This document shows, in pieces, positions 1 through 64,000 of a DNA stretch of 64,000 nucleotides. Under the pieces are notes generated by a model. It was not told the origin of the DNA. It was given only the letters and a program-made list of their open reading frames with translations, and ran no database searches. The DNA lies in the NCBI RefSeq assembly GCF_000400485.1, contig NZ_ASHR01000025.1, positions 1 to 64,000 on the forward strand. The letters run 5' to 3'. Origin of the DNA: Agrococcus pavilionensis RW1 (lineage in GTDB: Bacteria > Actinomycetota > Actinomycetes > Actinomycetales > Microbacteriaceae). Position numbers and translations under genes: made by a program. Every line of letters starts with the position of its first letter. Within the stretch, counting starts at the first letter, position 1.

Positions 1-1556
1 ATGAGTGGTCGGGCATCGATGCGGAGGAGTACATCGCGTCAATCCGTGCCGGGGCCATCGACCCGCGCGGCCGCACCGCGGACGAGCTCGAGGAGGAGCT
101 GGCCGCTTACGACCGGGACTGGGCGGAGCGGCTCGCGCGCCTGAGCGATGCGGAGGTCGAGGAGGTCATCGCCGGCCGCATGGAGGTGCCGCCGCTGCCG
201 GGCACGATGCCCGCCGCAGAGCGGCCCGAGTCCGTGCGCCGGCAGGAGGCGCTCGCCGGCCGGATCCGCGCGATCGAGCAACGCCGCGCGCGGCTCGAGG
301 CCGAGCACCGCGAGGTCCTCGCAGCCGAGCTCCAGCACTTGCGCGAATCCGGCGGTGACGTCGGCATGGCCGTGAAGGAGAGCGCCTCGATCCTCGCGGC
401 GGAGCTGCGCCTCTCGGACCGCGCCATGGAGCGCAAGCTCGTCGAGGCGTGGACGACCGTCATCGACCTCCCCGCCGCGCACGCCTCGCACAAGGAGGGC
501 CGCATCACCGGCACCCATCTGCGGGCGATCGAGCAGGCCACCGAGGCGCTGCGCACCGACCCGTCGGTCGATCCGGAGGATCGCGCTCGGGTGGAGGCGG
601 AGCTGGTGGAGATCGCCGAGCGCGTCACGCCGTCGCAGCTGCGCTCCCGCGCGCGGCGGATCGTGGATCGGGCGATGGCCGAGCCGCTCCAGCGCCGCCA
701 CGATCGGGCGGTCGAGCAGCGCCGCGCATGGGTCGAGGACCACGATGACGGGATCTCGACGCTCTCGCTCTCCGGCCCCTCGGTGACCATCCACGGCGCG
801 TTCAACCGCGCGACCGACGCCGCCCGGGGCAAGCCGAAGGACGACCCGCGCACCTTCGACCAGTACCGCTTCGACGCCCTCATGGAGACGCTCCTCACCG
901 GCCAGACGCCGGAGGACCTCCACGGCATCAACCCGATCTCGGCGACCGTGACGGTCACGATCCCCGCGACGGAGCTGCTGAAGCGGAGCGACGACGAGGA
1001 CGAGCCGCAGCTGCGCTTCTCGGGTGCCCTGGAGGGCGGGGCGCTCGTCGACGCGGCCACGGTGCGAGCCCTGGCCTCCGAGACGATCACCTGGGAGCGG
1101 CTGTTCCTCCACCCCGTCACCGGCGTCCCGGTCGCGGTCGACACGTACAAGCCCAACCGGGCCATGCGCCGCTGGCTCCAGCGCCGCGACGGCCGCTGCC
1201 GCTGGCCCGGCTGCACCAACCGCGTCTCCCGCGCCGACGCCGACCACACCATCGCCCACGCCGACGGCGGACCCACCACCCTCTCCAACCTCGCCCACCT
1301 GTGCCGCCGGCACCACTCGATGAAGCACGCCACCGCCTGGACCGTCCGCCAGCTCGACCAAGGCGTCCTCGAATGGACCAGCCCCACAGGGAAGATCTAC
1401 CTCGACGAGCCAGAGCCTGCCGGACCCGCATTCGTCGACCGCGGCGTCGACATCTGGGACCTCTCGCGCGACCAACCCGCCAAGTGCACCGCGAGCGACC
1501 CGCCATGGGCACACCTCAAGGACTGCACCTGCGAGCTCGAGGACGCGACCGCCTGA
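1..1556 (+). CDS. DUF222/HNH endonuclease-domain protein, left-truncated
   Basis: The frame is open from base 3 with no stop, so the true start lies left of the window; an internal Met at 180 is a poor start because in-frame coding continues upstream of it. The visible 517 residues are the helical, Arg/Glu-rich DUF222 region followed by a C-terminal HNH nuclease motif: a Cys pair in CRWPGC, then DADH, the Asn of LSNLAHLC, and a final HH. This family occurs in multiple copies in many actinobacterial genomes and is presumed to cut DNA, but its target is unknown. The gene runs toward rpsN and ends at a strong bidirectional hairpin. No mobile-element boundary is visible. Family assignment is firm; function is inferred. 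Confidence 0.9.
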   Translation, partial: EWSGIDAEEYIASIRAGAIDPRGRTADELEEELAAYDRDWAERLARLSDAEVEEVIAGRMEVPPLPGTMPAAERPESVRRQEALAGRIRAIEQRRARLEAEHREVLAAELQHLRESGGDVGMAVKESASILAAELRLSDRAMERKLVEAWTTVIDLPAAHASHKEGRITGTHLRAIEQATEALRTDPSVDPEDRARVEAELVEIAERVTPSQLRSRARRIVDRAMAEPLQRRHDRAVEQRRAWVEDHDDGISTLSLSGPSVTIHGAFNRATDAARGKPKDDPRTFDQYRFDALMETLLTGQTPEDLHGINPISATVTVTIPATELLKRSDDEDEPQLRFSGALEGGALVDAATVRALASETITWERLFLHPVTGVPVAVDTYKPNRAMRRWLQRRDGRCRWPGCTNRVSRADADHTIAHADGGPTTLSNLAHLCRRHHSMKHATAWTVRQLDQGVLEWTSPTGKIYLDEPEPAGPAFVDRGVDIWDLSRDQPAKCTASDPPWAHLKDCTCELEDATA

Positions 1557-1597
1557 TCCCGCGCGCCTCCGGGCCGGTGCCACCCCATCCGGGGACG

Positions 1598-1632
1598 ACG
1601 AAGGCCCCGACCGCGGGGGTCGGGGCCTTCGT
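1598..1632. terminator. Bidirectional terminator between the HNH gene and rpsN
   Basis: Perfect 15-bp stem (1598-1612 with 1618-1632) and a 5-base loop, lying between two convergent genes. No clear U-tract follows on either strand, which is common for actinobacterial terminators. Confidence 0.85.
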
Positions 1633-1646
1633 GGGTGAGTCGGTGC

Positions 1647-1952
1647 TTACCAGCTCGACTTGGTCACGCCGGGCAGCTCGCCACGGTGCGCCATGTCGCG
1701 GAAGCGGACACGCGAGATGCCGTAGTCGCCGACGTGGCCGCGGGGGCGGCCGTCGATCGCGTCGCGCTTGCGGACGCGGACCGGCGAGGCGTTGCGGGGC
1801 AGCTTCTGCAGGCCGATGCGGGCGGCCTCGCGCTCCTCGTCGGTGCTCTTCGGGTCGACGAGCGCCTTCTTGAGGGCTGCGCGCTTCTCGGCGTAGCGGG
1901 CGACGATGGCCTTCCGCTGCTCGTTCTTGGCGATCATGCTCTTCTTGGCCAT
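1647..1952 (-). CDS. rpsN: 30S ribosomal protein S14, zinc-independent long form
   Basis: 101 residues, beginning [10 protein letters not shown] and ending GVTKSSW, typical of the long S14 type. It contains no cysteine, so it is the zinc-free paralogue and not the short CxxC zinc-ribbon form normally found in the main ribosomal protein operon. S14 assembles late in the head of the 30S subunit. It is the last gene of rpmB-rpmG-rpsN; its ATG follows the rpmG stop codon directly. In many actinobacteria such zinc-free copies replace zinc-binding ones when zinc is scarce. The nearby zur/znu operon fits this role, but I see no Zur box in front of this operon. Confidence 0.96.
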
Positions 1953-2123
1953 TTATCGCTCCTCTCGGAACTCGACGTGCTGACGCACGATGGGGTCGTA
2001 CTTCTTCAGCACAAGTCGGTCAGGGTTGTTGCGACGGTTCTTCTTCGTCACATACGTGTAGCCGGTGCCCGCAGTCGAGCGGAGCTTGATGATCGGACGG
2101 ACGTCCTGCGCCTTCTTCGCCAT
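1953..2123 (-). CDS. rpmG: 50S ribosomal protein L33, zinc-independent form
   Basis: 56 residues, translated by hand: starts [16 protein letters not shown], contains [18 protein letters not shown] and ends VEFREER. It matches L33 over its full length. The two CxxC pairs of the zinc-binding L33 form are absent, so this is the cysteine-less type. Its ATG overlaps the rpmB stop by one base (TGATG), and its stop abuts the rpsN start, so the three genes are translationally coupled. Confidence 0.95.
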
Positions 2124-2359
2124 CAGAGCTTCACCCCCCGAGCCTGCATGTCACGGACGACGGCCTCGATGCCACGGGCGTCGATGACCTTCATGCCCTT
2201 GGCCGAAACGTTGAGCGTCACGTTGCGCTTGAGCGACGGGACGAAGTAGGTCTTGCGCTGCACGTTCGGGTCGAAGCGACGCTTCGTGCGCCGGTGCGAG
2301 TGCGAGATGTTGTGCCCGAAGCCGGGAGTGGCTCCGGTCACCTGGCATACGGCTGCCAT
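2123..2359 (-). CDS. rpmB: 50S ribosomal protein L28, zinc-independent form
   Basis: 78 residues starting [17 protein letters not shown] and containing [14 protein letters not shown], typical of L28. Only one cysteine is present (VCQVTG where the zinc form has a CxxC), so it is the zinc-free type. The frame continues upstream, but Met at 2359 is chosen because it gives the family length and has GGAGG about six bases upstream. It is the first gene of rpmB-rpmG-rpsN, with a promoter near 2489-2518 and a leader of roughly 120 nt. Confidence 0.95.
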
Positions 2360-2370
2360 GGTGCCTCCAA

Positions 2371-2401
2371 TTGGGTACCGCAGGCCCGAGGGCCTGCCCA
2401 A
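2371..2401 (-). promoter_or_regulatory. Hairpin in the rpmB leader
   Basis: A 7-bp perfect stem (2380-2386 with 2391-2397) with loop CGAG, flanked by TTGGG and CCCAA, which could extend it with an internal bulge. It lies in the transcribed leader about 20-40 bases before the rpmB start codon. It might be an autoregulatory or attenuator structure; no known leader family is recognised. Confidence 0.4.
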
Positions 2402-2488
2402 GATCACTTGCCTGCACACGCCGAAGCCGAGCCTTTGAGGGGTTTGGAGGAGGCGTGCGCTGCGCGGCCGGAACCGCGCCAAGGGTCA

Positions 2489-2518
2489 ATCGTACGCGAT
2501 GCGGCGCGCTCGCGGCAA
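2489..2518 (-). promoter_or_regulatory. Candidate promoter of rpmB-rpmG-rpsN
   Basis: On the minus strand, TTGCCG (2518-2513) is followed by 18 bases and TACGAT (2494-2489). The position, just downstream of the neighbouring gene and before the rpmB leader, is appropriate. No Zur palindrome of the kind found at 7843 is visible here. Confidence 0.5.
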
Positions 2519-2539
2519 TACCCGCCTGGGATCCGGGCG

Positions 2540-3706
2540 TCAGCGCTGCGGCGGGAAGACCGGCTGCCCGTCCGGGCCCATCGGGAACGGCGTGCCGTCG
2601 GCGTACGTCGGCCAGGGCAGCAGGCCGCCCGCGCCCGGCTGCGGGGCGGGCTGGGGAGCCGGCTGCCGCGGAGCCTGCGGCATCGGCGCTGGGGCAGCCC
2701 CCGGGCGCATCGCCGTCGGGTTCGCAGCGCCGCCGACCGACTGCGCCGCGGGGCGCCGCACGTGCTCGCCACGCGCCTCGGCCTCCTGCCAGTCGATGTT
2801 GCGGCGGTTCCAGAACAGCAGCACGGTCACGGACGCCGCGAGCGCCGTCACGACGATCGCCGCGACGGTCGCGCGCCAGTACCACTCGGTCACCTCGAAG
2901 CCGAATGCCTCGATCGCGAAGTGCAGCGTGAGCAGGATGCCCACGAGCCCGAGGAGCGCCGCGGCGACGAGCCCGATGATGCGCGCCATCTCGGCGCGGC
3001 CGCGCTCGCCGAGCGAGATGAGGCCCCACGCTCCCGCGGCGGCCGCGCGCACGACGAGGATCGTCAGGAGCGTGATGCCGAACAGCTCACCGAAGAGCCA
3101 GTCGCCATCCCACGGGTCGTCTCCCGTGCCACGCATCCAGATCGAGATCATGAGCACCGCGAGCAGGTAGATGTTCGCCGCGACGCCGATGATGAGCGGG
3201 GTCGCGGAGCGCCGCGCGAGCACGAGGTCGAGCGCGAGCAGGCCCGTGAAGGCGAGGAAGACGACGACCGTCCAGACGACGCGCGACGCCTGGCTCTCGA
3301 AGTCGCCGACGAAGATGAGCACGACCGTCACGAGCGTGACGATCGCGAGCAGGCAGATGCCGACGAAGAGCACGGGCTGGATGCCGAAGATGCGGCGCGC
3401 CGGGAGGGCAGCCGCCGGCCGCTCGGGCCACGGCGACGGGGAGCTCGGCTGCTCGCTGTAGGGATTCTCGACCCCGCCGGCAGTCGCGCGACCGCCGACG
3501 CTCGAGCCGTAGGGCATGGATCCTTGCGCGAGCGGCTGGTCGTAGGGGCCGGGCTCGGCCGGGCGGCGGTCGGCCGGCGGCTCCTGCGACTGCGCGTGCT
3601 GCTGCTCGCGCTGCTGGATCTGCTGCAGGAGCGTGGGCTGCTGCTCGCTGCTGGGCCGGCGCGCACCGAAGGCGCTGGGCTGAGCGGCACTGCGCTGAGC
3701 GGTCAC
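2540..3706 (-). CDS. Membrane protein of unknown function with Gln/Pro-rich tails
   Basis: 388 residues. The first ~105 are hydrophilic and rich in Gln, Pro and Ser. Six hydrophobic segments follow, beginning IFGIQPVLFVGICLLA and ending VTALAASVTVLLFW. The C-terminal ~80 residues are a Pro/Ala/Gln-rich cytosolic-type tail. The GTG start at 3706 has GGGGAG nearby. I do not recognise a named family; proteins of this shape are common in Microbacteriaceae genomes. It lies between the ribosomal protein operon and the zinc operon without obvious functional linkage. Confidence 0.75.
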   Translation of the reverse strand: MTAQRSAAQPSAFGARRPSSEQQPTLLQQIQQREQQHAQSQEPPADRRPAEPGPYDQPLAQGSMPYGSSVGGRATAGGVENPYSEQPSSPSPWPERPAAALPARRIFGIQPVLFVGICLLAIVTLVTVVLIFVGDFESQASRVVWTVVVFLAFTGLLALDLVLARRSATPLIIGVAANIYLLAVLMISIWMRGTGDDPWDGDWLFGELFGITLLTILVVRAAAAGAWGLISLGERGRAEMARIIGLVAAALLGLVGILLTLHFAIEAFGFEVTEWYWRATVAAIVVTALAASVTVLLFWNRRNIDWQEAEARGEHVRRPAAQSVGGAANPTAMRPGAAPAPMPQAPRQPAPQPAPQPGAGGLLPWPTYADGTPFPMGPDGQPVFPPQR

Positions 3707-3787
3707 TGGGGCTCCCCTCGGTCTCGTCGAGACAGTCTCACATCGGAAGCGCCCGAGCGCGATGGGCAGTCCTCACCCTCGGGAGGA

Positions 3788-4201
3788 TCAGCGCGCGGAG
3801 CCGCTCCGCGCGGCCGCGCACTCTGCGCACAGGCCGAAGATGTCGACGACGTGATCGGGCTCGATGAAGCCGTGCGCGGCAGCCACCTGTCCCGCCCATC
3901 GCTCGACGGCCGCCGCCTCGAGCTCGACGGTGCGACCGCACGAGCGGCAGATGAGGTGATGGTGGTGGGTCTTGGTGCACGCGCGGTAGAGCAGCTCGCC
4001 CGCCGACTGCAGCGCATCCGCCTCGCCGTCCTCCGCGAGCGCCGCGAGCGCCCGGTAGACGGTCGCGAGCCCGACGGTCGAGCCCTCGGCGCGCATCGCC
4101 TGGTGCAGCGCTTGGGCCGAGACGAACTCGTCGCTCGCCTCGAGCGCCTCGCGGACGGCCTCGCGCTGCTTCGTGCTGCGGCGGGGAGCGGGGGCGGTCA
4201 T
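3788..4201 (-). CDS. zur: Fur-family zinc uptake regulator Zur
   Basis: 137 residues: an N-terminal winged helix (about 1-80) and a C-terminal metal-binding dimerisation region with CRSC and CAEC as the structural zinc site and an HHHHL run as part of the sensory site. When loaded with zinc, Zur represses zinc uptake genes. The assignment to zinc rather than iron rests on context: it is the last gene of the znuA-znuC-znuB-znuB operon, overlapping the preceding gene by four bases (ATGA), and a Zur-type palindrome lies at the operon promoter. The circuit is therefore likely autoregulated. Confidence 0.9.
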   Translation of the reverse strand: MTAPAPRRSTKQREAVREALEASDEFVSAQALHQAMRAEGSTVGLATVYRALAALAEDGEADALQSAGELLYRACTKTHHHHLICRSCGRTVELEAAAVERWAGQVAAAHGFIEPDHVVDIFGLCAECAAARSGSAR

Positions 4202-5019
4202 GGTGTCCTCGTCTCGATCGTGCCACGCGGGCGGCGGGCGGCCTCGGCCCGGATCCAGGCGAGGCCGTAGAAAGCGGCGGCCACGAGGGCGATCGCGCCG
4301 CCCGCGGCGAGCTCGAGCCAGCGCGAGGCGAGGAGCCCGAGCACGCCGGAGGCGATCGCGATGAGCGGCGCGACGACGAGCATCGCGCGCCAGTCGCGCA
4401 CGACGAGCCGCGCGGCCGCGGCGGGCGCGACGATGAGGGCGACGCCGAGGATCGCGCCGACGACCGGCATGATCGCGACGACCGTCGCGGCGATGAGCGC
4501 GAGCGCGAGCGTCTCGGGGATCCAGGGGCGCAGGCCCGCGCGCCGGTAGCCGCCCTCGTCGGCGCTCGAGAAGACGAGGTGCGGGCCCGCGAGGGCCCAC
4601 ACGACGATCGCGACCGCGAGCAGCGTCGCGGTGAGCGCGATGTCGGCGCCCGAGACCGCGAGCACCTGGCCGATCAGGAACGATTCGACGTCGATCGCGA
4701 GCGGGCCGAGCGACTGCAGGAGCGCGCCGAGCGCGAAGCCCGCGGTGAGCATGATTCCCGAGGCGACGGCCGGCCCCTGGGAGCGGATGCGGCCGATGCC
4801 GACCGCGATCGCGACGAGCGCGACCGCCGCGACGGCGGCGCCGAGCGGGATCGAGACGCCGAGCATCGCCGCGGCGACGGCGCCGGGGAAGGTGGCGTGG
4901 GTGAGCGACATCGTGAAGAAGGCGCGCTCGCGCAGCACGACGAGCACGCCGACGAGGCCGGCGAGCGCGCCCGCGAGCGTCACCTCGAGCAGCGCGCGGG
5001 CGAAGAAGTCGAGCGTCAC
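4198..5019 (-). CDS. znuB: Zinc/manganese ABC transporter permease, ZnuB family (second copy)
   Basis: 273 residues, almost entirely hydrophobic with seven or eight membrane segments and the ABC-3 family pattern (FTMSLTHATFPG, VGAILGVALIVAPAAAARL). It forms the membrane channel for zinc delivered by the lipoprotein. Start is GTG at 5019, overlapping the upstream permease stop by four bases (GTGA). Two adjacent permease genes suggest a heterodimeric channel, an arrangement seen in other actinobacterial znu/troCD-type operons. Confidence 0.9.
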   Translation of the reverse strand: MTLDFFARALLEVTLAGALAGLVGVLVVLRERAFFTMSLTHATFPGAVAAAMLGVSIPLGAAVAAVALVAIAVGIGRIRSQGPAVASGIMLTAGFALGALLQSLGPLAIDVESFLIGQVLAVSGADIALTATLLAVAIVVWALAGPHLVFSSADEGGYRRAGLRPWIPETLALALIAATVVAIMPVVGAILGVALIVAPAAAARLVVRDWRAMLVVAPLIAIASGVLGLLASRWLELAAGGAIALVAAAFYGLAWIRAEAARRPRGTIETRTP

Positions 5020-5915
5020 GAGGCCACCCCCGCCCTGCTCGGGGCGGGCGCTGGCCGCTTCGACGAAGCACCCCGTGCGGCGCCGATCGCGAGCGCCACG
5101 AGGTAGCCGAGGATCATCGTGAGGGCGACGGTCGCGCCGGGCGCGGCATCGACGCCGAGCACCGCGAGCTGCACGACCGCCCAGAGGCCGAGCCAGCCCG
5201 TGACGGCGCCGAAGCCGATCGCGACGACGGCGGCTGCCGCGAGCGAGCGGGTGAGCGCGCGCGCCGCCGCGGTGGGCACGATCACGACCGCGAGCGCGAG
5301 CAGCGTGCCGACCGAGGCGGATGCGGCGACGACGACGAGCGCGATCGCGACGGTGCCGACGACCTCGAGCGCGAGCACCGGGAGCCCCGCGCGCCGGGCG
5401 CCCGCGGGGTCGAACGCGGCGTAGAGCTGCGGCCGCGCGGTCAGCACGACGAGCAGCACCGCGATGCCGATGAGCGCGAGCGAGACGCCGAGGTCGCCCC
5501 AGGTGATCGAGAGCAGCCGGCCGAAGAAGAAGTCGGAGAGGCTGCCCGACCCGCCCCCGGAAGCCGAGACGAGCGCGACGCCGAGCGAGAAGAAGGAAGT
5601 GAGGACGATCGCGACGGCCGTGTCGCGCGGCTGCCCGCGGCGGGAGATGAGCGCGAGCACGACCGCCGCGACGACGGCCGCGCCGATCGCGCCGGGCATG
5701 AGCCCGGCGGCCCCGCCGATCGCCGCGCCGATCACGAGGCCGGGGAACACCGCGTGCGTGAGCCCGTCGGTCGAGAACTCGAGCCGGCGGAGGTTCACGA
5801 GCACGCCGACGGTGCCGGCGGCGATCGCGAGCGCGAGGAGCAGCAGCAGCGGCCGCCCCATGAACGGCACGGAGAACGGCGTGACCGGGTCGATGAGCGC
5901 CGCGATCGGCGTCAT
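5016..5915 (-). CDS. znuB: Zinc/manganese ABC transporter permease, ZnuB family (first copy)
   Basis: 299 residues with multiple membrane segments and the ABC-3 signatures (STDGLTHAVFPGLVIG, VGTLLALAVVIVPTAAARAL). The ATG at 5915 is chosen because it overlaps the ATPase gene stop by four bases. It pairs with the next permease and the ATPase ZnuC. The related manganese (MntB) and zinc systems cannot be told apart by sequence alone; the downstream zur gene favours zinc. Confidence 0.9.
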   Translation of the reverse strand: MTPIAALIDPVTPFSVPFMGRPLLLLLALAIAAGTVGVLVNLRRLEFSTDGLTHAVFPGLVIGAAIGGAAGLMPGAIGAAVVAAVVLALISRRGQPRDTAVAIVLTSFFSLGVALVSASGGGSGSLSDFFFGRLLSITWGDLGVSLALIGIAVLLVVLTARPQLYAAFDPAGARRAGLPVLALEVVGTVAIALVVVAASASVGTLLALAVVIVPTAAARALTRSLAAAAVVAIGFGAVTGWLGLWAVVQLAVLGVDAAPGATVALTMILGYLVALAIGAARGASSKRPAPAPSRAGVAS

Positions 5916-6718
5916 CGGGGCGGGGCGGCCGCGGCGTCGTCGTCCCGCAGCACGTGGTGGTGATGGTGGTGCGCGGCCTCGTGGTGCTCGGTCGTCGCGA
6001 GCGTGTGGCCGTCGATCTCGATGACGTGGCTCGCGAAGGCGGCCTCGACGCGCTCGAGCGTGAGGACGCATCCGGTCTCGTCGAACGCGATCTGCCGCCC
6101 GTTCACGAGCAGCGTGCGATCGCACACGGCGCGCGCGAGGTCGAGGTCGTGCGTCGTGATGAGCAGGGCGACACCCTGCCCCTTGAGGCGCCGCACGGTC
6201 TCGAGCAGCGCGTCGCGCGAGCCGTGGTCGAGGCCGTTGAACGGCTCGTCGAGCAGCAGCAGTCGCGGCTCGCCCGCGAGCGCGCGAGCGAGGAGCCCGC
6301 GCTGGCGCTGCCCGCCGGAGAGGTCGCCGAAGCGCGCGCCACGGTGCTCGGCGAGCCCGACAGCCTCGATGGCGTCGGCGACGATGCGCTTGTCGGCCCT
6401 GCCCGGCCACTTGAGGCCGAGGCGCGGCGTGCGGCCCATCGCGACGACCTGCTCGAGCGTGACGGGGAACGCCGGGTCGATCTCGCTCGACTGCGGGAGG
6501 GTGCCGATCTCGCCGCGCGCGCTCGGCACGCGGAAGACGCGGGCCTCGTGCTGCGCGAGACCGAGCAAGCCAGCGAGCAGCGTCGACTTGCCGGCGCCGT
6601 TCGGCCCGATGAGCGCGACCGCCTCGCCCGCCCGCACCTCGAACGAGACGCCCGAGAGCACCGGCGCTCCCCCGTAGCCGAAGGAGGCGTCGGCGATCTC
6701 GACGACGGGTGCGCTCAT
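5912..6718 (-). CDS. znuC: Zinc ABC transporter ATP-binding protein ZnuC with His-rich tail
   Basis: 268 residues of an ABC ATPase: Walker A GPNGAGKST (about residue 38-46), signature LSGGQ, Walker B LLLLDEP, and the switch His in TTHDLDLA. It powers zinc import through the two permeases encoded downstream. The C-terminal 20-25 residues carry an unusual His run (HHEAAHHHHHHVLRDDD) that could bind zinc. Both gene ends overlap the neighbours by four bases (ATGA), so all five genes of the operon are coupled. Confidence 0.93.
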   Translation of the reverse strand: MSAPVVEIADASFGYGGAPVLSGVSFEVRAGEAVALIGPNGAGKSTLLAGLLGLAQHEARVFRVPSARGEIGTLPQSSEIDPAFPVTLEQVVAMGRTPRLGLKWPGRADKRIVADAIEAVGLAEHRGARFGDLSGGQRQRGLLARALAGEPRLLLLDEPFNGLDHGSRDALLETVRRLKGQGVALLITTHDLDLARAVCDRTLLVNGRQIAFDETGCVLTLERVEAAFASHVIEIDGHTLATTEHHEAAHHHHHHVLRDDDAAAAPPR

Positions 6719-7788
6719 GAGAGCGATCCTGGCACCGGCAGCGGCTCGGCGCCCCACGCGGTCACGATCGCGGTCGTGTTGTGCAGCTGCGAGCCGATGT
6801 AGGTGCCCGTCGGGCTGCCCTCGGGCCCGAGCGCGTCGGCCGCGAGCGCGTCCTCGCCCTGCCGCAGCTCGACACCCGCCTCGCGCGCGATCGTGGCCGC
6901 GAGCTGCGGGTCGATCGCGTTCTCGCTGAAGACGACGGGCGTGCCGGTGGCGCGGATCTCGGCGACGAGGTCGTCGATGTGCGCGGCGCTCGCGTCGGCG
7001 CTGTCGTCGAGGCTCGGGAGCACCGTGCCGAGGACCTGCACGTCGAACGCGCGCTCGAGGTAGCCGAACGTGTCGTGCGTCGTCACGACGAGCCGCTCCT
7101 CGACCGGCACCTGCTCGATCGAGGCGCGCATCCACGACTCGAGCTCGGCGAGCCGCTCGAGGTAGGCGGCGGCGGATGCGTCGATGTCGGCGTCGGGGTC
7201 GGCGGCGGTGACCGCGTCGCGGATGGCCTCCGCCTGGGCGATCGCGTTGGCCGGGTCGGTCCAGACGTGGGGGTCGAACTCGCCGTGGTCGTGGCCGGCG
7301 TGGTCGTCGGGCTCGTGCGCGTGGTCGTGGTCGGCGTGCGCCTCGTCGTCGTGCTCGTGATCGTCGCCATGCGACTCGTCGCCGTGGTCGTGGCCCTCGT
7401 GCGTGTCGTGGCCCGCGACGATGAGGTCGATGCCCTCCGAGGTGTCGACGAGCGTGCCGGCGAAGCCCGAGGCCTCGACCGTGCTGTCGAGCCAGCCCTC
7501 GAGCCCCGCACCGTTGACGACGAGCAGGTCGGCGGAGGCGAGCGCCGCGAGCGCCGCGGGGCCCGGGTCGAAGCTGTGCGCCGAGGCACCCGGGCGCAGG
7601 AGGCTCGTCACCTGCGCCTCGTCGCCCACGACCTCGCGGGCGATGTCGGCGAGCTGCGTCGTGGTCGCGACGATCTCGAGCCGGTCGTCGGCCGAGCCGG
7701 CGCCGTTCGCCGGGCCGGCGCATCCGGTCAGCACGAGCGCCGCCGCTCCGACGGTGCTGAGGAGGGCGGTGGTCTGCGTGGGTCGCAT
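6715..7788 (-). CDS. znuA: Zinc-binding lipoprotein ZnuA
   Basis: 357 residues from ATG 7788; an in-frame TTG five codons upstream is less likely. A lipoprotein signal peptide ends at the lipobox LVLTGC, so the mature protein is tethered outside the membrane. The cluster A-I fold typical of metal receptors is evident (VVATTTQLADIAREVVGD, AHSFDPGPA, GAGLEGW, DPHVWTDP, VTTHDTFGYL, VFSENAID). A long His/Asp/Glu-rich loop around residues 125-170, with more than a dozen His, is typical of zinc rather than manganese receptors. First gene of the znu-zur operon, preceded by a Zur box. Confidence 0.94.
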   Translation of the reverse strand: MRPTQTTALLSTVGAAALVLTGCAGPANGAGSADDRLEIVATTTQLADIAREVVGDEAQVTSLLRPGASAHSFDPGPAALAALASADLLVVNGAGLEGWLDSTVEASGFAGTLVDTSEGIDLIVAGHDTHEGHDHGDESHGDDHEHDDEAHADHDHAHEPDDHAGHDHGEFDPHVWTDPANAIAQAEAIRDAVTAADPDADIDASAAAYLERLAELESWMRASIEQVPVEERLVVTTHDTFGYLERAFDVQVLGTVLPSLDDSADASAAHIDDLVAEIRATGTPVVFSENAIDPQLAATIAREAGVELRQGEDALAADALGPEGSPTGTYIGSQLHNTTAIVTAWGAEPLPVPGSLS

Positions 7789-7828
7789 GGGAATCCTGTC
7801 CAAGTGCGACGCCGTGCCGCACGGGTCG

Positions 7829-7859
7829 ACGCTACGCCTTAGTGAGAACGATTGTCAAT
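7829..7859 (-). promoter_or_regulatory. znuA promoter with overlapping Zur box
   Basis: The near-palindrome TGAGAACGATTGTCA at 7843-7857 matches the actinobacterial Zur operator pattern. It overlaps a minus-strand -35 box TTGACA (7859-7854); a possible -10, TAGCGT, lies at 7834-7829, though the 19-base spacer is long. Zinc-loaded Zur bound here would block RNA polymerase. The divergent nadE -10 begins about 50 bases away. Confidence 0.8.
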
Positions 7860-7918
7860 CTCGGCGGACTCCCAGCGGACGTAGCACTCCGGAAACATCG
7901 CGAGCGTAGGCTCTCGCC

Positions 7919-8776
7919 ATGGAGCGCATCCCCACCGGCACAGCCCAGTTCAAGATCATCGCCGCCCTCGGGTCCCGCCCCGAGATCGATCCCGCCGAGG
8001 AGATCGAGCGGCGCGTGCAGTTCCTCGTCGACTACCTCGCCGCGACGGGCGCGAAGGGCTTCGTGCTCGGCATCTCCGGCGGCCAGGACTCGACGCTCGC
8101 CGGTCGCCTCGCGCAGCTCGCCGTCGAGCGCGTGCGGGATGCCGGCGGCGAGGCGAGCTTCGTCGGCGTGCGCCTCCCCTACGGCGTGCAGCACGACGAG
8201 GACGACGCGCAGCTCGCGCTCGACTTCATCCGCGCCGACCGCGAGGTGACGGTCGACGTCAAGCCGGGCGTCGACGCGCTCGAGGCCTCGATCGAGGCGG
8301 GCGTCGGCGCGGTCGACGACTACCACAAGGGCAACGTCAAGGCGCGGGCGCGGATGATCGCGCAGTACGCGATCGGCGGCCAGCTGGGCCTGCTCGTGAT
8401 CGGCACCGACCACGCCGCCGAGGGCGTCACGGGCTTCTACACGAAGTACGGCGACGGCGGCGCCGACGTGCTGCCGCTCGCGGGGCTCACGAAGCGGCAG
8501 GGGAAGCAGCTGCTGCGCGAGCTCGGCGCCGCCGAGCGCCTGTGGCAGAAGGCGCCGACGGCCGACCTGCTCGACGAGCGCCCGGGCCAGACCGACGAGG
8601 CGGAGCTCGGCCTCGCCTACGAGCAGATCGACGCGTTCCTCGAGGGGCGCGACGTCGAGCCCGAGGTCGCGGAGCAGATCGTCGACCGCTACACGCGCAC
8701 GGAGCACAAGCGCCGGATGCCCGTGACGCCCGACGACGAGTGGTGGCGGCCGCAGGCGGGGCCGCTGTTCGACTGA
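7919..8776 (+). CDS. nadE: NH3-dependent NAD(+) synthetase
   Basis: 285 residues. It catalyses the last step of NAD synthesis, amidating deamido-NAD with ammonia and ATP. The ATP pyrophosphatase P-loop SGGQDST is near residue 55, and the family motifs [20 protein letters not shown] and [13 protein letters not shown]-like C-terminus are present. There is no N-terminal glutaminase domain, so it is the short ammonia-dependent type. TAGGCT at 7907-7912 sits six bases before the ATG and there is no Shine-Dalgarno sequence, so the mRNA is probably leaderless. Confidence 0.96.
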
Positions 8777-8790
8777 GCGGTGGAGCTGAG

Positions 8791-8816
8791 GGTCGAGGCC
8801 CTTTCGGGCCTCGACC
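8791..8816 (+). terminator. nadE terminator hairpin
   Basis: Perfect 11-bp stem (8791-8801 with 8806-8816) and loop TTTC, 14 bases after the nadE stop codon. Confidence 0.8.
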
Positions 8817-8829
8817 GCGACCCCAGCTC

Positions 8830-8850
8830 CGACGCCCGTCCCGGGCGTCG
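8830..8850. terminator. Second hairpin between nadE and the E2 gene
   Basis: Perfect 9-bp stem (8830-8838 with 8842-8850) with a 3-base loop. It lies between convergent genes and probably serves the minus-strand dehydrogenase operon. Confidence 0.65.
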
Positions 8851-8869
8851 GGACCCGCGGGTCGGGCGA

Positions 8870-10180
8870 CTACTCCACCAGCAGCGCCGGCTCCTCGAGG
8901 ATCGACGCGACGTCGGCCACGAAGCGGCTGATCGTGTCGCCGTCGACCGCGCGGTGGTCGAACGAGCCGCCGACCGTCGTGACCCAGCGCGGCCGCACCT
9001 CACCGTCGACGACCCACGGCTTCTGCCGGATCGCGCCGAGCGCGATGATGCCGCTCTCGCCCGGGTTGAGGATCGGCGTGCCGGTGTCCATGCCGAAGAC
9101 GCCGATGTTCGTGATGGTGAAGGTGCCGTGCTGCATGTCGGCCGGCGGCGTGCGGCCCTCGCGCGCCGTGAGCGTGAGCTGCTCGATCGCGCGCGCGAGA
9201 TCGACGAGCGAGAGCTCCTGCGCATCCTTGATGTTGGGCACAAGCAGCCCCCGCGGCGTCGCCGCGGCGATGCCGAGGTTGACGTAGCGGTGCACGACGA
9301 GCTCCTCGGGGGAGAACGTCGAGTTCACCTCCGGCGAGCGCTCGATCGCCCACAGGATCGCCTTCGCCATGATGAGCAGCGGCGAGACCTTGACGCCCGC
9401 GAAGGCGTCGGACGCCTTGAGCCGCTTGACGAGCTCCATGGTGCGCGTCGCGTCGACCTCGGTGAACACCGACACGTGCGGCGCCGTGAACGCCGACTGG
9501 GCCATCGCCAGCGCGGTCGCGCGGCGCACGCCCTTGACCGGGATGCGCTCCTCGCGCCCGCCGCTCCACGCGACGCGCGCGGATGCGGCCGGCTGCGCCG
9601 CCGCCGGTGCCTGCGCGGCACGCTGCACGTCGTCGCGCGTGACGTCGCCGATCGGGCCGGTCGCCGTCACCTGCCGCAGGTCGACCCCGAGGTCCTTCGC
9701 GAGCTTCCGGACGGGCGGCTTCGCGAGCACCGGGCCGGATGCGTCGTGTGGCTCGGCGGGCACGGGCGGCTCGGGCGCGGCCGGCGTCGGGGGCTCGGGC
9801 GCGGGCGGGTCCTGCACCGTGCGGGGCTTCCGGCGGCGCGTCTCGGCACCGCCCCGCACCCCGTAGCCGACGAGCACGGCCCCGCCGGACGCATCCGCCT
9901 CGACCGTCTCCTCCGTCGGCTTGCCCGACTCGACCTCGTCGGGGTCGCCGCCCGAGACGCGGATGATGGGGGTGCCGACCTCGACGGTCTGGCCCTCCTC
10001 GACGAGCAGCGCCTCGACCGTGCCCTCGAAGGGGCTGGGCAGCTCGACGAGCGACTTCGCCGTCTCGACCTCGAGCAGCACGTCGTTGACGGCGACCGAG
10101 TCGCCGGGGCGCACGCGCCACGAGACGATCTCGGCCTCGGTGAGCCCCTCGCCCGGGTCGGGCAGCCTGAACTCCTGCAT
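8870..10180 (-). CDS. bkdC: 2-oxoacid dehydrogenase E2 component (dihydrolipoamide acyltransferase)
   Basis: 436 residues. An N-terminal lipoyl domain carries the lipoylation site [10 protein letters not shown] (Lys near 43). A Pro/Ala/Glu-rich linker follows, then the peripheral subunit-binding domain ([18 protein letters not shown], about 160-195), then the catalytic acyltransferase domain ending with [10 protein letters not shown], where the His and Asp are catalytic. One lipoyl domain and the neighbouring separate E1alpha/E1beta genes suit a branched-chain 2-oxoacid complex better than actinobacterial pyruvate dehydrogenase, which has a fused E1. An E3 gene is not in this operon. Confidence 0.92.
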
Positions 10181-10194
10181 GGGAGGTCCTTCCG

Positions 10195-11175
10195 TCAGTG
10201 GGCCAGCGCGCGGTCGACGGCCGCGAGCACGCGATCGGCGTCGGGCAGGTAGACGTCCTCGAGCTGCGCGGGCGGGAACGGGGTGTCGAAGCCCGACACG
10301 CGCTGCACGGGCGCCTCGAGCGAGTAGAACGCGCGCTCGGCGATCGTCGCGGCGATCTCGGAGCCGACGGATGCGTGGCCGGGCGCCTCCTGCGCGACGA
10401 CGACGCGGCCGGTGCGCTGCGCCGAGGCGACGAGCGGCGCCCAGTCGATCGGCGAGAGGGAGCGCACGTCGACGACCTCGCAGCTCGTGCCCTCGCCCGC
10501 GGCGATCTCGGCCGCCTGCAGCAGCACGTGCACCATCGCGCCGTGGCCGATGAGCGTCACGTCGGTGCCCTCCCGCGCGACGACGGCGGCGTGGAGCGCC
10601 GCGGTCGGTGCGTCGAGCACCTCGCCCTTCGTCCAGTACTTCGCCTTGGGCTCGAGGAAGATGACGGGATCGTCGCTCTCGATCGCCTGCCGCAGCATCC
10701 AGTGCGCGTCGTTCGCGGTCGAGGGGCTCACGACCCGCAGGCCCGCGGTGTGGGCGAAGTATGACTCCGGGCTCTCCTGGTGGTGCTCGACGGCGCCGAT
10801 GTGCCCCCCGTAGGGGATGCGGATGACGACCGGCATCGAAACGGCGCCGCGGTGGCGGGCGCGCATCTTCGCGAGCTGCGAGACGATCTGGTCGAAGCCG
10901 GGGTAGACGAACCCGTCGAACTGGATCTCGATCACCGGGCGGTAGCCGCGCATCGCGAGGCCGATCGCGGTGCCGATGATGCCCGACTCGGCGAGCGGGG
11001 TGTCGAGCACGCGTCGGTCGCCGAACTCGGCGTGCAGGCCCTCGGTGATGCGGAAGACGCCGCCGAGCGGGCCGATGTCCTCGCCCATGAGCAGCACCTT
11101 CTCGTCGGCGCGCATCGCCTCGCGAAGCGCAGAGTTGAGCGCCTTCGCGATGGGCATCGACTGGCCGGCGATCAT
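10195..11175 (-). CDS. bkdB: 2-oxoacid dehydrogenase E1 component, beta subunit
   Basis: 326 residues with the E1beta transketolase-type fold: [38 protein letters not shown], the cofactor-side [14 protein letters not shown], and [19 protein letters not shown]. Together with the alpha subunit it decarboxylates a 2-oxoacid using thiamine diphosphate and passes the acyl group to lipoyl-E2. ATG 11175 overlaps the E1alpha stop by four bases. Substrate (branched-chain versus other) is inferred from architecture. Confidence 0.92.
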
Positions 11176-12281
11176 GCGTCGCTCCCGAACGAGGCCTCGA
11201 ACGCCGCGAGCGCCGCCTTCTGCTCGGCGACGAGCGGGTGCGGCTCGGCGTAGACGTGGTCGAAGATGTCGTCGCTCGCGGCCGCGGTCGCCTCGAGCGC
11301 GCGGCGGCGCATGTCGGCCGCCTCGTCGGCGGCGCGCTGCTCCTGCTCGGCGAGCGCGGCGTCGTCGACGCCGAGCGAGCGCAGGTGGGCGGCGAGGCGC
11401 GCGATCGGGTCGCGTCGCGCCCACGCCTCCTCCTCGTCGCGCGAGCGGTAGCGCGTGGGGTCGTCGCTCGTCGTGTGGGCGCCCATGCGGTAGGTGTCGG
11501 CCTCGATGTAGCCGGGGCGTCCCTGCCGGGCGTCGTCGAGCATCCGCCTCGACACCGCGAAGGAGGCCAGCGGGTCGTTGCCGTCGACCCACGCGGCGGC
11601 GAGCCCGAAGCCGCGGGCGCGCTCGTGCAGCGGGAAGCGGCTCTGCCGCGTCGAGGGCACCGAGATCGCCCACTTGTTGTTCTGCACGAAGAAGACGATC
11701 GGCGCGTCGTAGCTCGCGGCGAAGACGAGCCCCTCGCTCGCGTCGCCCTGGCTCGCGGCGCCGTCGCCGTAGAACGCCATGACGGCCTCGTCGGCGCTCG
11801 CGTCGCCCGTGCCGCTCGCACCGTCGAGGCCGATGCCCATCGCGTAGCCGGTCGCGTGGAGCGCGTGCGTCGCGATCACGAGCGAGTAGATGCGCATGCC
11901 GGGCACCTCGGTCGGGCTCCAGCCGCCGTGCGCGGCGCCGCGGAAGATGTCGATGATCTGCAGCATGTCGACGCCGCGGTGGAGGGCGATGAGGTGCTCG
12001 CGGTAGCTCGGGAAGAGCGTGTCCTGCGGCCGGGCGGCCCACGCCGCGCCGACCTGCGCGCCCTCCTGGCCGAGCGAGGGCACCCACAGCCCGAGCTTGC
12101 CCTGGCGCTGGAGGTGGCCGGCCTCGACGTCGAAGCGGCGCGTGCGCAGCATCTCGCCGTGCATCGCGAGCCGGTCGTCGGTCGAGAGCTCGTCGGCGAT
12201 CGCCCGCCACGGCTCGTTCTCGGCGGTGACGACCGCCTCGCCCGCCTCGTCGAGCAGGCGGATGGGCTGGGCGTCGGTCAC
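11172..12281 (-). CDS. bkdA: 2-oxoacid dehydrogenase E1 component, alpha subunit
   Basis: 369 residues from GTG 12281, which overlaps the aminotransferase stop by four bases. The thiamine diphosphate motif runs from [11 protein letters not shown] to VQNNKWAIS (GDG-X-NN pattern). The phosphorylation-loop region [17 protein letters not shown] and the E1alpha start region ([20 protein letters not shown]) are typical of the BkdA/PdhA family. It provides the cofactor half of the active site. Coupling to an upstream aminotransferase suggests that an amino acid is first transaminated and the product then oxidised here. Confidence 0.92.
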
Positions 12282-13336
12282 TGGAGCGCCTGGATGGCCT
12301 TCGCCGCCGCGACGACGCTGTCGTCGGCCTCGGGCTCGCCGATCGAGATGCGCGTGCCCTCCGGGAAGACCTTCGCGACGAGGAGGTGGTCGAAGAGGAT
12401 GTCGTGGATGGCGTCCTCCTGCCCGGGCTGCGAGGGCACCCAGACGAAGTTGCCGTGCGGCCGCGGCACGGGCACGCCCTCGTCGACGAGCCGCTGCCAC
12501 AGGGCATCGCGGTGCTCGACGACCTGCTGGATGCGGCCGAAGGTCTCGTCGCGGTGGGCGAGGGCAGCGAGCGCCGCGGCGGCGCCGAGCGCCGTCTGCG
12601 AGAGCGGCACGCCCGTGAGGTCGGCGCCGCGGAGCACCGCGGGGTCGCCGATCGCATAGCCGACGCGGAGGCCCGCGAGGCCGTAGGCCTTCGAGAAGGT
12701 GCGGAGCACGACGACGTTCTCGCGCTCGCGCTGCAGCGCGATGCCGTCGGGGATGGGCTCGCGCACGAACTCGATGTAGGCCTCGTCGAGCATGACGAGC
12801 ACGTCGTCGGGCACGCGCTCGAGGAAGCGGTCGAGCTCCTCCGGGGTGACGATCGTGCCGGTGGGGTTGTTGGGGCTGCAGACGATCACGGCGCGCGTGC
12901 GCTCGGTGATCGCATCGGCCATCGCGTCGAGGTCGTGCCGGTGGTCGGCGTCGAGCGGCACCTCGACGGGCGTCGCGCCGCCCGTGCGCACGAAGAGCGG
13001 GTACGCGTCGAACGAGCGCCAGGCGTAGACGACCTCGTCGCCGGGGCCGGCGACCGCGTGGATGAGCTGCTGCAGGAGCGACGCGGAGCCGTCGCCGATG
13101 AGGATGCGGTCGACGTCGTCGCCGAGCTCCTCGGCGAGCTGCTGCTGCAGCTGCGGCGAGCCGGGGCGCGGGTACCGGTTGACCCGCTCGGCCTCGCGCT
13201 GCACTGCCTCGACGACCGCCGGCAGCGGCGGGAAGGGGTTCTCGTTGCTCGAGAGCTTGAACCCGCCCTCGGGGGCCGGTCGCCCCTGCTGGTACGGGGG
13301 GACGGCAGCAATCTCGGGTCGAAGTCGCACGGTCAC
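12278..13336 (-). CDS. HisC/Pat-type aminotransferase (PLP-dependent)
   Basis: 352 residues of a class I/II aminotransferase close to histidinol-phosphate aminotransferase: LSSNENPFPP near the N-terminus, SPNNPTGT, DEAYIEF, and the PLP lysine in TFSKAYGLAGLRVGYA. HisC-like proteins outside his operons often act on aromatic amino acids (Pat). Here the gene overlaps a branched-chain-type dehydrogenase operon, so a catabolic amino acid substrate is plausible. The GTG start at 13336 is six bases after TAGCCT on the minus strand, indicating a leaderless transcript that starts the operon. Confidence 0.88.
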   Translation of the reverse strand: MTVRLRPEIAAVPPYQQGRPAPEGGFKLSSNENPFPPLPAVVEAVQREAERVNRYPRPGSPQLQQQLAEELGDDVDRILIGDGSASLLQQLIHAVAGPGDEVVYAWRSFDAYPLFVRTGGATPVEVPLDADHRHDLDAMADAITERTRAVIVCSPNNPTGTIVTPEELDRFLERVPDDVLVMLDEAYIEFVREPIPDGIALQRERENVVVLRTFSKAYGLAGLRVGYAIGDPAVLRGADLTGVPLSQTALGAAAALAALAHRDETFGRIQQVVEHRDALWQRLVDEGVPVPRPHGNFVWVPSQPGQEDAIHDILFDHLLVAKVFPEGTRISIGEPEADDSVVAAAKAIQALQ

Positions 13337-13396
13337 CGCCTCAGGCTATTGCGAGCGTCGACGCCCCGCTGGGATATGGGTGGAAGAATCGGCTGC

Positions 13397-13801
13397 ATGC
13401 GATTCCTGCTGCGCGTCGTGTTCACCGCCGTCGCCATCTGGCTCGTCACGCTCTTCGTGCCGGGCATCGAGATCGTGCCCTTCGGCGACGAGTGGTGGCA
13501 CGTGGCGCTCACGACGCTCGGCGTCGCCCTCGTCTTCGCGGTCATCAACGCGACGATCGGCAACCTCATCCGGATCGTCGCGTTCCCGCTCTACATCCTG
13601 ACGCTCGGGATCGTCGCGCTGTTCGTGAACGCCTTCCTGCTCATGATCGTCCACTGGATCTCGGAGGCCGTGGGCTTCGGCATCCGGGTCGAGTCGTTCT
13701 GGTGGGGGATGCTCGCGGCGGTGTGCATCGCGTTCCTCACGTGGCTCATCACGATCGTCATGCGGCCCGTCGTGGGCAAGGAGCGGCCGAGGGAGCGCTG
13801 A
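13397..13801 (+). CDS. Phage holin family 4-like small membrane protein
   Basis: 134 residues with four hydrophobic segments: LLRVVFTAVAIWLVTLFVPGI, WWHVALTTLGVALVFAVIN, PLYILTLGIVALFVNAFLL and a final MLAAVCIAFLTWLITIVM. The pattern, including NATIGNLIRIVAFPLYILTLG, is that of the PF04020 phage-holin/YvlD family found in many non-phage contexts. No lysis or phage genes are nearby, so a true holin role is unlikely. AAGAAT seven bases before the ATG may be a leaderless -10. It converges on the phosphorylase gene with only seven bases between stop codons. Confidence 0.82.
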   Translation: MRFLLRVVFTAVAIWLVTLFVPGIEIVPFGDEWWHVALTTLGVALVFAVINATIGNLIRIVAFPLYILTLGIVALFVNAFLLMIVHWISEAVGFGIRVESFWWGMLAAVCIAFLTWLITIVMRPVVGKERPRER

Positions 13802-13808
13802 GCCCCGC

Positions 13809-16184
13809 CTACGCCCCGTCGCCGAGCGCCTCGCGGAAGGGCCGCGGCGCGCGGTGCCGCGGCTGCGTCGGCCGCTCGCCGCGCACCTCGAGCGGCGGCG
13901 TCGGCGCGCTGACCGCCTCGCCCGCGGTGAGCTCGAGCTCGTCGCCGAAGTGGCGGATCGAGAGCGGCTCGCCCGCCTCGAGCCGGTAGGTCGACCGCTC
14001 CGGCTCGATCTCGACGCGCAGCACGCGCCCGTGCACCCGGATGCCGAACGCGATCCGCGTCGTCCCGGGCGGCAGCCGCGGCGCGAACGAGAGGCCGTCC
14101 TCGCCCTCGCGCATGCCGCCGAAGCCGGCCGTGATCGCGATCCACACGCCCGCGAGCGACGCGAGGTGCACGCCCGCATCCGCATCGCCCTGCAGGTCGT
14201 CGAGGTCGATCGTCGCCGCCTCGGCGAGGTAGTCGGCGGCGAGCTCGAGGTGGCCGAGCTCGGCCGCGAGCACGGCTTGCGGCACGGCCGAGAGCGATGA
14301 GTCGCGCACCGTGAGCGGCTCGTAGTAGGCGAAGTCGCGCTGCTTCTCGTCGAGCGTGAAGGCGTCGTGGCCGAACAGCAGCGCGAGCACGAGGTCGGCC
14401 TGCTTCACGACCTGCTTGCGGTAGAGCTCGACGTAGGGGAAGTGCTCCTGGAGCGGGTACTCGTCCTCGCGCGTGCCCTCGAAGTCCCAGCGAGCCTGCT
14501 CCGTCCACCGCGCGGACTGCGGGTGCACGCCACGGCGCTCGTCGAAGGGGACGACCATCGCCGCGGCCGCCGCCTCCCACGCCTCGATCTCGTCGTCGTG
14601 CACGCCGAGCCGGGCCGCGACGTCCGGATGCCGGCGGGCGACCGCCGCGGCGCCCTCGAGGTTCCGGCGCGCCATGACGTTCGTGTAGACGTTGTCGTCG
14701 ACGAGGGCGGAGTACTCGTCGGGCCCCGTCACGCCGTCGAGGTGGAAGCCGCCATCGGGGTCGAGGCGGCCGAGCGAGCGCCACAGCCGCGCCGTCTCGA
14801 CGAGGATCTCGAGCCCCGCCTCGCGCTCGAACGCGATGTCGCGCGTCGAGCGCACGTAGTGCAGCACCGCCGCGGCGATGTCGGCGTTGACGTGGAACGC
14901 GGCGGTGCTCGCCGGCCAGTAGCCCGAGCTCTCGCGCCCGTCGATCGTGCGCCACGCGAACGTCGCGCCGCCGAGCCGCACGTGCCTCGCGCGCTCCCTC
15001 GCTCGGTCGAGCGTCGCGTGCCGCCACCGCAGGGCCTGCGCCGCCGCCTCCGGTAGGGTCGATGTCAGCACGGGCAGCACGAACGCCTCGAAGTCCCAGA
15101 AGGTGTGCCCCTCGTAGCCCTTCCCCGTGAGGCCCTTGCCGGGCACGGAGCGCAGCTCGAGCCGCACGGCCGACTGGAAGACGTGGAAGAGCGCGAACCG
15201 CACCGTCTGCTGCAGGCGCGGGCTCCCCTCGACCTCGACGTCGACGCACGCCCAGTGCTCGTCGAGCCGAGTGCGCTGCCCCTCGGCGAGGCCCGTCCAG
15301 CCGTCGCGCAGCGCGTCGTCGACGGCCGCCTCCGCGCGAGCGCGCAAGGTCGCGGGCGCGAGCTCGGCCGACCACTCGTGGCCGACGAGCTTCACGACCT
15401 CGAGCCGCTCGCCGGGTTCGAGCTCGGCGACGATCGTCGTGCGGGCGAGGTCGTCGGATGCGTCGGTCGAGACCGAGGGCGCGGCGGCGCCGGCGCGCTC
15501 GACGACGTGGTGCATCGCGACCGCGACCCCGAGCCGGCTGCGGCGCGTGCGGTGCAGCAGCGTCGCGGCGCCCCCGCGCGCGTGGTGCGCGACCGGCTCG
15601 AGCGGCCGCTCGAGGGCGTCCTGCACCCGCGGGTCGTGGTGCACGTCCTCGAGCCCCTCGTTGGCGAGCAGGTCCGACTGGAGCGTGACGCGCACCGCCT
15701 CGTCGACCGGCTCGACGACGCAGCGCACCGCCGCGATCGAGCGGTGCGTGAAGGAGACGAGCCGCTCGGTCGTGAACCGCACCGCGCGGCCGGCCGGCGA
15801 GATCCACTCGACGTCGCGACGCAGCACCCCTGCGCGCAGGTCGAGGCGCTGCTCGTGCCGCGCGAGGGTGCCCTCGCGCACGTCGAACGGCTCGTCGTCG
15901 ACGAGCAGCCGCACGATCTGCCCGTTCGGCGCGTTGATGACGCTCTGCCCGACCTCGGGGTAGCCGTAGCCCTCCTCGGCGTAGGGCATCGGCCGCTCCT
16001 CGAACAGTCCGTTGAGGTAGCTGCCGGGCTCGCCGCGCGGGTCGCCCTCGTCGAGGTTGCCGCGCCAGCCGATGTGGCCGTTCGAGAGCGCGAAGAGCGA
16101 CTCGCGATGCGCGAGCCGGTCGACGTCGACGCCCGTCAGGCCGAGGCTCCAAGGGTCGACGTCGAAGCCGAGCGGCCCCGTCAC
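13809..16184 (-). CDS. Glycoside hydrolase family 65 disaccharide phosphorylase (trehalose/kojibiose/maltose type)
   Basis: 791 residues from GTG 16184, overlapping the kinase gene stop by four bases. It has the full GH65 layout: an N-terminal beta-sandwich (ESLFALSNGHIGWRGN), the (alpha/alpha)6 barrel with GYEGHTFWDFEAFVLP, the general-acid motif DGVTGPDEYS with Glu490, YYEPLTVRDSSLS for phosphate binding, and a C-terminal beta domain. The family splits an alpha-linked glucose disaccharide with phosphate to give beta-glucose 1-phosphate. The exact disaccharide cannot be read from sequence. No beta-phosphoglucomutase gene is adjacent; a PfkB kinase is instead. Confidence 0.92.
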   Translation of the reverse strand: MTGPLGFDVDPWSLGLTGVDVDRLAHRESLFALSNGHIGWRGNLDEGDPRGEPGSYLNGLFEERPMPYAEEGYGYPEVGQSVINAPNGQIVRLLVDDEPFDVREGTLARHEQRLDLRAGVLRRDVEWISPAGRAVRFTTERLVSFTHRSIAAVRCVVEPVDEAVRVTLQSDLLANEGLEDVHHDPRVQDALERPLEPVAHHARGGAATLLHRTRRSRLGVAVAMHHVVERAGAAAPSVSTDASDDLARTTIVAELEPGERLEVVKLVGHEWSAELAPATLRARAEAAVDDALRDGWTGLAEGQRTRLDEHWACVDVEVEGSPRLQQTVRFALFHVFQSAVRLELRSVPGKGLTGKGYEGHTFWDFEAFVLPVLTSTLPEAAAQALRWRHATLDRARERARHVRLGGATFAWRTIDGRESSGYWPASTAAFHVNADIAAAVLHYVRSTRDIAFEREAGLEILVETARLWRSLGRLDPDGGFHLDGVTGPDEYSALVDDNVYTNVMARRNLEGAAAVARRHPDVAARLGVHDDEIEAWEAAAAAMVVPFDERRGVHPQSARWTEQARWDFEGTREDEYPLQEHFPYVELYRKQVVKQADLVLALLFGHDAFTLDEKQRDFAYYEPLTVRDSSLSAVPQAVLAAELGHLELAADYLAEAATIDLDDLQGDADAGVHLASLAGVWIAITAGFGGMREGEDGLSFAPRLPPGTTRIAFGIRVHGRVLRVEIEPERSTYRLEAGEPLSIRHFGDELELTAGEAVSAPTPPLEVRGERPTQPRHRAPRPFREALGDGA

Positions 16185-17113
16185 CCCTCCTCCACCGGCG
16201 GCGAGAGCTCCGGGTGGCCGCCGAGGCGCTGCACCGTCGAGCCCGCCGCCTGGGAGGCGATCTCGCCGATCCGCCCCGGCTCGGCCCCGAGGAGCATCCC
16301 CGTCACGATGCCGGCGACGAACGCGTCGCCGCCGCCCGTCGGGTCGACGACCCGCTGCTCGACGTGCGGCAGGAAGCGCTCGCCGCCGTGCCAGCAGACG
16401 AGGTCGCCCTCGTCGGGCACCGAGAGCGCGACGACGCGGGCGCCGCGGCCGAGCAGCCCCTCGGCGGCGCGGCGCGCGTCGTCGCGCGTCGCGACCTCCA
16501 CGCCCGCGAGGATCGACGCCTCCTCCGCGTCGGCGCGCACGACCTCGGCGACCGAGAGCAGCTCGTCGCGCTCGTCGCCCTCGATCGCGCCGTCGAGCAC
16601 GATGCGCGCGCCGCCCTCGAAGGCGATGCGCGCCGCGCGCACGAGCGCGTCCGCGGGCTGCTGGAGCTGCAGCACGACGACATGGGCACCGGCGAGCGCC
16701 GCCTCGGCGGCGTCGACGTCGGCGGTCGTGACCTGCGACTCGGGCGTGACGTGCTCGAGCAGGCGCCGCTCCCCCTCGCCGGAGACGAGGTCGACGAGCA
16801 GCGCGGTGCCGCCGCGGCGCGCGACGAGCGAGACGTCGATGCCTGCCGCGACCGCTTCCCGCCGCCCGGACTCGCCGGGGGCGTCGTCGCCGAGCGCCGC
16901 CACGAGCGCGACGGCGGCGCTCGGGTGCAGCTGGCGCACCCCGACGGCGATGTTGGCGCCCTTGCCGCCGAGGCGCTCGATGCGCTCGTCGACGGCGGCG
17001 CTGCCGCCGGCGTCGGGCAGGGACCCGGCGCGCAGGACGAGGTCGCGAGCCGCGTGGCCGACCACCACGACGCTCGGCTGCTGGGGGCTCTCGGGCGATC
17101 GCTGCTCGTCCAC
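16181..17113 (-). CDS. PfkB-family carbohydrate kinase (ribokinase-like)
   Basis: 310 residues with the PfkB signatures GGKGANIAVG near residue 49 and a C-terminal DPTGGGDAFVAGI containing the catalytic Asp; the usual Ala of GAGD is Gly here. The fold and length fit ribokinase-like sugar or nucleoside kinases. Coupling to a GH65 phosphorylase by a GTGA overlap suggests it phosphorylates a sugar released by that enzyme, which is an inference. GTG 17113 lies six bases after TATGGT, so the two-gene transcript is probably leaderless. Confidence 0.88.
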   Translation of the reverse strand: MDEQRSPESPQQPSVVVVGHAARDLVLRAGSLPDAGGSAAVDERIERLGGKGANIAVGVRQLHPSAAVALVAALGDDAPGESGRREAVAAGIDVSLVARRGGTALLVDLVSGEGERRLLEHVTPESQVTTADVDAAEAALAGAHVVVLQLQQPADALVRAARIAFEGGARIVLDGAIEGDERDELLSVAEVVRADAEEASILAGVEVATRDDARRAAEGLLGRGARVVALSVPDEGDLVCWHGGERFLPHVEQRVVDPTGGGDAFVAGIVTGMLLGAEPGRIGEIASQAAGSTVQRLGGHPELSPPVEEG

Positions 17114-17161
17114 GCGACGACCATAGTGAGCGCGCCCCGACGTCGGCTGGACACGCGAGCC

Positions 17162-18637
17162 TCACCGCCGCTCGAGCGCGACGTCGTGCGCGGCGACGCC
17201 GCGACCGCCCGCGGTCGCCTCGGCGAGGTGCTGCTGCCAGTGCGCGACGACGAAGTCGTCGGTCGTCTTCAGGGTCGTGAGGTACTCGGCGCGCGAGTGC
17301 CGGGCGAGCGCACCGGAGCCGTGGCCGCCGGCGCTCTCGAGCAGGATCGTCGTCGGACCCGCCCCGTCGGCGATGCCGTCGCTCGCCGCCACGAGGTCGC
17401 CCTCGTGCGCAACGCTCAGCACCGCGACGCCCGGCGGCAGCTCGGCGGTCGCGACCGGCCCCGCGATCAGCAGCGCCGTCTCGACGTTGAAGCGCCCGCT
17501 CGCCGCGACGTTCGCGACCGCGCCGGCGCCCTGCGAGTAGCCGAAGACGTCGACCGGGTCGTCGGGCCCGATGCCGGCCGCCTCCATCGCCTCGACGACC
17601 GCGCGATCCGAGCCGAGCAGCGCGGCGGGCGTCGACGCGGCGTTCTCGACGTTCGCGAGGTCGTCGAGCCCGATGTCCTGCGTGCCGTCGACGAAGACCT
17701 GGAACCGGCGCGAGCCGTCGGGCATGCGGTGCTCGTGGATCGACACCTGCCCGGGCTGATCCCGGATGACTCGCATCGCGGCGGCGGGCGTCGAGACGGG
17801 CGCGCGGTGCGGCGTCGCCGGCGTGAGCGCGGCGACCCGCACCGGCCGCAGGCCGCCGCCGACGCGAGTCGCGATGACTGCGCCGCCGACGAGGCCCGCG
17901 AGCAGCTCGTCCTGCCCGACGGTCGACTCGATCGCGCGCGCCGTGCCGACCGGCACCCCGAGGAAGCCAGCGAGCGCCTCGTCGCTCGACTCGACCGCGA
18001 GCGCGAGCGCCGTCACGAAGGCCGGGTTCGCGAGCAGCTGCTCGCTCGAGCGATCCCAGAACGCCGATGCCTGGGCGAGGAAGGGCTCGACCGCGCGGCC
18101 CGCGCGCTCGGCGAGCGCGGTCACCGCGGCGGCCTGCGCGGGATGCAGCGCCGCGAGCCGCGCCGCGAGCGGCACCGCCACGAGGCCGATGAGCAGCGCG
18201 CCGCCCACCCCGGCGGCGAGCGCCGGTCCCCACAGCCCGACCGTGCCGAGCGCCGCGCCGAAGGCCGCGCCGACGAGCGCCCGCGCACCGACGCCGGCCG
18301 CGTAGGCGGCGCCGCCCGCGAGCTCCTCGACCGCCCGGAGCACCGCATCCGACGCGAGCTCGTAGGCTCGGCCGGCGAGCACGGTGTCGTCGTGGAGCCG
18401 CTCGAGGTCGGCCACGATGGCCTCGGCGGCGGCGCGCCGCAGCTCGAGCTCTGCCGCGCACGAGCGCAGCGCCGCGACGCTCACGCCGGGGGCGGCCGCG
18501 ACCCGCAGGTCGGGCGCCGAGCGGAGGGCGAGGGCGGCGCCCCGCACGCGCCACTCGGCCTCGCGGAGCCGCGCGCTCGCGACGCCCGTCACCGTGCTGT
18601 CCCACGCGACGGGAGCCGAGGCCTTGGGCGCGGTCAC
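17162..18637 (-). CDS. Alpha/beta-hydrolase-like protein paired with a WXG100-like protein
   Basis: 491 residues. The first ~200 are Ala-rich helices with a hydrophobic hairpin-like stretch (about 105-160). The C-terminal half looks like an alpha/beta hydrolase: FQVFVDGTQD, the nucleophile elbow GYSQGA with Ser368, and an Asp in VAHEGDLV. A catalytic His is probably in the final 60 residues (candidates in GGHGSG and ARHSRAEY). GTG 18637 overlaps the small upstream gene by four bases. The pairing with a WXG-like protein suggests export by a type VII-like system or a surface lipase/esterase role. I do not recognise a characterised homologue. Confidence 0.7.
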   Translation of the reverse strand: MTAPKASAPVAWDSTVTGVASARLREAEWRVRGAALALRSAPDLRVAAAPGVSVAALRSCAAELELRRAAAEAIVADLERLHDDTVLAGRAYELASDAVLRAVEELAGGAAYAAGVGARALVGAAFGAALGTVGLWGPALAAGVGGALLIGLVAVPLAARLAALHPAQAAAVTALAERAGRAVEPFLAQASAFWDRSSEQLLANPAFVTALALAVESSDEALAGFLGVPVGTARAIESTVGQDELLAGLVGGAVIATRVGGGLRPVRVAALTPATPHRAPVSTPAAAMRVIRDQPGQVSIHEHRMPDGSRRFQVFVDGTQDIGLDDLANVENAASTPAALLGSDRAVVEAMEAAGIGPDDPVDVFGYSQGAGAVANVAASGRFNVETALLIAGPVATAELPPGVAVLSVAHEGDLVAASDGIADGAGPTTILLESAGGHGSGALARHSRAEYLTTLKTTDDFVVAHWQQHLAEATAGGRGVAAHDVALERR

Positions 18638-18894
18638 AGCGCTCCCTCGATCGACAGCTCGAGCATCGCGAGCTCGTGCTCCTCGGCCGCGATCCGCTCG
18701 CGCAGCCGCCGGCAGCGCTCGTCGAACGCCTCGCGCGCGGGCCCGAGCCAGTCGGCCTGCCCGCGCAGCACGACGACGTCGGCCGCGTCGCGCATCCGCG
18801 ACCGCGCCCGCCGCACCGCGTGCTGCGCCGCCCGTGCCTCGTCGACCGCGCGAGCGCGCAGCGCCGCAGCCGCCGCAGCCGTCACCACCGTCAT
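18634..18894 (-). CDS. Small WXG100-like helical protein
   Basis: 86 residues, almost all helix. Two helices flank ADWLGPAREAF, which matches the WXG turn followed by the conserved A-x-x-F of ESX/WXG100 proteins. Length is close to the ~100-residue family norm. The ATG at 18894 has no strong Shine-Dalgarno sequence. The gene is coupled to the downstream alpha/beta-hydrolase-like gene, as WXG100 partners often are with their cargo. No type VII secretion ATPase is present in the window. Confidence 0.65.
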   Translation of the reverse strand: MTVVTAAAAAALRARAVDEARAAQHAVRRARSRMRDAADVVVLRGQADWLGPAREAFDERCRRLRERIAAEEHELAMLELSIEGAL

Positions 18895-19020
18895 CGCCGC
18901 TCCCTCCGCCGTGGGCGGCACGATGGCACCGGCGTCGGCCTGCTCGGGCGGCGCGCGGGCGCGCCTGTGGAGAACGCGCGGCCCGCGCGGCTCGAGCACC
19001 GCATCCGCCAGAATGGGTCG

Positions 19021-19533
19021 GTGACGATCGAACGGGAGCTCGCCGATGCGACGCGCTTCCGCGTCTGCTTCGTCTGCACCGGCAACATCTGCCGCTCGCC
19101 GATGGCGGCGACGGTCTTCGAGCAGCTCGCGAAGCGGCACGGCGTCGCCGACCGGCTGCTCGTCGCGAGCGCCGGCATCAGCGACTACCACGTGGGCGAG
19201 ACCGCCGACGCGCGCACGCTCCGCACGCTCGTCGAGGCCGGCTACGACGCCGGCGCCCACCGCGCGAAGGAGTTCAGCGCCGACTGGCTCGACGCCTTCG
19301 ACCTCGTGATCGCCTTCGACCGCGGGCAGGAGCGCGCGCTGCGCTCGCTCGCGCGCGACGAGGAGCAGCGCTCGAAGATCCGGCTGCTGCTCTCGTTCGA
19401 CCCCGACGCGACCGTGCCCGACGTGCCAGACCCCTACTACTCGGAGGACGCCTTCTTCGGCACCGTCCTCCGCCAGATCGAGACCGCGGTCGGCCGGCTC
19501 TTCCGCCAGATCCAGCCAGCCCTCCGCGCCTGA
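19021..19533 (+). CDS. Low-molecular-weight protein-tyrosine phosphatase
   Basis: 170 residues. The phosphate-binding loop CTGNICRSP (Cys-X5-Arg-Ser) is near residue 17, and the general-acid Asp is in DVPDPYY near the C-terminus, as in LMW-PTPs and arsenate-reductase relatives. It dephosphorylates tyrosine on proteins or small substrates. The GTG at 19021 follows CAGAAT by six bases with no Shine-Dalgarno sequence, so the gene is probably leaderless. purB follows nine bases later and may be cotranscribed. Confidence 0.92.
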   Translation: MTIERELADATRFRVCFVCTGNICRSPMAATVFEQLAKRHGVADRLLVASAGISDYHVGETADARTLRTLVEAGYDAGAHRAKEFSADWLDAFDLVIAFDRGQERALRSLARDEEQRSKIRLLLSFDPDATVPDVPDPYYSEDAFFGTVLRQIETAVGRLFRQIQPALRA

Positions 19534-19542
19534 AGGAGCCCC

Positions 19543-20922
19543 ATGACGATGCCCGCCCAGCCCCTCTCGCCGCTCGACGGCCGCTACCAGCGGCAGGTAG
19601 CGGGACTCTCCGAGCACCTCTCGGAGGCCGGCCTCAACCGTGCGCGCGTGCACGTCGAGGTCGAGTGGCTCCTGTGGGTCGCCGAGCACGGGCTCTTCGG
19701 TGCGAGCCCGGTCGAGGCGAGCGATGCGGATGCGCTGCGGCAGTGGGCGGCCGGGTTCGGGCAGGCGGAGATCGACTGGCTCGCCGAGAAGGAGGCCGTC
19801 ACGCGCCACGACGTCAAGGCGGTCGAGTACCTCGTGCGCGACCGGCTCGCGCAGCTCGGGCTCGAGCGGCTCTCGGAGGCGGTGCACATCGCGTGCACGA
19901 GCGAGGACATCAACAACCTCTCCTACGCCCTCACGGTGCGCGCGGCCGTGCACGACGTCTGGCTGCCGGCGCTCCGCGCGGTCATCGACCGGCTGCGCGA
20001 GCTCGCCGTCGAGCAGCGCGACCGGCCGATGCTCTCGCTCACGCACGGCCAGCCCGCGACGCCGACGACACTCGGCAAGGAGCTCGCGGTCGTCGCGTGG
20101 CGGCTCGAGCGGCAGGCGAAGCGCATCGAGGGCGTCGAGGTGCTCGGCAAGTTCGCGGGCGCGACCGGCACGTTCTCAGCCCACGTCGTCGCCGAGCCCG
20201 ACGCCGACTGGCCCGCCACCGCATCCGCGTTCGTCGCCTCGCTCGGCCTCACGTGGAACCCGCTCACGACCCAGATCGAGTCGCACGACTGGCAGGCCGA
20301 GCTCTTCGGCGCCATCTCGCACGCCGGCCGCATCCTGCACAACCTCGCGACCGACGTGTGGACGTACATCATGCTCGGCGCGTTCACGCAGATCCCCGTC
20401 GCGGGCGCGACGGGCTCGTCGACGATGCCGCACAAGATCAACCCCATCCGGTTCGAGAACGCCGAGGCCAACCTCGAGATCGCCTCGGCGCTGCTCGAGT
20501 CGCTCTCGGCCACCCTCGTGACGAGCCGGCTGCAGCGCGACCTCACCGACTCGTCGACGCAGCGCAACATCGGCGTCGCGCTCGGCCACTCGCTGCTCGC
20601 GCTCGACAACCTCCGCCGCGGCCTCGGCGAGATCGCCGTCTCCGACGCCGCGCTCGACGCCGCGCTCGAGGGCAACTGGGAGGTGCTCGCCGAGGCGATC
20701 CAGACGGTCATCCGCGCCGAGGTGCTCGCGGGCCGCTCGAGCATCGACGACCCCTACGCCCAGCTCAAGGAGCTCACGCGCGGCCAGCGGGTCGGGCAGG
20801 CCGAGCTCGTCGCGTTCGTCGACCGCCTCGACATCTCGGAGGGCGCGAAGGAGCGGCTGCGCCGCCTCACCCCGCACACCTACACGGGGCTCGCGAGCGA
20901 GCTCGTCGACCGGCTGCCGTAG
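19543..20922 (+). CDS. purB: Adenylosuccinate lyase
   Basis: 459 residues. It releases fumarate in two purine synthesis steps (SAICAR to AICAR, adenylosuccinate to AMP). It carries the fumarase/aspartase superfamily signature SSTMPHKINP around residue 290, the THGQPATPTT active-site region and CTSEDINNL. The N-terminus PLSPLDGRY and this length mark the longer E. coli-like PurB subtype. An AGGAG lies six bases before the ATG. Confidence 0.97.
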   Translation: MTMPAQPLSPLDGRYQRQVAGLSEHLSEAGLNRARVHVEVEWLLWVAEHGLFGASPVEASDADALRQWAAGFGQAEIDWLAEKEAVTRHDVKAVEYLVRDRLAQLGLERLSEAVHIACTSEDINNLSYALTVRAAVHDVWLPALRAVIDRLRELAVEQRDRPMLSLTHGQPATPTTLGKELAVVAWRLERQAKRIEGVEVLGKFAGATGTFSAHVVAEPDADWPATASAFVASLGLTWNPLTTQIESHDWQAELFGAISHAGRILHNLATDVWTYIMLGAFTQIPVAGATGSSTMPHKINPIRFENAEANLEIASALLESLSATLVTSRLQRDLTDSSTQRNIGVALGHSLLALDNLRRGLGEIAVSDAALDAALEGNWEVLAEAIQTVIRAEVLAGRSSIDDPYAQLKELTRGQRVGQAELVAFVDRLDISEGAKERLRRLTPHTYTGLASELVDRLP

Positions 20923-20954
20923 GCGTCAGGGCCGAGCGCCCGCGGCGGCCTCGC

Positions 20955-21407
20955 TCAGCGCCTGCCGTCGCTGACCGTCACCGCGCGCACGCGCTCGTCG
21001 AGGAACGCGACGGTGAGCGTCGCCCCCTCGAGCGCGTACTGCAGCGACGTGCGCCCGCGCTTCGTCGGCGCCCCGAAGCGCGCGACGACGTCGTCGGCGG
21101 TCGCCGTGCGCAGGTCGAGTCCGTCGATGAGCTCGTCGGGGTGCGCGGCCGCGTCGAGGTGCGCGCTCCCGGCCACCTCTGCGGAGGCCTTCGCGAGCAC
21201 GCCGTCGCGGAACTGCAGCCGCACGCCGTCGGCGACGCTCTCGACCACGATCCACTCCGCGCCGCTCGACGGGTCGACGAACGGCTGCTGCTCGCGGAAG
21301 TGCGGAGAGCGCTGCAGCAGCTCGAGCACGCGAGGGTCGTCCTTGCGCGCCCCGATCAGCTCCGCGTAGCGGCCGAGCTCACCCTGGATCGTCGTGCTCA
21401 CGAGCAT
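20955..21407 (-). CDS. Small protein of unknown function, candidate immunity protein
   Basis: 150 residues, no signal peptide or membrane segment; predicted mixed alpha/beta with several short strands (EWIVVESVADGVRLQFRDG, TLTVAFLDERVRAVTV). ATG 21407 has GGAGGGG five bases upstream. It is the fourth gene of a unit running carrier, toxin, immunity candidate, then this gene. Position and size suggest an immunity or accessory role; I do not recognise a family. Confidence 0.6.
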   Translation of the reverse strand: MLVSTTIQGELGRYAELIGARKDDPRVLELLQRSPHFREQQPFVDPSSGAEWIVVESVADGVRLQFRDGVLAKASAEVAGSAHLDAAAHPDELIDGLDLRTATADDVVARFGAPTKRGRTSLQYALEGATLTVAFLDERVRAVTVSDGRR

Positions 21408-21429
21408 CCCCTCCGTATCGTCGCGGTCG

Positions 21430-21924
21430 TCAGACCGGATTGCCCTTGGCGCGCTGCTGCGCGAGGAACCGCTGCATGACGTCGCCCTCGAACGGCGGCT
21501 CGTCGGCGGGCGTCGTGAACGCCTCGCCGATCTCGAACTCCTGCAGCAGCGCGAGCGCGGCGTCGCTCACGAGCAGGTCGACGCGGTCCTCGAGCACGAC
21601 GTCGTCGCCCGCGGCGCGCGAGCCCGTCGGCACGAGCCGCTCCCACCGCTCGGGGAACGGTCGCGGCAGGGGCAGGGCGCCGAACTGCTGCTCGGTCGTC
21701 ACGACGACCTCGGCGAGCTCGAACCCCGAGAGCGTCGACGCGCGCAGCGCATCGGCGAGCGGCGCGCTCACGATCCAGTAGCCGGAGGTCGTGACGATGT
21801 CGTCGCCGAGCCAGCCGTCGAACTCGTAGTGCAGCGGGCCGACGAGCCGCGGCTCGCGGCTCGGGTCGTGGTCGACGCCCGGCCCCAGGCCGCCGGCGAC
21901 CTCTGCCTCGAAGCGCTGGTACAT
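21430..21924 (-). CDS. Candidate immunity protein for the adjacent nuclease toxin
   Basis: 164 residues, acidic and cytosolic. The arrangement resembles the Imm11/DUF1629-like immunity shape: an N-terminal GPLHYEFDGWLGDDIVTTSGYWIVS, a central Pro-rich strand region and a C-terminal VLEDRVDLLVSDAALALLQEF. GAGGAGG lies just upstream of ATG 21924. It directly follows the toxin gene, where immunity genes normally sit. The function is inferred from position and composition only. Confidence 0.62.
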   Translation of the reverse strand: MYQRFEAEVAGGLGPGVDHDPSREPRLVGPLHYEFDGWLGDDIVTTSGYWIVSAPLADALRASTLSGFELAEVVVTTEQQFGALPLPRPFPERWERLVPTGSRAAGDDVVLEDRVDLLVSDAALALLQEFEIGEAFTTPADEPPFEGDVMQRFLAQQRAKGNPV

Positions 21925-21949
21925 GCCTACCTCCTCGGTGCGGGCACGA

Positions 21950-22564
21950 TCACCGGATCGGCGGGTCGAACAGGTCGCCGAACGCGTCGTCGATCAACGT
22001 AGCGTAGTCGAGCAGCTCCTGACTCGTCGGCGCTCGACCGATGCGGTCGTAGTGGTTGTAGAACTGGTTCCACATGCGTCGGATGCCGCTGAGGTGGAGC
22101 GGGCCGTTGACGTCGCGCGGGATCCCGCGGAGGTTCTCGCTCGAGTGCATCTGGCCCGGCGTGATGTCGATGCCGGGGTACCGGCGCCGCACCTGCTGCT
22201 CGACGGCGTGGTGGATGACCGAGCTCGCGGCCGCGTCGGCGTTGTCGGGGTCGTCGGCGAAGTTGTTGCGGTAGTCGACGCTGTCGCCGTCGCCGAACTC
22301 GGCGGGGCGGCCGCGATGCACCTCCGGCACGTCGAGCCCGTCGGCGCTCGGCGTCGCCGGGTCGGGCGCGTCGTGCCGCCGCGGCCGGTCGGGCCGGCGC
22401 TGCCGGCTCGCGAGGATCTCGTCTCGGCGGCGCGTCTCCTCCACGATCTCGCGCAGCCGCTTCGCCTGCAGCCGCGATCGGTCGCCCATCGAGTCGGCGA
22501 ACTCCTTGCCGGCCTTCTCGAGCGCCTCGATGACGTCCCGGCCGAGCTTCCTCAACATCGACAT
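21950..22564 (-). CDS. Stand-alone polymorphic-toxin nuclease (HNH/EndoVII type)
   Basis: 204 residues. An N-terminal charged helix (1-60) and a Pro-rich linker lead to a C-terminal toxin domain (about 112-204). Its motifs are VIHHAVEQQVRRRYPG, with the HH at 118-119, then HSSENLRGIP, LHLSGIRRMWNQFY, and a final LLDYATLIDDAFGDLF. I recognise this pattern from the C-terminal nuclease domains of RHS and other polymorphic toxins. Here it is not fused to a delivery domain: the WXG carrier is a separate gene ending four bases upstream. There is no signal peptide. Toxicity is inferred. Confidence 0.8.
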   Translation of the reverse strand: MSMLRKLGRDVIEALEKAGKEFADSMGDRSRLQAKRLREIVEETRRRDEILASRQRRPDRPRRHDAPDPATPSADGLDVPEVHRGRPAEFGDGDSVDYRNNFADDPDNADAAASSVIHHAVEQQVRRRYPGIDITPGQMHSSENLRGIPRDVNGPLHLSGIRRMWNQFYNHYDRIGRAPTSQELLDYATLIDDAFGDLFDPPIR

Positions 22565-22568
22565 CGGC

Positions 22569-23288
22569 CTACCCCTGGATGATCTGCAGCGAGGCGATCT
22601 GCTGCACGTACTGGGCGCCGAGCTGCTCCTGCTCGGCGCCGGTCGACTCGATGTCGCCGGCCGCCTGCTCGAGCGCCGCGAAGTCGGCCTGGAACTCCTT
22701 CGCCTCGCCCATCGCGCCCTCGACGAGCGGCGCGTCGGCGATCGCGCCGACCAGGGCGACGGCGCCCTCGGTGAGCGGCTCGATCACCATCGAGAGGATC
22801 TGCCCCAGGAGCGCCTCGATCGCGACGTTCGTGGCGATCTTGAGCGCGGCCTTCCGGGCGGCGATGATCGCCGCGTTGGCCGCGGCGCTCAAGCCGAGGG
22901 TGAGCGCCGCGGTGGCGATCGCCGCCGCGATCTGCGCCGCCGTGATCACGAGCTCGGCGATCACCTTCACCTTGAGCGCCACCACGGCGTCGGCCATGAC
23001 GTCGATGCCGGTCGCGGCGGGCTCGAGCAGGTCGACGAGCTGCTGCATGTGCTGCTCGCGCGTCTCGTTCCACGCCGTCGTGTAGCTCCGCGCGGCGCCC
23101 GCCTTGAACGCGGCAGGCACGTCGTCGTTGATGCGCGAGCTCGCCGCCTCCATCGACGCGATGAGGTCCTCGCGGAACGTGCGGGTGATGCTCGCGGCGC
23201 GGCGCAGCTCGTCCTCGTCGAGCGGCGGCCACTCGTAGTCGAGCATGTCGAGCACCCAGACGAGCTCGCCGGGAAGCGTCATGGCCAT
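22569..23288 (-). CDS. CpnT-like WXG100-family carrier protein
   Basis: 239 residues, nearly all helical. The N-terminal MTLPGELVWVLDMLDYEWP followed by DEDELRRAA is the signature of the WXG100-like domain at the N-terminus of CpnT-like actinobacterial toxins. A Met/Ala-rich hydrophobic helical pair (about 105-170) may insert into a membrane. There is no toxin domain on this protein; the next gene supplies it. Export by a type VII-like system is inferred, and no such apparatus is in the window. GAGGTG precedes the ATG at 23288. Confidence 0.75.
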   Translation of the reverse strand: MAMTLPGELVWVLDMLDYEWPPLDEDELRRAASITRTFREDLIASMEAASSRINDDVPAAFKAGAARSYTTAWNETREQHMQQLVDLLEPAATGIDVMADAVVALKVKVIAELVITAAQIAAAIATAALTLGLSAAANAAIIAARKAALKIATNVAIEALLGQILSMVIEPLTEGAVALVGAIADAPLVEGAMGEAKEFQADFAALEQAAGDIESTGAEQEQLGAQYVQQIASLQIIQG

Positions 23289-23386
23289 GGTGCGTCACCT
23301 CTCATCGCGTCGCAGCGCAAGTCAATCCCCTCGCGCCCTCGCAGGCGATGGGCAGAACTCCCCGCTCCTGCGGCTAGCGTCGAGGG

Positions 23387-24013
23387 GTGACTCGAGCGAC
23401 GACGACCATCACCGCGCACGGCCGCACCCTCTCCGCCACGGCGCGCACCGACCTGCAGACAGCGGTCGACGCGCTGCTGCAGCGCTTCGCCGAGCTCGGC
23501 GAGCGGTGGACCGACGGGCTCGTCGTCTGGTCCTCGTGGTCGCCGATCGTCATGGAGGCGCGCGCCGACGGCTTCGTGCTCCGCTCGCCGGACTTCGAGG
23601 CGGATGCGCGCGAGGGCCGCACGGATGACCTCACGATCGCGCTCGAGACGACCGAGGGCATCGTGCGCGTGCTGAACGCCGCGGGGGTCCTGCCGCAGGA
23701 CGTGCGGTTCGACCAGGAGGTCGAGGCGGTGCGGGGCTGGGAGTCGCATCCCGAGCTCGTGCTCTCGCGCGCCCCCGGGCGCGACGCGCGCGACTCCGGC
23801 TGGTTCGTCGACCTCGCGGGCGTCGAGCGGAGCGAGCCGTGGTCGGCCGACGACGTGGTCGACGTGCCCGTGTGGCGCGTGCGGATGGCGCGGCCCGCCG
23901 TCGTGCGGGCGCTCGCCCTCCCCGTCGGCGTGAGCGCGTCCGTCGTCGGCGATGCGGTCGAGCTCGTCGTCGACGAGCGCGACGGCGCGATCCTCGCGCG
24001 CGGCCCGCTCTGA
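23387..24013 (+). CDS. Hypothetical protein divergent from the toxin cassette, candidate immunity type
   Basis: 208 residues, soluble and acidic. The C-terminal region has DSGWFVDLAG, a pattern resembling DUF2185/Imm33-like immunity domains; the match is weak. The N-terminal half (ATTTITAHGRTLSATARTDL to VVWSSWSPIVMEARADGF) is unrecognised. GTG 23387 is six bases after TAGCGT with no Shine-Dalgarno sequence, indicating a leaderless gene. It is divergent from the WXG carrier with about 100 bases between them. Confidence 0.55.
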   Translation: MTRATTTITAHGRTLSATARTDLQTAVDALLQRFAELGERWTDGLVVWSSWSPIVMEARADGFVLRSPDFEADAREGRTDDLTIALETTEGIVRVLNAAGVLPQDVRFDQEVEAVRGWESHPELVLSRAPGRDARDSGWFVDLAGVERSEPWSADDVVDVPVWRVRMARPAVVRALALPVGVSASVVGDAVELVVDERDGAILARGPL

Positions 24014-24059
24014 GCCGCCGCCCGGGGGCGGGCCCAGCCGGGCGTGGCACGCTGGGTGC

Positions 24060-25076
24060 ATGCGAGCGACGATCCTGCATGCCCCTGGCGACATCCGCGT
24101 CGAGGAGTGGCCCGATCCGGTCGTCGAGCGCCCGACCGACGCGATCGTCCGCGTCGTCGCGGGCTGCGTGTGCGGCTCCGACCTGTGGTCGTACCGGGGC
24201 GTCAACGACGTGCCGGAGCCGCGCACGATGGGCCACGAGGCGATCGGCGTCGTCGAGGCGGTCGGCGCGGGCGTCGAGCGCGTGCGCGAGGGCGACTTCG
24301 TGGTCGTGCCCTTCAACCACTGCTGCGGCCGCTGCGCGCACTGCCGCGCCGGGCAGACGCAGGGCTGCGTCGAGCTCGCGATGACCGCGAGCGGCCAGGC
24401 CGAGCGCACGCTCGTGACCAACGCCGACGCGACGTGCTTCGTGCTCGACGAGGCGCCCGCACCCGATCGCTACGCGGCGGTGCTCGCGCTCAGCGACGTG
24501 CTGCCGACCGGCTACCACGCGGCGATCTCGGCCGGCGTGACGCCCGGCTCGACGGCCGTCGTCGTCGGCGACGGCGCGGTCGGCCTGTGCGGCGTGCTCT
24601 CCGCGCAGCGCCTCGGCGCCGAGCGCATCATCGCCCTCTCGCGCAATCCCGAGCGGCAGCGGCTCGCGACCGCGTTCGGCGCGACCGACCTCGTCGGCGA
24701 GCGCGGCGACGCGGCGGTCGCGGCCGTGCTCGAGCTCACGGACGGCGTGGGGGCGGATGCGGTGCTCGAGTGCGTGGGCACGGAGGAGTCGATGACCACC
24801 GCGTTCGAGGCCGCGCGGCCCGGCGCGACCGTCGGCTACGTGGGCGTGCCGCACGGCGCCGCAGTGCCGTGGCGCGTCGCCTTCCGCAACAACATCGGGC
24901 TGCGCGGCGGCATGGCGCCGGTGATCCGGTACCTGCCGGAGCTCGTGCCCGCCGTCCTCGCGGGCGAGCTCGACGCATCCGCCGTCTTCGACCTCGAGCT
25001 CCCGCTCGCCGACGCGGCCGAGGGCTACCGCGCCATGGACGAGCGCCGGGCCGTCAAGGCGCTGCTGCGCCCCTGA
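24060..25076 (+). CDS. Zinc-dependent medium-chain alcohol dehydrogenase
   Basis: 338 residues of the MDR superfamily. The catalytic zinc ligands are in CVCGSDLW and GHEAIG. A Cys-rich lobe (HCCGRCAHCRAGQTQGC) provides the structural zinc site, and VVVGDGAVGLCGVL is the dinucleotide-binding loop. It oxidises an alcohol or polyol; the substrate is not evident. CACGCT lies six bases before the ATG, suggesting leaderless expression. A strong terminator follows the stop codon. Confidence 0.92.
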   Translation: MRATILHAPGDIRVEEWPDPVVERPTDAIVRVVAGCVCGSDLWSYRGVNDVPEPRTMGHEAIGVVEAVGAGVERVREGDFVVVPFNHCCGRCAHCRAGQTQGCVELAMTASGQAERTLVTNADATCFVLDEAPAPDRYAAVLALSDVLPTGYHAAISAGVTPGSTAVVVGDGAVGLCGVLSAQRLGAERIIALSRNPERQRLATAFGATDLVGERGDAAVAAVLELTDGVGADAVLECVGTEESMTTAFEAARPGATVGYVGVPHGAAVPWRVAFRNNIGLRGGMAPVIRYLPELVPAVLAGELDASAVFDLELPLADAAEGYRAMDERRAVKALLRP

Positions 25077-25105
25077 CCCGGCACGTGCCGGCGGAGCAGA
25101 GTCGC

Positions 25106-25143
25106 GAGAGGCCCGCGCCGGTCGGAACCGGCGCGGGCCTCTC
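25106..25143. terminator. Strong terminator between the alcohol dehydrogenase and catalase genes
   Basis: Perfect 17-bp stem (25106-25122 with 25127-25143) and a 4-base loop between convergent genes. Confidence 0.92.
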
Positions 25144-25155
25144 GGGTGCTGCGGG

Positions 25156-26658
25156 CTAGAAGACCGCGGGGGTGCGCACCGGCTCGGAGGCGAGCGACGT
25201 GCGGGGCTCCACGATGGGGGTGAGGCCCGCCTCGACGCGCGCGCCGAGGTCGGCGTCGACGTTCTTCCAGTACTGCAGGGCACGCTCGCGGATCTCGGGC
25301 ACGCGGGTCTTGCCGACGTGGCCGACGATGTTCGCGACGAGGCGCTCGCGCGCGGGCTCGTCGAGCACCTCGCGGTAGAGCGTGCCCGCCTGGCCGAAGT
25401 CGTCGTCCTCCGGGTGGAGCGTGATGGCCGAGCGCACGAGCTCGCCGTCCATCTCCCAGCCGCGGTCGTCGCCGGCCGCGGCGGGGTCGGCTGCGGGGCC
25501 GCCGAACGAGTTGGGCGCGTAGACCGGCGCGGCGGGCGAGCCGAAGCCGTGGCGCATCGAGCCCTCCTTGTCGTAGGAGTGCACCTCGGTGCGGGCGCGG
25601 TTGACCGGCAGCTCGGCGTGGTTGACGCCGATGCGGTAGCGCTGCGCGTCGGCGTAGCTGAAGATGCGCGCCTGCAGCATCTTGTCGGGGCTCGCCGCGA
25701 TGCCCGGCACGAAGTGCGCGGGGCTGAACGCCGCCTGCTCGATCTCGGCGAAGTAGTTCTCCGGGTTGCGGTTGAGCGTCATCTGGCCGACCTCGATGAG
25801 CGGGTAGTCGGCGTGCGGCCACACCTTCGTCAGGTCGAACGGGTTGAAGCGGTAGGTCGCCGCGTCCTCGTAGGGCATGACCTGCACCGAGAGGGTCCAC
25901 GACGGGAAGTCGCCGTCCTCGATCGCGCCGTAGAGGTCGCGGATGTGGTGGTCGGCGTCGCTGCCCGCGAGCTGGTCGGCCTCGGCCTGCGAGAGGAACT
26001 CGTTGCCCTGGTTCGTCTTGAAGTGGTACTTCACCCAGAAGCGCTCGCCCGCCGCGTTGATCCACTGGTAGGTGTGCGAGCCGAAGCCGTCCATGTGGCG
26101 CCACGTCTTCGGCAGGCCGCGGTCGCCCATGAGCCACGTCACCTGGTGCGCCGACTCGGGGCTCAGCGTCCAGAAGTCCCACTGCATGTCGTTGTCGCGC
26201 AGGTGCGAGCCGGGCAGGCGCTTCTGCGAGCGGATGAAGTCGGGGAACTTGATGCCGTCACGGATGAAGAAGACGGGCGTGTTGTTGCCGACGAGGTCGT
26301 AGTTGCCCTCGCTCGTGTAGAACTTCAGCGCGAAGCCGCGCGGGTCGCGCCACGTGTCGGGGCTGCCCTGCTCACCGGCGACGGTCGAGAAGCGCGCGAG
26401 CATCTCGGTCTCGACGCCCGGCTGGAAGAGCGCCGCGCGCGTGTACTGCGACACGTCGTGGGTCGTGACGAACGTGCCGTAGGCGCCGCCGCCCTTGGCG
26501 TGCACCACGCGCTCCGGCACGCGCTCGCGGTTGAAGTGGGCGAGCTTCTCGACCAGGTAGTGGTCGGTGAGCGCGATCACGCCGTTCGGGCCGACGCTCT
26601 GCGAGTGCGCGTCGCTGCCGATCGGGGTGCCGACGCTGTTCGTGGTGGGATTCGTCAT
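25156..26658 (-). CDS. katA: Heme catalase (monofunctional)
   Basis: 500 residues from ATG 26658, which has AAGGA upstream; the open frame further upstream is not used because the catalase N-terminus starts here. The catalytic His is in [12 protein letters not shown], and the heme-ligand Tyr lies in [14 protein letters not shown]. The enzyme converts hydrogen peroxide to water and oxygen. Lack of the C-terminal flavodoxin-like domain puts it in the small-subunit class. A Fur-family regulator gene lies about 100 bases upstream on the same strand, so peroxide- or iron-linked control is likely. Confidence 0.96.
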
Positions 26659-26756
26659 CCGTGTTCCGTCCTTCTCGTCCTGCTGGTGGTCATGGGCGCG
26701 CGGGCGGGCCGCGCGAGCGGTGGTGGATGGGCTCCGTCGCCCGGGAGCGCGTGCCG

Positions 26757-27188
26757 TCAGCCGGCGGCGCGGTCGGCGCCCGAGCACTCGGCGCACAGGC
26801 CGACGAACGTCACGTCGGCCGCCTGCACCGCGAATCCGGGCGGCGCGTCGGCGTGGAGGCACGGCGCCTCCCCGACGACGCAGTCGACGTCCTCGACCTT
26901 GCCGCAGCTCGAGCAGACGGCGTGGTGGTGGTTGTCGTCGATCCGGCGCTCGTAGCGCGCGGGCGATCGCTCGGGCTCGAAGCGGCGCAGCACGCCGGCG
27001 CCCGTGAGGTCGCCGAGCACGTTGTGCACCGATTGCACCGAGGTGCCGTGGCCGGCCTCGGCGAGCGCGCGGTGCACCGCCTCAGCGTCGGAGTGGGGCA
27101 TCCGCGCGAGCACGTCGAGCACCGCGAGCCGGCCCTGCGTCACCCGCAGGCCGCGCTCGCGCAGCAGCTCGACATCCGTCCCGTCCAC
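26757..27188 (-). CDS. Fur-family transcriptional regulator (peroxide/iron type)
   Basis: 143 residues: winged helix ([19 protein letters not shown] to [11 protein letters not shown]), then the metal-binding domain with [17 protein letters not shown] and GLCAEC. Located directly upstream of catalase, as FurA/PerR-type regulators of katA or katG often are. TACGGT on the minus strand lies six bases before GTG 27188, giving a leaderless transcript. A palindrome covers the region about 20-30 bases upstream of the start codon and is probably its own operator. Confidence 0.88.
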
Positions 27189-27206
27189 GCCTCCACCGTA
27201 GCAGTT

Positions 27207-27218
27207 ATCGTGAACGAT
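27207..27218. promoter_or_regulatory. Candidate Fur-family operator upstream of the regulator gene
   Basis: Inverted repeat ATCGT-GA-ACGAT, just upstream of the regulator -10 (27200-27195 on the minus strand). It differs from the Zur box at 7843 but shares the ACGAT half. Likely autoregulation. Confidence 0.5.
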
Positions 27219-27241
27219 TCAAAAGAGCGACTCGCCCGCGG

Positions 27242-28081
27242 TCAGTCGCCGGTCGCGACCGGGCGGCCCGAGTCGGCTCGGCCCCACTCGGCCCACGAGC
27301 CGTCGTAGACCGTCGCGTCGCGGCCGACGAGGGTCGCGGCGAGCGCCACGACGGCGGCGGTCACGCCCGAGCCGCAGCTCGCGATGATCCGCTGCTCCCC
27401 CGCAGCCGCGCGGAGCCGCTCGGCGAGCTCGGCCTCCGGCAGCAGCCGGCCGCCGGGCGCGAGCGCGGCGTAGTGGAGCGAGCGAGCGCCCGGCATGTGG
27501 CCCGCGCGCACCTCCGGTCGCGGATCCCGCTCGGCGCCCGAGTAGCGCGCGGGCGACCGCGCGTCGAGCACCGCCGCGTCGCCCGTCGCGAGCGCCGCGG
27601 CCGTGACGTCGGCGTCGACGAGGGCCGACGCATCCCACCGCACCGACACGTCGCCGGCGCGCCCGGTCGTGTCGGAGACCGGGGCGAGCGGATGCCCTGC
27701 GTCGACCCAGGCGGGGAGCCCTCCGTCGAGCACGGCCGCGTCGATGCCCGCGGCGCGGAGCACCCACCACGCGCGGGCGCTCGAGAACATGCCGGCCGCG
27801 TCGTACGCGACGACGCGATCGCCGGCGCGGAGGCCGATCGAGCGCAGCTCCCGCTCGAGGTCGTCGGGCGCGAGCGCGTCGTGCACGCCGACGGGGCCGA
27901 GCCCATCCGCGTCGTCCTGCCGCGAGAATCGGCCGTCGATGTCGAAGCGCACGGCGCCCGGGATGCCCTCGGTCGGCAGCGGCTCGTCGGTGCCGGGCGG
28001 CGCCATGCTCGCGTCGAGCACGACGAGCCCGGGCGCTCCCAGGTGCTCGGCCAGCCAGTCGACGTCGACGAGATCGCGCAT
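27242..28081 (-). CDS. sseA: 3-mercaptopyruvate/thiosulfate sulfurtransferase
   Basis: 279 residues with two rhodanese domains. The first has GPVGVHDALAPDDL and VVAYDA; the second has the active-site loop CGSGVTA with the catalytic Cys near residue 237. CGSGVT is typical of mercaptopyruvate sulfurtransferases, which transfer sulfur to cyanide or thiols. The -10-like CACGAT lies six bases before the ATG. The gene starts 50 bases from the Fur operator but on the far side, so coregulation is not implied. Confidence 0.92.
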   Translation of the reverse strand: MRDLVDVDWLAEHLGAPGLVVLDASMAPPGTDEPLPTEGIPGAVRFDIDGRFSRQDDADGLGPVGVHDALAPDDLERELRSIGLRAGDRVVAYDAAGMFSSARAWWVLRAAGIDAAVLDGGLPAWVDAGHPLAPVSDTTGRAGDVSVRWDASALVDADVTAAALATGDAAVLDARSPARYSGAERDPRPEVRAGHMPGARSLHYAALAPGGRLLPEAELAERLRAAAGEQRIIASCGSGVTAAVVALAATLVGRDATVYDGSWAEWGRADSGRPVATGD

Positions 28082-28101
28082 GCCCCCATCGTGGCAGGCG
28101 G

Positions 28102-28629
28102 TCAGGGCTTCTTCTTGTCCTGCTTCTCGTCGACGATGCCGCCGATGAGGCCGCCGATCGCACCGCCGAGGGCACCGCCCGCGGGACCGCCGATGAGCGC
28201 GCCGATGCCCGCACCGATGCCCGCGAGGCTCGAGCCGTAGCTCTGCCGGGCGATCGTCACGGTCGTCGAGCCGTCGTCGCCGGGCGCGACCTCGAAGGAC
28301 CCGACCGCGGCCGAGGCGACGACGAGCGCGACGGGGCTCGCGGTGCCGCTCGCAGCCATGCGGTCGAAGATGCTGCGCGACTCGAAGAAGGCGCGCTGCG
28401 CGTCGCCCTTGCCCTCTCCGGCCTCGAAGCCGATGCGGTACAGCTCGAGCAGCGTCCGCGCCTCCTCGCCGTCGATGAGCTCCGCGGTCTGCAGGCGGTC
28501 GAGGATCGCCTCGTGGTCGCTGATGAGGTCGCCCTTCGACGCCTCCATCACGCGGCGGGCCTCCGCCCGCGCGGCATGCATGAGGCCGGCGATGTCGATC
28601 ACCGGCTGCGGCTGTCGCTTCGTCTCCAT
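28102..28629 (-). CDS. Hypothetical protein with C-terminal glycine-zipper segment
   Basis: 175 residues. The first ~115 are soluble and helical (VIDIAGLMHAARAEARRVME). Residues ~133-165 form a Gly-rich hydrophobic stretch with repeated GxxxG spacing (IGAGIGALIGGPAGGALGGAI), ending in a Lys-rich tail. Glycine zippers of this type insert into or pack within membranes. No lipobox or signal peptide is present. Family not recognised. Confidence 0.65.
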   Translation of the reverse strand: METKRQPQPVIDIAGLMHAARAEARRVMEASKGDLISDHEAILDRLQTAELIDGEEARTLLELYRIGFEAGEGKGDAQRAFFESRSIFDRMAASGTASPVALVVASAAVGSFEVAPGDDGSTTVTIARQSYGSSLAGIGAGIGALIGGPAGGALGGAIGGLIGGIVDEKQDKKKP

Positions 28630-28730
28630 CGCGCGCCTCCTCCTCGAGTCGCGATCGTGATGGCGTCAGTGAAGCACCGCCCTCACGCGGGCGGTAGGGG
28701 CGAGATGCGCGCGGTCTGGCGGCCGCCCGG

Positions 28731-29291
28731 TCAGCGCTGCTCGTCGGGGAAGGCCGTGATGACCTGGCCGGAGCCGAGGCCCACGCCGACCGTCACCATC
28801 CACGAGCGCGTCGCCTCGCCGCCGTCGACGAGCTCGACGAGCACGTCGTAGTTGAGGATGTCGTCGCGGTACTCCTCGACGCGGGTCGGCTGCTCGAGGG
28901 CGCGGTCGATCGCGAACCACGCGACGTCCTCCCAGCCGGCGCCGATGAGCTCGGCGAGCTCGCCGAAGTCGCCAGTGTGGCCGTCGGCGATGTGCCGCCA
29001 GCCCGCGCCGTCGGCGCGGCCGCAGCGCATGACCGCCTCGCCGGCGGGCACGCCGAGCTCCGGCCACGCAGCGCGGTCGAGCACCGCGAGCGCCTCACGG
29101 CCAGCGCGCCCCTCGCACTCCGCGCCGGGGTCGACGTCGTGCGCGACGGGATCGAAGGCGACGCCCTCGGCGCGCAGGTGCGGACCGTCGATCGGGGCGG
29201 CGGCGCCCGGCGCCGGCGCGCTCGCGCCCGTCGGGCTGCAGCCGGCGAGCAGGACGACGGCGCTGAGGCTGAGCAGCGCCGCTCGGCTCAC
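28731..29291 (-). CDS. Putative lipoprotein of unknown function
   Basis: 186 residues. The lipoprotein signal peptide ends in the lipobox LLAGC near residue 18, followed by an Ala/Pro-rich spacer; the mature domain has Cys pairs (AECEGRAG, MRCGRADG) and ends in ITAFPDEQR. GTG 29291 overlaps the upstream gene by four bases. Third gene of a three-gene membrane/envelope unit (30177 to 28731). Function unknown. Confidence 0.75.
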   Translation of the reverse strand: MSRAALLSLSAVVLLAGCSPTGASAPAPGAAAPIDGPHLRAEGVAFDPVAHDVDPGAECEGRAGREALAVLDRAAWPELGVPAGEAVMRCGRADGAGWRHIADGHTGDFGELAELIGAGWEDVAWFAIDRALEQPTRVEEYRDDILNYDVLVELVDGGEATRSWMVTVGVGLGSGQVITAFPDEQR

Positions 29292-29569
29292 GGCTGGAAG
29301 CCGTCGCGCTTGTCGAGGTCGGCCGACGAGCGGCCCTTCGGCTTCACCGCGAGCATGAGCGTCGCCGTGAGCAGCAGCGTGAGGATGAAGCCGACGCCGC
29401 CGAAGACGAGCGCGAGCACGACGTCGCGCACGGTCATGAAGACGATGAGGCCGATGAACAGGCCCGCCGCGCCCGCGAAGGCGAGGTACTCGAAGGGCTT
29501 GAGCTGCTGCTTGCGGGTGGGCTGGACGGGTCCGTCGTGCTGCGGGCCAGAGTTCAGGGGGTCGCTCAT
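29288..29569 (-). CDS. Small two-helix membrane protein
   Basis: 93 residues with two membrane segments (FEYLAFAGAAGLFIGLIVFM and VLALVFGGVGFILTLLLTATL) and charged tails. ATG 29569 overlaps the preceding gene by four bases (ATGA). Same-strand coupling on both sides suggests the three products act together. No family recognised. Confidence 0.75.
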   Translation of the reverse strand: MSDPLNSGPQHDGPVQPTRKQQLKPFEYLAFAGAAGLFIGLIVFMTVRDVVLALVFGGVGFILTLLLTATLMLAVKPKGRSSADLDKRDGFQP

Positions 29570-30177
29570 GCGTCGCTCCGCTCGGGTTCGGTGGTGGCGC
29601 GCGCAGGTCGTGCCGAGAGCGCCGCGAGCGCGAGGTAGACGCCGACGATCACGGCGTAGGCGCCGATGAGGCCGGTGAGGGTGACGGCGTCGCGCGTGAA
29701 CGCGAAGACGATGCCGAGCACGATCGTGAGCACCGCGACGGCGCGCCAGTCGCGCGCGAGCCGGAGGGTGCGCGCATCGCGCTCCTCGCGCATCCGCCAC
29801 CAGCCCGAGAGCTCCAGCGCGCCCGCCGGGAGCGCCCACGCCGCGACGGCGAGCCCGAGCGCGGTCTCGGTCGGCAGCGCGACCGCGAGCACCGCGGCGA
29901 CGACGGCCATGACGGCCGACCACGCGGCGACGAGGGTCGGCCAGCCGCCCGCGGCCGCGGGGACGAGCCGGCGACCGAGCCACAGCGCGACGGCGGTGCC
30001 GGCGAGCAGCACCGCGAGCGCGATGAGCCCCACGAGCGCCGAGTGCAGCTGCACGAACGGCAGCGGCAGCCCGACGACGAGCGCGGGGACGGCTCGCATC
30101 GCAGGGAGGTGCCAGGGGTGCAGTCCCTGCGAGGGCCCGGAAGTCTCGGTCACGGCTCTCCTCACAGCTGCCCCCAT
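29566..30177 (-). CDS. Multi-pass membrane protein of unknown function
   Basis: 203 residues with about five or six membrane segments, such as VGLIALAVLLAGTAVALWLG and AVLTIVLGIVFAF. Length and topology suggest an integral membrane protein; no transport or catalytic motif is visible. First gene of the three-gene unit. The start chosen is ATG 30177; an in-frame Met at about residue 27 is an alternative. Confidence 0.7.
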   Translation of the reverse strand: MGAAVRRAVTETSGPSQGLHPWHLPAMRAVPALVVGLPLPFVQLHSALVGLIALAVLLAGTAVALWLGRRLVPAAAGGWPTLVAAWSAVMAVVAAVLAVALPTETALGLAVAAWALPAGALELSGWWRMREERDARTLRLARDWRAVAVLTIVLGIVFAFTRDAVTLTGLIGAYAVIVGVYLALAALSARPARATTEPERSDA

Positions 30178-30226
30178 CCTACCGGCGGCCGCCGGAGCGG
30201 CAACTGGTCGCGACTACGCTGACGCC

Positions 30227-31447
30227 ATGACCCTCGAGCGCCACCGCCCGTTCATCGAAGACCTCTACCGCGAGCTGCACGCGCACCCCGAGCTCTCGAA
30301 CCGCGAGCACCGCACGGCGGCGCGCATGGCCGAGCTGCTGCGCGAGCTCGGCCTGGAGGTGCACGAGGGCGTCGGCGAGTCGACCGGCGTCGTGGGCATC
30401 CTCCGCCGCGGCGAGGGGCCGACGGTGCTACTGCGCGCCGACATGGACGGCCTGCCCGTGACCGAGGTCGAGCAGGTGCCCTACCGCTCGACCGCGACCG
30501 ACGAGTGGGAGGGGCAGGTCTCGGGCGTCATGCACGCGTGCGGCCACGACACCCACATGGCGTCGCTGCAGGGCGCGCTGCGCGTGCTCGCCGACCAGGA
30601 CGACTGGTCGGGCACGATCGTCGCCGTCTTCCAGCCCGCCGAGGAGCTCATCAACGGCGCCCGCGGCATGCAGGAGGGGCTGCGGGCGCTGCTGCCGGGC
30701 GGCATCGACATCGCGCTCGGCCAGCACGTCATGCCCGGCGCCGCCGGCGAGGTGCGCTTGAGCGGCGGGCCCGTCATGGCCGCGAGCGACCACCTCATCG
30801 TCACGGTGCACGGCCGCGGCGGCCACGGCTCGCAGCCCGAGAAGACGATCGACCCGATCGTGCTCGCCGCCTCGATGGTCGTGCGGCTGCAGACGATCGT
30901 CGCGCGCGAGGTCGCGCCCTCCGACCGCGCGGTCGTCACCGTCGGCACGTTCCACGCGGGCACGAAGCAGAACATCATCCCCGGCTCGGCCCGCTTCGAG
31001 ATCAACGTGCGCACCTTCGAGGAGCCCGTGCGCCGCCGCGTGCTCGCCGCGATCGAGCGCATCGTGCAGGGCGAGTGCCAGGTCGCGGGCGCCCCGGCCG
31101 CGACGATCGAGCACGGCGACGCCGCGCCGCTCACCATCAACGACGAGGATGCGTCGGCCCGGCTCGCGGCGGCGTTCGACGAGGCGTTCGGCGCGGCCCA
31201 CGCGCCCGCCGAGCCGCTGCTCGGCTCGGAGGACTTCAGCGACCTGCCCGCGACGTGGGGCGCGCCCTACGTCTACTGGTTCTACGGCGGCTTCGACCCG
31301 GCGCTCGTCGCGCAAGCGCGCGAGCGCGGCACCTTCGACGTCGACGTGCCCTCGAACCACTCCCCCAACTTCATCCCGGTGATGCAGCCGACGCTCGACA
31401 CCGCGACGACCGCGATGGTGACCGCCGCGCGCGCGTTCCTCGCCTGA
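30227..31447 (+). CDS. M20-family amidohydrolase (aminoacylase/hippurate-hydrolase type)
   Basis: 406 residues. Metal-binding motifs of the M20D group are present: HAHPELSNREHRTA near the N-terminus, LRADMDGLPV, MHACGHDTH, FQPAEE, and GSEDFSDLP near the C-terminus. A lid domain (about 185-295) includes GRGGHGSQPEK. It hydrolyses N-acyl amino acids or amides; the exact substrate is unknown. TACGCT is six bases before the ATG with no Shine-Dalgarno sequence, so the mRNA is likely leaderless. Confidence 0.93.
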   Translation: MTLERHRPFIEDLYRELHAHPELSNREHRTAARMAELLRELGLEVHEGVGESTGVVGILRRGEGPTVLLRADMDGLPVTEVEQVPYRSTATDEWEGQVSGVMHACGHDTHMASLQGALRVLADQDDWSGTIVAVFQPAEELINGARGMQEGLRALLPGGIDIALGQHVMPGAAGEVRLSGGPVMAASDHLIVTVHGRGGHGSQPEKTIDPIVLAASMVVRLQTIVAREVAPSDRAVVTVGTFHAGTKQNIIPGSARFEINVRTFEEPVRRRVLAAIERIVQGECQVAGAPAATIEHGDAAPLTINDEDASARLAAAFDEAFGAAHAPAEPLLGSEDFSDLPATWGAPYVYWFYGGFDPALVAQARERGTFDVDVPSNHSPNFIPVMQPTLDTATTAMVTAARAFLA

Positions 31448-31453
31448 GCCGGA

Positions 31454-31506
31454 TCGAGCGGATGCGGTGACCGGCCCTCGAGGGCCGGGAATGCGCATCC
31501 GCTCGA
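31454..31506 (+). terminator. Amidohydrolase terminator
   Basis: Outer 13-bp stem (31454-31466 with 31494-31506) that encloses a perfect 18-base palindrome (31471-31488). The outer stem contains GGATGCG/CGCATCC. Confidence 0.85.
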
Positions 31507-31572
31507 CCGAGTTGTCTCGACCTGGTGCCCGAAGGCGTGCGCCGTGCCCACACCCCGACACCGGGGAGAGTC

Positions 31573-32148
31573 ATGTCCGCACGCCCCCAGATCGGCATCA
31601 TCGTCGGCAGCACGCGCCCCGTGCGCGTCGGCCGACCCGTCGCCGACGAGATCGCCCAGCTCATCGAGGCCGCCGGCGCCGACGCCGTCATGCTCGACCT
31701 CGCCGAGCTGCGCCTGCCGCTGCTCGACGAGGCGATGCCGCCGGCCTCCGGCGTGCGCTCGAACCCGCACACGATCGCGTGGGCCGAGCGCATCGACGCG
31801 CTCGACGGCGTCGTGTTCGTCACCCCCGACTACAACGCCGGCTACCCGGCCGCGCTCAAGAACGCGATCGACTACCTCAAGCACGAGTGGGTCGGGAAGC
31901 CCGCCGCGATCGTCTCGTACGGCTGGGCCGGCGGCGCCGCGTCGGCCGCGCAGCTCGCGGCGGTGCTCACCTACATCGGGCTCGCGCTCGACGAGCAGGG
32001 CGTGCAGATGGCGTTCGAGCAGGGCGACTTCGACGAGTCGATGCGGCTCGCCGACCCGACGGCGTTCGTCGCCCGCTCGATCGAGGCGCTCCGCGCGCTC
32101 GTCGAGCGCGTCGTCGCCGCCTCGAGCGCCGCGCTCGTCGACGCCTGA
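31573..32148 (+). CDS. NADPH-dependent FMN reductase family protein
   Basis: 191 residues with the flavodoxin-like FMN-binding pattern: IGIIVGSTRPVRVGRPVA at the N-terminus, VFVTPDYNAGYPAALKNAIDYL in the middle, and GGAASAAQL. Homologues reduce FMN, quinones or azo dyes using NADPH; the true electron acceptor is unknown. GGGGAGAG lies a few bases before ATG 31573. It is followed by a terminator. Confidence 0.92.
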   Translation: MSARPQIGIIVGSTRPVRVGRPVADEIAQLIEAAGADAVMLDLAELRLPLLDEAMPPASGVRSNPHTIAWAERIDALDGVVFVTPDYNAGYPAALKNAIDYLKHEWVGKPAAIVSYGWAGGAASAAQLAAVLTYIGLALDEQGVQMAFEQGDFDESMRLADPTAFVARSIEALRALVERVVAASSAALVDA

Positions 32149-32165
32149 GCCGCGCCGCTCGACGG

Positions 32166-32204
32166 AGGGCGGATGCGCACCGGTCACGGTCGCGCATCCG
32201 CCCT
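32166..32204 (+). terminator. Flavin reductase gene terminator
   Basis: Perfect 13-bp stem (32166-32178 with 32192-32204) with a 13-base loop that can form a small inner stem. Again built on GGATGCG/CGCATCC. Confidence 0.85.
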
Positions 32205-32241
32205 TCCGCCATCCGGGCGCGCCCGTGCCTAGGCTGGGGAC

Positions 32242-32511
32242 ATGATCGCCGTCATCGCCTCGTTCACCGACGACCCCGCGCGCCTCGAGCTGCGGCCGCG
32301 CCACCGGGAGCGGCTCGTCGAGCTGCACGAGCAGGGGCTCGTCGTCGCCGCGGGGCCCTTCGGCGATCAGTCGGGCTCGCTCGTGCTGTTCGACACCGAT
32401 GACCTCGACGAGGTGCGGGCGGCGATCGACGCCGATCCCTACTACTCGGCGCCCGGTGTGACGGTCGAGACGATCCAGCCGTGGAGCATCATCGCGGGGG
32501 CGATCGGGTGA
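32242..32511 (+). CDS. YciI-family protein
   Basis: 89 residues of the ferredoxin-like YciI fold, with a conserved His in LRPRHRERL and the Asp of DDLDEVRAAI; ends ETIQPWSIIAG. Some members have weak dehydrochlorinase-like or muconolactone-isomerase-like activity, but most are uncharacterised. TAGGCT lies six bases before the ATG (leaderless). Its stop overlaps the next gene GTG start by three bases, so the two are coupled. Confidence 0.85.
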   Translation: MIAVIASFTDDPARLELRPRHRERLVELHEQGLVVAAGPFGDQSGSLVLFDTDDLDEVRAAIDADPYYSAPGVTVETIQPWSIIAGAIG

Positions 32512-33869
32512 CCGCCCGGCTCCAGACCGACGTGCTCGTGCTCGGCTGGGGCAAGGGCGGCAAGACCCTCGCGCGCTCGCTCGGCCGCTCGGGGCGCCGC
32601 GTGGTGCTCGTCGAGCGCGACGACGCGATGCTCGGCGGCACGTGCATCAACGTCGCGTGCGTGCCGACGAAGGCGCTCGTCCACCAGGCCGAGCAGCGCA
32701 GGCCCGACGACGACGCCGACGCCTACCTCGCTCGCGCGATCGCGACGCGCGACGGGCTCGTCGAGCGGCTGCGGGAGGCGAACCGGCAGCTGCTCGCGAC
32801 CGTCGACGCGGTGACGCTCGTGCGCGGCGAGGCGCGCTTCGTCGGCGAGCGCGCCGTGCGCGTCACCGGCGGCGACGAGGCGCTCGAGATCCGCGCCGAG
32901 CACGTCGTGATCGGCACCGGGACGGTCCCGCGGCGCCCGGGCATCCCGGGCGACGACGGTCCGCGCACGCACGACTCGACGAGCCTGCAGGCGCTCGAGG
33001 GAGTCCCGGCTCGGCTCGCGATCGTCGGTGCCGGTGCCGTCGCGCTCGAGTTCGCGAGCATGTTCGCCCGCTTCGGCAGCGCAGTGACCGTCATCGCCCG
33101 CGGTCCGGCGATCCTGCCCGCCGAGGACGACGACGTGCGCGAGTCGGTCGAGGCGACCTTGGCGGACGCGGGCGTGCGCATCCTCACCCGAGCCGAGACG
33201 GAGCGCATCGACGACGACGGGACGGTCGCGACCGTCGTCACGAGCGCGGACCCCGTGCACGCCGACGCGGTGCTGCTCGCGACCGGCCGCTCGCCCGCGA
33301 CGGCCGAGCTCGACCTCGCGGCGGGCGGCGTCGACGTCGACGAGCGCGGGTTCGTGGTCGTCGACGAGCTGCTGCGCACGAGCGCCGAGCGCGTCTGGGC
33401 CGTCGGCGACGTCAACGGCGGGCAGCAGCTCACGCCCATCTCGCTCGACGACCACCGGATCGTCGCGGCGCAGCTCACGGGCGCGGGCGGCCGCCGCCGC
33501 GACGACCGCGTCGCCGTGCCGACCACGATCTTCACGACCCCGCCGCTCGCCCGCGTCGGCCTCACCGAGCGCGAGGCTCGCGAGCGCGGCATCGCGGTGC
33601 GCGTTGGCGCGAAGGCCGTCGCCGGCATCGCGGCGATGCCGCGGCCGAAGGCGGTCGGCGAGACGCACGGCATCGTGAAGCTCGTCGTCGACGCCGAGAC
33701 CGACCTCGTGCTCGGCGCCGCCCTCCACTGCGTCGACGCGCAGGAGGTCGTGAACCTCGTCGCCCTCGCGATGCGCGCCGGCGCGACCGCGAGCGACCTT
33801 CGCGACGGCATCTGGACGCATCCGTCGTCGACCGAGGCGCTCAACGAGGTGCTCGCCGAGCTCCGCTGA
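32508..33869 (+). CDS. FAD-dependent pyridine nucleotide-disulfide oxidoreductase
   Basis: 453 residues, class I disulfide reductase: FAD motif VLGWGKGGKTLARSL, redox-active GGTCINVACVPTK with paired Cys, NAD(P)-binding IVGAGAVALEFASMF, second FAD motif VWAVGDVNGG, and the C-terminal THPSSTE active-site His-Glu. The group includes dihydrolipoamide dehydrogenase, mercuric and related reductases. It is probably not the E3 of the nearby dehydrogenase; the N-terminal VLGWGKGGKTLAR resembles YkgC/RclA-type reductases. GTG 32508 overlaps the YciI gene. Confidence 0.9.
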   Translation: MTARLQTDVLVLGWGKGGKTLARSLGRSGRRVVLVERDDAMLGGTCINVACVPTKALVHQAEQRRPDDDADAYLARAIATRDGLVERLREANRQLLATVDAVTLVRGEARFVGERAVRVTGGDEALEIRAEHVVIGTGTVPRRPGIPGDDGPRTHDSTSLQALEGVPARLAIVGAGAVALEFASMFARFGSAVTVIARGPAILPAEDDDVRESVEATLADAGVRILTRAETERIDDDGTVATVVTSADPVHADAVLLATGRSPATAELDLAAGGVDVDERGFVVVDELLRTSAERVWAVGDVNGGQQLTPISLDDHRIVAAQLTGAGGRRRDDRVAVPTTIFTTPPLARVGLTEREARERGIAVRVGAKAVAGIAAMPRPKAVGETHGIVKLVVDAETDLVLGAALHCVDAQEVVNLVALAMRAGATASDLRDGIWTHPSSTEALNEVLAELR

Positions 33870-33888
33870 GGGCACTGCCGCTCAGCGG
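33863..33888. terminator. Hairpin spanning two convergent stop codons
   Basis: An 8-bp stem (33863-33870 with 33881-33888) with a 10-base loop. It includes the last bases of both convergent genes, and only 12 bases separate the stop codons. Plausible as a bidirectional terminator. Confidence 0.5.
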
Positions 33889-34754
33889 CGCACGCCGAGG
33901 CGCGAGAGCACCCGGTCGGCGAGCGGCTTGCCGCCCGTCTGGCACGTCGCGCAGTACTCGAACGTGCTGTCGGCGTAGATGACCTGGCGCACGGTGTCGC
34001 CGCACACGGGGCACGCCTCGCCCTTCCTGCCGTGCACGCGCATCCCCTGCTGCTTCTCCGCCTTGAGCGACGAGACCTTGACGCCCCGCGCGCGCTCGAC
34101 CGCCTCGCCGAGCACGTGGCGGAGCGCCTCGAACAAGCGGTGCACGTCCTCCGGCGGCATCGAGGCGGGATGGAACGGCGACATGCGCGCGGCGTGCAGG
34201 ATCTCGTCGGAGTAGGCGTTGCCGATGCCGGCGATGCGCTGCTGGTCGCGCAGCACCCCCTTGATCTGCCCGCGGCCCGCCTTCGCGAGGATGCCGGCGA
34301 AGCGCTCCTCGGTGAAGGACGGCTCGAGCGGCTCGGGGCCGAGCGTCGCGATCGACAGCACCTGCTCGGGATGCCGCACGACGTGGAGCGCGAGCCGCTT
34401 CTGCGTCGCCTGCTCGGTGATGTCGATGCCGTCGCCGTCGGGCTCGAGCTGGACGCGCGCGGCGAGCGGGCCGCGGCCGCGACCCGCGGTCGGGCGGGGT
34501 GCGGCGTCACGCCAGCGGATCCAGCCGGAGCGCGCGAGGTGCACCACGAGGTGCAGGCCGCTGTCGACCGAGACGACGAGGTGCTTGCCGCGCCGGTGCA
34601 CGTCGGTCACGGTCGCGCCGCGGAGGGCGTCGACGGATGGGTCGTAGGTCTTGAGCGCGGCGATCTCGGTGACGTCGACGCGGCGGATCGCGCGACCGAC
34701 GAGGCGCTCGGCCAGGTCGGTCGCGAGCGCCTCGACCTCGGGCAGCTCCGGCAT
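33882..34754 (-). CDS. Fpg/Nei-family DNA glycosylase
   Basis: 290 residues. The N-terminal MPELPEVE contains the catalytic Pro and Glu. The helix-two-turn-helix is in LRDQQRIAGIGNAYSDEILHAARMSP. The C-terminal zinc finger is CPVCG...CATCQTGGK. It removes oxidised bases by beta/delta elimination. Actinobacteria have several paralogues; the QTGGK ending differs from the usual CQ-x-x-GR, so exact subtype (MutM or Nei2-like) is uncertain. CAGACT lies seven bases upstream of the ATG. Confidence 0.92.
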   Translation of the reverse strand: MPELPEVEALATDLAERLVGRAIRRVDVTEIAALKTYDPSVDALRGATVTDVHRRGKHLVVSVDSGLHLVVHLARSGWIRWRDAAPRPTAGRGRGPLAARVQLEPDGDGIDITEQATQKRLALHVVRHPEQVLSIATLGPEPLEPSFTEERFAGILAKAGRGQIKGVLRDQQRIAGIGNAYSDEILHAARMSPFHPASMPPEDVHRLFEALRHVLGEAVERARGVKVSSLKAEKQQGMRVHGRKGEACPVCGDTVRQVIYADSTFEYCATCQTGGKPLADRVLSRLGVRR

Positions 34755-34784
34755 GCGACCCAGTCTGCACCCGCCCGCCGCCGC

Positions 34785-34802
34785 GATGAGAGGGCTCTCA
34801 TC
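34785..34802. promoter_or_regulatory. 8-2-8 palindrome between divergent genes
   Basis: GATGAGAG-GG-CTCTCATC, a perfect inverted repeat about 30 bases from the Fpg start and 105 bases from the secreted-protein start. Candidate operator; the cognate regulator is unknown. Confidence 0.45.
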
Positions 34803-34907
34803 CAGCCTTCCCTCTCGCCTCACGGCCGCTCGCGAGAGTGGAGGCACAGCGACGGAGACGGGTCGACCGCCTCCGCGTCACAGCACACGGACCAGCAGGA
34901 GGACACC

Positions 34908-35384
34908 ATGAACACCAAGTGGATCGCGATCAGCACGCTCAGCACGCTCGGCATCGGGGCGATCGCCGCGAGCGCCGCGGGCGTCGCGAACGCCGTCGAG
35001 CTGCGCAGCGCCGACGGTCAGGTCGTCGAGCAGGCAGCGGTCAAGGGCGACCTGCTCGAGCGCGGCGCCGTCGGCATCGCGACGACGGGCGACCACGCCT
35101 CGGTCGTCTCCGCGACGACCGCGCCCTCGGCGACCGACGCGCCGTCGGCCCCGTCCGCGACGCAGGCACCGGCGGTCCAGGCGCCGCAGCCCGCCGCACC
35201 GGCAGCCGTCGCGTCGGCGCCGTCGGCGGCATCCGCGACGGTCGCACCCGCCCCGGCGCAGCAGTCGGCGCCGTCGCCGGCCTCCGCGCCGAGCGCTGCG
35301 TCCGCGCCGTCGCCCGCTTCGGCGCAGTCGCCCGCCTCGCCCATCTCGGCACCCTCGGCGCCGTCGGCCGCCTCGAACGCCTGA
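34908..35384 (+). CDS. Secreted Ser/Pro/Ala-rich low-complexity protein
   Basis: 158 residues. An N-terminal signal-like segment (TLSTLGIGAIAASAAGVANA) ends at a plausible AxA cleavage site near residue 29. About 35 ordinary residues follow (ELRSADGQVVEQAAVKGD), then a C-terminal ~90-residue tail of irregular APSA, SPASA and PSAAS repeats resembling mycobacterial and streptomycete Pro-rich surface proteins. A strong AGGAGG lies before the ATG. There is no LPxTG or membrane anchor. Function unknown; the tail might be glycosylated or span the cell wall. Confidence 0.75.
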   Translation: MNTKWIAISTLSTLGIGAIAASAAGVANAVELRSADGQVVEQAAVKGDLLERGAVGIATTGDHASVVSATTAPSATDAPSAPSATQAPAVQAPQPAAPAAVASAPSAASATVAPAPAQQSAPSPASAPSAASAPSPASAQSPASPISAPSAPSAASNA

Positions 35385-35396
35385 CGCGCGAGACAG

Positions 35397-35427
35397 GAAG
35401 CGCCCCGCCGACCCGGCGGGGCGCTTC
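35397..35427. terminator. Bidirectional terminator
   Basis: Perfect 14-bp stem (35397-35410 with 35414-35427) and a 3-base loop between convergent genes. Confidence 0.9.
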
Positions 35428-35430
35428 GCG

Positions 35431-36420
35431 TCAGGCGCGACGCAGCCGCAGCAGGCGCGCCTGCCCGTCCTCGCGCACCTCGACGAGCTCGTCTCGAGCG
35501 CCCAGGAAGTCCGAGAACGAGCGGTGGCCGAGCGACTTCTCGTTGAACACCGGGTCCATGCGCTTCATCTGCTCCTTGACGACGTTGGCGTGCAGCCACT
35601 CGTCGTCGCCCTTCTGCAGCAGGATGCGCAGGGCGCGCTCGAGCAGGCCCGTCGCGGCGTCGCCGCGCTGCTCGGCGGTCGGCTCGGCGTCGCGCTCCTG
35701 CGCGACCGACTCGCTCGTCGCCCGGCGACGGCGTCGAGCCGGCTTCGACTCGGCGACTTCGACCGCCTCGGCCTCGATCTGCTTCGCCTCCTCGGGCGTC
35801 GGCTCCGGCGCGTCGGGCTCGGCGCGCTCCTCGCGGCGCGCGCGCTCGACCGGCACGACGCCCGGCAGCGCGTCGTAGTCGGCGAACTCGTCGCACGCCG
35901 CCGCGAGCGACTTCGAGGTCGACCCGGCGACGCCGATCCCGACCATGAAGCGGCCGAGCCGCTTCACCCGCTGCGCGAGCGCGATGTAGTCGCTGTCGCC
36001 CGCGACCACCACGACGTGCGTGATGTCGTCGAGCCGGAAGAGGTCCTCCACCACGTCGATCGAGAGGCGGATGTCGGCGCCGTTCTTGAGCGCCCGAGTG
36101 GTGGGGAACATCTGCACGAGGTCGACCGCGCGCGCGAGCAGCTGGTCGCGGTAGGCGGCGTGCGCCGGCACCGACCAGTCGGCGTAGGCGCGGCTCAGCA
36201 CGATCGAGCCGTAGCTCGACGCGTAGTCGATGATCGCGCCGAGGTCGACGGTCGCCTCGGCGAAGCGCGTGCGGGCCTTCGACTCGCGACCGTCGATCGG
36301 GAGCGTGCGGACCTTGTCGCTGTGGAAGGCGCCGCGGCCGTGCATCTGGTCGTAGCGCGAGATGAGGATGTTGTCGAAGTCGATGTAGACGGCGACGCGC
36401 GCCTCGGAGTCGGTGGGCAT
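35431..36420 (-). CDS. NYN-domain nuclease-like protein with C-terminal OST-HTH/LOTUS domain
   Basis: 329 residues. The N-terminal NYN (PIN-like) domain (about 8-185) has the acidic residues YIDFDNILIS and VVAGDSDYIALAQRV expected for a metal-dependent RNase. A charged linker (about 190-250, EAEAVEVAESKPARRRRR) leads to a C-terminal OST-HTH/LOTUS-like domain (ILLQKGDDEWLHANVVKEQM to GQARLLRLRRA), which binds RNA in other proteins. The frame is open far upstream but ATG 36420 begins the conserved domain; CACACT lies six bases before it. RNase activity is inferred from the family. Confidence 0.88.
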   Translation of the reverse strand: MPTDSEARVAVYIDFDNILISRYDQMHGRGAFHSDKVRTLPIDGRESKARTRFAEATVDLGAIIDYASSYGSIVLSRAYADWSVPAHAAYRDQLLARAVDLVQMFPTTRALKNGADIRLSIDVVEDLFRLDDITHVVVVAGDSDYIALAQRVKRLGRFMVGIGVAGSTSKSLAAACDEFADYDALPGVVPVERARREERAEPDAPEPTPEEAKQIEAEAVEVAESKPARRRRRATSESVAQERDAEPTAEQRGDAATGLLERALRILLQKGDDEWLHANVVKEQMKRMDPVFNEKSLGHRSFSDFLGARDELVEVREDGQARLLRLRRA

Positions 36421-36553
36421 GCCTCCAGTGTGGCAGGGCCCGTCGCGGAGGCCTCCCGGATGCTCGCGCGATGACACGCCCGGACCGGCTCCCGGCTTGC
36501 GAGCCGGCCGGATCCTCGGCATCGTGGCCCGCTCGCCAACGGAAGGAGCAGCC

Positions 36554-36835
36554 ATGCTCACCCTGACCGAGAACGCCCAGACCGTCATCGGCGGCATCGT
36601 CGAGCACGCGGACGCCGCTGCGACCGGTGGCCTGCGCATCGCCCAGGAGCAGGACGGCGCCGGGCTCGGCGTCACCGTCGCCGCGGCGCCCGAGGCCGAC
36701 GACCAGGTCGTGGAGGCCGCCGGCGTGCGCGTCTTCCTCGACCCCTCGGCCGCGACAGCGCTCGACGACAAGGTGCTCGACGCATCCGCCTCGGCCGACG
36801 GCCGCGTCGACTTCGCGGTCGGCCAGCAGGCCTGA
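36554..36835 (+). CDS. HesB/IscA-like protein lacking cysteines
   Basis: 93 residues with the A-type Fe-S carrier fold pattern (MLTLTENAQTVIGGIVEH, GGLRIAQEQ, VVEAAGVRVFLDPSAATALDDKVLDA). Genuine IscA/HesB carriers need three conserved Cys to bind the cluster; this protein has none. It therefore cannot be a classical Fe-S carrier and probably belongs to the degenerate actinobacterial branch of unknown role. GGAAGGAG precedes the ATG. A strong terminator follows. Confidence 0.82.
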   Translation: MLTLTENAQTVIGGIVEHADAAATGGLRIAQEQDGAGLGVTVAAAPEADDQVVEAAGVRVFLDPSAATALDDKVLDASASADGRVDFAVGQQA

Positions 36836-36844
36836 GACCGACCT

Positions 36845-36876
36845 CGAGGGGCCCGACCGCGCGGTCGGGCCCCTCG
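36845..36876. terminator. Bidirectional terminator between the HesB-like gene and dnaB
   Basis: 32-base perfect palindrome (16-bp arms, or about 14-bp stem with a small loop) between convergent genes. Confidence 0.9.
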
Positions 36877-36881
36877 TCGTC

Positions 36882-38333
36882 TCAGCCCTCGTAGGGCGGC
36901 GGCGGTGCCCCGTAGGGCGCGCCGCCGAAGGGCGTGCCCGCCGGCGGGATCGCCGGGGCGCCCCCGTCGCCCGGGCCCATGCCCGGCGCGATGTCGGCGA
37001 ACCGCGCGAGGTGGCCGTGGAAGGCGACCGGGATCGTCTTCGTCGGGCCGCCGCGGTGCTTCGCGACGATGATGTCGGCCTCGCCGGGCCGGATGTCGCG
37101 GTCGTAGGCGTCCTCGCGGTGCAGCAGCATGACGATGTCGGCGTCCTGCTCGATCGAACCCGACTCGCGCAGGTCGCTGATCGCCGGCTTCTTGTCGCCG
37201 CGCTGCTCGGGGCCGCGGTTGAGCTGCGAGAGCGCGATGACCGGCACCTGCAGCTCCTTCGCGAGCAGCTTGAGCGAGCGGGAGAACTCCGAGACCTCCT
37301 GCTGGCGCGACTCGACCTTCTTGCCGCTCGTCATGAGCTGCAGGTAGTCGATGACGACCATCCGCAGGCCGGCCTGCTGCTTGAGGCGGCGGCACTTCGC
37401 GCGGATCTCGACGAGCGTGAGGTTGGGGCTGTCGTCGATGTAGAGCGGCGCGTCGTTGATGCGGCCGCGCACTTGCGCGAGCGTCGTCCAGTCGCGCCCC
37501 TCGATCGCGCCCTTGCGCAGCTTCTGCAGCAGGATGCTCGACTCGGCCGAGAGCAGCTTCATCGCGATCTCGGTGCGGCCCATCTCGAGCGAGAAGAAGA
37601 CCGACGGCAGGTCGCCCTTGATCGAGCACGCGCGCACGAGGTCCATCGCGAGCGTCGACTTGCCGATGCCGGGGCGCGCGGCGATGACGATCATCTGACC
37701 GGGGTGCAGGCCGTTCGTGAGCTCGTCGAGCTCGCGGAAGCCGGTCGGCACGCCCGTCATGACGCCGTCGAGGCCCTTCGCCGCCTCGATCTCCTCGATC
37801 GCTGCCTCGACCGCGAGGCTCAGCGGCACGTAGTCCTCGGCCTGGTCCTCGCCCATGACCGAGTAGATCTCGGCCTGCGCGTGGTTGACGAGGTCGGTGA
37901 CCTCGCCCTCGGAGGCGTAGCCCATCTGCACGATGCGGGTGCCGGCCTCCACGAGGCGACGCAGCACCGCCTTCTCGGCGACGATCTCGGCGTAGAAGCC
38001 GGCGTTCGCCGCGGTGGGCACCATCGACGTGAGCGAGTGCAGGTACTGCACGCCGCCGGCGCGCGAGAGCATGCCCGTCTTCGTCAGCTCGTCGCTCACG
38101 GTGATGACGTCGGTCGGCTCGCCGCGCGAGTAGAGCGAGAGGATCGCCTCGTAGACGATCTCGTGCTTCGGCTGGTAGAAGTCGCCGCCGCGCACCGTTT
38201 CGAGGCAGTCGGCGACCGCGTCCTTCGAGAGGAGCATGCCGCCGATGGCGGACTGCTCTGCGAGCAGGTCGTGCGGCGGGGTGCGCTCGCTGTACCGGCT
38301 CTCGTCGAGCCCGATCTCTGCCAGGTCGGTCAC
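36882..38333 (-). CDS. dnaB: Replicative DNA helicase DnaB
   Basis: 483 residues from GTG 38333, which has GGAAGGAG just upstream; the frame extends further but without a better start. The N-terminal helical domain (PPHDLLAEQSAIGGMLL), Walker A ARPGIGKST (about 222-230), Walker B VVIDYLQLM, the arginine-finger region and a Gly/Pro-rich C-terminal tail are all present. No intein interrupts it. DnaB unwinds DNA at the replication fork and is loaded at oriC after DnaA. The upstream region has DnaA-box-like sites and shares a rare element with oriC. Confidence 0.97.
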   Translation of the reverse strand: MTDLAEIGLDESRYSERTPPHDLLAEQSAIGGMLLSKDAVADCLETVRGGDFYQPKHEIVYEAILSLYSRGEPTDVITVSDELTKTGMLSRAGGVQYLHSLTSMVPTAANAGFYAEIVAEKAVLRRLVEAGTRIVQMGYASEGEVTDLVNHAQAEIYSVMGEDQAEDYVPLSLAVEAAIEEIEAAKGLDGVMTGVPTGFRELDELTNGLHPGQMIVIAARPGIGKSTLAMDLVRACSIKGDLPSVFFSLEMGRTEIAMKLLSAESSILLQKLRKGAIEGRDWTTLAQVRGRINDAPLYIDDSPNLTLVEIRAKCRRLKQQAGLRMVVIDYLQLMTSGKKVESRQQEVSEFSRSLKLLAKELQVPVIALSQLNRGPEQRGDKKPAISDLRESGSIEQDADIVMLLHREDAYDRDIRPGEADIIVAKHRGGPTKTIPVAFHGHLARFADIAPGMGPGDGGAPAIPPAGTPFGGAPYGAPPPPYEG

Positions 38334-38677
38334 GCTGCTCCTTCCGGTTCGATCGTCTCGCGGGCGGCCCACACGGACCGATCGGTCGGAGCCTGCCCCA
38401 GGCTAGGAGCGCGTCGTCGGCTCAGCGAATCCTGCTGTGGACAACCGTGTGGAGAGCTGGGGACAACGCCGGGACTTGACAGCCTCGACACGCCTCTCCC
38501 CTGTGCACAGATCTGTGGACTTCGATCGTGGAAAGCGTCGAAACCCGCCTCTGACCGGCGGTTTCGCTTTGCACAGGACGTGGGGAGAAAGCGGGTTGAA
38601 GTACACGTTGAGACTTCCAGCGCTTCTTCAGGTTCGCTTGAGAGCCGGGGTCCCGCATCCGTCTCCTCGATGCACGA
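38334..38677 (-). promoter_or_regulatory. dnaB upstream region with DnaA-box-like sites
   Basis: 344 bases without a gene. The minus-strand -10 TAGCCT (38405-38400) lies about 65 bases before the dnaB start. Upstream of it is the perfect DnaA box TGTGGACAA (38436-38444), plus looser ones at 38448, 38458 and 38514, all in the same orientation. At 38597-38618 is a 22-bp element, with GAAGT and ACTTC arms, that is repeated in oriC with one mismatch. DnaA control of dnaB expression is plausible; a local initiation or titration site is the alternative. Confidence 0.65.
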
Positions 38678-38712
38678 CGAGGGCCCGCATCCACGACGGA
38701 TGCGGGCCCTCG
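38678..38712 (-). terminator. Terminator after rplI
   Basis: Perfect 15-bp stem (38678-38692 with 38698-38712) with a 5-base loop, 15 bases beyond the rplI stop codon. It separates the ribosomal operon from dnaB. The stem contains CGCATCC/GGATGCG. Confidence 0.9.
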
Positions 38713-38727
38713 AGCGGCGTGCGCGAC

Positions 38728-39180
38728 CTACTTGGCCGCGACCACCTTGAGCGAGATCGTCGCGACGATCTCGTCGCGCAGGCGCGCGGTCGCCTGGTGG
38801 TCGCCCACCGAGCGGATCGGCGTCGGGATCTCGATGACGCGCTTGTCGATCGAGCCGTGACCGGCCGCCTCGACCGCCTCGGCGATGTCCTTCGTCTGGA
38901 TGGAGCCGAAGAGGCGGCCCTCGGAGCCGGCCTTCGCCTTCAGCGTGACGACGTTCGCCTCGAGGCGGGCGCGGAGGTCCTGCGCCTCCTCGATCGTGGC
39001 GTGCTCGCGCGCGGCGCGAGCTGCCTTGATCTGGTCGACCTGCTTCTCGCCGCCGCGCGACCACGCGACAGCCAGGCCCTGGGGCACGAGGTAGTTGCGG
39101 GCGAACCCGTTCTTGACCTCGACGACGTCACCAGCGGAGCCGAGGCCGGAGACCTCGTTCGTGAGAATGAGCTTTGCCAT
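38728..39180 (-). CDS. rplI: 50S ribosomal protein L9
   Basis: 150 residues with the L9 N-terminal domain ([34 protein letters not shown]), a long central helix and a C-terminal domain ([16 protein letters not shown]). It binds 23S rRNA near L1. Last gene of rpsF-ssb-rpsR-rplI and followed by a terminator. Confidence 0.98.
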
Positions 39181-39192
39181 GTGTCAGTCCCC

Positions 39193-39450
39193 TCAGCGTC
39201 CGGCGCCCGAGTAGGGCAGGAGCGCCATCTCGCGAGCGTTCTTGATCGCCTTGGCGATCAGGCGCTGCTCCTGCACCGAGACGCCGGTGATGCGACGGGC
39301 GCGGATCTTGCCGCGCTCCGAGATGAACTTCTTGAGCGTCGCGACGTCCTTCCAGTCGATGACGCCGACCTTGATCGCCTTCGCGGGAGCGAGCGGCTTC
39401 CCGCCCTTGCCGCCGCGCGGCTTCCGGTTGTTCTGCGGCTTGCCAGCCAT
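39193..39450 (-). CDS. rpsR: 30S ribosomal protein S18
   Basis: 85 residues from ATG 39450, the point where S18 homology begins. Core motifs [30 protein letters not shown] are typical. There is no cysteine, unlike some zinc-linked S18 forms. It binds S6 in the 30S platform. The frame is open further upstream but that part is noncoding shadow. Confidence 0.97.
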
Positions 39451-39506
39451 GTGTCCTTCTTTCGTGCTCGGGACTGCCGTCCCGGTGATGCTTGCTGCGA
39501 GAGCCC

Positions 39507-40046
39507 TTAGAAGGGGGTCTCGTCGTTGTAGGAGGTGCCGGGCGCTCCCCAGACGTCGCCGCTCGACTGCTGCTGCGAGGCCGGCTGGCCCCACGGCTCG
39601 TCGGCGACCTGCTGGGGCTGACCGAAGCCGCCGCCCTGACCGAACTGCTGCTGCCCGCCCGAGCTGCGGCCTGCGCCGCCGCCCGTCGTGCGCGTCACCT
39701 GCGCGGTCGCGTAGCGGAGCGAGGGGCCGATCTCGTCGACCTCGAGCTCGATGACCGTGCGCTTCTCGCCCTGCTGCGTCTCGAACGAGCGCTGCTTGAG
39801 GCGGCCCTGCGCGATGACGCGCGAGCCCTTCTGCAGGCTCTGCGAGACGTGCTCGGCGAACTCGCGCCACACCGAGGCGCGCAGGAAGAGCGCCTCGCCG
39901 TCCTTCCACTCGTTCGCCTGGCGGTCGAACGTGCGAGGGGTTGACGCGATCGTGAAGTTCGCGACCGCGAGGCCGTTCTGCGTGTAGCGCAGCTCCGGGT
40001 CGGCAGTCAGGTTGCCGACGACCGTGATGATCGTCTCGCCGGCCAT
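39507..40046 (-). CDS. ssb: Single-stranded DNA-binding protein
   Basis: 179 residues. The OB-fold domain (about 1-112) includes [19 protein letters not shown] and [19 protein letters not shown] Gly/Gln-rich linker follows, and the acidic tip YNDETPF matches the SSB C-terminal peptide that recruits repair and replication partners. ATG 40046 is 3 bases from the rpsF stop. The position in the rpsF-ssb-rpsR operon is standard. Confidence 0.98.
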
Positions 40047-40048
40047 GG

Positions 40049-40411
40049 CTACTCGGCCTCGACCTCTGCGGGCGCCTCGGCCTTGGCCTCGCGCTTCGCC
40101 GGCTCCTTGCCGGCGCGCGCCACGGCGACGTCGGCGCGGAGCACCTTCGTGCGCATGACGGCCTCCGACAGCTTCAGCTGGCGGTCGAGCTCGTCGCTCG
40201 TCGCCGGCTCGGCCGTGAAGTTCACGACGGCGTAGATGCCCTCGGTGCGCTTGTCGATCTCGTACGCGAGGCGACGACGGCCCCAGATGTCGACCTTGTC
40301 GATCGTGCCGCCGTCGTTGCGGACGACACCGAGGAACTTCTCCAGGGACGGGGCGACAGTGCGCTCGTCCACCTCCGGGTCGAGAATCACCATCAGCTCG
40401 TACTGCTGCAT
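40049..40411 (-). CDS. rpsF: 30S ribosomal protein S6
   Basis: 120 residues starting [16 protein letters not shown], with GRRRLAYEI and IYAVVNFTA typical of S6, plus an Ala/Glu/Lys-rich C-terminal tail as in other actinobacteria. It heads rpsF-ssb-rpsR-rplI. AAGGAGGTG lies before the ATG. A hairpin in the leader may bind the S6:S18 complex for autoregulation. Confidence 0.98.
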
Positions 40412-40441
40412 GCTTCACCCACCTCCTTCGGACTAGAACGG

Positions 40442-40458
40442 CTGCAGGCGGTCTGCAG
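40442..40458 (-). promoter_or_regulatory. Candidate S6:S18 leader hairpin of rpsF
   Basis: On the minus strand CTGCAG-ACCGC-CTGCAG, a 6-bp stem with a loop containing CCG, about 30-45 bases before the rpsF start. The known S6:S18 leader family has a CCG-bearing loop or bulge, so this fits, but the complete consensus is not verified. Confidence 0.5.
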
Positions 40459-40518
40459 CAGGAGGGTATGCATGGTGCGCGGGCCTCGTGCTCGAGGACG
40501 GGCACAGCCCGCACAACC

Positions 40519-40524
40519 TGTCAA
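40519..40524 (-). promoter_or_regulatory. Candidate -35 box for rpsF
   Basis: Minus-strand TTGACA about 110 bases upstream of rpsF. I find no clear -10 at 16-18 bases, so the call is tentative. Confidence 0.3.
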
Positions 40525-40569
40525 CTGTACCGCAGGGCACCCGCCGCCATCAATGGCGGATCCGCCGGA

Positions 40570-42051
40570 TCAGGCGCCGCGCGCCGCCCACCACTCGCGG
40601 AGCACCTGCTCGGCGCGCTCCTCACCGAGCGGACCGTGCTCGAGGCGCTGCTCGAGCAGCATGCGGTACGCCTCCCCCACCTCGCGACCGGGCCGGATGC
40701 CGAGGACCTCCTGGATGCGGTTGCCGTCGAGGTCGGGCCGCACGGCCTCGAGCTCCTCCTGCTCCGCGAGCTCGGCGATGCGCCGCTCGAGGTCGTCGTA
40801 GGCGAAGTCGAGCCGCTCGGCCTTCCGCCGGTTGCGCGTGGTGACGTCGGAGCGCGTGAGGATGTGCAGCCGCTCGAGCAGCGGCCCCGCGTCGCGCACG
40901 TAGCGGCGCACCGCCGAGTCGCTCCACGCCTGATCGCCGTAGCCGTAGAAGCGCAGGTGGAGCTCGACGAGGCGCGAGACGGCCTTCACGGTGTCGTTGT
41001 CGAAGCGCAGCGCCTTGAGGCGCTGCTTCGCCATGCGCGCCCCGACGAGGTCGTGCTGGTGGAACGTGACGGTGCGGCCCTCGATGCGGCGGGTCGCGGG
41101 CTTGCCGATGTCGTGGAGCAGCCCCGCGAGCCGCGAGACGAGGTCGGGCGCCGCATCCGGGTTGCGCGACGCCTCGAGGTCGATGCCCTGCTGCAGCACC
41201 GTGAGCGAGTGCTCGAAGACGTCCTTGTGGTGCGCGTGCTCGTCGGTCTCGAGCCGCAGCGCCGGCACCTCCGGCAGCACGCGGTCGAGGATGCCCGTGT
41301 CGGTGAGCAGGCGGATGCCCGGCACCGGCCGGCTCGTCAGCAGCAGCTTCGAGAGCTCGTCGCGCACGCGCTCCGCCGAGATGTCGAGGATGCGGTCGGC
41401 GAGCTCCACCATCGCGACCCGCACGCGCGGGGCGACCTCGAAGCCGAGCTGCGCGGAGAACCGCGCCGCCCGCATCATGCGCAGCGGGTCGTCGTCGAAG
41501 GAGCGCTCGGGCGCCTGCGGGGTGTCGATGACGCGCGCGAGCAGGTGCTCGAGGCCGCCGCCGACGTCGACGAGCTGGGGCACCGCATCCGCCTCGCCCG
41601 CCTCGCCGCGCGCGGGCGTGACCCGCAGCGCCATCGCGTTGACGGTGAAGTCGCGGCGCACGAGGTCGTCCTCGAGCGACTCGCCGAACTGCACCGACGG
41701 CTTCCGCGAGACGCCGTCGTACTGGTCGGCGCGGTAGGTCGTGATCTCGACGTCGGCGCCGCGGATGCGCGCCGCGATCGTGCCGAACTCGCGCCCGACG
41801 TCCCACGTCGCGTCGGCGAGCGGGGCGACGATCCGCAGGATCTCGTCGGGGCTCGCGCTCGTCGTGAAGTCGAGGTCGGTGACGGGGCGGTCGAGGAAGG
41901 CGTCGCGCACCGGCCCGCCCACGAGCGCGAGCTCGTGGCCGGCGGCGGCGAAGGCCGCAGCGAGATCGCTCGTCGGGCTCGACGCCACGAGCGCGTGCAG
42001 CCGCGCGGTCGCCTCAGCCATGTCGGTCACGAGCGCCCCCAGGTCTGTCAC
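40570..42051 (-). CDS. pcnA: CCA tRNA nucleotidyltransferase with HD domain
   Basis: 493 residues. The catalytic GGPVRDAFLDRPVTDLDF has the paired Asp, and RRDFTVNAMAL and DDPLRMMRAARF are polymerase-beta superfamily motifs. A C-terminal HD domain (LLHDIGKPATR, about residue 285) is present. It adds or repairs the CCA end of tRNAs. Start GTG 42051 is eight bases after CACAAT; an in-frame GTG eight codons downstream is an alternative. It is divergent from the DUF6049 gene, the usual actinobacterial arrangement beside murJ. Confidence 0.95.
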   Translation of the reverse strand: MTDLGALVTDMAEATARLHALVASSPTSDLAAAFAAAGHELALVGGPVRDAFLDRPVTDLDFTTSASPDEILRIVAPLADATWDVGREFGTIAARIRGADVEITTYRADQYDGVSRKPSVQFGESLEDDLVRRDFTVNAMALRVTPARGEAGEADAVPQLVDVGGGLEHLLARVIDTPQAPERSFDDDPLRMMRAARFSAQLGFEVAPRVRVAMVELADRILDISAERVRDELSKLLLTSRPVPGIRLLTDTGILDRVLPEVPALRLETDEHAHHKDVFEHSLTVLQQGIDLEASRNPDAAPDLVSRLAGLLHDIGKPATRRIEGRTVTFHQHDLVGARMAKQRLKALRFDNDTVKAVSRLVELHLRFYGYGDQAWSDSAVRRYVRDAGPLLERLHILTRSDVTTRNRRKAERLDFAYDDLERRIAELAEQEELEAVRPDLDGNRIQEVLGIRPGREVGEAYRMLLEQRLEHGPLGEERAEQVLREWWAARGA

Positions 42052-42107
42052 GGACGCCCATTGTGCCGCAGTCCGGAGCCCTGAGTGCGTTGCCTACACT
42101 TGGGCGC

Positions 42108-44114
42108 ATGCTGTCGGCAGGTCGCCTGGCGCGGCGGAGCGCGTCAGCGTGCGCCGTCGCGGCTGTCGCGACGACGCTCCTCGCGGCTCCGCTCACGATC
42201 GCGCCGGGGGCGGTCGCCACGACCGGCGGCGCCGAGTCGCCGACGCTCGAGCTCGCGCCCGTCGACCCGCTGCTCAGCACCGGCGAGGAGCTCTCGCTCG
42301 AGGTCGCGCTCGACAACCGCTCACGCTCGATCGCGCCCGCGACGACCGTCGACGTGCTGCTCACCGCCTCGCCGATCGCGACGCGCTACTCGCTCTCGCG
42401 GTGGTTCGCCGGCGAGGCGATCGCGGCGAACCGCGTCGTCGCGACGGTCGAGCTGCCGGCCGTCGCCGCCCTCGACGAGCACTCGGTCACCGTCTCGATC
42501 GACGCGGATGCGCTGGGTCTCGAGGGCGCGCCGTGGGGCGCGTACGGCCTCGCCGCGACCGCGCCGAGCGTCACGGGCGCCACGAGCGTCGTCGTGCTCG
42601 ACGAGCCGGGCGAGGCGAGCCCGACGCGGCTCGCGCTCTCCGCCCCGATCGACGCGCCCACCGGGCCAGCCGGGCTGCTCGACGCCGAGCAGCTCGAGGC
42701 GTCCACGGGCGACGGCGGCGACGCGAGGGCGGCGCTCGACGCGGCGCTCGGCGCGGGCGCGACGATCGGCGTCGACCCGGCGATCGGTGCCTCCGTGGCC
42801 GCGCTCGGCGACGACGCGCCCGAAGCGGCGATCGACTGGCTCGACCGCGCCGACGGCCCCGATGCGTACGCGCTCCGCTACTCCAACGCCGACCCGATCG
42901 CGATGGCTCGAGCGGGCGAGTACCCGATCGAGCCGCTCGGCATCCCGCGCGAGGACGGCCCGCCGCTGCCGGCCTCCGCCGGCGAGATCGGCGCGCGCGA
43001 GCCCGTGATCGACGCGACCGCAGTCGCGATCGGTGACGCGGAGCTCGCGGCCCTCGCCGCGATCGGCACCGTCGTCGTCACGACGTCGAGCCTCGACGAG
43101 GAGATCGGCGGCCGCACGCCCTCCGCTCACGCCACGATCGACGGCGTCGACGTGCTCGCCGCCGACGCCGAGCTGCAACGGCTCGTCACGGCGGCGGCGG
43201 CGGTCGATCCGCTCGAGGCCGCGCACGCTCGCGCCGAGGCCATGGCGCTGCTCGCGACCATCACGCGCGAGCGCCCGAGCGATCCCCGCACGCTCGCGGC
43301 CGCGCTGCCCGCGACGACGCAGGGCTCGACGGTCGAGCTGCTCGACGACCTCGCCGCGGCGGGCTTCGTCGAGACCGTCGGCGTCGACGACGCACTCGAG
43401 CTCGAGCCCCGCGACGCGCGGCTCGCCGAGGCCGACGCCGCGCCGAGCACGGAGGGCGCCGAGCTCGTGCAGGCCGCGCTGGCCCAGGAGGCGGACGCCG
43501 CGCGCATCGCCGGGATCGTCGGCGACCCCTCGACGCTGCTCGCCTCGCTGCGGCTCTCGCTCCTCACCGCGCTCCCTGACGCGGGGCTGCCGATCACCGA
43601 GGAGGACCGGCAGGCGATCGAGGGCCTCGGCGGCGAGCTCGCCGACCTGCGCACCGCCGTCGAGATCGTCGGCGGCAGCGAGATCCACGCGGTCGGCGAG
43701 AGCGTGCCGATGCCCGTCACGATCGTGAACCGGCTCGACGTGCCGGCCGAGGTCGTGCTCTCGCTGCGCGCTTCCAACGCGCTCGTCAACGTCTCGCAGC
43801 CGTCGACGACCGTCACGCTCGCGCCCGGCAGCCAGCAGCGCGTGCAGGTGCCCGTCGAGATCGTCGGCACCGGCACCGTGCTCGTGATCGCCCAGCTGCA
43901 CACGCCCGGCGGCGTCGCGCTCGGGCAGGTGCAGACGCTGCGTGTCACCGCGCAGCCCACGATCGAGACCGCCGTAGCCTGGGTGCTCGGCAGCGCCATC
44001 GCGCTGCTGCTGGTGTTCGGCATCTGGCGGTCGGTGCGCAAGCGGCGCAGCGGCCAGGCGCGCGGGGACCTCGACGCCCCTGGATCCAGCGTCGCGGCGG
44101 AGGAGACCGGGTGA
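42108..44114 (+). CDS. DUF6049-family cell envelope protein
   Basis: 668 residues. A signal peptide (ACAVAAVATTLLAAPLTIAPGA) is followed by a large Ala/Asp/Glu-rich extracellular region with beta-sandwich-like segments (SLEVALDNRSRSIAP and, near the C-terminus, VPMPVTIVNRLDVPAEVVLSLRA). A membrane anchor (VAWVLGSAIALLLVFGIW) and a short basic tail end the protein. The family is typically encoded next to murJ in actinobacteria; the role is unknown. TACACT eight bases before the ATG suggests a near-leaderless start. The stop overlaps the murJ GTG start. Confidence 0.85.
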   Translation: MLSAGRLARRSASACAVAAVATTLLAAPLTIAPGAVATTGGAESPTLELAPVDPLLSTGEELSLEVALDNRSRSIAPATTVDVLLTASPIATRYSLSRWFAGEAIAANRVVATVELPAVAALDEHSVTVSIDADALGLEGAPWGAYGLAATAPSVTGATSVVVLDEPGEASPTRLALSAPIDAPTGPAGLLDAEQLEASTGDGGDARAALDAALGAGATIGVDPAIGASVAALGDDAPEAAIDWLDRADGPDAYALRYSNADPIAMARAGEYPIEPLGIPREDGPPLPASAGEIGAREPVIDATAVAIGDAELAALAAIGTVVVTTSSLDEEIGGRTPSAHATIDGVDVLAADAELQRLVTAAAAVDPLEAAHARAEAMALLATITRERPSDPRTLAAALPATTQGSTVELLDDLAAAGFVETVGVDDALELEPRDARLAEADAAPSTEGAELVQAALAQEADAARIAGIVGDPSTLLASLRLSLLTALPDAGLPITEEDRQAIEGLGGELADLRTAVEIVGGSEIHAVGESVPMPVTIVNRLDVPAEVVLSLRASNALVNVSQPSTTVTLAPGSQQRVQVPVEIVGTGTVLVIAQLHTPGGVALGQVQTLRVTAQPTIETAVAWVLGSAIALLLVFGIWRSVRKRRSGQARGDLDAPGSSVAAEETG

Positions 44115-45760
44115 GCACAGGCAAGGCAAGCGCGATCATCGCGGCAGGCACGATGGTCTCGCGCGTGCTGGGCTTCGTGAAGATGGTGCTGCTCGCCGTC
44201 GCGATCGGCCAGTCGACGTCGAAGGCCGCCGAGGCCTTCGGCATGGCGAACCAGCTGCCCAACAACGTCTACGCGCTCGTCGCCGGTGGCGTCATGAGCG
44301 CCGTGCTGGTGCCGCAGATCGTCAAGGCCTCGAAGGGCGCCGACAACGGCGAGTCGTACATCTCGAAGATCCTGACCCTCGGCGGCACCGTCTTCCTCGT
44401 GCTCACGATCGTCGCCACGATCGCGGCTCCCTTGCTCGTCGACATCTACGCCATCTCGGCCGGCGCCGACGGCCGCGGCTTCTCGGACGAGCAGATGGCG
44501 CTCGCCGTCGCGCTCGCCTACTGGTGCATGCCGCAGATCCTCTTCTACGCGATCTACACGCTGCTCGGCGAGATCTACAACGCCCGCAGCCAGTTCGGCC
44601 CCTACACGTGGGCGCCGGTCGTCAACAACGTCGTCTCGATCGCGGGCCTCGGCGCCTTCATCCTGCTGTTCGGCACCGATCGGGTGAACAAGTTCGTCGA
44701 CGTCTGGGACGCCGACCGCATCACGATGCTCGGCCTCGTCACGACCGGCGGCGTCGCGGTGCAGGCGATCGTGCTCGTCCTCTTCTTCCGCAAGACGGGC
44801 CTCCGGTTCCGGCTCGACTTCGGCTGGCGCGGCGTCGGCCTCGGCGCGACGGGCAAGGCGGCGCTGTGGCTGTTCGGCATCGTCATCATCGGCCAGGTCA
44901 AGGGCATCGTGCAGTCGCGCGTCGCCTCGCTCGGCGAGGGCGCGAACATCGCGACGATGCAGAACTCCTGGTACGTCTTCTCGCTCCCCCACTCGATCAT
45001 CGCCGTCTCGATCGCGATCGCCTTCTTCACTCGCATGTCGCACCACGCCTCGCGCGACGACCTCTCGGGCATCCGCCAGGACGTCTCGAGCGCGCTCCGC
45101 TCGGTCGGCATGCTCACGACCATCTCGGCGTTCGTGCTCGCCGTCATCGCCGTGCCGTTCTCGCGGATGCTCGAGGGCGGCTTCGACCCGACGCTCGCGA
45201 TGGCGTTCACCATCTGGGCCTTCCTCGTGTGCCTCGTCGCCTTCAGCGCGGAGTTCGTGCTGCAGCGCGTCTTCTTCGCGCTCGGCGACACGCGGACCGC
45301 GTTCCTCTACTCGTGCGTCGGCATGTTCATCACCTTCGCGCTGCTGTGGTGGGCGTCGACGCTCCCGGCGGAGTGGGTCATCGCGGGCACGGCGCTCTCG
45401 GTCTCGATCGCCAACCTCATCTCGTGCGCCGTGTGGCTCGTGCTCGTGCGGCGCCGCATCGGCCAGTTCGGCTTCAAGCTCATCGGCCTCCGCCACGTGC
45501 AGTACCTCGCGTACTCGCTCGTCGCGGCGGCGGCCGGCGTCGCCACGACCTTCGCGCTCGGCGGCTACCGCGGCGACGGCTTCGGCACCGCGACGGTCGC
45601 GAGCGCGGCGATCACGTGCGTCATCGCGGGCGCGGTCATGGGCGCCGTCTACTTCGGCCTGCTCTACCTCACGCGCAACCCCGACTTCCGCACGACCGTC
45701 GACCTCGTGCTCGCGCGGTTCCGCCGCGGCCGCGGCCAGTCCGACAGCGCCGAGGCCTGA
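44111..45760 (+). CDS. murJ: Lipid II flippase MurJ
   Basis: 549 residues with about 14 membrane segments and the MurJ/MviN pattern (GTMVSRVLGFVKMVLLAVAIG, ANQLPNNVYALVAGGVMSAVLVPQIV, and VLQRVFFALGDTRTAF). It moves the peptidoglycan precursor lipid II across the membrane. GTG 44111 overlaps the DUF6049 gene by four bases. Unlike the mycobacterial protein there is no long C-terminal pseudokinase extension. Confidence 0.95.
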   Translation: MSTGKASAIIAAGTMVSRVLGFVKMVLLAVAIGQSTSKAAEAFGMANQLPNNVYALVAGGVMSAVLVPQIVKASKGADNGESYISKILTLGGTVFLVLTIVATIAAPLLVDIYAISAGADGRGFSDEQMALAVALAYWCMPQILFYAIYTLLGEIYNARSQFGPYTWAPVVNNVVSIAGLGAFILLFGTDRVNKFVDVWDADRITMLGLVTTGGVAVQAIVLVLFFRKTGLRFRLDFGWRGVGLGATGKAALWLFGIVIIGQVKGIVQSRVASLGEGANIATMQNSWYVFSLPHSIIAVSIAIAFFTRMSHHASRDDLSGIRQDVSSALRSVGMLTTISAFVLAVIAVPFSRMLEGGFDPTLAMAFTIWAFLVCLVAFSAEFVLQRVFFALGDTRTAFLYSCVGMFITFALLWWASTLPAEWVIAGTALSVSIANLISCAVWLVLVRRRIGQFGFKLIGLRHVQYLAYSLVAAAAGVATTFALGGYRGDGFGTATVASAAITCVIAGAVMGAVYFGLLYLTRNPDFRTTVDLVLARFRRGRGQSDSAEA

Positions 45761-45870
45761 CCGCCCGCTCGGACGGCTCCGACTCGGGCCATCCAGTGCC
45801 GATGCAGATGCGTGCCGTCTAGCATCGCCTCGAGCTGCGGTGCGAGCGCACCGCGCGGAAGGGGGACGCC

Positions 45871-46260
45871 ATGGCTCGATCGCTCATCCGCCTCGCCACG
45901 CCCATCCTCGTCGGCGCGCTGGCGGCCGGCGGCGCGATCGTCGGCGCATCGCTCGCCCGCGAGCGCAAGCACCAGCACGAGCTCGAGCCGCCGTCCACGC
46001 CGCTCGCGGTCGAGGGGTGGTGGTCGTCGGATGCGTCCTCGTCGCTCGCGCACGCGCATCCGGCCGTGCTCATCGTCGACGCCGACTCCGGGCGGCTCGT
46101 CGACTCGTGGGACCGCCGCGCGCGCTCCCGCGTCGCGAGCCCCGTCGTGCGCCGCACGCCCGAGTGGCCGGCAGCCGGCCTCATCGTCGTCGACGCCGCG
46201 ACGGGCGACCTGCTGACGGTCGTGGGCGAGCCCGGCCGCCCGGGAATGCCCGCCGCCTAG
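45871..46260 (+). CDS. Small membrane-anchored protein of unknown function
   Basis: 129 residues with an N-terminal signal/anchor helix (LIRLATPILVGALAAGGAIVGASLA) and an otherwise soluble tail with AVLIVDADSGRLVDSW and GLIVVDAATGDLLTVVGE. GGAAGGGGG lies upstream of the ATG, and TAGCAT about 50 bases upstream is a possible -10. It sits between murJ and trxB. Family not recognised. Confidence 0.65.
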   Translation: MARSLIRLATPILVGALAAGGAIVGASLARERKHQHELEPPSTPLAVEGWWSSDASSSLAHAHPAVLIVDADSGRLVDSWDRRARSRVASPVVRRTPEWPAAGLIVVDAATGDLLTVVGEPGRPGMPAA

Positions 46261-46305
46261 AATCGGTTGTTCCCCACGCATCCCCCATCGACCTCAGGAG
46301 ACGCA

Positions 46306-47280
46306 GTGCACGACGTCATCATCATCGGCTCCGGCCCCGCCGGGTTCACCGCCGCGATCTACGCGGCGCGGGCGAACCTGCAGCCGATCGTGCTCGCCTC
46401 GAGCGTCGAGATGGGCGGCGACCTCATGACGACGACCGAGGTCGAGAACTTCCCCGGCTTCCCGAACGGCGTGCAGGGGCCCGAGCTCATGTTCGCGATG
46501 CAGCAGCAGGCCGAGCGCTTCGGCGCCGACGTGCGCATGCAGGACGCGACGGAGCTCGAGCTCGACGGCGACGTGAAGCGCGTGCACGTGGGCGACGAGG
46601 TGCTCGAGGCGCGCACGGTCATCTACGCGACGGGCTCGGCCTACCGCAAGCTCGGCATCGCGGGCGAGGAGCGGCTCTCGGGCCACGGCGTCTCGTGGTG
46701 CGCGACGTGCGACGGCTTCTTCTTCAAGCAGAAGCAGCTCATCGTCGTCGGCGGCGGCGACTCGGCGATGGAGGAGGCGACGTTCCTGACGAAGTTCGCC
46801 GACAAGGTCACGATCGTGCACCGCTCCGAGCAGTTCCGCGCGAGCCAGGTCATGCTCGACCGCGCTCGCGCCGACGAGAAGATCGAGTTCCTGACGAACG
46901 CCACGGTCGAGGAGATCACCGGCACGGAGTCGAACGGCACCGAGCAGGTGAGCGGCGTCACGCTGCGCGACACCGTCTCGGGCGAGACCTGGAGCATGCC
47001 GATCGACGGCGTCTTCGTCGCGATCGGCTCCGACCCGCGCACGCACCTCGTGCACGGCAAGCTCGAGCTCACCGACGAGGGCACGATCGCCGTCGAAGGC
47101 CGCTCGTCGCGCACGTCGGTGCCGGGCGTCTTCGCCGCGGGCGACGTCACCGACCCCACCTACCGACAGGCCGTCACGGCCGCCGCGTCCGGCACCGTCG
47201 CCGCGCTCGACGCGCAGCACTACCTGGCCGCGCACGCCGTGCCGGCATTCGCCACGAGCCCTGAGGAGGCCGCACTGTGA
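46306..47280 (+). CDS. trxB: Thioredoxin-disulfide reductase
   Basis: 324 residues from GTG 46306 with CAGGAG upstream. FAD motif IIGSGPAGFTAAIYAARA, redox-active CATCDG near residue 135, NADPH-binding VVGGGDSAMEEATFL, and C-terminal GVFAAGDVTDPTYRQAVTAAASG are all present. It reduces thioredoxin with NADPH; the partner TrxA gene follows with a four-base overlap. A TAGAAT -10-like box lies about 45 bases upstream. Confidence 0.97.
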   Translation: MHDVIIIGSGPAGFTAAIYAARANLQPIVLASSVEMGGDLMTTTEVENFPGFPNGVQGPELMFAMQQQAERFGADVRMQDATELELDGDVKRVHVGDEVLEARTVIYATGSAYRKLGIAGEERLSGHGVSWCATCDGFFFKQKQLIVVGGGDSAMEEATFLTKFADKVTIVHRSEQFRASQVMLDRARADEKIEFLTNATVEEITGTESNGTEQVSGVTLRDTVSGETWSMPIDGVFVAIGSDPRTHLVHGKLELTDEGTIAVEGRSSRTSVPGVFAAGDVTDPTYRQAVTAAASGTVAALDAQHYLAAHAVPAFATSPEEAAL

Positions 47281-47588
47281 AGGAAGTCACCACCGCATCG
47301 TTCGAGCAGGACGTGCTCAACGCCGACAAGCCCGTGCTCGTCGACTTCTGGGCCGCGTGGTGCGGTCCGTGCCGCGCGGTCAGCCCGATCCTCGAGCAGA
47401 TCGACGGCGAGACCGACAAGCTCGACGTCGTCAAGGTGAACGTCGACCAGGAGCCCGACCTGGCCATGCGCTACAACATCACGTCGATCCCGGCGATGAA
47501 GCTCTTCCAGGGCGGCGAGGTCGTCAAGGAGCTCATCGGTGCCCGGCCGAAGCCGGCGATCGAGCAGGAGCTCGCAGCGTTCCTCTGA
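47277..47588 (+). CDS. trxA: Thioredoxin
   Basis: 103 residues with the active site FWAAWCGPCRAVSP (WCGPC) near residue 30 and the cis-Pro in ITSIPAMKLF. It is a general disulfide reductant, recycled by TrxB. GTG 47277 overlaps the trxB stop by four bases. Confidence 0.97.
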   Translation: MKEVTTASFEQDVLNADKPVLVDFWAAWCGPCRAVSPILEQIDGETDKLDVVKVNVDQEPDLAMRYNITSIPAMKLFQGGEVVKELIGARPKPAIEQELAAFL

Positions 47589-47595
47589 TCGACTG

Positions 47596-47636
47596 ACGAC
47601 GAAGCCCCGTGGATGCGTTCCACGGGGCTTCGTCGT
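47596..47636. terminator. Terminator between trxA and parB
   Basis: Perfect 18-bp stem (47596-47613 with 47619-47636), 5-base loop, in the 55 bases between convergent genes. GGATGCG spans the stem-loop junction. Confidence 0.93.
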
Positions 47637-47644
47637 CGTTGCCG

Positions 47645-48685
47645 TCAGGCAGTCGGGGCGGCTCCGTCGAAGCCCTGCTCCCCCAGCTCGGCGAGGATGC
47701 GGCCCAGGTCGGCGACCGTCGCGAAGTCGATCGTCAGCTGGCCCTTCGAGCGGCCGAGCGCGATCCGCACGCGCGTGTCGAGGCGATCCTCGAGGCGGCC
47801 GGCGATCTCGTCGAGGCCGTGCTGCACCGCGCCCTTCGTGGGCGTGCGTCGCGGGCTGCGCGTCTGCACGAGTCCCGCGGCCGCTTCTGCGGCTCGGACT
47901 GAGAGATCCTCATTGACGATCTTCGCCGCCAGCTGGTCCATCGCCTCCGGCGTCGGGAGCGACAGGATCGCGCGCGCGTGGCCGGCAGAGAGCACGCCGC
48001 TCGCGACGCGGCTCTGGATCGACTCGGGCAGCTTCAGCAGCCGGATGGTGTTCGAGATCTGCGGTCGGCTGCGACCGATCCGCTTCGAGAGCTCCTCCTG
48101 CGTGATGGCGAAGTCCTCCATCAGCTGCTGGTAGGCGGACGCCTCCTCGAGCGGGTTGAGCTGCGCGCGGTGCAGGTTCTCGAGCAGCGCGTCGCGCAGC
48201 ATCGCGTCGTCCGGCGTCTCCTTGACGACCGCCGGGATCGCCTCGAGGCCGGCCCGCTGGCTGGCGCGCCAGCGGCGCTCGCCCATGATGAGCTCGTAGT
48301 GGGTGCCGTCCTCACCGGGGGCGACGGGGCGCACCACGATCGGCTGCAGCACGCCGAACTCGCGGATCGAGTGCTCGAGCTCGGCGAGGTCGTCCTCATC
48401 GAAGACGGTGCGCGGCTGGTTCGCGTTGGGCCGGATGTCGGTGGGCGCGATCGCGGCGAGGCTCGCCCCGGGGATCTCCCGCAGCTCGGCGTCGTCGTCC
48501 TCCTCCCCCGAGAAGAACACGTCGACCGGCCGACTGCCCGGCTTCGCGGGGCGACGGGTGCGTCGCTGCGCGGGCGCCGGTCGCGTCGAGGGAGCGTCCT
48601 CCTCGACGGTCGCCCGCTCCGCGGGCGCCGGACCCGTGGGGATGAGGGCGCCGATGCCGCGCCCGAGTCCTGCCTTCTTGCTCAT
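47645..48685 (-). CDS. parB: Chromosome partition protein ParB
   Basis: 346 residues. N-terminal ParA-interacting peptide (KKAGLGRGIGALIPT), CTP-binding domain with MGERRWRASQRAG, the helix-turn-helix that reads parS (QEELSKRIGRSRPQISNTIRLLKLP), and a C-terminal dimerisation domain. ParB binds parS, spreads along DNA and helps segregate the origin. ATG 48685 overlaps the parA stop by four bases. Six parS sites lie just beyond parA. Confidence 0.97.
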   Translation of the reverse strand: MSKKAGLGRGIGALIPTGPAPAERATVEEDAPSTRPAPAQRRTRRPAKPGSRPVDVFFSGEEDDDAELREIPGASLAAIAPTDIRPNANQPRTVFDEDDLAELEHSIREFGVLQPIVVRPVAPGEDGTHYELIMGERRWRASQRAGLEAIPAVVKETPDDAMLRDALLENLHRAQLNPLEEASAYQQLMEDFAITQEELSKRIGRSRPQISNTIRLLKLPESIQSRVASGVLSAGHARAILSLPTPEAMDQLAAKIVNEDLSVRAAEAAAGLVQTRSPRRTPTKGAVQHGLDEIAGRLEDRLDTRVRIALGRSKGQLTIDFATVADLGRILAELGEQGFDGAAPTA

Positions 48686-49566
48686 GCCGCTCCTCTGCGT
48701 GCGATCTCGGCCGCGGCCTCGCGATACGACAGCGCGCCGGGCGAGTTGGGATCGTAGGCGATGACCGTCTGGCCGTAGCCGGGCGCCTCCGAGACGCGCA
48801 CCGAGCGCGGGATCACGGCGTCGAGCGTCTGCTCGGCGAAGTGCGCGCGCACCTCGTCGACCACCTGCCGCGACAGCAGCGTGCGGCCATCGAACATCGT
48901 GAGCAGCACGGTCGAGAGCTCGAGCTTGGGGTTGAGGTGCGCTTGGATGCGCCCGATCGTGTCGAGCAGCTGAGAGACGCCCTCGAGCGCGTAGTACTCG
49001 CACTGGATCGGCAGCAGCACCTCGGTCGCGGCGGTGAAGGCGTTGATCGTGAGCAGGCCGAGCGACGGCGGGCAGTCGATGAAGACGTAGTGCGGGGGCT
49101 GCGGCGCGGCGCTCAAGTACGCGTCGAGCGCCTCGCGCAGCCGGTGCTCGCGTCGCTCCATGCCGGCGAGCTCGAGATCGGCGCCGGCGAGGTGGATCGT
49201 CGACGGCACGACGCGCAGCCGGTCGCTCTGCGGGCTCGTCGACACCGCAGACTCGAGCGGCTCCCCATCGATGAGCACGTCGTACGTGCTCGTGACGTCG
49301 GCGTGGTGGTCGATCCCGAGTGCCGTGGATGCGTTGCCCTGCGGGTCGAGGTCGATGACGAGCACGCGCGCCCCGGCGACGGCGAGTGCCGCGGCGAGGT
49401 TGACGGCCGAGGTGGTCTTGCCGACGCCGCCCTTCTGGTTCACCACCGTGAAGATCCGGGTGCGTGCCGGGAGCGGCAGCTCGACCGACGAGAGTGCCTG
49501 ACGCCTCCGGGCCATCGCCGCCAGTTCGCGAGCGATCGGCGTCGTGTCGAACTTTCCCGTGGTCAC
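48682..49566 (-). CDS. parA: Chromosome partition ATPase ParA
   Basis: 294 residues with the deviant Walker A KGGVGKTT (about 45-52), VIDLDPQGNAST, and VFIDCPPSLGLLT. ParA moves ParB-bound origins. GTG 49566 is chosen; the parS site nearest the gene begins 18 bases upstream, so ParB may influence its expression. Confidence 0.96.
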   Translation of the reverse strand: MTTGKFDTTPIARELAAMARRRQALSSVELPLPARTRIFTVVNQKGGVGKTTSAVNLAAALAVAGARVLVIDLDPQGNASTALGIDHHADVTSTYDVLIDGEPLESAVSTSPQSDRLRVVPSTIHLAGADLELAGMERREHRLREALDAYLSAAPQPPHYVFIDCPPSLGLLTINAFTAATEVLLPIQCEYYALEGVSQLLDTIGRIQAHLNPKLELSTVLLTMFDGRTLLSRQVVDEVRAHFAEQTLDAVIPRSVRVSEAPGYGQTVIAYDPNSPGALSYREAAAEIARRGAA

Positions 49567-49584
49567 GCGTGCCTTTCCTGTCGA

Positions 49585-49600
49585 TGTTTCACGTGGAACA
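49585..49600. other. parS site 1
   Basis: TGTTTCACGTGGAACA, a near-perfect parS palindrome (one asymmetric base), immediately upstream of parA. Confidence 0.93.
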
Positions 49601-49708
49601 TCACGGCTTGCGGGGTCCGCGCGCAGTGGTGCAAGCCTCCAGTCTGGCCCCGATCGTGCCCGATCGCAAAGTCAGGGGGCATTCCAGTGAGGCGAAGCTC
49701 TGATGCGG

Positions 49709-49729
49709 TTCTCCACAGTTCTCCACAGG
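49709..49729. repeat. Tandem TTCTCCACA pair, copy 1
   Basis: Two direct TTCTCCACA 9-mers ten bases apart (49710 and 49720), close to the DnaA-box consensus TT[AG]TCCACA. The same 21-base unit recurs at 49872. Confidence 0.6.
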
Positions 49730-49871
49730 TCCGCGATCGCTGCAAGCGCGCACGCTGTCGATTCCCTCATCCTCGGCCGCGCTCATCCATGGTCCGACAT
49801 CCCAGTCATAGCGCGGAATCCGACGCGATGTGGCGGCGATCGAGGGCGAAGACGAACAACGTTCACAATCC

Positions 49872-49892
49872 GTTCTCCACAGTTCTCCACAG
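49872..49892. repeat. Tandem TTCTCCACA pair, copy 2
   Basis: Exact second copy of the 21-base unit at 49709, 163 bases downstream, between parS sites 1 and 2. Possible DnaA titration or regulatory sites. Confidence 0.6.
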
Positions 49893-49963
49893 AGTCGGCG
49901 GTCGTGAGCATGCACCTTTCCTCTGGCCCGGCACGCATGCACTCCCCGCTGCGCGACGCTTCG

Positions 49964-49979
49964 CGTTCCACGTGAAACC
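49964..49979. other. parS site 2
   Basis: CGTTCCACGTGAAACC. The central CCACGTGAAAC core is intact but the outer bases deviate from the palindrome. Confidence 0.8.
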
Positions 49980-50190
49980 ACACGATCGCGCGAAACGGTC
50001 GCCGAACGGACCGTTCGCTGGTTGGTTCCTTGTGCACGACGAATGACCACGAGCGCCAGCTTTGGTCGTCGCGGCCGCGGCATGTCCCGCGCCGCTGGCA
50101 TCTGAGCGTCTCGCGTCGTCCTCAGCTCGCGCCTCATCACCGCTCGGCCGACCAACCCTGAGTGGGCTGTTCTCCGCCTCGACCGTGCAG

Positions 50191-50206
50191 CGTTTCACGT
50201 GAAACG
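50191..50206. other. parS site 3
   Basis: CGTTTCACGTGAAACG, a perfect 16-base palindrome differing from the consensus only at the outermost base pair. Confidence 0.93.
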
Positions 50207-50274
50207 CAGACTGTGCGCGCCACGCGCAGCGGGTGCACGGGCGCGGCGGCGCCCTTGCCTTGGTGTCCGCCATT

Positions 50275-50290
50275 CGTTTCACGTGAAACG
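50275..50290. other. parS site 4
   Basis: CGTTTCACGTGAAACG, identical to site 3 and 84 bases away. Confidence 0.93.
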
Positions 50291-50376
50291 CTTGATCATG
50301 GCACCCCGGTCGGCCGTGGCTCTGATCGCGGAAACAGGCTCGAGGAGAGCCGGCGCCGAACACACGCGTCTGACCA

Positions 50377-50392
50377 TGTTGCACGTGAAACA
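50377..50392. other. parS site 5
   Basis: TGTTGCACGTGAAACA, one mismatch to the perfect palindrome. Confidence 0.9.
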
Positions 50393-50626
50393 TCCGACGC
50401 TGGCGTGCAACAGTCGCGCGCTACTGCATGACCGCTCCTTCGTTGCGGATCGGGGCGAGATCATGACTCGAAGGGCGGCTCCTACGGGCGTGCATCACCG
50501 AACACGGAGCGAATCGACCAGGCAGGTTCGACCACGTCGGCACCACCGAATTGCCAGCCCCGTCGTGCACTGCAGGGCCGTACCCTGCCTCTTCGGATCG
50601 GACTGGGGTCTTCGCGACGCGTGCGA

Positions 50627-50642
50627 TGTTCCACGTGAAACA
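50627..50642. other. parS site 6
   Basis: TGTTCCACGTGAAACA, one asymmetric base. Last of six sites within 1.06 kb. Confidence 0.93.
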
Positions 50643-50797
50643 ACGGCGGACCGCTCCGAGTTCGCGGATCAGCGAGACGGCCACCACATCGACCGGTGTT
50701 CGAGCCGGCACTCCAGTCGCGGAGCGGCCGACCCGATGATGAGCGAGGATCGGGCGTTGAGCGCACTCAGCGTCGACATCGGTCGCGATCCGAGCGG

Positions 50798-50820
50798 GGG
50801 AGACGGGAACCGCGTCTCCC
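50798..50820 (-). terminator. Candidate terminator of the rpmH-to-rsmG gene run
   Basis: 8-bp perfect stem (50798-50805 with 50813-50820), 7-base loop, 59 bases beyond the rsmG stop codon. Confidence 0.65.
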
Positions 50821-50878
50821 GGCCACCGTCGGTTGCGCGTCTGCCGATCGGCGTCAGCCGACGATGGTCACGCTCGAC

Positions 50879-51529
50879 TCAGGGGTCGACGACCGCGCGG
50901 AGCACCCGGGTGGTCTCCAGCCCGGCGCCCGCGCCGAGCTCGAGCACCTCGACGTCGTGCAGGCGATGCTTCCGGACCACCTTCTGTGCGGAGGCCAGCT
51001 CCTCGCCGACGCGCGCACCCTTCAGCAGCAACAGCTCGCCGCCGCTGCGCACGAGCGGCGCCGTCAGAGGGATGAGCGTGCGCAGTGCCGAGACGGCTCG
51101 GGCGGTCACCTGGTCCAGCGGACGCAAGTCGCCGCTGCCCGGCACGTCCTCCGCCCGCGCGCGCAGGACCCGCACGTTCTCGAGGCCCATCCGCTCGACC
51201 TCCGACAGCAGCCAGTCCGTACGTCGCTCCATCGGCTCGATGAGGGTCATCTCGACATCGGGACGAGCGATCGCGAGCACGAGCCCAGGCAGCCCAGCCC
51301 CCGAGCCGACGTCGCCGACCCGGCCGCGGAGCAGGGGAGCGACCAAGGCAGAATTGAGGATGTGTCGACTCCAGAGCTGCGGCAGCTCGCGCGGGCCGAT
51401 GAGGCCGAGCTCCTCGCCGCGGGCGGCGAGCGACGCCACATACGAGCGCGCGAGCTCCAGCCGGTCGCCGAACAGGGCCGCCGCGGCAGCCGGCTCGGCC
51501 TCGAGCAGCGGGGGAGTGGACTCCGTCAC
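50879..51529 (-). CDS. rsmG: 16S rRNA (guanine527-N7)-methyltransferase
   Basis: 216 residues with the SAM-binding glycine loop VGDVGSGAGLPGLVLAIARP and LWSRHILNSALVAPLL typical of RsmG/GidB. It methylates 16S rRNA at G527; loss gives low-level streptomycin resistance in other bacteria. GTG 51529 lies 4 bases past the khpB stop. Last gene of the rpmH-rnpA-yidD-yidC-khpB-rsmG run. Confidence 0.96.
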   Translation of the reverse strand: MTESTPPLLEAEPAAAAALFGDRLELARSYVASLAARGEELGLIGPRELPQLWSRHILNSALVAPLLRGRVGDVGSGAGLPGLVLAIARPDVEMTLIEPMERRTDWLLSEVERMGLENVRVLRARAEDVPGSGDLRPLDQVTARAVSALRTLIPLTAPLVRSGGELLLLKGARVGEELASAQKVVRKHRLHDVEVLELGAGAGLETTRVLRAVVDP

Positions 51530-51533
51530 GGGG

Positions 51534-52016
51534 TCAGGCGGGGAGGATGACGATGTGGCGCTGGGCGCCTTCGCCCTCGGACTCGCTCTCGAGGCCGTGC
51601 TCGCGCACGAGATCGTGCACGAGCTTGCGCTCGTAGGAGGACATCGGCTCGAGCGCGACGCGCGGAGCGCCGCCGGCGATGGCCGTCGCTGCGTCGTCGA
51701 CCACCGACTGCAGGGCCTGCGCCCGCGCGTCGCGCGAGCCCGCGACGTCGAGCACGAGCCGCGAGAACTCGCCGGACTGCTGCTGCACCGCCAGGCGCGT
51801 CAGGTCCTGCAGCGCCGCGACGACGCTCGGCTCCGCGAGCCCGCCGAGGTCGTCGCCTGCCTCGCCCACCTTGATCGTGGTGCGGGCATCCGTCTGCTCG
51901 ATCTCGATGTCGCCGTCGAGGTCTGCGATGTCGAGCAGTCCCTCGATGTAGTCGGCGGCGATCTCGCCCTCGTCGATGGTCTCGGCCGCGCCGCTCATCC
52001 GCTGCTCGTCGCTCAT
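51534..52016 (-). CDS. khpB: KH/R3H RNA-binding protein (KhpB/Jag)
   Basis: 160 residues. A KH-like domain (about 20-85: IAADYIEGLLDIADLDGDIEIE, GGLAEPSVVAALQDLTRLAV) precedes an R3H domain with the Arg-His-type motif SSYERKLVHDLVREHG near the C-terminus. It lacks the long N-terminal Jag domain of Firmicutes. It binds RNA and is linked to cell division control. ATG 52016 overlaps the yidC stop by one base (TGATG). Confidence 0.93.
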   Translation of the reverse strand: MSDEQRMSGAAETIDEGEIAADYIEGLLDIADLDGDIEIEQTDARTTIKVGEAGDDLGGLAEPSVVAALQDLTRLAVQQQSGEFSRLVLDVAGSRDARAQALQSVVDDAATAIAGGAPRVALEPMSSYERKLVHDLVREHGLESESEGEGAQRHIVILPA

Positions 52017-52978
52017 CAGCTGCCCTCTCGCTTCGACTTCGGCTTCTTGCCTCGCGGCTGCTGCCGCTGGGTGCGGAGCTCGACCTCCGCGGCCGACTCG
52101 GCCTCCTCAGCGTCGACCGGCGGGAGGCCCATGCGCTGGCGCTTGCGCGCCATGCGCGCCTCGCGAGCGAGCGCCGCCTCCGAGCCCGGCGTCGGGAGCT
52201 TGCTGATGATGATGAGCTGCTGCACGAGCGTGTAGACGTTCGAGACGAGCCAGTAGAACATCGTGCCGAGCGGGAAGAGCCACGCCGAGATGAGCAGGAA
52301 CACCGGGATGATGTACAGCAGGATCCGCTGCTGCTTGTACATCGGCGACTCCTTCATCGCCGGCGTCTGGTTCTTCGTCATGATCTGCAGCTGCGTGTAG
52401 AACTGCGTCGCGCACATGATGAGCGTGAGCAGGATCGCGGTGACGATCACGGGGATGCTGCCGGTCTCGAAGCCGGCCGCCATCGTCATGTGCAGCGGCA
52501 CGACGCCGAAGAGCGTCGACTCGCTGAAGAGCACCGCGAGGTCCTGCGTCAGGAGGCCGACGCCGGCCTTCTGGTTGTTGGCGTCGGTGAGCACCTGCAC
52601 GAGGCCGAGGAAGATCGGCATCTGGATGAGGAGCGGGAGGCACGACGCGAACGGGTTCGTACCGGCCTTGCGGTAGGCCTCCATCGTCTCGCGCTGCATC
52701 GCCTCACGCGAGAACTGGTCCTTCTTGCCGCGGTACTTCTTCTGGATGCGCTGGATCTCGGGCTGGATCTCGAGCGACTTCCGCGACGAGACGATCTGGC
52801 GCACCGTGAGCGGGATCATCGCGCTGCGGATCACGAGCACGAGGCCGACGATCGACAGCACCCATGTCAGGCCCGAGCCCGGGTCGCCGCCGAGCGCGGT
52901 GACGATCCAGTGGAATCCGACGAGGATCGCCTCGATGACCCACTTGATGGGCCACATCAGCAGGGCGAAGATGTCCAA
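52016..52978 (-). CDS. yidC: Membrane protein insertase YidC
   Basis: 320 residues if TTG 52978 is the start: it gives MDIFALLMWPIKWVIEAILV, the usual actinobacterial N-terminus, and lies just after yidD. A longer frame would overlap yidD by about 80 bases and is rejected. About five membrane segments and the YidC core (IQKKYRGKKDQFSREAMQRETM, NPFASCLPLLIQMPIFLGL) are present, with a basic C-terminal tail (GKKPKSKREGS). It inserts membrane proteins with or without Sec. Confidence 0.95.
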   Translation of the reverse strand: MDIFALLMWPIKWVIEAILVGFHWIVTALGGDPGSGLTWVLSIVGLVLVIRSAMIPLTVRQIVSSRKSLEIQPEIQRIQKKYRGKKDQFSREAMQRETMEAYRKAGTNPFASCLPLLIQMPIFLGLVQVLTDANNQKAGVGLLTQDLAVLFSESTLFGVVPLHMTMAAGFETGSIPVIVTAILLTLIMCATQFYTQLQIMTKNQTPAMKESPMYKQQRILLYIIPVFLLISAWLFPLGTMFYWLVSNVYTLVQQLIIISKLPTPGSEAALAREARMARKRQRMGLPPVDAEEAESAAEVELRTQRQQPRGKKPKSKREGS

Positions 52979-52982
52979 GCTG

Positions 52983-53285
52983 TCACTGCTCCTTGTGAGC
53001 GAGGACGAACCCCGCTCTGTTCGTTGCGAGCCGCTCGCGCGGCTCTGGGATGTCGTCGACACCGCCCGCCGCCCACGGGTGGCAGCGGAGGATGCGCCTC
53101 GCGCCCAACCAGATGCCGCGCACGACCCCGTGCTGCTGGATGGCCTGCAGCGCGTAGGCCGAGCAGCTGGGGTAGTAGCGGCACACGTCGCCGTAGAGCG
53201 GTGAGATCACCGCGCGGTAGGCGACGAGGATCGCGACGCAGATGTTGCGGGGAAGCAGTCCCAGCCTCTTGAGGCCCTGACTCAT
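52983..53285 (-). CDS. yidD: Membrane protein insertion efficiency factor YidD
   Basis: 100 residues with the family core VAYRAVISPLYGDVCRYYPSCSAYALQAI and GARRILRCHPWAAGG, including conserved Cys. ATG 53285 overlaps the rnpA stop by four bases. It supports YidC-mediated insertion. Confidence 0.96.
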   Translation of the reverse strand: MSQGLKRLGLLPRNICVAILVAYRAVISPLYGDVCRYYPSCSAYALQAIQQHGVVRGIWLGARRILRCHPWAAGGVDDIPEPRERLATNRAGFVLAHKEQ

Positions 53286-53608
53286 GACCGTCGCTCCAGC
53301 AGCGGCGCGATGCCGGCCCTCAGTGTAGCGAAGTCGGCCTTGCCGGCCGCGGGCAACGCACGGATGACGATGTCGGCCGGCTCGATCGCGTCGAGCTCGG
53401 CCCGCACGATCTCGCTCAAGCGGCGCTTGACGCGGTTGCGCACCACGGCGTTGCCCACCTGCTTCGACACGATGAACCCGAAGCGGGCGACTGCCGCTTC
53501 GGGTCTCGCGCGGTGCACCACCGCGACAGGTCCGCCCGCACGGCGACCGGTGCGAACGATGCGACGGAAGTCGTCGCCGCGCACGATCCGGTTCGCCTTC
53601 GCGAGCAC
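53282..53608 (-). CDS. rnpA: Ribonuclease P protein component
   Basis: 108 residues with the RnpA signature RFGFIVSKQVGNAVVRNRVKRRLSEIVR and an N-terminal MLAKANRIVRGDDFRRIVRTG. It assists the RNase P RNA in processing tRNA 5' ends. GTG 53608 is 10 bases from the rpmH stop. Confidence 0.97.
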   Translation of the reverse strand: MLAKANRIVRGDDFRRIVRTGRRAGGPVAVVHRARPEAAVARFGFIVSKQVGNAVVRNRVKRRLSEIVRAELDAIEPADIVIRALPAAGKADFATLRAGIAPLLERRS

Positions 53609-53618
53609 CTCGGGCGAT

Positions 53619-53756
53619 CTACGCCGAGAGCTCGGTGCGGCCCTTGCGACGACGCGCGGCCAGGATGGCGCGGCCGGCGCGGGTGCGCATGCGGAGGCGG
53701 AAGCCGTGCTTCTTGGCGCGGCGGCGGTTGTTCGGCTGGAACGTGCGCTTGCTCAT
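53619..53756 (-). CDS. rpmH: 50S ribosomal protein L34
   Basis: 45 residues, [20 protein letters not shown] and [20 protein letters not shown], typical of L34. ATG 53756 is the family start. First gene of the minus-strand run rpmH-rnpA-yidD-yidC-khpB-rsmG, with a strong promoter. Confidence 0.98.
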
Positions 53757-53856
53757 GGTGAATCTCCCGTGGTCCGGCGCGATCGCGCCGCAAGATCGAG
53801 GTGGCCGAGCTGCCAGGCTCGACGACGCGCCGCATGACGGATGCGGCAACCTGACA

Positions 53857-53885
53857 ACCATACGCGAGAGACCGTCGGCGGTCAA
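53857..53885 (-). promoter_or_regulatory. rpmH promoter
   Basis: Minus-strand TTGACC (53885-53880), 17 bases, TATGGT (53862-53857): an excellent promoter about 100 bases upstream of rpmH. Confidence 0.8.
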
Positions 53886-53933
53886 CGAGCATCACCTCGG
53901 CTCTGCGCCACGCCGCGGTCAAGACGACGGGAC

Positions 53934-53962
53934 TTGCACGCTGTGCGCTATGCGTGCAGACT
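53934..53962 (+). promoter_or_regulatory. Candidate dnaA promoter
   Basis: TTGCAC, 17 bases, CAGACT. It would give a leader of about 125 nt before the dnaA start. Confidence 0.5.
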
Positions 53963-54030
53963 CTTGGAATCCGCGCCGCGGCAGGTGCCCGGGGAGCACC
54001 GCAGCGAGCGGACCCCTCATGCACAACACC

Positions 54031-54039
54031 TGTGGATAA
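54031..54039 (+). promoter_or_regulatory. DnaA box upstream of dnaA
   Basis: TGTGGATAA, exact inverse of TTATCCACA, followed 12 bases later by the weaker TGTGGAGAC. Likely autoregulation of dnaA. Confidence 0.8.
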
Positions 54040-54092
54040 TGGTGTGGAGACACATCCACCCCCACCCCGCATCGCAGAGGAACCGCATACCG

Positions 54093-55502
54093 ATGGCCCC
54101 GGACGACAGAACCGGACGACTCTGGTCGGCGGTGCTGGCGACCCTCGCGGGCGATCCCCGGATTCCCCCGTCGTTGCGCGGATTCCTGGACCTCGTCGAG
54201 CCGCAGGGCGTGCTCGGCGGCGTGCTCTACCTCGAGGTCCCCAACGACCTGACGCGCGACATGCTCGAGCAGCGCCTCCGCGTGCCGATCGTCGAGGGGC
54301 TTGTGGAGAACGCTGTGGACATCGCGTCGTTCAAGATCGTGGTGAACCCCCAGCTCGACGACGAGGAGCCGCTCCCGGACGTCGTCGACGATCCCGCCGC
54401 CGAGCCGGTCGTGACGCCCGTGCAGAGCTACGAGCGCGATCCCGCGGATCCCCCGTCGCGGCGCGTCGACTCCCGCTTGAACCCGAAGTACACCTTCGAC
54501 AACTTCGTCATCGGCGGCTCGAACCGCTTCGCGCACGCCGCTGCGCTCGCGGTGGCCGAGACGCCGGCGAAGGCCTACAACCCGCTCTTCATCTACGGCG
54601 ACTCCGGGCTCGGCAAGACGCACCTGCTGCACGCGATCGGCCACTACGCCGAGGGCATGTACCCGGGCATCCGCGTCCGGTACGTCTCGAGCGAGGAGTT
54701 CACGAACGACTTCATCAACTCGATCGCGAACAACCTCAACCAGTCGTTCCAGCAGCGCTACCGCGAGGTCGACGTCCTCCTCATCGACGACATCCAGTTC
54801 CTGAAGGGCAAGGAGTCGACGCAAGAGGCGTTCTTCCACACCTTCAACACGCTGCACGACCACAACAAGCAGGTCGTGATCACCTCCGACGTCGCGCCCA
54901 AGCACCTGCAGGGCTTCGAGGAGCGCATGGTGAGCCGCTTCGAGTGGGGCCTCATCACCGACGTGACCGTGCCCGACGTCGAGACGCGCATCGCGATCCT
55001 GCGGAAGAAGGCCGAGGCGGAGCGCATCGAGATCCCCGCCGAGGTGCTCTCGGTCATCGCCGACAAGGTGCAGTCGAACATCCGCGAGCTCGAGGGCACG
55101 CTCATCCGCGTCACGGCGTTCGCGAGCCTCAACCGGCTGCCGGTCACGATGGAGCTCGCGCAGACGGTGCTCAAGGACCTGTTCAGCTTCGACGAGGAGG
55201 CGGTGGTGTCGCCGAGCGACATCATCAGCCACACGGCTGCGTACTTCCGGCTCACGGTCGAGGACCTGCACGGCTCGTCGCGCTCGCAGACCATCGCGCT
55301 CGCGAGGCAGATCGCCATGTACCTGTGCCGCGAGATGACGAGCATGTCGCTGCCGAAGATCGGCCAGCTGTTCGGCAACCGCGACCACACGACCGTGATG
55401 TACGCGAACAAGAAGATCGAGAAGCTCATGCAGGAGCGTCGCTCGGTCTACACGCAGGTGACGGAGCTCACCTCGCGCATCCGTCAGCGCGCAGGCGCGT
55501 AA
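54093..55502 (+). CDS. dnaA: Chromosomal replication initiator DnaA
   Basis: 469 residues. Domain I at the N-terminus (LWSAVLATLAGDP), a short linker, the AAA+ domain from LNPKYTFDNFVIGGSNRF with Walker A YGDSGLGKTH (about 168-177) and LLIDDIQFLKGK, and the DNA-binding domain IV with the signature GNRDHTTVMYANKKI. The ATG at 54093 is preceded by only a weak Shine-Dalgarno sequence. It is divergent from rpmH, the classic arrangement. Confidence 0.97.
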   Translation: MAPDDRTGRLWSAVLATLAGDPRIPPSLRGFLDLVEPQGVLGGVLYLEVPNDLTRDMLEQRLRVPIVEGLVENAVDIASFKIVVNPQLDDEEPLPDVVDDPAAEPVVTPVQSYERDPADPPSRRVDSRLNPKYTFDNFVIGGSNRFAHAAALAVAETPAKAYNPLFIYGDSGLGKTHLLHAIGHYAEGMYPGIRVRYVSSEEFTNDFINSIANNLNQSFQQRYREVDVLLIDDIQFLKGKESTQEAFFHTFNTLHDHNKQVVITSDVAPKHLQGFEERMVSRFEWGLITDVTVPDVETRIAILRKKAEAERIEIPAEVLSVIADKVQSNIRELEGTLIRVTAFASLNRLPVTMELAQTVLKDLFSFDEEAVVSPSDIISHTAAYFRLTVEDLHGSSRSQTIALARQIAMYLCREMTSMSLPKIGQLFGNRDHTTVMYANKKIEKLMQERRSVYTQVTELTSRIRQRAGA

Positions 55503-55597
55503 GCGCGTCAGCGAGGCACCCGTCCCGCAGCCGGTCTCGACCGCACGGGGCATCCGCAGCGCGCCGTCACGCTGCGCTCGGCACAGGCCACAACGGT

Positions 55598-55655
55598 CAG
55601 AGTGCCGGAACTCTGCCCTCAGCGCGCCCGAGATGCGCAGAGTGCCGGAACTCTG
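55598..55655. repeat. Twin 18-bp palindromes in oriC, 40 bp apart
   Basis: CAGAGTGCCGGAACTCTG at 55598-55615 and again, identical, at 55638-55655. Each is an inverted repeat CAGAGT-N6-ACTCTG. The exact 40-bp period suggests paired protein binding on one face of the helix. They begin about 95 bases past the dnaA stop, so they could also be terminators. Confidence 0.7.
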
Positions 55656-55691
55656 CGCTTGCGGGCGATTGCGCACGGCGCCATAGCACGA

Positions 55692-55713
55692 GGAAGTCTC
55701 AACGCGTACTTCA
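55692..55713. repeat. 22-bp element shared with the dnaB upstream region
   Basis: Arms GAAGT (55693-55697 region) and ACTTC flank a 10-base centre, CTCAACGCGT. The copy at 38597-38618 is inverted and differs at one central base. It lies just before the DnaA boxes. Confidence 0.7.
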
Positions 55714-56091
55714 TGTGATTCGGATGTGGACGGCCCGGGCGTGCCTGTGGACAACGGGACCGAGAGCTGTGGACGGAGCCCGGGGACGCATCCCTCGCTC
55801 TCCACGACCCGTGGATGGGCGTCAACAGCGGCTCAACATCTTGCACTGTTGTAGTTCCCTCGCGGGGAGCGAGAACCACACGTTCCATCCCCAGCTTGCA
55901 CAGCGGTTATGAATGACAGAGATTCCTAGAGAGAAGATGCAGCTCGTCGCCAACCATGACGGGTCGGCGGCGGAGGGATGCCACGGCTCGACCGCGTCGC
56001 GGCTGTGCCACAATCGACAGCGCTGTGCACCAGCACGGGCGGCTGCCGCCGTGCCCCAGCGCCGCAGCTCGCCCAAGAAGGAGGACGCCCG

Positions 56092-57234
56092 GTGAAGTTC
56101 GTCATCAATCGCGATGTCTTCAGTGATGCCGTCTCGTTCGCCGTGAAGCTGCTGCCGCAGCGGCCGACGATGCCGATCCTGAGCGGCGTGCGCATCGAGT
56201 CGACCGCCGATGGCGTCATCTTCTCCTCGTTCGACTTCGAGTCGTCGGCGCGCACCGCGGTCGCCGCCGATGTCGAGGCCGAGGGTGTCGTGCTCGTCTC
56301 GGGTCGCCTGCTGAGCGACATCGCGGCGAAGCTGCCGCAGCGCGAGGTGCGGGTTGAGGACGACGGCTCGAAGGTGCTCGTCCGCTGCGGCAACGCGCAG
56401 TTCTCGCTCGCGAAGATGCCGCTCGAGGAGTACCCGACGGTGCCGACCGTCGAGGGGCGCACGGGCGTCGTCGAGGGCAAGGCGTTCTCGGAGGCCATCG
56501 GCCAGGTCGCGATCTCCGCGTCGCGCGAGGACGTCACGCCCGTCATCACCGGCGTGCAGCTCGAGGCGAGCGACCACACCCTGACCCTCATCGCGACCGA
56601 CCGCTACCGCGTCTCGGTGCGCAGCATCCCGTGGGACGCCGGCGACGTCACCGAGGCGCTCACCTCGCTCGTGCCGGCGCGCACGCTCGTCGAGGTCGGC
56701 CGCACCTTCGGCAGCGCCGAGCGCATCGAGATCACCATGAGCGAGGCGGGGGAGCGGCAGCAGATCGCCTTCTCGACCGCCGATCGCACCGTCACGAGCC
56801 TGCTCATCAAGGGCAACTACCCGCCCGTGCGGCGCCTCTTCCCCGAGCAGGTCGACCACCACGCCGTCGTGAACACCGCCGAGCTCGTCGACGCCACGCG
56901 GCGCGTGCAGCTCGTGCTCGACGCCGAGGCGGCCATCCGCTACACCTTCAGCGAGGGCCAGGTGCAGCTCGAGGCGATCGGCTCCGAGCAGGCGCAGGCC
57001 TCCGAGATCATCGACGCGGTGCTCGAGGGCGACGACATCGTGCTCTCGATCAAGCCGCAGCTGCTCATCGACGGCATCCAGGCCACCCACTCCGAGTTCG
57101 TGCGCGTCTCGTTCACGCACTCCGAGAACACGAACAAGCCGGGCCCCATGCTCATCCGCGGCCAGACGTCGCGCGACGACGCCGAGGCGAGCGACTTCAA
57201 GTACCTGCTGCAGCCCAACCTGCTGCTGCGCTGA
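56092..57234 (+). CDS. dnaN: DNA polymerase III sliding clamp (beta subunit)
   Basis: 380 residues with three repeated clamp domains, starting MKFVINRDVFSDAVSFAVKLLPQRP and ending with the family C-terminal LLQPNLLLR-like region. AAGGAGG lies about nine bases before GTG 56092. The clamp tethers the polymerase to DNA. Its length is typical. Confidence 0.98.
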   Translation: MKFVINRDVFSDAVSFAVKLLPQRPTMPILSGVRIESTADGVIFSSFDFESSARTAVAADVEAEGVVLVSGRLLSDIAAKLPQREVRVEDDGSKVLVRCGNAQFSLAKMPLEEYPTVPTVEGRTGVVEGKAFSEAIGQVAISASREDVTPVITGVQLEASDHTLTLIATDRYRVSVRSIPWDAGDVTEALTSLVPARTLVEVGRTFGSAERIEITMSEAGERQQIAFSTADRTVTSLLIKGNYPPVRRLFPEQVDHHAVVNTAELVDATRRVQLVLDAEAAIRYTFSEGQVQLEAIGSEQAQASEIIDAVLEGDDIVLSIKPQLLIDGIQATHSEFVRVSFTHSENTNKPGPMLIRGQTSRDDAEASDFKYLLQPNLLLR

Positions 57235-57265
57235 CCGAGACCCCCACCCCGACACGAGGAGCACC

Positions 57266-58150
57266 ATGACCCACATCGGACTCATCGGACTCGGGCGGAT
57301 GGGCGGCAACATGCGCGAGCGCCTCCGCGCGGCCGGCATCGAGGTCACCGGGTATGACCACAACCCCGAGATCACCGACGTCCCGAGCGTCGACGCGCTC
57401 ATCGCGGCGCTCCCGTCGCCCCGCGTCGTGTGGGTCATGGTGCCGGCCGGCGCGATCACGGATGCGGTGATCACCGAGCTCGCGGCGAAGCTGTCCGAGG
57501 GCGATCTCGTCATCGACGGCGGCAACACGCGCTTCACGGAGGACGACCGGCACGCCGCGATGCTCGCCGAGCGCGGCATCCGCTTCGTCGACGTCGGGGT
57601 CTCGGGCGGCATCTGGGGGCTCGAGAACGGCTACGGGCTCATGGTCGGCGGCGAGCGCGCCGACGTCGAGGAGCTCATGCCCGTCTTCGATGCGCTGCGC
57701 CCGGAGGGGCCGCGCGAGGAGGGCTTCGTGCACGCCGGCCCGATCGGCGCCGGCCACTACGTGAAGATGGTGCACAACGGCATCGAGTACGGGCTCATGC
57801 AGGCCTACGCCGAGGGCTTCGAGCTGCTCGAGCGCGCCGAGCGCGTGCACGACGTCGCCGGCAGCTTCCGCGCGTGGCAGCGCGGCACGGTCGTGCGCTC
57901 GTGGCTGCTGGACCTCATGGTGCGCGCGCTCGACGAGGACGCCGACCTCTCGGAGATCGAGGGCTACGTCGACGACTCGGGCGAGGGCCGCTGGACGGTC
58001 GAGGAGGCGATCGCGAACGCGGTGCCCATGCCGGCGATCTCGGCCTCGCTCTTCGCGCGCTTCGAGTCGCGCCAGGACGACAGCCCCGCGATGAAGGCCG
58101 TCGCCGCCCTCCGCAACCAGTTCGGCGGCCACTCGATCAAGAAGGCCTAG
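57266..58150 (+). CDS. gnd: 6-phosphogluconate dehydrogenase, NAD-type short form
   Basis: 294 residues: Rossmann motif IGLIGLGRMGGNMRERL, DGGNTRFTEDDR, and GAGHYVKMVHNGIEYGLMQA with the catalytic Lys. It is the ~300-residue YqeC/GndA-like form, shorter than the 470-residue enzyme. Its position between dnaN and recF is standard in actinobacteria. AGGAG precedes the ATG. Confidence 0.95.
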   Translation: MTHIGLIGLGRMGGNMRERLRAAGIEVTGYDHNPEITDVPSVDALIAALPSPRVVWVMVPAGAITDAVITELAAKLSEGDLVIDGGNTRFTEDDRHAAMLAERGIRFVDVGVSGGIWGLENGYGLMVGGERADVEELMPVFDALRPEGPREEGFVHAGPIGAGHYVKMVHNGIEYGLMQAYAEGFELLERAERVHDVAGSFRAWQRGTVVRSWLLDLMVRALDEDADLSEIEGYVDDSGEGRWTVEEAIANAVPMPAISASLFARFESRQDDSPAMKAVAALRNQFGGHSIKKA

Positions 58151-59242
58151 GTGCGGGTCAGCCGACTCGCCCTCACCGACTTCCGCAACTACCGCGCCGC
58201 GGACGTCGAGCTCGTCGGTGGTCCGAACCTGCTCGTCGGCCGCAACGGGCAGGGCAAGACCAACATGGTCGAGTCGCTCGTGTGGATCGCGACCGGCTCG
58301 AGCCATCGGGTGCCGAGCGACTTCGCGCTCATCCGCGCGGGCCAGGAGCGCGCGATCGTGCGCTGCACGGTCACGAACGACGAGCGCAGCTTCCAGCTCG
58401 ACGTCGAGCTCAACGCGCGCGGTTCCAACCGCGCGCAGGCCAACGGCCAGTCGGTGCGCATCCGCGACCTGCCGCGCTACCTCCAGGCGGTGCTCTTCAG
58501 CCCCGAGGACCTGCAGCTCGTGCGTGCCGATCCCGGCGGCCGCCGGCGGTTCCTCGACGAGCTCTCGGTCATGCGCGCGCCGCGCCTCGCCGGCGTGCAC
58601 AGCGATCTCGACCGCGTGCTCAAGCAGCGCAACTCGCTGCTGAAGAGCGCTCGCGCGGCGCGGCTGCGACCCGACGACCTCACGACGCTCGAGGTGTGGG
58701 ACGGGCGCCTCGTCGAGCTCGGGCTCGAGGTCATGCGCACGCGGCGCGCGCTCGTGGCCGACCTCGCGCCGCACGTCGACGCGGCCTACCGGCTCGTCGC
58801 GGGCGACGAGCACGCGGCGCGCATCGAGCTGACGACGAACGTGCCCGACTCGGCGGAGGCGTTCCACGCGATCCTCGCCGAGCGGCGCCGCGACGAGCTC
58901 GATCGCGGCGTGAGCCTCGTCGGCCCGCACCGCGACGACCTCGAGCTGCAGCTCAACGACCTGCTCGCCCGCCACTACGCGAGCCACGGCGAGTCGTGGT
59001 CGTTCGCGCTCGCGCTCCGGCTCGGCTCCGCCGAGCTGCTGCGCGACGGCTCGGGCGGCGACCCGGTCATGATCCTCGACGACGTGTTCGCCGAGCTCGA
59101 CGCCGGCCGCCGGCAGCGGCTCGCCGAGGCCGCGGGCCGCTTCGAGCAAGTGCTCATCACGGCCGCGGTCGAGGAGGACGTGCCCGACGCGCTCCGCCAC
59201 CACCGCATCCGCATCGATCGCGGGGAGGTGCTCGATGCGTGA
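58151..59242 (+). CDS. recF: DNA replication/repair protein RecF
   Basis: 363 residues of the SMC-like ATPase: Walker A GRNGQGKTNMVESL (about residue 34), signature region SLVGPHRDD, Walker B VMILDDVFAELD. It loads RecA at gaps. GTG 58151 immediately follows the gnd stop codon. The stop overlaps the dciA start by eight bases. Confidence 0.97.
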   Translation: MRVSRLALTDFRNYRAADVELVGGPNLLVGRNGQGKTNMVESLVWIATGSSHRVPSDFALIRAGQERAIVRCTVTNDERSFQLDVELNARGSNRAQANGQSVRIRDLPRYLQAVLFSPEDLQLVRADPGGRRRFLDELSVMRAPRLAGVHSDLDRVLKQRNSLLKSARAARLRPDDLTTLEVWDGRLVELGLEVMRTRRALVADLAPHVDAAYRLVAGDEHAARIELTTNVPDSAEAFHAILAERRRDELDRGVSLVGPHRDDLELQLNDLLARHYASHGESWSFALALRLGSAELLRDGSGGDPVMILDDVFAELDAGRRQRLAEAAGRFEQVLITAAVEEDVPDALRHHRIRIDRGEVLDA

Positions 59243-59729
59243 GCTCGCCCCCACCGAGCCGGAGCGCGTGTGGATGCGCCTCAAGGCCAAGTTCGGCGAC
59301 CCGGAGAAGGTCACGCGCGACGGCCGACGGCGCTCGCGCCGCGACCCCGACGCATCCGTGCCTTTCGGGAAGGGGCGCGACCCGCGCGCGCTCGGCGACG
59401 TGCTCGGCGGCTTCGCCGAGGACCGCGGCTGGACCACGACGCTCGCGCGCGCCGACGTGATGGCGCACTGGCCCGAGCTCGTCGGCGCCGAGAACGCCGA
59501 CCGCACCGAGCCGATCTCCTTCGAGGACGGCGTGCTGACGGTGCGCTGCGCCTCGACCGCCTGGACGCAGCAGATGCGCATCCTGCGCGCCGAGACCACG
59601 ACGCGCATCCTCGCCCGCTTCCCCGACTGCGGGCTCGAGTCGGTGCGCTTCATCGGGCCCGACCTGCCGAGCTTCAACCGCGGGCGCCGCTCGGTGCCGG
59701 GGCGCGGGCCGCGCGACACCTGGGGATGA
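59235..59729 (+). CDS. dciA: DUF721-family helicase-loading factor DciA
   Basis: 164 residues with an N-terminal basic region and the DciA domain (LGDVLGGFAEDRGW, WPELVGAENADRTEPISFEDGVLTVRCASTAWTQQMRIL). In bacteria lacking DnaC, DciA helps load DnaB. It closes the dnaN-gnd-recF-dciA operon. gyrB, which usually follows, is absent here. Confidence 0.92.
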   Translation: MRELAPTEPERVWMRLKAKFGDPEKVTRDGRRRSRRDPDASVPFGKGRDPRALGDVLGGFAEDRGWTTTLARADVMAHWPELVGAENADRTEPISFEDGVLTVRCASTAWTQQMRILRAETTTRILARFPDCGLESVRFIGPDLPSFNRGRRSVPGRGPRDTWG

Positions 59730-59771
59730 CGGACGAGGGCTGACCGACGGGGGTCGCAGCCGCGGCTAGGG

Positions 59772-59782
59772 TGTCAGATACC
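59772..59782. promoter_or_regulatory. TCAGATA-type operator near gntR
   Basis: TGTCAGATACC lies upstream of the GntR-family gene and shares TATCTGACA (on the minus strand) with the palindrome at 60546. Probably part of an autoregulatory site. The adjacent TAGGGT could be a -10. Confidence 0.5.
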
Positions 59783-59802
59783 CCAGGTCTCGAGGAGGAG
59801 CC

Positions 59803-60501
59803 ATGCCCCGCCCATCGCGCACGCACGACGCCGTCGAGCGACTGCTCGACGCGATCATCGAGGGTCGCCTGACCGCGGGGGAGCAGCTGCCGCCCGAGGG
59901 CCAGCTCGCCGTCGAGTTCGGCATCTCGCGCCTCACGATGCGCGAGGCGGTGCGCCTGCTGCAGGCGCAGGGCGTCATCGTGCAGGTGCCCGGCAGCCGT
60001 CACCTCATCGCCCCGGTGGCGGAGTGGACGGGCATGGATGCCGTGGTGCGGCACGCGCGGAGCGCGGGTCAGCGGCGGCAGTCGTCGCTCGAGCTGCTCG
60101 AGGTGCGCATGATGATCGAGACCGGCGCCGCCGAGCTCGCGGCGGAGCGCCGCTCCGAGGAGCACCTCGCGGCGCTCGAGGACTCGCTCGCGCGCATGCG
60201 GCAGCACCACGAGGAGCGCGACGTCGACGCATTCGTCGAGGCGGACCTCGAGTTCCACGACGTCGTGATGCGCGCCGCCGACAACCGCATCCTCGTCGCG
60301 GCGCTCCGCCCGCTCACCTCGATGCTCGCCGAGACGCGCGGCGAGACGAGCGCCGTCGACGAGATCCGCGCGCACGCGATCGACCAGCACCGGGCGGTGC
60401 TCGACGCGATCCGCTCGGGCGTGCCGGTCGCGGCGCGCGATGCGATGGCGAGCCACATGCGGCAGACGCGCGACGACCTCGTCGCGCTCGTGCGCGACTG
60501 A
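59803..60501 (+). CDS. GntR-family transcriptional regulator, FadR/FCD type
   Basis: 232 residues: winged helix (LTAGEQLPPEGQLAVEFGISRLTMREAVRLLQAQGVI, about 20-65) and a C-terminal all-helical FCD ligand-binding domain with metal-binding-type residues (FVEADLEFHDVVMRAADN, HAIDQHRAVLDAI). GAGGAGG lies before the ATG. It likely senses an acid sugar and controls the downstream kinase-dehydrogenase-permease genes, because related palindromes sit at both promoters. Confidence 0.92.
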   Translation: MPRPSRTHDAVERLLDAIIEGRLTAGEQLPPEGQLAVEFGISRLTMREAVRLLQAQGVIVQVPGSRHLIAPVAEWTGMDAVVRHARSAGQRRQSSLELLEVRMMIETGAAELAAERRSEEHLAALEDSLARMRQHHEERDVDAFVEADLEFHDVVMRAADNRILVAALRPLTSMLAETRGETSAVDEIRAHAIDQHRAVLDAIRSGVPVAARDAMASHMRQTRDDLVALVRD

Positions 60502-60545
60502 ACCGTGCGCGGGGCTTGACAGCCCCGCGTCGAGTGATCGAAGAT

Positions 60546-60559
60546 ATCTGACATCAGAT
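60546..60559. promoter_or_regulatory. Candidate GntR-regulator operator before the kinase gene
   Basis: Perfect inverted repeat ATCTGA-CA-TCAGAT, 43 bases upstream of the kinase start. The half-site TCAGATA is also seen at 59774 and 62015. Confidence 0.7.
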
Positions 60560-60601
60560 TCGCGCATCGCCTGCGCCGATCCCGCGGACAAGGGAGTTCT
60601 C

Positions 60602-62002
60602 GTGCACCTCGACGGCCTGCTGGCATCCCTGCCGGCCCCGCTCGACATCTCGGCGGCCGAGGTCGCCGCCGCTCGCAGCCGCGACCTCGTGCTCGTCGTG
60701 CTCGACGACGACCCGACCGGCACGCAATCGGTCGCCGACCTCCCGGTGCTCACGCGCTGGGAGGCCGAGGACCTCGACTGGGCGCTCGCGCAGGACGCCC
60801 CCGCCGTCTACGTGCTCACCAACTCGCGCTCGCTCGACGAGCAGCAGGCCGCCGAGCGCAACCTCGAGGTCGTCGACGTCGCGCTCGCGGCGGCCGAGCG
60901 CGCCGGGAAGCGGGTCTCGTTCGTGAGCCGCGGCGACTCGACGCTCCGCGGTCACTTCCCGCTCGAGACCGACGTGCTGCGCGACGCGATCGCCGCGCGC
61001 GGTGAGGCGCCGCGGCTCACGATGCTCATCCCCGCCTTCCCCGACGCCGGCCGGATCACCGTCGACTCGATCCACTACTGGGTCGTCGACGGCGAGGCGA
61101 CGCCCGTGGGCGAGACGGCCTTCGCGCAGGACGCCACGTTCGGCTACCGCTCGTCCGACCTCCGCGACTGGGTCGCCGAGAAGACCGAGGGCCGCATCGC
61201 GCGCGACGAGGTCGCGGCGCTCACGATCGACGTCATCCGCGCCGGCACGGATGCGGTCGCCTCGTTCCTGCGCGGGCTCGCGCCCGGCACCGTCGTCGCC
61301 GTCGACGTCGTCGACGAGCACGACATGCGCCAGGTCGCGCTCGCGCTCCACGCGCTCGACCGCGAGGGCATCGACGCGCTCCTCCGCATCGGCCCGCCCT
61401 ACGTGCGCGCCCACATCGGGCAGGAGATCGCCGCGCCCGACACCGCCGGCGACATCGCCGCGCAGCACGAGCGCGGCGGGCTCGTCGTGGTCGGCAGCCA
61501 CGTGCCGCTCACGACCGCGCAGCTCGAGGCGCTCCGCGCCGACCGGCCCGGCACCGCGACCGTCGAGCTCGACGTGCGCTCCCTCATCGACGACCGGCGC
61601 GAGGCGCACCTCACGGAGCAAGCGGATGCCGTGGCGCGCGCGATCGCGTCGGGCACGGTCATCGTCCACACGAGCCGCGAGCTCGTCACGGGCCGCGACG
61701 GCGCCGAGAGCCTCGAGATCGCGCGCCGCGTCTCGGCCGGGCTCGTCGAGCTCGTCGCGCGCGTGCTCGAGCTCGCGCCGCCCCGCTTCGTCATCGCGAA
61801 GGGCGGCATCACCTCGAGCGACGTCGCGACCGAGGCGCTGCGCATCCGCCGCGCGCGCGTCGTCGGCCCCATGCTGCCGGGCATCGTCTCGCTCTGGCAG
61901 CCCCAGTCCGGGCCCGCCGAGGGCATCCCCTTCGTCGTCTTCGCCGGCAACGTCGGCGACACCGACTCGCTCGCGCGCGTCGTCCGCACGCTCGGCGACT
62001 GA
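60602..62002 (+). CDS. Four-carbon acid sugar kinase (DUF1537 family)
   Basis: 466 residues. The N-terminal domain has the family hallmark LDDDPTGTQSVAD, and SRGDSTLRGHF; the C-terminal nucleotide-binding domain has FVIAKGGITSSDVATEAL and PFVVFAGNVGDTDSL. Members phosphorylate 3-oxo-tetronate or similar acids (OtnK/DtnK). GTG 60602 follows AAGGGAG. The adjacent LtnD-like dehydrogenase supports a threonate/erythronate-type pathway. The exact stereochemistry is not predictable. Confidence 0.92.
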   Translation: MHLDGLLASLPAPLDISAAEVAAARSRDLVLVVLDDDPTGTQSVADLPVLTRWEAEDLDWALAQDAPAVYVLTNSRSLDEQQAAERNLEVVDVALAAAERAGKRVSFVSRGDSTLRGHFPLETDVLRDAIAARGEAPRLTMLIPAFPDAGRITVDSIHYWVVDGEATPVGETAFAQDATFGYRSSDLRDWVAEKTEGRIARDEVAALTIDVIRAGTDAVASFLRGLAPGTVVAVDVVDEHDMRQVALALHALDREGIDALLRIGPPYVRAHIGQEIAAPDTAGDIAAQHERGGLVVVGSHVPLTTAQLEALRADRPGTATVELDVRSLIDDRREAHLTEQADAVARAIASGTVIVHTSRELVTGRDGAESLEIARRVSAGLVELVARVLELAPPRFVIAKGGITSSDVATEALRIRRARVVGPMLPGIVSLWQPQSGPAEGIPFVVFAGNVGDTDSLARVVRTLGD

Positions 62003-62038
62003 CCGTCCACGACCTCAGATACAGGAACAGGAACAGCC

Positions 62039-62938
62039 ATGACCAGCACCGTCGCCGTCATCGGGCTCGGCGCCATGGGACTCCCCATGGCGACGCGGCT
62101 CGCCGCGCGCTTCGACGTCCGCGGATTCGACATCGCGGCCGAGCGCCTCACCCTCGCCGAGCAGCAGGGCGTCGCGCCCGCCGCGTCGGCCGCCGACGCC
62201 GTCGCGGGCGCCGACGCCGTCCTCGTCGCCGTGCGCACCGGCGAGCAGCTCCGCGAGCTGCTCTTCGGCGAGTCGGGCCTCGCCGCGCACCTCGCCGACG
62301 GCGCCGTCGTCATCCTCACGAGCACGGTCGGCACCGAAGGGATCGCCGACATCGCCGAGCGGCTCGCCGCCTCCGGCGCGCACCTCGTCGACGCGCCGCT
62401 CTCGGGCGGCCCCGTGCGCGCCGGCGAGGGCGACCTGCTCATCGTCGTCGGCGCCGAGCCCGCAGCGCTCGAGACCGCGCGGCCCGTGCTCGAGCAGCTC
62501 GCCTCGACCCTCTCGATCGTCGGTGACGAGCCCGGTGACGGGCAGGCGCTCAAGACGGTCAACCAGCTGCTGTGCGGCGTGCACATCGCCGCGGCCGCCG
62601 AGGCGCTCGCCCTCGCCGACGCGCTCGGGCTCGACCGCGAGCGCACCCTCGAGGCGCTCACGGCCGGCGCCGCGAGCTCGTTCATGCTCGGCAACCGCGG
62701 GCCCCGCGCGCTGCAGGCCTACGACGAGGACGGCGCCGAGGTGCTCAGCCGGCTCGACATCTTCGTGAAGGACCTCGGCATCGTCGGCGCGGCGGCCCGT
62801 GCCCACCACCTCGCCGCGCCCGTCGCGGCCGCCGCCGAGCAGCTCTTCCTGCTCGGCGAGGCGCAGGGCCTCGGCCACCTCGACGACTCCGCGGTCATCC
62901 GCGTCGTCGCCCCGACGCTGCGCGGGGAGGTGCGGTGA
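62039..62938 (+). CDS. NAD(P)-dependent beta-hydroxyacid dehydrogenase (LtnD-like)
   Basis: 299 residues: Rossmann motif VAVIGLGAMGLPMATRL, substrate-binding LVDAPLSGGPVRAGEG, and catalytic Lys in GQALKTVNQLL. The 3-hydroxyisobutyrate dehydrogenase family includes L-threonate dehydrogenase, which makes the 3-oxo acid for the DUF1537 kinase. Its stop overlaps the permease ATG (TGATG). A TCAGATA half-site lies 18-24 bases upstream of the start. Confidence 0.9.
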   Translation: MTSTVAVIGLGAMGLPMATRLAARFDVRGFDIAAERLTLAEQQGVAPAASAADAVAGADAVLVAVRTGEQLRELLFGESGLAAHLADGAVVILTSTVGTEGIADIAERLAASGAHLVDAPLSGGPVRAGEGDLLIVVGAEPAALETARPVLEQLASTLSIVGDEPGDGQALKTVNQLLCGVHIAAAAEALALADALGLDRERTLEALTAGAASSFMLGNRGPRALQAYDEDGAEVLSRLDIFVKDLGIVGAAARAHHLAAPVAAAAEQLFLLGEAQGLGHLDDSAVIRVVAPTLRGEVR

Positions 62939-64000
62939 TGGAGTACCCCCTCGGCGTGCTGATCGCCATCGGCCTCGGCGGCATCGGGCTCCTGCTGCTG
63001 CTCATCATCCGCTTCAAGGTGCAGGCGTTCTACGCCCTGCTGCTCACCTCGATCATCGTCGGCATCGTCGCGGGCCTGCCGCTCACGACCATCCCGGCGA
63101 CCGACGACGCCCCCGAGCGGCTCGGTGTCATCCAGGCGATCATCGCCGGCGTCGGCGGCACGCTCGGCTCGGTCGCCGTGCTGGTCGCGCTCGGCTCGAT
63201 GCTCGGCAAGATCATCGAGATCTCGGGCGGCGCCGAGTCGCTCGCCGGCAGGTTCACGAGCTGGCTCGGGCCGAAGCGCGTCGCGGTCGCCCTCACCGCG
63301 GCCGCGGGCATCCTCGCGATCCCCGTCTTCTTCGACGCGGGCTTCATCATCCTCATCCCCATCATCTACGCCTTCTCGAAGGCGGCGGGGCTGAGCCCGA
63401 TGAAGTTCGGCCTCCCGATCGCGGGCATCATGCTCGCCGTGCACGTCGCGGTGCCCCCGCACCCCGGCATCGTCGGCGGCGCGACGATCCTCGGCGCCGA
63501 CATCGGCTGGGTGACGATCCTCTCGCTCGTCATCTCCGTGCCGCTCGCCTTCGCCTCGTACTTCGTCGCGAAGCGCATGAACCGGCGCGAGTTCGCGATG
63601 CTGCCGGCGACGAAGGCGATGTTCGACTCCTTCGGCACCGAGGCCGACACCGTGGGCGGCGGCAGCTCGCTCGCCGAGGGCGAGAAGGCGCCGAGCGCCT
63701 GGACGATCCTCGCGATCATCATCCTGCCGCTCGCGCTCATCATGGTCGGCACGACGATCGCGCCCTCGATGGAGGTCGGCAGCTTCTGGCACGGCTTCCT
63801 CTCGATGATCGGCCAGCCGATCTTCGCCCTCATGGTCGCGATCGGCGTCGCGATGATCGCGCTCGGCGTGCGCCGCGGCTGGTCGTCGAGCCACCTCGGC
63901 GAGGTCATGGAGTCGGCGCTGCCGGCCGCCGCGGTCATCATCCTCGTCACGGGAGCCGGCGGCGCGTTCGGCCGCATCCTCACCGAGACGGGCATCGGCG
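62938..64000 (+). CDS. GntP-family gluconate/acid-sugar permease, right-truncated
   Basis: 354 residues are visible from ATG 62938; the gene runs off the right edge. There are many membrane segments, and the GntP-type pattern (GSMLGKIIEISGGAESLAGRF, PVFFDAGFIILIPIIYAFSKAAGLSP, HVAVPPHPGIVGGA) is clear. It probably imports the acid sugar processed by the two preceding genes. About 100 residues are expected beyond the window; an aldolase or isomerase gene may follow. Confidence 0.9.
   Translation, partial: MEYPLGVLIAIGLGGIGLLLLLIIRFKVQAFYALLLTSIIVGIVAGLPLTTIPATDDAPERLGVIQAIIAGVGGTLGSVAVLVALGSMLGKIIEISGGAESLAGRFTSWLGPKRVAVALTAAAGILAIPVFFDAGFIILIPIIYAFSKAAGLSPMKFGLPIAGIMLAVHVAVPPHPGIVGGATILGADIGWVTILSLVISVPLAFASYFVAKRMNRREFAMLPATKAMFDSFGTEADTVGGGSSLAEGEKAPSAWTILAIIILPLALIMVGTTIAPSMEVGSFWHGFLSMIGQPIFALMVAIGVAMIALGVRRGWSSSHLGEVMESALPAAAVIILVTGAGGAFGRILTETGIG

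Follow-up and report, generated by a model that had tools for sequence, protein, structure and literature searches.

A conserved FtsR-type putative operator beside DnaA boxes at oriC and upstream of dnaB in Agrococcus

Two copies of a 22-bp element lie in the 64,000-nucleotide stretch of the Agrococcus pavilionensis RW1 genome analysed here ("the window"), one in oriC and one upstream of the replicative helicase gene dnaB. Both are probably operators of FtsR, the MerR-family activator of ftsZ in Actinobacteria, and FtsR would then link cell division to helicase supply and to the origin. The identity of the motif, its conservation, position and orientation, and the presence of an ftsR gene can be read from the sequence. 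On that evidence the two copies represent a site of known type in a new and telling location – a conserved, FtsR-type putative operator at dnaB and at oriC. Coordinates are given in Table 1.

Table 1. Coordinates of the two elements, the neighbouring genes and the DnaA boxes in the window
Feature	Position	Strand	Remarks
oriC copy, putative FtsR-type operator	55692..55713	+	dnaA-dnaN intergenic region, sense to dnaN; 20-nt core 55694-55713
dnaB-upstream copy, putative FtsR-type operator	38597..38618	-	between rplI and dnaB, sense to dnaB; 20-nt core 38597-38616
dnaA	53841..55502	+	TIGR00362, 520.6 bits (cut-off 343.9); longest ORF, true start may be internal
dnaN	56092..57234	+	TIGR00663, 246.4 bits (cut-off 137.65)
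dnaB, replicative helicase	36882..38333	-	from GTG of VTDLAEIGLDESRY; start chosen by conservation
rplI (L9), upstream neighbour of dnaB	38728..39180	-	TIGR00158, 130.4 bits (cut-off 58.6)
DnaA boxes 3' of oriC operator	55725..55776	-	55725 (2 mismatches); 55746-55754 TTGTCCACA (exact); 55768 (2 mismatches)
DnaA boxes between operator and dnaB	38436..38466	-	TTGTCCACA 38436-38444 (exact); TTGTCCCCA 38458-38466 (one mismatch)
DnaA-box-like sequences, degenerate inverted pair immediately 3' of dnaB-upstream operator	38571..38590	-	TTTCTCCCCACGTCCTGTGC; genus alignment, weak box at 38581

The oriC copy reads GGAAGTCTCAACGCGTACTTCA on the plus strand and the dnaB-upstream copy GGAAGTCTCAACGTGTACTTCA on the minus strand. 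The sequence at 55692–55713 and the reverse complement of 38597–38618 are identical at 21 of 22 bases, the sole difference being a central C/T, and an earlier note on this DNA had described this inverted repeat correctly in both coordinates and sequence. The pattern GAAGT-N10-ACTTC has two matches in the whole 2.88-Mb genome, the oriC and dnaB-upstream copies, and is absent from 100 of 100 shuffles of the window; there is no scatter of the exact form over unrelated loci in its own genome, in line with the earlier note. An exact scan of a contig database for the 22-mer, with C or T at the variable base, gave two matches, both in Agrococcus lahaulensis, in a search from which records close to the window's own genome were possibly excluded.

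The chance of a 21/22 repeat had been put as very small, and this was too strong. In the window, 22-mer repeats that differ at no more than one base form 17 clusters (8 direct and 9 inverted, the oriC/dnaB pair included), and such abundance would suit a chance or recently duplicated repeat of no function. The oriC/dnaB pair stands out from the rest by its conservation in other species and by its match to an independently learned motif. Both copies are conserved in related species in the same orientation and rank high in conservation among the 20-nt windows of their respective regions, and a motif learned by expectation maximization (EM) from ftsZ upstream regions ranks them first and second in the window. 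The chance-repeat reading was rejected because of the conservation of both copies, despite the 17 clusters, and is scarcely credible.

The neighbouring genes are those first proposed: DnaA, DnaN, L9 and DnaB all score above the NCBIfam cut-off, the match of DnaB to TIGR00665 being 507.7 bits (cut-off 385.25; scored on the longer ORF 36882–38372). The DnaA box has the consensus TTRTCCACA. There are three exact boxes in the window, two of them in the oriC and dnaB-upstream regions (at 55746 and 38436), and weaker boxes with two mismatches, at 55725 and 38581, are nearer to the two copies; both copies do lie beside DnaA boxes. In the genus alignment six bases separate the dnaB copy from a downstream inverted pair of DnaA-box-like sequences, which corresponds to TTTCTACACACANGGTGTGG in other members of the family. 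The oriC core abuts TGTG in all 18 aligned genus sites (TGTGGA in G005, G011 and G022). DnaA-box clusters outside oriC are known in B. subtilis, and the DnaA-box-like sequences upstream of dnaB form a similar cluster; unlike those of B. subtilis, this one is coupled to an FtsR-type site at an almost constant distance.

With both copies adjoining DnaA boxes, and the dnaB copy standing at nearly fixed spacing to the inverted pair across the family, the element could be a structural component of these arrays: a sequence related to DnaA or assisting it, for which no regulator of its own would be required. This is quite improbable, as a like motif is found at ftsZ and upstream of mcdR (neither of which was searched systematically for DnaA boxes) and the element itself departs from TTRTCCACA at 4 of 9 positions at both copies. 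The same mismatches led to rejection of the DnaA box as the identity of the element.

The genus set comprised 24 genomes, of which 23 gave a dnaN place and 24 an rplI place; G019 had no DnaN match, and rplI of G011 is split across two contigs. When no more than one mismatch was allowed, the core YTCAAYGTGNACTTNA was found in 18 of 23 oriC regions and, after rplI, in 21 of 24. Across species the genus core is YTCAAYGTGNACTTSA, with a left arm of AACCY, AACTY or AAGTY, and the conserved part of the element is AA(C/G)NYTCAA-N5-ACTTCA. GAAGT is a local variant: the GAAGT and ACTTC arms to which the earlier note drew attention are present in both window copies but are confined to the closest species, as GAAGT-N10-ACTTC occurs anywhere in 7 of the 24 genomes and at both places only in G000, G010 and G015.

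With a matrix built from ftsZ sites, p <= 0.01 was reached in 17 of the 23 oriC regions of the genus and, after rplI, in 21 of 24 (G001 oriC, p 0.015). The oriC site is degenerate in 5 of the 23 regions; G018 and G023 keep a degenerate site in the alignment, and the oriC regions of G007, G008 and G013 have, by eye, something like the right half only. In these last three genomes rplI is not followed by dnaB. The displaced dnaB lies ca. 20 kb (G007) and ca. 15 kb (G013) from rplI and has a degenerate element upstream, again before the DnaA-box pair: AAGTCTCCACGTGGACTG in G007 and AAGTCTCGACGTGCACTG in G013, with matrix scores of 7.8 and 6.4, given without p values. Since the element is kept upstream of the displaced genes, it belongs to dnaB rather than to rplI. 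In total, all 23 genus genomes in which that region was found have the element upstream of dnaB, two of them in degenerate form; G008, with dnaB beyond the 32-kb stretch taken, is left out of this count. Both copies are kept in sister species and in the same orientation (18/23 at oriC, 23/23 at dnaB), as the earlier reading had required. Among separated 20-nt windows ranked by conservation, leaving aside G007, G008 and G013, the one around the element is second at oriC (20 genomes) and third at dnaB (21 genomes).

A DnaN tree is compatible either with a single basal gain of the oriC site in the genus and a loss in the G007 clade, or with two gains. Support at the fork that decides between these is weak (84/68), the tree was rooted for display only, and the program warned of long branches. 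G007, G008 and G013 also have a palindromic repeat around GTCTCGTGAC in the oriC region (L042–L044) and after rplI (L067–L069). Repeats with the same centre occur elsewhere in the G007 and G008 stretches, and the 10-mer is absent from the window. This repeat may be linked to the rearrangement that separated dnaB from rplI.

Outside the genus, the best 48 of 87 dnaB places and the best 48 of 88 oriC places in the family were analysed. One dnaB region was dropped from the matrix scan (G067, where the contig ends after rplI), leaving 47, and a second from the composite test described below (G066, no dnaB after rplI), leaving 46. All but three of the oriC regions (G044, G102 and G100) were anchored on dnaA, and in G102 and G100 the record ends within the region. 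A matrix from 23 genus ftsZ sites, at p <= 0.01, found a site in none of the 48 oriC regions and, the region of G066 without dnaB included, in 23 of the 47 dnaB regions.

A composite of the half-site and CACA 27–43 nt downstream was found in 40 of 46 family dnaB regions, against a Markov mean of 1.8 (maximum 7), 2 on the opposite strand and 7 in the reversed sequence; without a mismatch it was found in 32 of 46, against a mean of 0.1. The half-site and CACA criteria were picked after viewing the same alignments, and the shuffles give a background rate rather than a blind test. The majority sequence of the composite is AACCYTCAAC-N4-RCTYTARACATGTTTCTACACACANGGTGTGG. The exact form of G000, with up to two mismatches, is found in 9 of 299 family genomes, four in the genus and five others. 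In a class-wide scan (29 of 87 places), 27 loci were outside the family, and only two of these had dnaB within 1.5 kb of rplI, both without the site; one (G128) of the two family loci in that scan had no dnaB near rplI. As judged from these alignments, the putative dnaB site and its DnaA-box pair span the family (40/46), and the oriC site is seen in the genus but in none of the 48 oriC regions of other genera.

The connection to FtsR comes from ftsZ. A relaxed pattern has only three places in the genome of the window – dnaB, oriC and a site ca. 20 nt before ftsZ – and the same three in G003, G009, G012 and G015. In six genomes of other genera, the pattern is found at dnaB and at an ftsZ-type place in three (G029, G044 and G071), at dnaB only in one (G102), and at ftsZ only in two (G052 and G060). 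Among ftsZ upstream regions of genus and family, 64 of 69 have a site with at most six mismatches to a 24-nt consensus; regions were taken from 70 of 71 genomes (G041 left out), and the region of G019, cut to 59 nt, was not usable.

Because this 24-nt consensus was derived from sites resembling the window elements, unseeded EM was run on the ftsZ upstream regions of 46 genomes of other genera, using no oriC or dnaB sequences. Earlier EM runs on ftsZ regions had converged on the ftsZ coding start (first run) and on a promoter-like stretch before ftsZ (second run). Motif 1 was promoter-like, and the operator was motif 2, obtained after masking: TCAACTNGAGGTTGAAAGTT (reverse complement AACTTTCAACCTCNAGTTGA). 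Scored over the window, in a ranking given without resample controls, motif 2 has its highest score at the dnaB copy (19.6 bits), followed by the oriC copy (11.6 bits) and then by a place at 9.9. Motif 3 also ranks dnaB first, and the oriC copy is outside its five best. With a matrix from 41 ftsZ sites of other genera, dnaB was at rank 1 and oriC at rank 2 at widths of 20, 22 and 25 and at rank 3 at width 16. At width 20, the dnaB score of 19.8 was beaten in 0 of 60 order-1 resamples of the window and the oriC score of 12.6 in 2 of 60 (maximum 14.8), so the oriC score alone is unconvincing.

The arm forms AACCY, AACTY and AAGTY are common to the ftsZ, dnaB and oriC sites, and the half-site AA(C/G)NYTCAA is found in the ftsZ, dnaB, oriC and mcdR sites. 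The second half-site is ACTTCA, ACTTGA or AGTTCA in the genus and RCTYTA in the family, and is weak at oriC and dnaB.

According to the report on FtsR (PMC6683498), FtsR is a MerR-family activator of ftsZ, and its operator is a 25-bp inverted repeat with the half-site AACCCT(C)AA / TTGAGGGTT. The C. glutamicum operator, AACCCTAAAGTAAAGGTTGAGGGTA, lies at -61 to -85 of ftsZ and is supported by ChAP-seq and EMSA, and AACtCTAAgcctAtGGTTGAGGtTt was proposed for M. tuberculosis (PMC6683498). That report describes nine strong ChAP-seq peaks in C. glutamicum, none of them assigned to dnaB or the origin (PMC6683498). The ftsZ site in the genome of the window matches the C. glutamicum and M. tuberculosis operators at 18 and 20 of 25 positions, and no place in the window is as good. 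The window copies match the C. glutamicum operator at 14 of 25 letters, as 13 places in the window do equally well, and the M. tuberculosis string at 12–13 of 25, with 87 (oriC) and 374 (dnaB) equally good places. It is by way of the family's own ftsZ sites that the copies are connected to FtsR.

The copies resemble the FtsR operator at ftsZ (C. glutamicum Cg1631; M. tuberculosis Rv1828) in the AACCCTCAA-type half-site, set in a putative imperfect inverted repeat of 20–25 bp, and the genome encodes FtsR and has its own ftsZ copy of the site. They differ in location, as they lie next to DnaA boxes in oriC and in front of dnaB, and in the weaker second half-site. The earlier note knew of no described element of this sequence, a view that is overtaken by this resemblance to an operator class already described.

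The ftsR gene is on contig C37; its product scores 247 bits against NF050798 (cut-off 150), and the C-terminal part of the protein is similar to the solved Rv1828 (5ydc, E 9e-9). The gene order is FHA protein – ftsR – mcdR. The MerR gene adjoining ftsR is here called mcdR, presumably the Rv1830 orthologue; this orthology comes from gene order, no family model gave the gene a name, and the case for its product as the binder of the element depends on it. A site of the class was found upstream of mcdR in all 11 genomes in which the gene was found, with best scores of 17.7–28.2, given without p values; G005 and G009, where the gene was not in the stretches taken, are excluded from the count. An FtsR-type site, AACACTCAACCTCACCTTGAAGGTT, lies directly upstream of mcdR at about 3307–3335 of L208. 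mcdR may be under the control of FtsR or of McdR itself.

These sites would also suit McdR/ResR (Rv1830 type), the MerR paralogue beside FtsR, which would regulate its own gene and bind at ftsZ, dnaB and oriC as well. In M. smegmatis, overexpression of McdR is reported to raise the mRNA levels of dnaB and dnaN and also the copy number of DNA close to ori (PMC9040748), effects that fit such a role. McdR is nonetheless unlikely to be the binder. Its operator is alike as a MerR-family site tied to division and to dnaB/dnaN expression, but differs in sequence: the published motif AATnACAnnnnTGTnATT has 6 (oriC) and 5 (dnaB) mismatches at its 12 specified bases, 966 and 140 places in the window, respectively, are equally good, and it was rejected as the identity of the element. 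In addition, the FtsR report describes an experiment that ties the ftsZ operator of this class to FtsR (PMC6683498).

Several other identities were scored against the element and rejected. The ParB site parS, TGTTTCACGTGAAACA, gave 6 (oriC) and 9 (dnaB) mismatches of 16. An MtrA-type string misses only 2 of 9 positions, yet 288 places in the window are equally good, and WhiB-type strings gave no convincing fit.

A census of the window's own genome, with up to three mismatches to AASYYTCAACSTNNASTTSA, gave 22 rows against 11 in a reversed control. The best rows were dnaB and ftsZ (no mismatches), oriC (one), mcdR (two, on both strands) and C30:10486 (two), the last just behind an isoprenyl transferase-like gene, as judged by eye. 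In G003, G006, G009 and G012 the zero-mismatch places were ftsZ, dnaB and oriC only. In G022, among the matches listed, there were 42 rows against 29 in the control, with at least seven rows elsewhere that have one or two mismatches and equal its oriC and ftsZ sites. A site for a shared regulator at oriC and dnaB, as first proposed, is well supported, but the element is not specific to replication genes, since a like motif is found in the ftsZ promoter and upstream of mcdR. The coordination of origin firing with helicase supply, also proposed in the earlier note, is a hypothesis.

Taken as FtsR operators, these sites suggest a mechanism. A dimer of FtsR would recognise AA(C/G)NYTCAA and a weaker opposite half-site (ACTTSA or RCTYTA), and its four main targets in the genus would be the ftsZ promoter, the mcdR upstream region, the dnaB upstream region by the inverted DnaA-box pair, and oriC by the DnaA-box array. 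Binding at the oriC and dnaB copies would follow the precedent at ftsZ. FtsR would set the level of FtsZ, and co-regulation of division and replication genes is likely. At dnaB the site is ca. 260 bp upstream of the start and separated from it by DnaA boxes, which makes the classic MerR twisting of the promoter unlikely; modulation of transcription jointly with DnaA is the better guess. At oriC, FtsR might act on dnaN transcription, or help or hinder the assembly of DnaA. A link from FtsR to mcdR would connect both regulators to replication. The direction of these effects, and any role in initiation, we infer.

A broader reading, tentative and on balance doubtful, is that FtsR controls replication directly in the family, as a regulator of the cell cycle that binds ftsZ, the dnaB control region and the Agrococcus origin, with one signal for the Z-ring, the helicase and origin firing. 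If so, the composite of FtsR site and DnaA boxes upstream of dnaB would be a meeting place of a division regulator and DnaA. The matching of division to replication in actinobacteria is little understood. The FtsR report calls knowledge of division control in these bacteria rather limited and describes FtsR as a regulator of ftsZ (PMC6683498), and no mention of FtsR together with dnaB, or with oriC, was found in the open-licence PMC literature. The sites beside DnaA boxes, at dnaB in the family and in oriC in the genus, are a concrete candidate for a wire between division and replication.

A few other sequences were observed near these features. Two copies of TTCTCCACAGTTCTCCACA, a tandem of DnaA-box-like 9-mers, are found 164 bp apart at 49709–49891, ca. 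4 kb before dnaA; the two ORFs tested over this tandem had no Pfam match. The sequence CCGGTCAG follows the DnaA-box pair upstream of dnaB (38551–38558, minus strand), and CCGGTCA is present in all 21 aligned genus rows with dnaB after rplI, and in G007 and G013. An imperfect palindrome, CAGAGTGCCGGAACTCTG, has two copies 40 bp apart (55598–55657) after the dnaA stop and before the oriC operator.
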